Shown: positions 1 to 6,053 of the stretch, in pieces
How the letters are laid out: each line of letters opens with the position of its first letter
Position numbering within the stretch: the first letter of the stretch is position 1
Origin: a bacterium
GTDB lineage: Bacteria; Patescibacteriota; Doudnabacteria; UBA920
Assembly (NCBI GenBank): GCA_021789715.1
Contig: JAJYJE010000063.1
Span: 1 to 6,053, forward strand
Reading direction: 5' to 3'
Length of the DNA: 6,053 nucleotides
Notes under the pieces: generated by a model
Told to the model about the DNA's origin: nothing
What the model saw: only the letters and a program-made list of their open reading frames with translations
Databases searched by the model: none
Translations under genes and position numbers: made by a program

Positions 1-1130
1 CCGCTTCGCTGTACGGCACGTCGTCCCAGCATCTGGTGGCTTTGCCCACGCTGCTGCTCGGCGTAACCCAGGAGATCGGCGCGCGCATTGCCATTGTTAC
101 GGGCAAGGGCCTGGGCGACCTGATTCGCGAGTACTACGGCGTTAAAGTCGCGGTCGTAATTTTTATTGTTTACTTTTTTGCCAACCAGGCGGTTATTTTG
201 CAGGACGTCAGCGGGCTAAAGTCTTCGATTCAGCTGTTCCATTTGCCCTGGCAGCCGATGCTGGTGGTGGTTTGCGCGTTAATGGTTTTATTGGTCATTA
301 AGTTTAATTTTAAAAGTTTGCAGCGTATTTTTTTGTTTGCCATCCTGTTTTACGCGACCTACGTTTTTTCCGCCGTTTTGGCCCATCCGAATTGGGGCCA
401 GTCCTTAAAAGAGAGTTTAGTTCTGCCCCAGCGGGCGTTTTTGGCCAGTCCGCAGTATTGGCTGGCGATAATTGCCGTGCTGGGCACCACGGTCACGGCC
501 TGGGGCCAGTTTTTTATCAACAGCTTTATGGCTGATAAGGGCCTTAAGCCCCACCAACTTAGGGCAGCGCGCTGGGAAGTGTATTTGGGCGCTTTTTTGA
601 CCAATTTTTTGTCGTGGATGATAGCCATAGCCGTCACTTATACTTTGTTCGTCAACCATATTACCGTACTGGATGGCTATACCGCGGCCTTGGCCATACG
701 CCCGCTGGCCGGGGCGCTGTCGAGCACTCTGTTTGCCGTAGGCCTTCTGGCTGCCTCGTTCCTGGGGCTGACCATTATCCCCCTGGCGACCAGCTACGTT
801 TTTACCGAACTGTTCGGGTACGAGCGTACTTTAAACGCCAGTTTTTCCAAGGGCCGGGCGTTTTATGTCATTTTTATCCTTCAGATTATTTTGGGCATGC
901 TGGTTTGCCTATTTCCCCGGATTAATTTGTTCAATATAACCATCTGGGCCAATTATTTGAACGGCGCGATTCTCCCCATCATCTTTTATTTTGTGATAAA
1001 GTTTTCCGAAAATTCCGCCATAATGGGCGACTATATTTCTAAGGGGTTTTCCAAGTGGTATTTGCGGGGGGCGAGCCTGGTTATCCTGGTCGCGACAGTT
1101 CTGACTTTGGTAGGAAGTTTTGTCCATTGA
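1..1130 (+). CDS. NRAMP (SLC11)-family divalent metal transporter, 5'-truncated by window edge
   Basis: This inner-membrane secondary transporter probably imports a divalent cation with protons. The reading frame is open from base 3, so the true start and TM1, which carries the family's DPGN metal site, lie outside the window. The GTG at 36 is internal. Family signatures visible are QEIGARIAIVTGKGLGDLIRE after TM2, about nine further hydrophobic helices, GTT-V-TAW-GQFF in TM6 (483-512) and the late LNGAILPIIFYF helix followed by an MG motif. In classical Mn/Fe NRAMPs the TM6 motif is MPH, with the methionine binding the metal. Here the same place reads T-A-W (495-503). Loss of that methionine is a mark of the NRAMP-related magnesium transporter (NRMT) type, so Mg2+ or another hard cation is a plausible substrate; this is an inference. 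It ends in TGA 105 bases before the ABC gene. The family is secure, the substrate is not. Confidence 0.88.
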   Translation, partial: ASLYGTSSQHLVALPTLLLGVTQEIGARIAIVTGKGLGDLIREYYGVKVAVVIFIVYFFANQAVILQDVSGLKSSIQLFHLPWQPMLVVVCALMVLLVIKFNFKSLQRIFLFAILFYATYVFSAVLAHPNWGQSLKESLVLPQRAFLASPQYWLAIIAVLGTTVTAWGQFFINSFMADKGLKPHQLRAARWEVYLGAFLTNFLSWMIAIAVTYTLFVNHITVLDGYTAALAIRPLAGALSSTLFAVGLLAASFLGLTIIPLATSYVFTELFGYERTLNASFSKGRAFYVIFILQIILGMLVCLFPRINLFNITIWANYLNGAILPIIFYFVIKFSENSAIMGDYISKGFSKWYLRGASLVILVATVLTLVGSFVH

Positions 1131-1155
1131 GCGCGTCAGTGTGTGCGGTGTCCGA

Positions 1156-1200
1156 AAATATACAAATGCTGCAATTACCGCATTCAAAATTTGTGTATTT
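1156..1200 (+). promoter_or_regulatory. Long stem-loop in the NRAMP-ABC intergenic gap
   Basis: Bases 1156-1167 (AAATATACAAAT) can pair with 1189-1200 (ATTTGTGTATTT) over 12 positions, with a single U-G wobble and a 21-base loop. A shorter dyad, AATGC/GCATT (1165-1169 and 1180-1184), is nested within it and partly overlaps its left arm. The stem is A/T-rich and no T-run follows, so it does not look like an intrinsic terminator. It could be an operator dyad or a leader-RNA structure for the ABC gene. The pairing is seen directly; its role is unknown. Confidence 0.45.
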
Positions 1201-1219
1201 GTCAAAGTTTGTGTATTTG
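1184..1219 (+). repeat. Two tandem 18-bp repeats upstream of the ABC transporter gene
   Basis: Two abutting 18-base units lie at 1184-1201 and 1202-1219. They read TCAAAATTTGTGTATTTG and TCAAAGTTTGTGTATTTG and differ at one base. They end 16 bases before the ABC start codon. Each contains the core TTTGTGTATTTGT, and a third, inverted and slightly diverged copy of it lies at 1155-1167. Spacing of nearly two helical turns would suit two bound repressor dimers. No clear Shine-Dalgarno sequence lies between the repeats and the start. A possible -35 (TTGTCA, 1199-1204) and weak -10 (TACTAT, 1224-1229) overlap the array, but the 19-base spacer is poor. Confidence 0.6.
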
Positions 1220-1235
1220 TGATTACTATCATAAT

Positions 1236-3005
1236 ATGAAGATACTTTTAAAGTACCTCAAACGTTATTGGAAAATTCTGGCGCTGGCCATGTTTTTGGC
1301 CGCAGTTAACCAGATTTTTTCTTTGCTGGATCCGTACATTTTTCGGTTGATTTTGGACAATTACGCCACCAAGTTCCAGCAGCTGGCGCGGGCGGAGTTT
1401 TTCCGCGGCGTCGGTATTTTGTTGTTGCTGTCCATGGGAACGAACTTGGTCTCCCGCATCGCCAAAAATTTTCAGGATTTTTACGTCAATACCGTAACTC
1501 AAAAAGTCGGCGCCAAAATGTATACCGACGGCCTGGCGCATAGCCTGCAGCTGCCGTATCAGGTGTTCGAAGACCAGCGCAGCGGGGAGACTTTGGAAAA
1601 ATTGCAGCGCGTCCGGCTGGACAGCCAGAACCTGATTACCAACTTTGTCAATATCCTCTTTTTCAGCATTATCGGTTTTCTGTTCGTGGTGATTTATGCC
1701 TTTAGCCTGAGCTGGCTGGTGGCGGTAATTTATTTGGCGATGGCGCCGGTTTTGGGTTTTCTCTCGGCATTTCTCAGCAGGAAAATCAAAACTGTGCAAA
1801 TCCGGATCATTGCCCAGACCACGGCCCTGGCCGGCAGCACCACCGAATCCCTGCGCAACATCGAACTGGTCAAATCTTTGGGGCTGTCGGGCGCGGAAAT
1901 CCGGCGCCTCAACAACACCACCGAAGAAATTTTGAAGCTGGAACTGCTCCGGGTGCGGTACTTGCGAACTTTGAGTTTTGTCCAGGGTACGGCCATCAAT
2001 TTTTTGCGCACCGTAATTTTATTCGTGATGATTTATCTGGTCTACGCCCAAAGCCTGACCATCGGCCAGTTCTTTTCTTTGTGGATTTACTCGTTCTTTA
2101 TTTTTAATCCGCTGCAGCAGCTGGGCGACGTGGTGAATTCCTATCGCGAGGCCCAGGCCTCCCTGCAGAATTTTGAAACAATTTTGTCCGCGGCCAAGGA
2201 GCCCAAGCCCGCGCATCCCCGGCGCGTAGGCCGCTTGTCGGAGGTGGCGTTTAATCATGTTTCATTCCAGCATCTGGCCGCGGACAAACACGCGGTCGAC
2301 GAGGTGGATTTTAAAGTCAGGAGCGGCGAGACCATTGCTTTTGTCGGCCCGTCCGGCGCGGGCAAAACGACTCTGGTTAAATTGCTGGTCGGCCTGTACC
2401 GGCCGCGGGAAGGCAAGGTACTCTACAACAATATAGATGTAAATGACGCCGACTTGGAGGAAGTGCGCTCGCAGATCGGCCTGGTGACGCAGGACACGCA
2501 ATTGTTCGCCGGCAGCATCCGCGACAATTTGAAATTCGCTAACCCCGAAGCCACCGACGCGCAGTTGTGGGACGCGCTCAAGCGCGCCGCAGCCGACAGC
2601 TTAATGGCCCGCGCTTTGCAGGGGCTGGATACCGTGATTGGCGAAGGCGGGGTCAAGGTCAGCGGGGGAGAGAAGCAGCGGCTGTCTATCGCGCGGGCGC
2701 TGCTGCGCGACCCCCGTCTGCTGGTGTTTGATGAAGCCACGTCATCTTTGGATTCTTTGACCGAAGAGCAGATTACGGCCACGATCAGGTCGCTGAGCAG
2801 GAATCAGGAACAGATTACCGTGCTGATTGCCCATCGGTTATCTACCATAATGCACGCCGACCGGATTTACGTTTTGGAAAAAGGACACGTTGCCGAGCAG
2901 GGCCGCCATCAGGATTTGCTGGACCAAAAAGGCCTTTACTACGCGATGTGGCGCCAACAAATCGGCGAGCGCGAAGATACGGCCAAAACCCTGGCTTTTG
3001 CTTGA
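1236..3005 (+). CDS. ABC transporter half-transporter, exporter type (fused membrane and ATPase domains)
   Basis: The 589-residue protein has the usual length of MsbA/LmrA-like half-transporters, which dimerise in the inner membrane and export lipids, peptides or drugs using ATP. The membrane domain occupies about residues 1-310 with roughly six helices, and the ATPase domain about 330-580. Walker A is GPSGAGKTT (371-379), the Q-loop glutamine is Q419, the signature is SGGEKQ (476-481), Walker B is LLVFDE (495-500) with catalytic E500, the D-loop is SSLD (503-506) and the switch histidine is H533. All catalytic residues are present. The A-loop aromatic position appears to be His346 rather than Tyr. 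ATG 1236 is chosen because a normal short lead into TM1 follows; the open frame extends to GTG 1143, but that adds a cysteine-rich leader encoded by the tandem repeats. No second half-transporter gene is adjacent, so a homodimer is likely. The substrate cannot be read from the sequence. Confidence 0.93.
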   Translation: MKILLKYLKRYWKILALAMFLAAVNQIFSLLDPYIFRLILDNYATKFQQLARAEFFRGVGILLLLSMGTNLVSRIAKNFQDFYVNTVTQKVGAKMYTDGLAHSLQLPYQVFEDQRSGETLEKLQRVRLDSQNLITNFVNILFFSIIGFLFVVIYAFSLSWLVAVIYLAMAPVLGFLSAFLSRKIKTVQIRIIAQTTALAGSTTESLRNIELVKSLGLSGAEIRRLNNTTEEILKLELLRVRYLRTLSFVQGTAINFLRTVILFVMIYLVYAQSLTIGQFFSLWIYSFFIFNPLQQLGDVVNSYREAQASLQNFETILSAAKEPKPAHPRRVGRLSEVAFNHVSFQHLAADKHAVDEVDFKVRSGETIAFVGPSGAGKTTLVKLLVGLYRPREGKVLYNNIDVNDADLEEVRSQIGLVTQDTQLFAGSIRDNLKFANPEATDAQLWDALKRAAADSLMARALQGLDTVIGEGGVKVSGGEKQRLSIARALLRDPRLLVFDEATSSLDSLTEEQITATIRSLSRNQEQITVLIAHRLSTIMHADRIYVLEKGHVAEQGRHQDLLDQKGLYYAMWRQQIGEREDTAKTLAFA

Positions 3006-3015
3006 GATTTCTATG

Positions 3016-3044
3016 TTGACTAAGTAGCCAATTTATGCTATAAT
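3016..3044 (+). promoter_or_regulatory. Strong sigma-70-type promoter with extended -10
   Basis: TTGACT (3016-3021), a 17-base spacer and a perfect TATAAT (3039-3044) preceded by TG (3036-3037) form an almost consensus promoter with an extended -10. Transcription should begin near 3051, giving a leader of about 78 bases before the start codon at 3129. The -35 begins 11 bases after the ABC stop codon, so the downstream gene has its own strong promoter. No terminator is visible between the ABC gene and this promoter. Confidence 0.85.
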
Positions 3045-3047
3045 TTA

Positions 3048-3073
3048 CGGTTAATCCACTTACGCATTAACCG
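3048..3073 (+). promoter_or_regulatory. Perfect 8-bp inverted repeat over the predicted transcription start
   Basis: CGGTTAAT (3048-3055) and ATTAACCG (3066-3073) are perfect inverted copies separated by ten bases. The dyad covers about -3 to +23 relative to the predicted start. That position suits a repressor operator that blocks initiation, or a 5'-terminal hairpin that protects the mRNA. No regulator gene is adjacent. The symmetry is certain; the function is inferred. Confidence 0.5.
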
Positions 3074-3094
3074 CCTATTTAACTTAGGCTTTTG
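3073..3094 (+). other. Weak second leader hairpin followed by T-rich stretch
   Basis: GCCTA (3073-3077) can pair with TAGGC (3085-3089) around a seven-base loop. TTTTG and further T-rich sequence follow at once. It has the outline of a weak terminator or attenuator inside the leader of the deaminase-like gene, but a five-pair stem may be chance. It shares base 3073 with the preceding dyad. Confidence 0.22.
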
Positions 3095-3115
3095 TTGTGT
3101 TAGTAGATTTGTTGC

Positions 3116-3121
3116 AGGGGG
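3116..3121 (+). promoter_or_regulatory. Shine-Dalgarno sequence deciding the start at 3129
   Basis: AGGGGG lies seven bases before the ATG at 3129 and is close to consensus AGGAGG. It supports 3129 as the start rather than the nearby out-of-frame ATG at 3122. Confidence 0.7.
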
Positions 3122-3128
3122 ATGAATC

Positions 3129-4232
3129 ATGATAGCACAACCGGTTTCGCCTGAGCTTCAGGCAGAAGCTTTGCTCGACCAGACGTTGGCCGAGATCGCC
3201 AGTTTTTTCCCGATGACTCAAGCAGACTATGATATGCTGAGCTACGGCCAGCAAGTCTATGGTGTGCGGATGACGGAAGGAAAGGGCCGGCAACAGATTA
3301 CGGTCATAAAAGGTGCTTCGGGTAACCATTACATCGGATCTCATAGTGAGCAGGAAGAAATGGAAGCCCGCAGAGACCGTGATCTGCAATTTTTTGACTC
3401 ATGGTACGATGGATTGCAGCACCTTAGCACTAAAGGCAAACAACCTGAACGTGTTGCACAAGTCGTAACTCAACGGTGGCCAAAACGGGCAAAACGCAGT
3501 AAAAAACTCCGGGTGTTGTCGCCAAATTCCGTTGCCCGGCAGCAGTATATCCAGTTTAGTCCGGGTGCCTTGTTTATCGTCGAACTCAACGGCAAGCTAG
3601 TGAAGTTGCCGATTGAGGCGCTCTATCCCTGGGAGTACTATTCTAGGACGCTCCCGCCAGTTTTGGCGGAGCAAACCCTGGAATGGGATTTCCGAAAGGA
3701 AGTTGCCGAATGCATCCGCAGGATGATTCTGGGAGTCAGTGCGCTGTTTCCGATTACGGCTGAAGATCAGGCGCTGATCGATCTGGCCAATGCTCAAATC
3801 CGGATCAAATTTGTTGATCATTTTTGGCAATTGGCATCGGCATTTGTGACGGAGAGCGGGAAGTATCGAGTGGGCTTTCCACGCGACGATATGGAAGAGC
3901 AGCCGGTGGGTATCCAGCACGATACGAAGACCGGACGGGCTAACGCTGACGCAGAAGTTGGCGCAATCCGCAAGGCTCGCCGTCTTTATCCTGGGGATCC
4001 TATGAAGACTGTGGTTACGGTGCATCACGCGACCAAAAATCACACCCATGAGGACGGCGAACTCATTAGGATTGTCACTTCTTGTGCGTTATGCCGGAAG
4101 AGCTTGCTCCACTATAGCCCTAACGTCAAGAACATTATTCCCTTAAATGGCGAGGGGATTGGCAAAGTTCCGATGCGGGTTCTGTACCCGCTGCCAGACT
4201 TTCCGGTTCCGGGTCTGGCTGTGGCGGCATAA
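3129..4232 (+). CDS. Cytidine deaminase-like protein with two tandem domains, the first degenerate
   Basis: I do not recognise this 367-residue protein as a named family; the call rests on motifs. The C-terminal half (about 200-360) resembles the cytidine deaminase (CDA) fold: TESGKYRVG, then ADAEVGAIRKA (273-283), TSCALCRKSL (317-326), HYSPNVKNII and a KVPMRVLYPLPDF ending like the CDA ELLPxxF tail. D274, C319 and C322 would bind zinc and E276 would be the catalytic glutamate, although most CDAs have Cys or His in place of D274. The N-terminal half matches it in order: FFPMT/LFPIT (26-30, 206-210), SEQEEMEARR (73-82), VLSPNSVARQ (129-138), SPG/SPN, and LPIEALYPWEY. There the cysteines are N133 and A136, so zinc catalysis is unlikely. 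No signal peptide or membrane segment is seen, so it should be cytosolic. It has its own promoter and terminator, apart from both neighbouring gene groups. Free nucleoside, nucleotide or nucleic acid are all possible substrates. Confidence 0.6.
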   Translation: MIAQPVSPELQAEALLDQTLAEIASFFPMTQADYDMLSYGQQVYGVRMTEGKGRQQITVIKGASGNHYIGSHSEQEEMEARRDRDLQFFDSWYDGLQHLSTKGKQPERVAQVVTQRWPKRAKRSKKLRVLSPNSVARQQYIQFSPGALFIVELNGKLVKLPIEALYPWEYYSRTLPPVLAEQTLEWDFRKEVAECIRRMILGVSALFPITAEDQALIDLANAQIRIKFVDHFWQLASAFVTESGKYRVGFPRDDMEEQPVGIQHDTKTGRANADAEVGAIRKARRLYPGDPMKTVVTVHHATKNHTHEDGELIRIVTSCALCRKSLLHYSPNVKNIIPLNGEGIGKVPMRVLYPLPDFPVPGLAVAA

Positions 4233-4247
4233 TCTCGCAGTGCATAT

Positions 4248-4289
4248 TCAACGGTTACGTTCCCGTTGATTCTCCAGGGCTGTTAGCCC
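4248..4289 (+). other. Two consecutive small hairpins in the 3' region of the deaminase-like gene
   Basis: TCAACGG (4248-4254) pairs with CCGTTGA (4263-4269) around an eight-base loop. GGGCT (4277-4281) pairs with AGCCC (4285-4289) around GTT. Both precede the terminator and lie after the stop codon. They could stabilise the mRNA 3' end or be part of a small processed RNA. The complementarity is seen directly; function is unknown. Confidence 0.4.
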
Positions 4290-4292
4290 GCG

Positions 4293-4339
4293 CCGCAGGC
4301 GCGCAACTCACTCATGAGTGCGCGACCTGCGGTTTTTTT
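4293..4339 (+). terminator. Strong intrinsic terminator of the deaminase-like gene
   Basis: The left arm has CCGCAGG (4293-4299), CGCGC (4300-4304) and ACTCA (4306-4310); the right arm has TGAGT (4315-4319), GCGCG (4320-4324) and CCTGCGG (4326-4332). The loop is CTCA and one A is mismatched on each side (4305 and 4325). These 17 pairs are followed directly by seven Ts (4333-4339), so termination works for plus-strand transcription. A competing GC hairpin, CGCGCC-GCA-GGCGCG (4289-4303), uses part of the left arm. Confidence 0.88.
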
Positions 4340-4352
4340 GTAAAAAACCGCA
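4328..4352. repeat. Inverted repeat overlapping the terminator T-run
   Basis: TGCGGTTTTTT (4328-4338) and AAAAAACCGCA (4342-4352) are perfect 11-base inverted copies around a three-base centre. The left copy is the right arm and T-run of the main terminator, so the structure can form in transcripts from either strand. On the minus strand it lies about 50 bases after the pseudouridine synthase stop codon. No T-run follows it there, so its value as a terminator for that operon is doubtful. Confidence 0.5.
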
Positions 4353-4368
4353 TAACCAGCATGTCCGC

Positions 4369-4381
4369 TAGTGATTCACTA
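4369..4381. repeat. Short perfect palindrome between the convergent genes
   Basis: TAGTGA-T-TCACTA is a perfect 6+6 dyad with one central base, located 24 bases beyond the pseudouridine synthase stop codon. A protein-binding site or a small loop at the mRNA end are possible, but nothing near it supports either. Confidence 0.3.
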
Positions 4382-4404
4382 TTTGACGGTCTCAGAATAA
4401 TGAA

Positions 4405-5091
4405 TCATAGAATGTCTTCCCTTCTAATTTTCGCATATTGGCCGCTGGGCAGGCTGTCGGGCAGTTTCAGTTTGTTAATCCTGATGCGTTTTAAGTTGGC
4501 TACGGTCAGGCCGACCGCGGCCAGCATGCGGCGGATTTGCCGTTTTTTTCCTTCGTGGATAGTGATCCGAATTTTGCCGTCACGCATTTTTACTTCAGCC
4601 GGGTATGTTAGGCCGGTGGCTATCTCCACGCCCCCGCGCAGGAGTTCCAGCTGGCTTTCACTGGGTAATTCCTGGGTTGCGACTTCGTACTCTTTGTCGT
4701 GCTCGTATTTGGGATGGGCGAGTTTTTGGGTCAAATCGCCATCATTAGTTAAAATGAGCAAGCCTTCGGTGTCAAAGTCGAGCCGGCCAATGTTCCAGAC
4801 TTTGCCGCGCAGTTCCTCGGGCAGGAGTTCAAAAACGGTCTTGCGTCGCCGGGGATCGCTTTTGCTTACCACGTAGCCGCGCGGTTTGTTAAGCGCCAGA
4901 TAAATGAATTGGGCCGCCGGTTTGACGACTTTGCCGTAGACTTTGACTTCGTCTTTGTCGGGGTCCACTTTGTCGCCCAACTTGGCTTTGCGGCCGTTGA
5001 TGGAAACTTGGCCGCTTTTAATAAACTCCTCAGCCTTTCGCCTGGAAGTAATGCCGGCCTGGCTTAAAAACTTTTGGACTCGTTCTTGCAT
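4405..5091 (-). CDS. RsuA/RluB-family rRNA pseudouridine synthase
   Basis: This 228-residue enzyme isomerises a specific uridine in ribosomal RNA to pseudouridine. An S4 RNA-binding domain fills about residues 1-48 (ERVQKFLSQAGITSRRKAEE, then VSINGR). The catalytic domain carries NKPRGYV (68-74), the active-site motif GRLDFDTEGLLILTNDG (102-118) with catalytic Asp105, the KEY motif (133-135), and EGKKRQIRRML near the end. All hallmarks of the family are intact. The length is close to E. coli RsuA (16S U516) and shorter than E. coli RluB, but the known members that modify 16S or 23S rRNA differ too subtly for me to name the target. It starts four bases after the DedA stop codon, with no strong ribosome binding site, which suggests co-transcription and translational coupling. 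The stop is TGA. Confidence 0.93.
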   Translation of the reverse strand: MQERVQKFLSQAGITSRRKAEEFIKSGQVSINGRKAKLGDKVDPDKDEVKVYGKVVKPAAQFIYLALNKPRGYVVSKSDPRRRKTVFELLPEELRGKVWNIGRLDFDTEGLLILTNDGDLTQKLAHPKYEHDKEYEVATQELPSESQLELLRGGVEIATGLTYPAEVKMRDGKIRITIHEGKKRQIRRMLAAVGLTVANLKRIRINKLKLPDSLPSGQYAKIRREDIL

Positions 5092-5095
5092 AAAT

Positions 5096-5704
5096 TTACT
5101 TTTCGCGGATTAATCTGTTAATGATTTTTTTCCACAGCGTCATTGTGAGTAAAATTAAGGCAAGCGCGATGAGCAATGAAAATTTGCCAATAAGGTTGTT
5201 AATATCCTCCCAGGCGCTGCCGAAGGCGTAGCCGATGCTGGCGAAAATTAATACCTGGACGATTTCTCCAGGCACCTCGTAGAGCAGGTAGCGGAGATAC
5301 GGCAATTGCCCGAGCCCGGTAATAAAATTTACGGACAAGGTTGCCAGTACCTCGAAGCGGCTGAAAAAAATTATCAGCGCCGGGCCGCGCTGGATGCGCC
5401 GCTCGATGGCCTTAAAGCCCGGGGAATCGAGAAGCTTACGAAAGCCGATGCGGCGCAGCACGGGCTGGCCAAAGCGCCGGGCCAGCCAAAAGCCGGCGCT
5501 ATCCCCCAAAATATTGCCGGCGCTGGCGGTCAGGATAACCAGGTCCATATTAAAATAGCCCTGGCTGGCGAACGCGGCCGAGGCCATTAAGGTGGCAGCG
5601 GAAGGAATAGGCAAGGCTATAGCCGCCAGCAGCGTTACCGTAAACAGCGTGGTGTATTTATAAACCAGTAAATAAGAAAGTATGGTTTGCAGTAAGAAAT
5701 CCAT
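5096..5704 (-). CDS. Divergent DedA-family (VTT domain) membrane protein
   Basis: The protein has 202 residues, the usual DedA length, and is an integral inner-membrane protein. DedA proteins are linked to lipid-carrier flipping (undecaprenyl phosphate in some members), membrane homeostasis and proton-motive force. Visible family features are an early hydrophobic hairpin with PIPS (32-35), GNILGDSAGFWLARRFG (63-79), FFSRF (113-117), a VPGE turn (144-147) and GYAFG (158-162), followed by a last helix and a basic tail. The family's usual PxPGE reads P-I-P-S-A, so the acidic residue is missing; Asp68 remains. The usual RFxPxxR reads R116-F-E-V-L-A-T122, so the first arginine is kept and the second lost. 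These changes may mark a separate subclade. ATG 5704 overlaps the preceding stop codon by one base and has GGAG nine bases upstream. Confidence 0.85.
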   Translation of the reverse strand: MDFLLQTILSYLLVYKYTTLFTVTLLAAIALPIPSAATLMASAAFASQGYFNMDLVILTASAGNILGDSAGFWLARRFGQPVLRRIGFRKLLDSPGFKAIERRIQRGPALIIFFSRFEVLATLSVNFITGLGQLPYLRYLLYEVPGEIVQVLIFASIGYAFGSAWEDINNLIGKFSLLIALALILLTMTLWKKIINRLIREK

Positions 5705-6053
5705 TACTTGCCGCTCCGGTATTGGTTAATGGCGTTTTGGATTTGCTGAATCAGGGTTTGGCTTCTTATGTATCGGCTGTGGGCGTAACGGATTATTGTG
5801 ATATTGGGATAACGGTGGTCAGTAATGCCCAAGCTGGCTTGAAGTAAGGTTTTGGGCAAGTGGAACAGGACATTTATGTAATCAAAGGTCATCCACGGTT
5901 GGATGTCATCTAAAGCGGCGGGCCGATGCTGCAAGGCGTCGCGCAGTTCTACGCGCTGCTCGCTGCGGTAAATATCCCGAATTCCTAAAAATGTCCACCA
6001 CAGCGCCAGAAGGCAGGCGAATGCAAGGACGGCAATAAAAAAATTGAGATCGG
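5704..6053 (-). CDS. Membrane-anchored protein of unknown function, 5'-truncated by window edge
   Basis: I cannot assign this gene to a family. The frame is open from the window's right edge to TAA at 5704-5706, giving 115 visible residues, and the start codon lies beyond the window. The first visible residues form one hydrophobic helix (LNFFIAVLAFACLLALWW). A mainly polar helical stretch follows, then a segment with the look of a conserved domain: DDIQPWMTFDYINVLF, HLPKTLL, a GITDHRYPNITIIRYAHS section and a glutamine-rich basic tail. The layout suggests a small bitopic protein with its soluble part on one face of the membrane. A TTG at 5934 could be read as a start, but that would cut away the helix, so it is rejected. 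It overlaps the DedA start by one base, which suggests a functional partnership with the DedA protein. Confidence 0.7.
   Translation of the reverse strand, partial: DLNFFIAVLAFACLLALWWTFLGIRDIYRSEQRVELRDALQHRPAALDDIQPWMTFDYINVLFHLPKTLLQASLGITDHRYPNITIIRYAHSRYIRSQTLIQQIQNAINQYRSGK
5714..5717 (-). promoter_or_regulatory. Ribosome binding site for the DedA-family gene
   Basis: GGAG on the minus strand lies nine bases before the ATG at 5704, inside the last codons of the upstream gene. Together with the TAATG stop-start overlap it supports this start and coupled translation of the two proteins. Confidence 0.6.

Follow-up and report, generated by a model that had tools for sequence, protein, structure and literature searches.

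We asked what is encoded by a gene whose predicted product resembles a cytidine deaminase (CDA) twice over, and why its first copy would be kept after losing the residues of an active site. The gene lies in a stretch of 6,053 nucleotides (the window), and its open reading frame was confirmed as real. It divides as follows:

3129..4232, + strand: two-domain cytidine-deaminase-like gene, open reading frame of 367 amino acids
3210..3662, + strand: N-terminal domain of CDA fold, residues 28-178, without its catalytic and zinc residues
3750..4214, + strand: C-terminal CDA-fold domain, residues 208-362, predicted to be active

The internal repeat claimed by the sequence-only reading proved to be far beyond chance, since hhalign matched alignments of the N- and C-terminal halves (8 sequences each) over 157 columns with a probability of 97.5 and an E-value of 6.7e-12. 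The pairings proposed between the halves, namely FFPMT with LFPIT, SPNSVARQ with TSCALCRK, SPG with SPN, and LPIEALYPWEY with VPMRVLYPLPDF, were reproduced by both hhalign and a joint alignment. Each half alone matched the same NCBIfam CDA model (1.2e-6 for the N-terminal half, 2.7e-13 for the C-terminal half), so the C-terminal half, searched separately, has the significant deaminase-family match expected of it. Seven homologues were found in 5.8 billion proteins (52-77% identity, 355-369 amino acids), and all seven are two-domain, as conservation of this form had required. A profile-based protein search, in which the 7,998 candidates that had most words in common with the query were scored, returned the same eight proteins, while a search with the C-terminal half yielded only one fragment, P0009, which likewise reads D-A-E at the first motif of that domain. 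Profile matches occurred in two of the 379 genomes of a phylum sample (the source genome and G301, which has a single-domain CDA) and in two of the 49 genomes of a class sample (the source genome and G391). In the literature on cytidine deaminases that we searched (Patescibacteria, tandem or inactive domains, DxE ligand), in which subscription papers were little covered, no paper on such a protein was among those listed.

The two copies differ at the motifs that define a CDA active site:

3396..3404, + strand: D90-S91-W92, opposite D274-A275-E276 in the alignment, with Trp in place of the catalytic Glu in 8/8
3525..3536, + strand: N133-S134-V135-A136, opposite C319..C322 in the alignment, with neither zinc cysteine kept
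3948..3956, + strand: D274-A275-E276, predicted first zinc ligand (Asp for Cys/His) and catalytic Glu
4083..4097, + strand: C319-A-L-C322-R323, two predicted zinc cysteines and an invariant Arg

Loss of the CxxC cysteines from the first copy, already read from the single sequence, holds for all eight proteins, which have Asn or Asp at position 133 and Ala at position 136. In contrast, the pairing of E74-x-E76 with D274-x-E276 did not survive, because the joint alignment places D90-S91-W92 there and sets E74 on D265, the position of the ribose-side Glu44 of CDA_F14. The D90 column contains D, S, N or C in the eight two-domain proteins and the W92 column is Trp in all of them; helix 91-101 of the structure model begins as helix 275-286 does, in agreement with this placement. 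hhalign alone shifts the first motif of copy 1 by four residues, to D94/L96, and the catalytic Glu is missing under either alignment. The duplication, the loss of the Glu and both Cys from copy 1, and the presence of E276, C319, C322 and R323 in copy 2 are therefore firm at the level of sequence.

In the second copy, E276, C319, C322 and R323 were invariant in 45/45 two-domain and single-domain sequences, with the qualification that one of the two patterns used to collect the single-domain rows contains CxxCR, so that its invariance there was favoured by the search; the D274 and E276 positions are in neither pattern. The first ligand position was Asp in 8/8 two-domain proteins versus Cys in 80/80 collected single-domain CDAs, and residue Ser318 precedes C319 where 79 of those 80 have Pro, a residue that one collecting pattern itself demands. 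The motif of the family, D-A/S-E with S-C-x-x-C in all eight, thus differs from [HC]xE with PCxxC, the superfamily zinc motif being described as H/C-x-E...PCxxC (PMC6686228). This departure makes zinc binding by copy 2 less than assured. A second set of 29 loci, taken from the 34 genomes of the phylum sample, the source not counted, that match PRK06848, had Cys at the first ligand position in 24 (two of them, L023 and L024, near-copies), His in 3, Tyr in 1 and Asp in 1. Since Asp is rarely found there and the published motif calls for His or Cys, Asp274 is a predicted zinc ligand. By analogy with known CDAs, D274, C319 and C322 would hold the zinc and E276 would activate water. The beta3-alpha3 loop is long and contains three histidines (H299, H300 and H307) that are invariant in 8/8, and one of these could take part in the zinc site. 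Among single-domain CDAs, L022 (genome G359) reads D-A-E and L015 (G014) reads Y-A-E for C-A-E, both being otherwise intact. Two further CDAs, L029 (G245) and L032 (G365), are extended at the N terminus, have a long beta3-alpha3 loop and carry Ala where CxxC is otherwise followed by Arg.

A structure model built from the eight sequences was poor in the C-terminal domain (block means of 33-63 for residues 221-350), and a second model, for which 37 single-domain CDAs were added, settled this domain. In it, D274-A-E276 lies where helix 275-286 begins and C319-x-x-C322-R323 where helix 320-329 begins, and known CDAs carry these motifs at the corresponding helix starts (PMC9897663). The predicted models therefore have a CDA fold core in which the xE and CxxC motifs open the zinc-bearing helices. 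Fold matches and the structure model support the proposal of two CDA folds of which the second alone has a zinc/glutamate motif, and a different fold for the C-terminal half is not what sequence, fold and modelled helix positions indicate. The closest solved fold to both domains, among the matches listed, was blasticidin-S deaminase (1wn5, 2z3g, 3oj6); free-nucleoside CDAs and blasticidin-S deaminases headed the list, tRNA and other deaminases ranked far below them, and no whole-chain match to E. coli Cdd was among the matches listed.

The zinc-less first copy has kept one residue of potential importance to catalysis:

3627..3638, + strand: P167-W168-E169-Y170, with an aromatic kept three residues past the Pro (P+3), where tetrameric CDAs have their trans-acting Phe126
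4188..4199, + strand: P354-L-P-D357, P+3 aromatic replaced by Asp in 8/8

Each active site of a tetrameric CDA is built by three subunits (PMC9897663). For CDA_F14, a docked model has Asn42 and Glu44 coming from the chain itself, with subunit D supplying Ala46 and Tyr48 and subunit B supplying Phe126, the third residue past the conserved Pro123 (PMC9897663). The P+3 column was aromatic in 77 of 80 single-domain CDAs (F 33, W 23, Y 21). In the two-domain family it was Tyr in the dead domain and Asp in the live domain of all eight proteins, with the live domain having Phe at P+4 (F358) in seven. Four E. coli-type chains, including E. coli Cdd, have the P+3 Phe in the live domain (LPDAF, LPDAF, LPESF, LPHRF), and their dead domains carry an Ala/aromatic segment (AENAAF in 3, ESAAY in 1) that matches the subunit-D residues. 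Subunit-D-type positions vary among the closest relatives of the window protein. The simplest reading, we infer, is that the window-type and E. coli-type designs were fused across different interfaces of an ancestral tetramer.

We favour, with somewhat better than even confidence, the view that the gene encodes duplicated predicted CDA-fold domains, the second likely holding the sole active site and the zinc-less first likely completing that site from a neighbouring position. The live-dead chain would pair twice into a dimer mimicking the CDA tetramer, and Y170 of the dead domain would line the pocket of the live domain, the job done in tetrameric CDAs by another subunit's Phe126. The conserved Y170 offers a possible reason for keeping the first copy. 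However, F358 at P+4 could fill the trans role one residue on, which would count against the Y170 model, and in a tetrameric CDA the F126A substitution had only about a twofold cost in KM (PMC9897663). We accordingly treat it as predicted that the protein is catalytic, that it binds zinc and that Y170 contributes in trans.

Among known CDAs, single-domain chains assemble as tetramers and live-dead tandem chains as dimers. The window protein was compared with families of both kinds. TIGR01354 (cut-off 113.65 bits) gave no match to P0001 and P0004 and 13.6 bits for P0008, with the cut-off not reached; against the C-terminal halves it gave an E-value of 1 or better for 3/8, the best being 0.011. 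The closest sequence family of both halves is PRK06848 (NF005314), single-domain CDAs of Bacillota, Patescibacteria and others, which share the CDA core and the CxxCR motif but have one domain, Cys as first ligand and Pro before CxxC. Three two-domain proteins scored 74.1, 56.5 and 65.2 bits versus an equivalog cut-off of 131 (74 bits for the window protein), and on these scores it is a relative of this family, not a member. Blasticidin-S deaminase, which has a three-Cys zinc site, differs in being single-domain, in its specific antibiotic substrate and in its identity to the C-terminal domain of about 23%. E. coli-type dimeric CDAs (1ctt, 6k63, 4eg2, 6l08) also have two CDA domains, one of them dead, and their dead-domain residues help to build the active site of the other monomer (PMC6686228). 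In contrast with the window-type proteins, in which the dead domain comes first in 8/8, their live domain comes first, uses His as ligand and has the P+3 Phe, and they belong to other profile families; the pairing of domains in the window protein is likely to be unlike theirs. The window protein thus departs from the known two-domain enzyme in which half is dead, in its predicted first zinc ligand and in which domain keeps the shared aromatic.

The departures at the zinc site raise the alternative that the whole protein is a pseudoenzyme, in which Asp274 has cost copy 2 its zinc as well and the two domains act as a scaffold that binds nucleosides or proteins. The uniform Cys of the 80 single-domain CDAs at the D274 position is in keeping with this alternative, as is Ser318 in place of a Pro found in 79 (again with one search pattern asking for Pro). 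Yet E276, C319, C322 and R323 have stayed invariant in all eight proteins despite their divergence to 52-77% identity, Asp is a known zinc ligand, and L022, an otherwise intact single-domain CDA, also reads D-A-E, so that we regard a pseudoenzyme as unlikely. A step less probable still is a deaminase of nucleoside-analogue antibiotics, like blasticidin-S deaminase, in place of cytidine salvage. Blasticidin-S deaminase is the best structural match, the beta3-alpha3 region is long and divergent (39-44 residues between E and C), and an ABC exporter gene lies upstream. However, fold similarity does not reveal substrate, Q263 and D265 appear to keep the chemistry of the ribose site, and the presence of a promoter-like site downstream of the exporter gene, ahead of 3129..4232, suggests that the two are transcribed separately.

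Two readings that begin from domain organization fare far worse. Two domains, one dead half and a similar size would fit a divergent E. coli-type dimeric CDA with swapped halves, but neither TIGR01355 nor PF08211 matched the window protein up to E 10, while both match E. coli Cdd, used as a positive control. The first ligand is also Asp and not His, the aromatic is kept by the dead domain where the four E. coli-type chains keep their P+3 Phe in the live one, and the closest family, PRK06848, is matched by E. coli Cdd only at E 0.19; we consider this origin very improbable. Catalytic and non-catalytic deaminase domains are also combined in APOBEC3G and ADAT2/3, which act on nucleic acids and belong to other branches of the deaminase fold. 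The sequence-only reading had likened the dead-then-live order to that of APOBEC3G. Its deaminase assignment stands in the form of a two-domain CDA fold, but the more fitting comparison is with free-nucleoside CDAs and blasticidin-S deaminases, which make up the sequence matches and the top of the fold list. No APOBEC entry was among the best 50 fold matches listed, a list without power to exclude one, and an APOBEC-type nucleic-acid editor seems to us barely credible.

As substrate we consider a free pyrimidine nucleoside most likely, namely cytidine, deoxycytidine or a modified relative, judging from the placement of Q263 and D265 on the ribose-binding positions of CDA_F14 and from the best matches in sequence and fold. 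In the eight proteins 39-44 residues separate E276 from C319, versus 28-38 in 78 of 80 other CDAs. Since the beta3-alpha3 loop influences CDA selectivity (PMC9897663), an unusual substrate is plausible, and the long loop, in which H299, H300 and H307 are invariant, may change which substrates are preferred. The source genome assembly, which is 78% complete, has a partial match to thymidylate synthase (positions 2-113 of a 266-position model, E 3.1e-39), an enzyme that could use dUMP downstream of deoxycytidine deamination. No match to PF00591 (thymidine/pyrimidine phosphorylase family) was found in this 78% complete assembly, which counts against the favoured view as far as such completeness allows. 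PF00383 and TIGR01354 gave no match either, but these two models miss 3129..4232 as well. The gene is present there in a single copy, and its two halves are the only PRK06848 matches.

We also considered how the gene is placed. An ABC exporter gene lies upstream and a convergent rluB-type pseudouridine synthase gene lies on the other side, with two candidate signals between:

3016..3044, + strand: sigma-70-like promoter TTGACT-17-TATAAT, its second hexamer preceded by TG (11/12 consensus matches; a consensus match only, the shuffled region giving a mean of 1.6 sites of at least 9 matches)
4292..4340 (about), + strand: strong hairpin followed by a T-run, intrinsic-terminator-like (-32 kcal/mol, z -4.3); a simple scan, which listed six sites, did not include it

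With a promoter-like site on its 5' side and the hairpin and T-run on its 3' side, the gene probably forms its own transcription unit. Its GC3 is 0.56 versus 0.62-0.70 in the four neighbouring genes measured, and this might reflect a later arrival. Searches of the gene product against Pfam, PHROGs (best E 0.079) and PADLOC gave no usable match, and phage records gave none. Plasmid records gave nine, none spanning 80% of the query in one place, of which five are annotated as cytidine deaminase and two as hypothetical protein. Pattern scans of viral contigs (with A1, A3 and P0010) and of genome contigs (with A1) confirmed no relative. At the end of the window, an open reading frame without a Pfam match (5704-6051, - strand) runs off the edge.

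Genome G391, of the same bacterial family, encodes a 365-amino-acid protein, P0010, that also adjoins rluB and matches PRK06848 at 2e-20. Like the window protein it has two CDA domains, one of them dead, and a P+3 aromatic only in the dead domain, but identity is low and the order is opposite: C-S-E and PCGLC are in the first half, and the second half has no motif. Its P+3 column reads Tyr in the dead domain and Lys in the live domain, and the several residues that follow this Lys include no aromatic. Because the eight homologues form one lineage, the division of aromatics rests on at most two lineages. The first half of P0010 matches the C-half profile of the window family (31.6 bits, best domain) and not the N-half profile, while its second half is recognized by both, at 30.0 bits (best domain) with the N-half profile and, over two pieces, at a total of 29.4 bits with the C-half profile. 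By hhalign, the dead domain of P0010 was slightly closer to the window C-terminal half (3.7e-9) than to the N-terminal half (2e-8).

In a tree of N, C, both G391 domains and 30 of the 80 single-domain rows, the four domains grouped at 87/96, N joined the G391 dead domain at 91/64 and C joined the G391 live domain at 23/0; alternatives uniting N and C without G391 (p-AU 0.433) or C with the G391 dead domain (p-AU 0.427) were not rejected. With 15 more rows, N and the G391 dead domain grouped at 93/57 and the G391 live domain fell outside, among other CDAs (fork 44/93), while one clade of all 18 rows was not rejected (p-AU 0.465). Both trees have long branches. They lean toward common descent of the dead domains of the two proteins, and the tandems may stem either from a shared duplication followed by a swap or from separate duplications, both scenarios standing in view of the unrejected alternatives and the hhalign ranking. 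A 'YP' before the C-terminal aromatic was dropped as a shared derived trait, since it occurs in other Patescibacteria CDAs.

With somewhat less than even confidence, we suggest that these proteins represent a third CDA architecture in Patescibacteria, a half-dead tandem across the Phe126 interface with a zinc site of Asp and two Cys, in which the live/dead order was flipped between relatives at an rluB-adjacent site and the division between zinc and trans aromatic was kept. If true, the dimeric CDA design would have arisen more than once and through a different interface, and the relative with opposite domain order makes the idea directly testable by comparison of both proteins.

rluB was present in 37/49 class genomes, and among the 30 loci examined, each with at most 1.5 kb of flank per side, a two-domain CDA gene lay within that stretch in the source and G391 alone. 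The idea that both genomes have the gene at one identical site was weakened by their flanking exporters, which are different paralogues (39%). At rluB loci L036-L052, the stretch 3' of rluB differs in gene content between genomes of the family, and several have one of two ABC exporter paralogues nearby. One locus of the same family (L046:3087-3479, - strand, genome G295) has a deaminase-like open reading frame with SHH...HSCMSCR near rluB, which had no convincing match in Pfam or NCBIfam and whose upstream frame ends at a stop. Actinobacterial proteins of 328-366 amino acids (L082, L092, L103, L117 and L118) have a P-loop-like (GxxGxGK) N-terminal part in one frame with a CDA domain.
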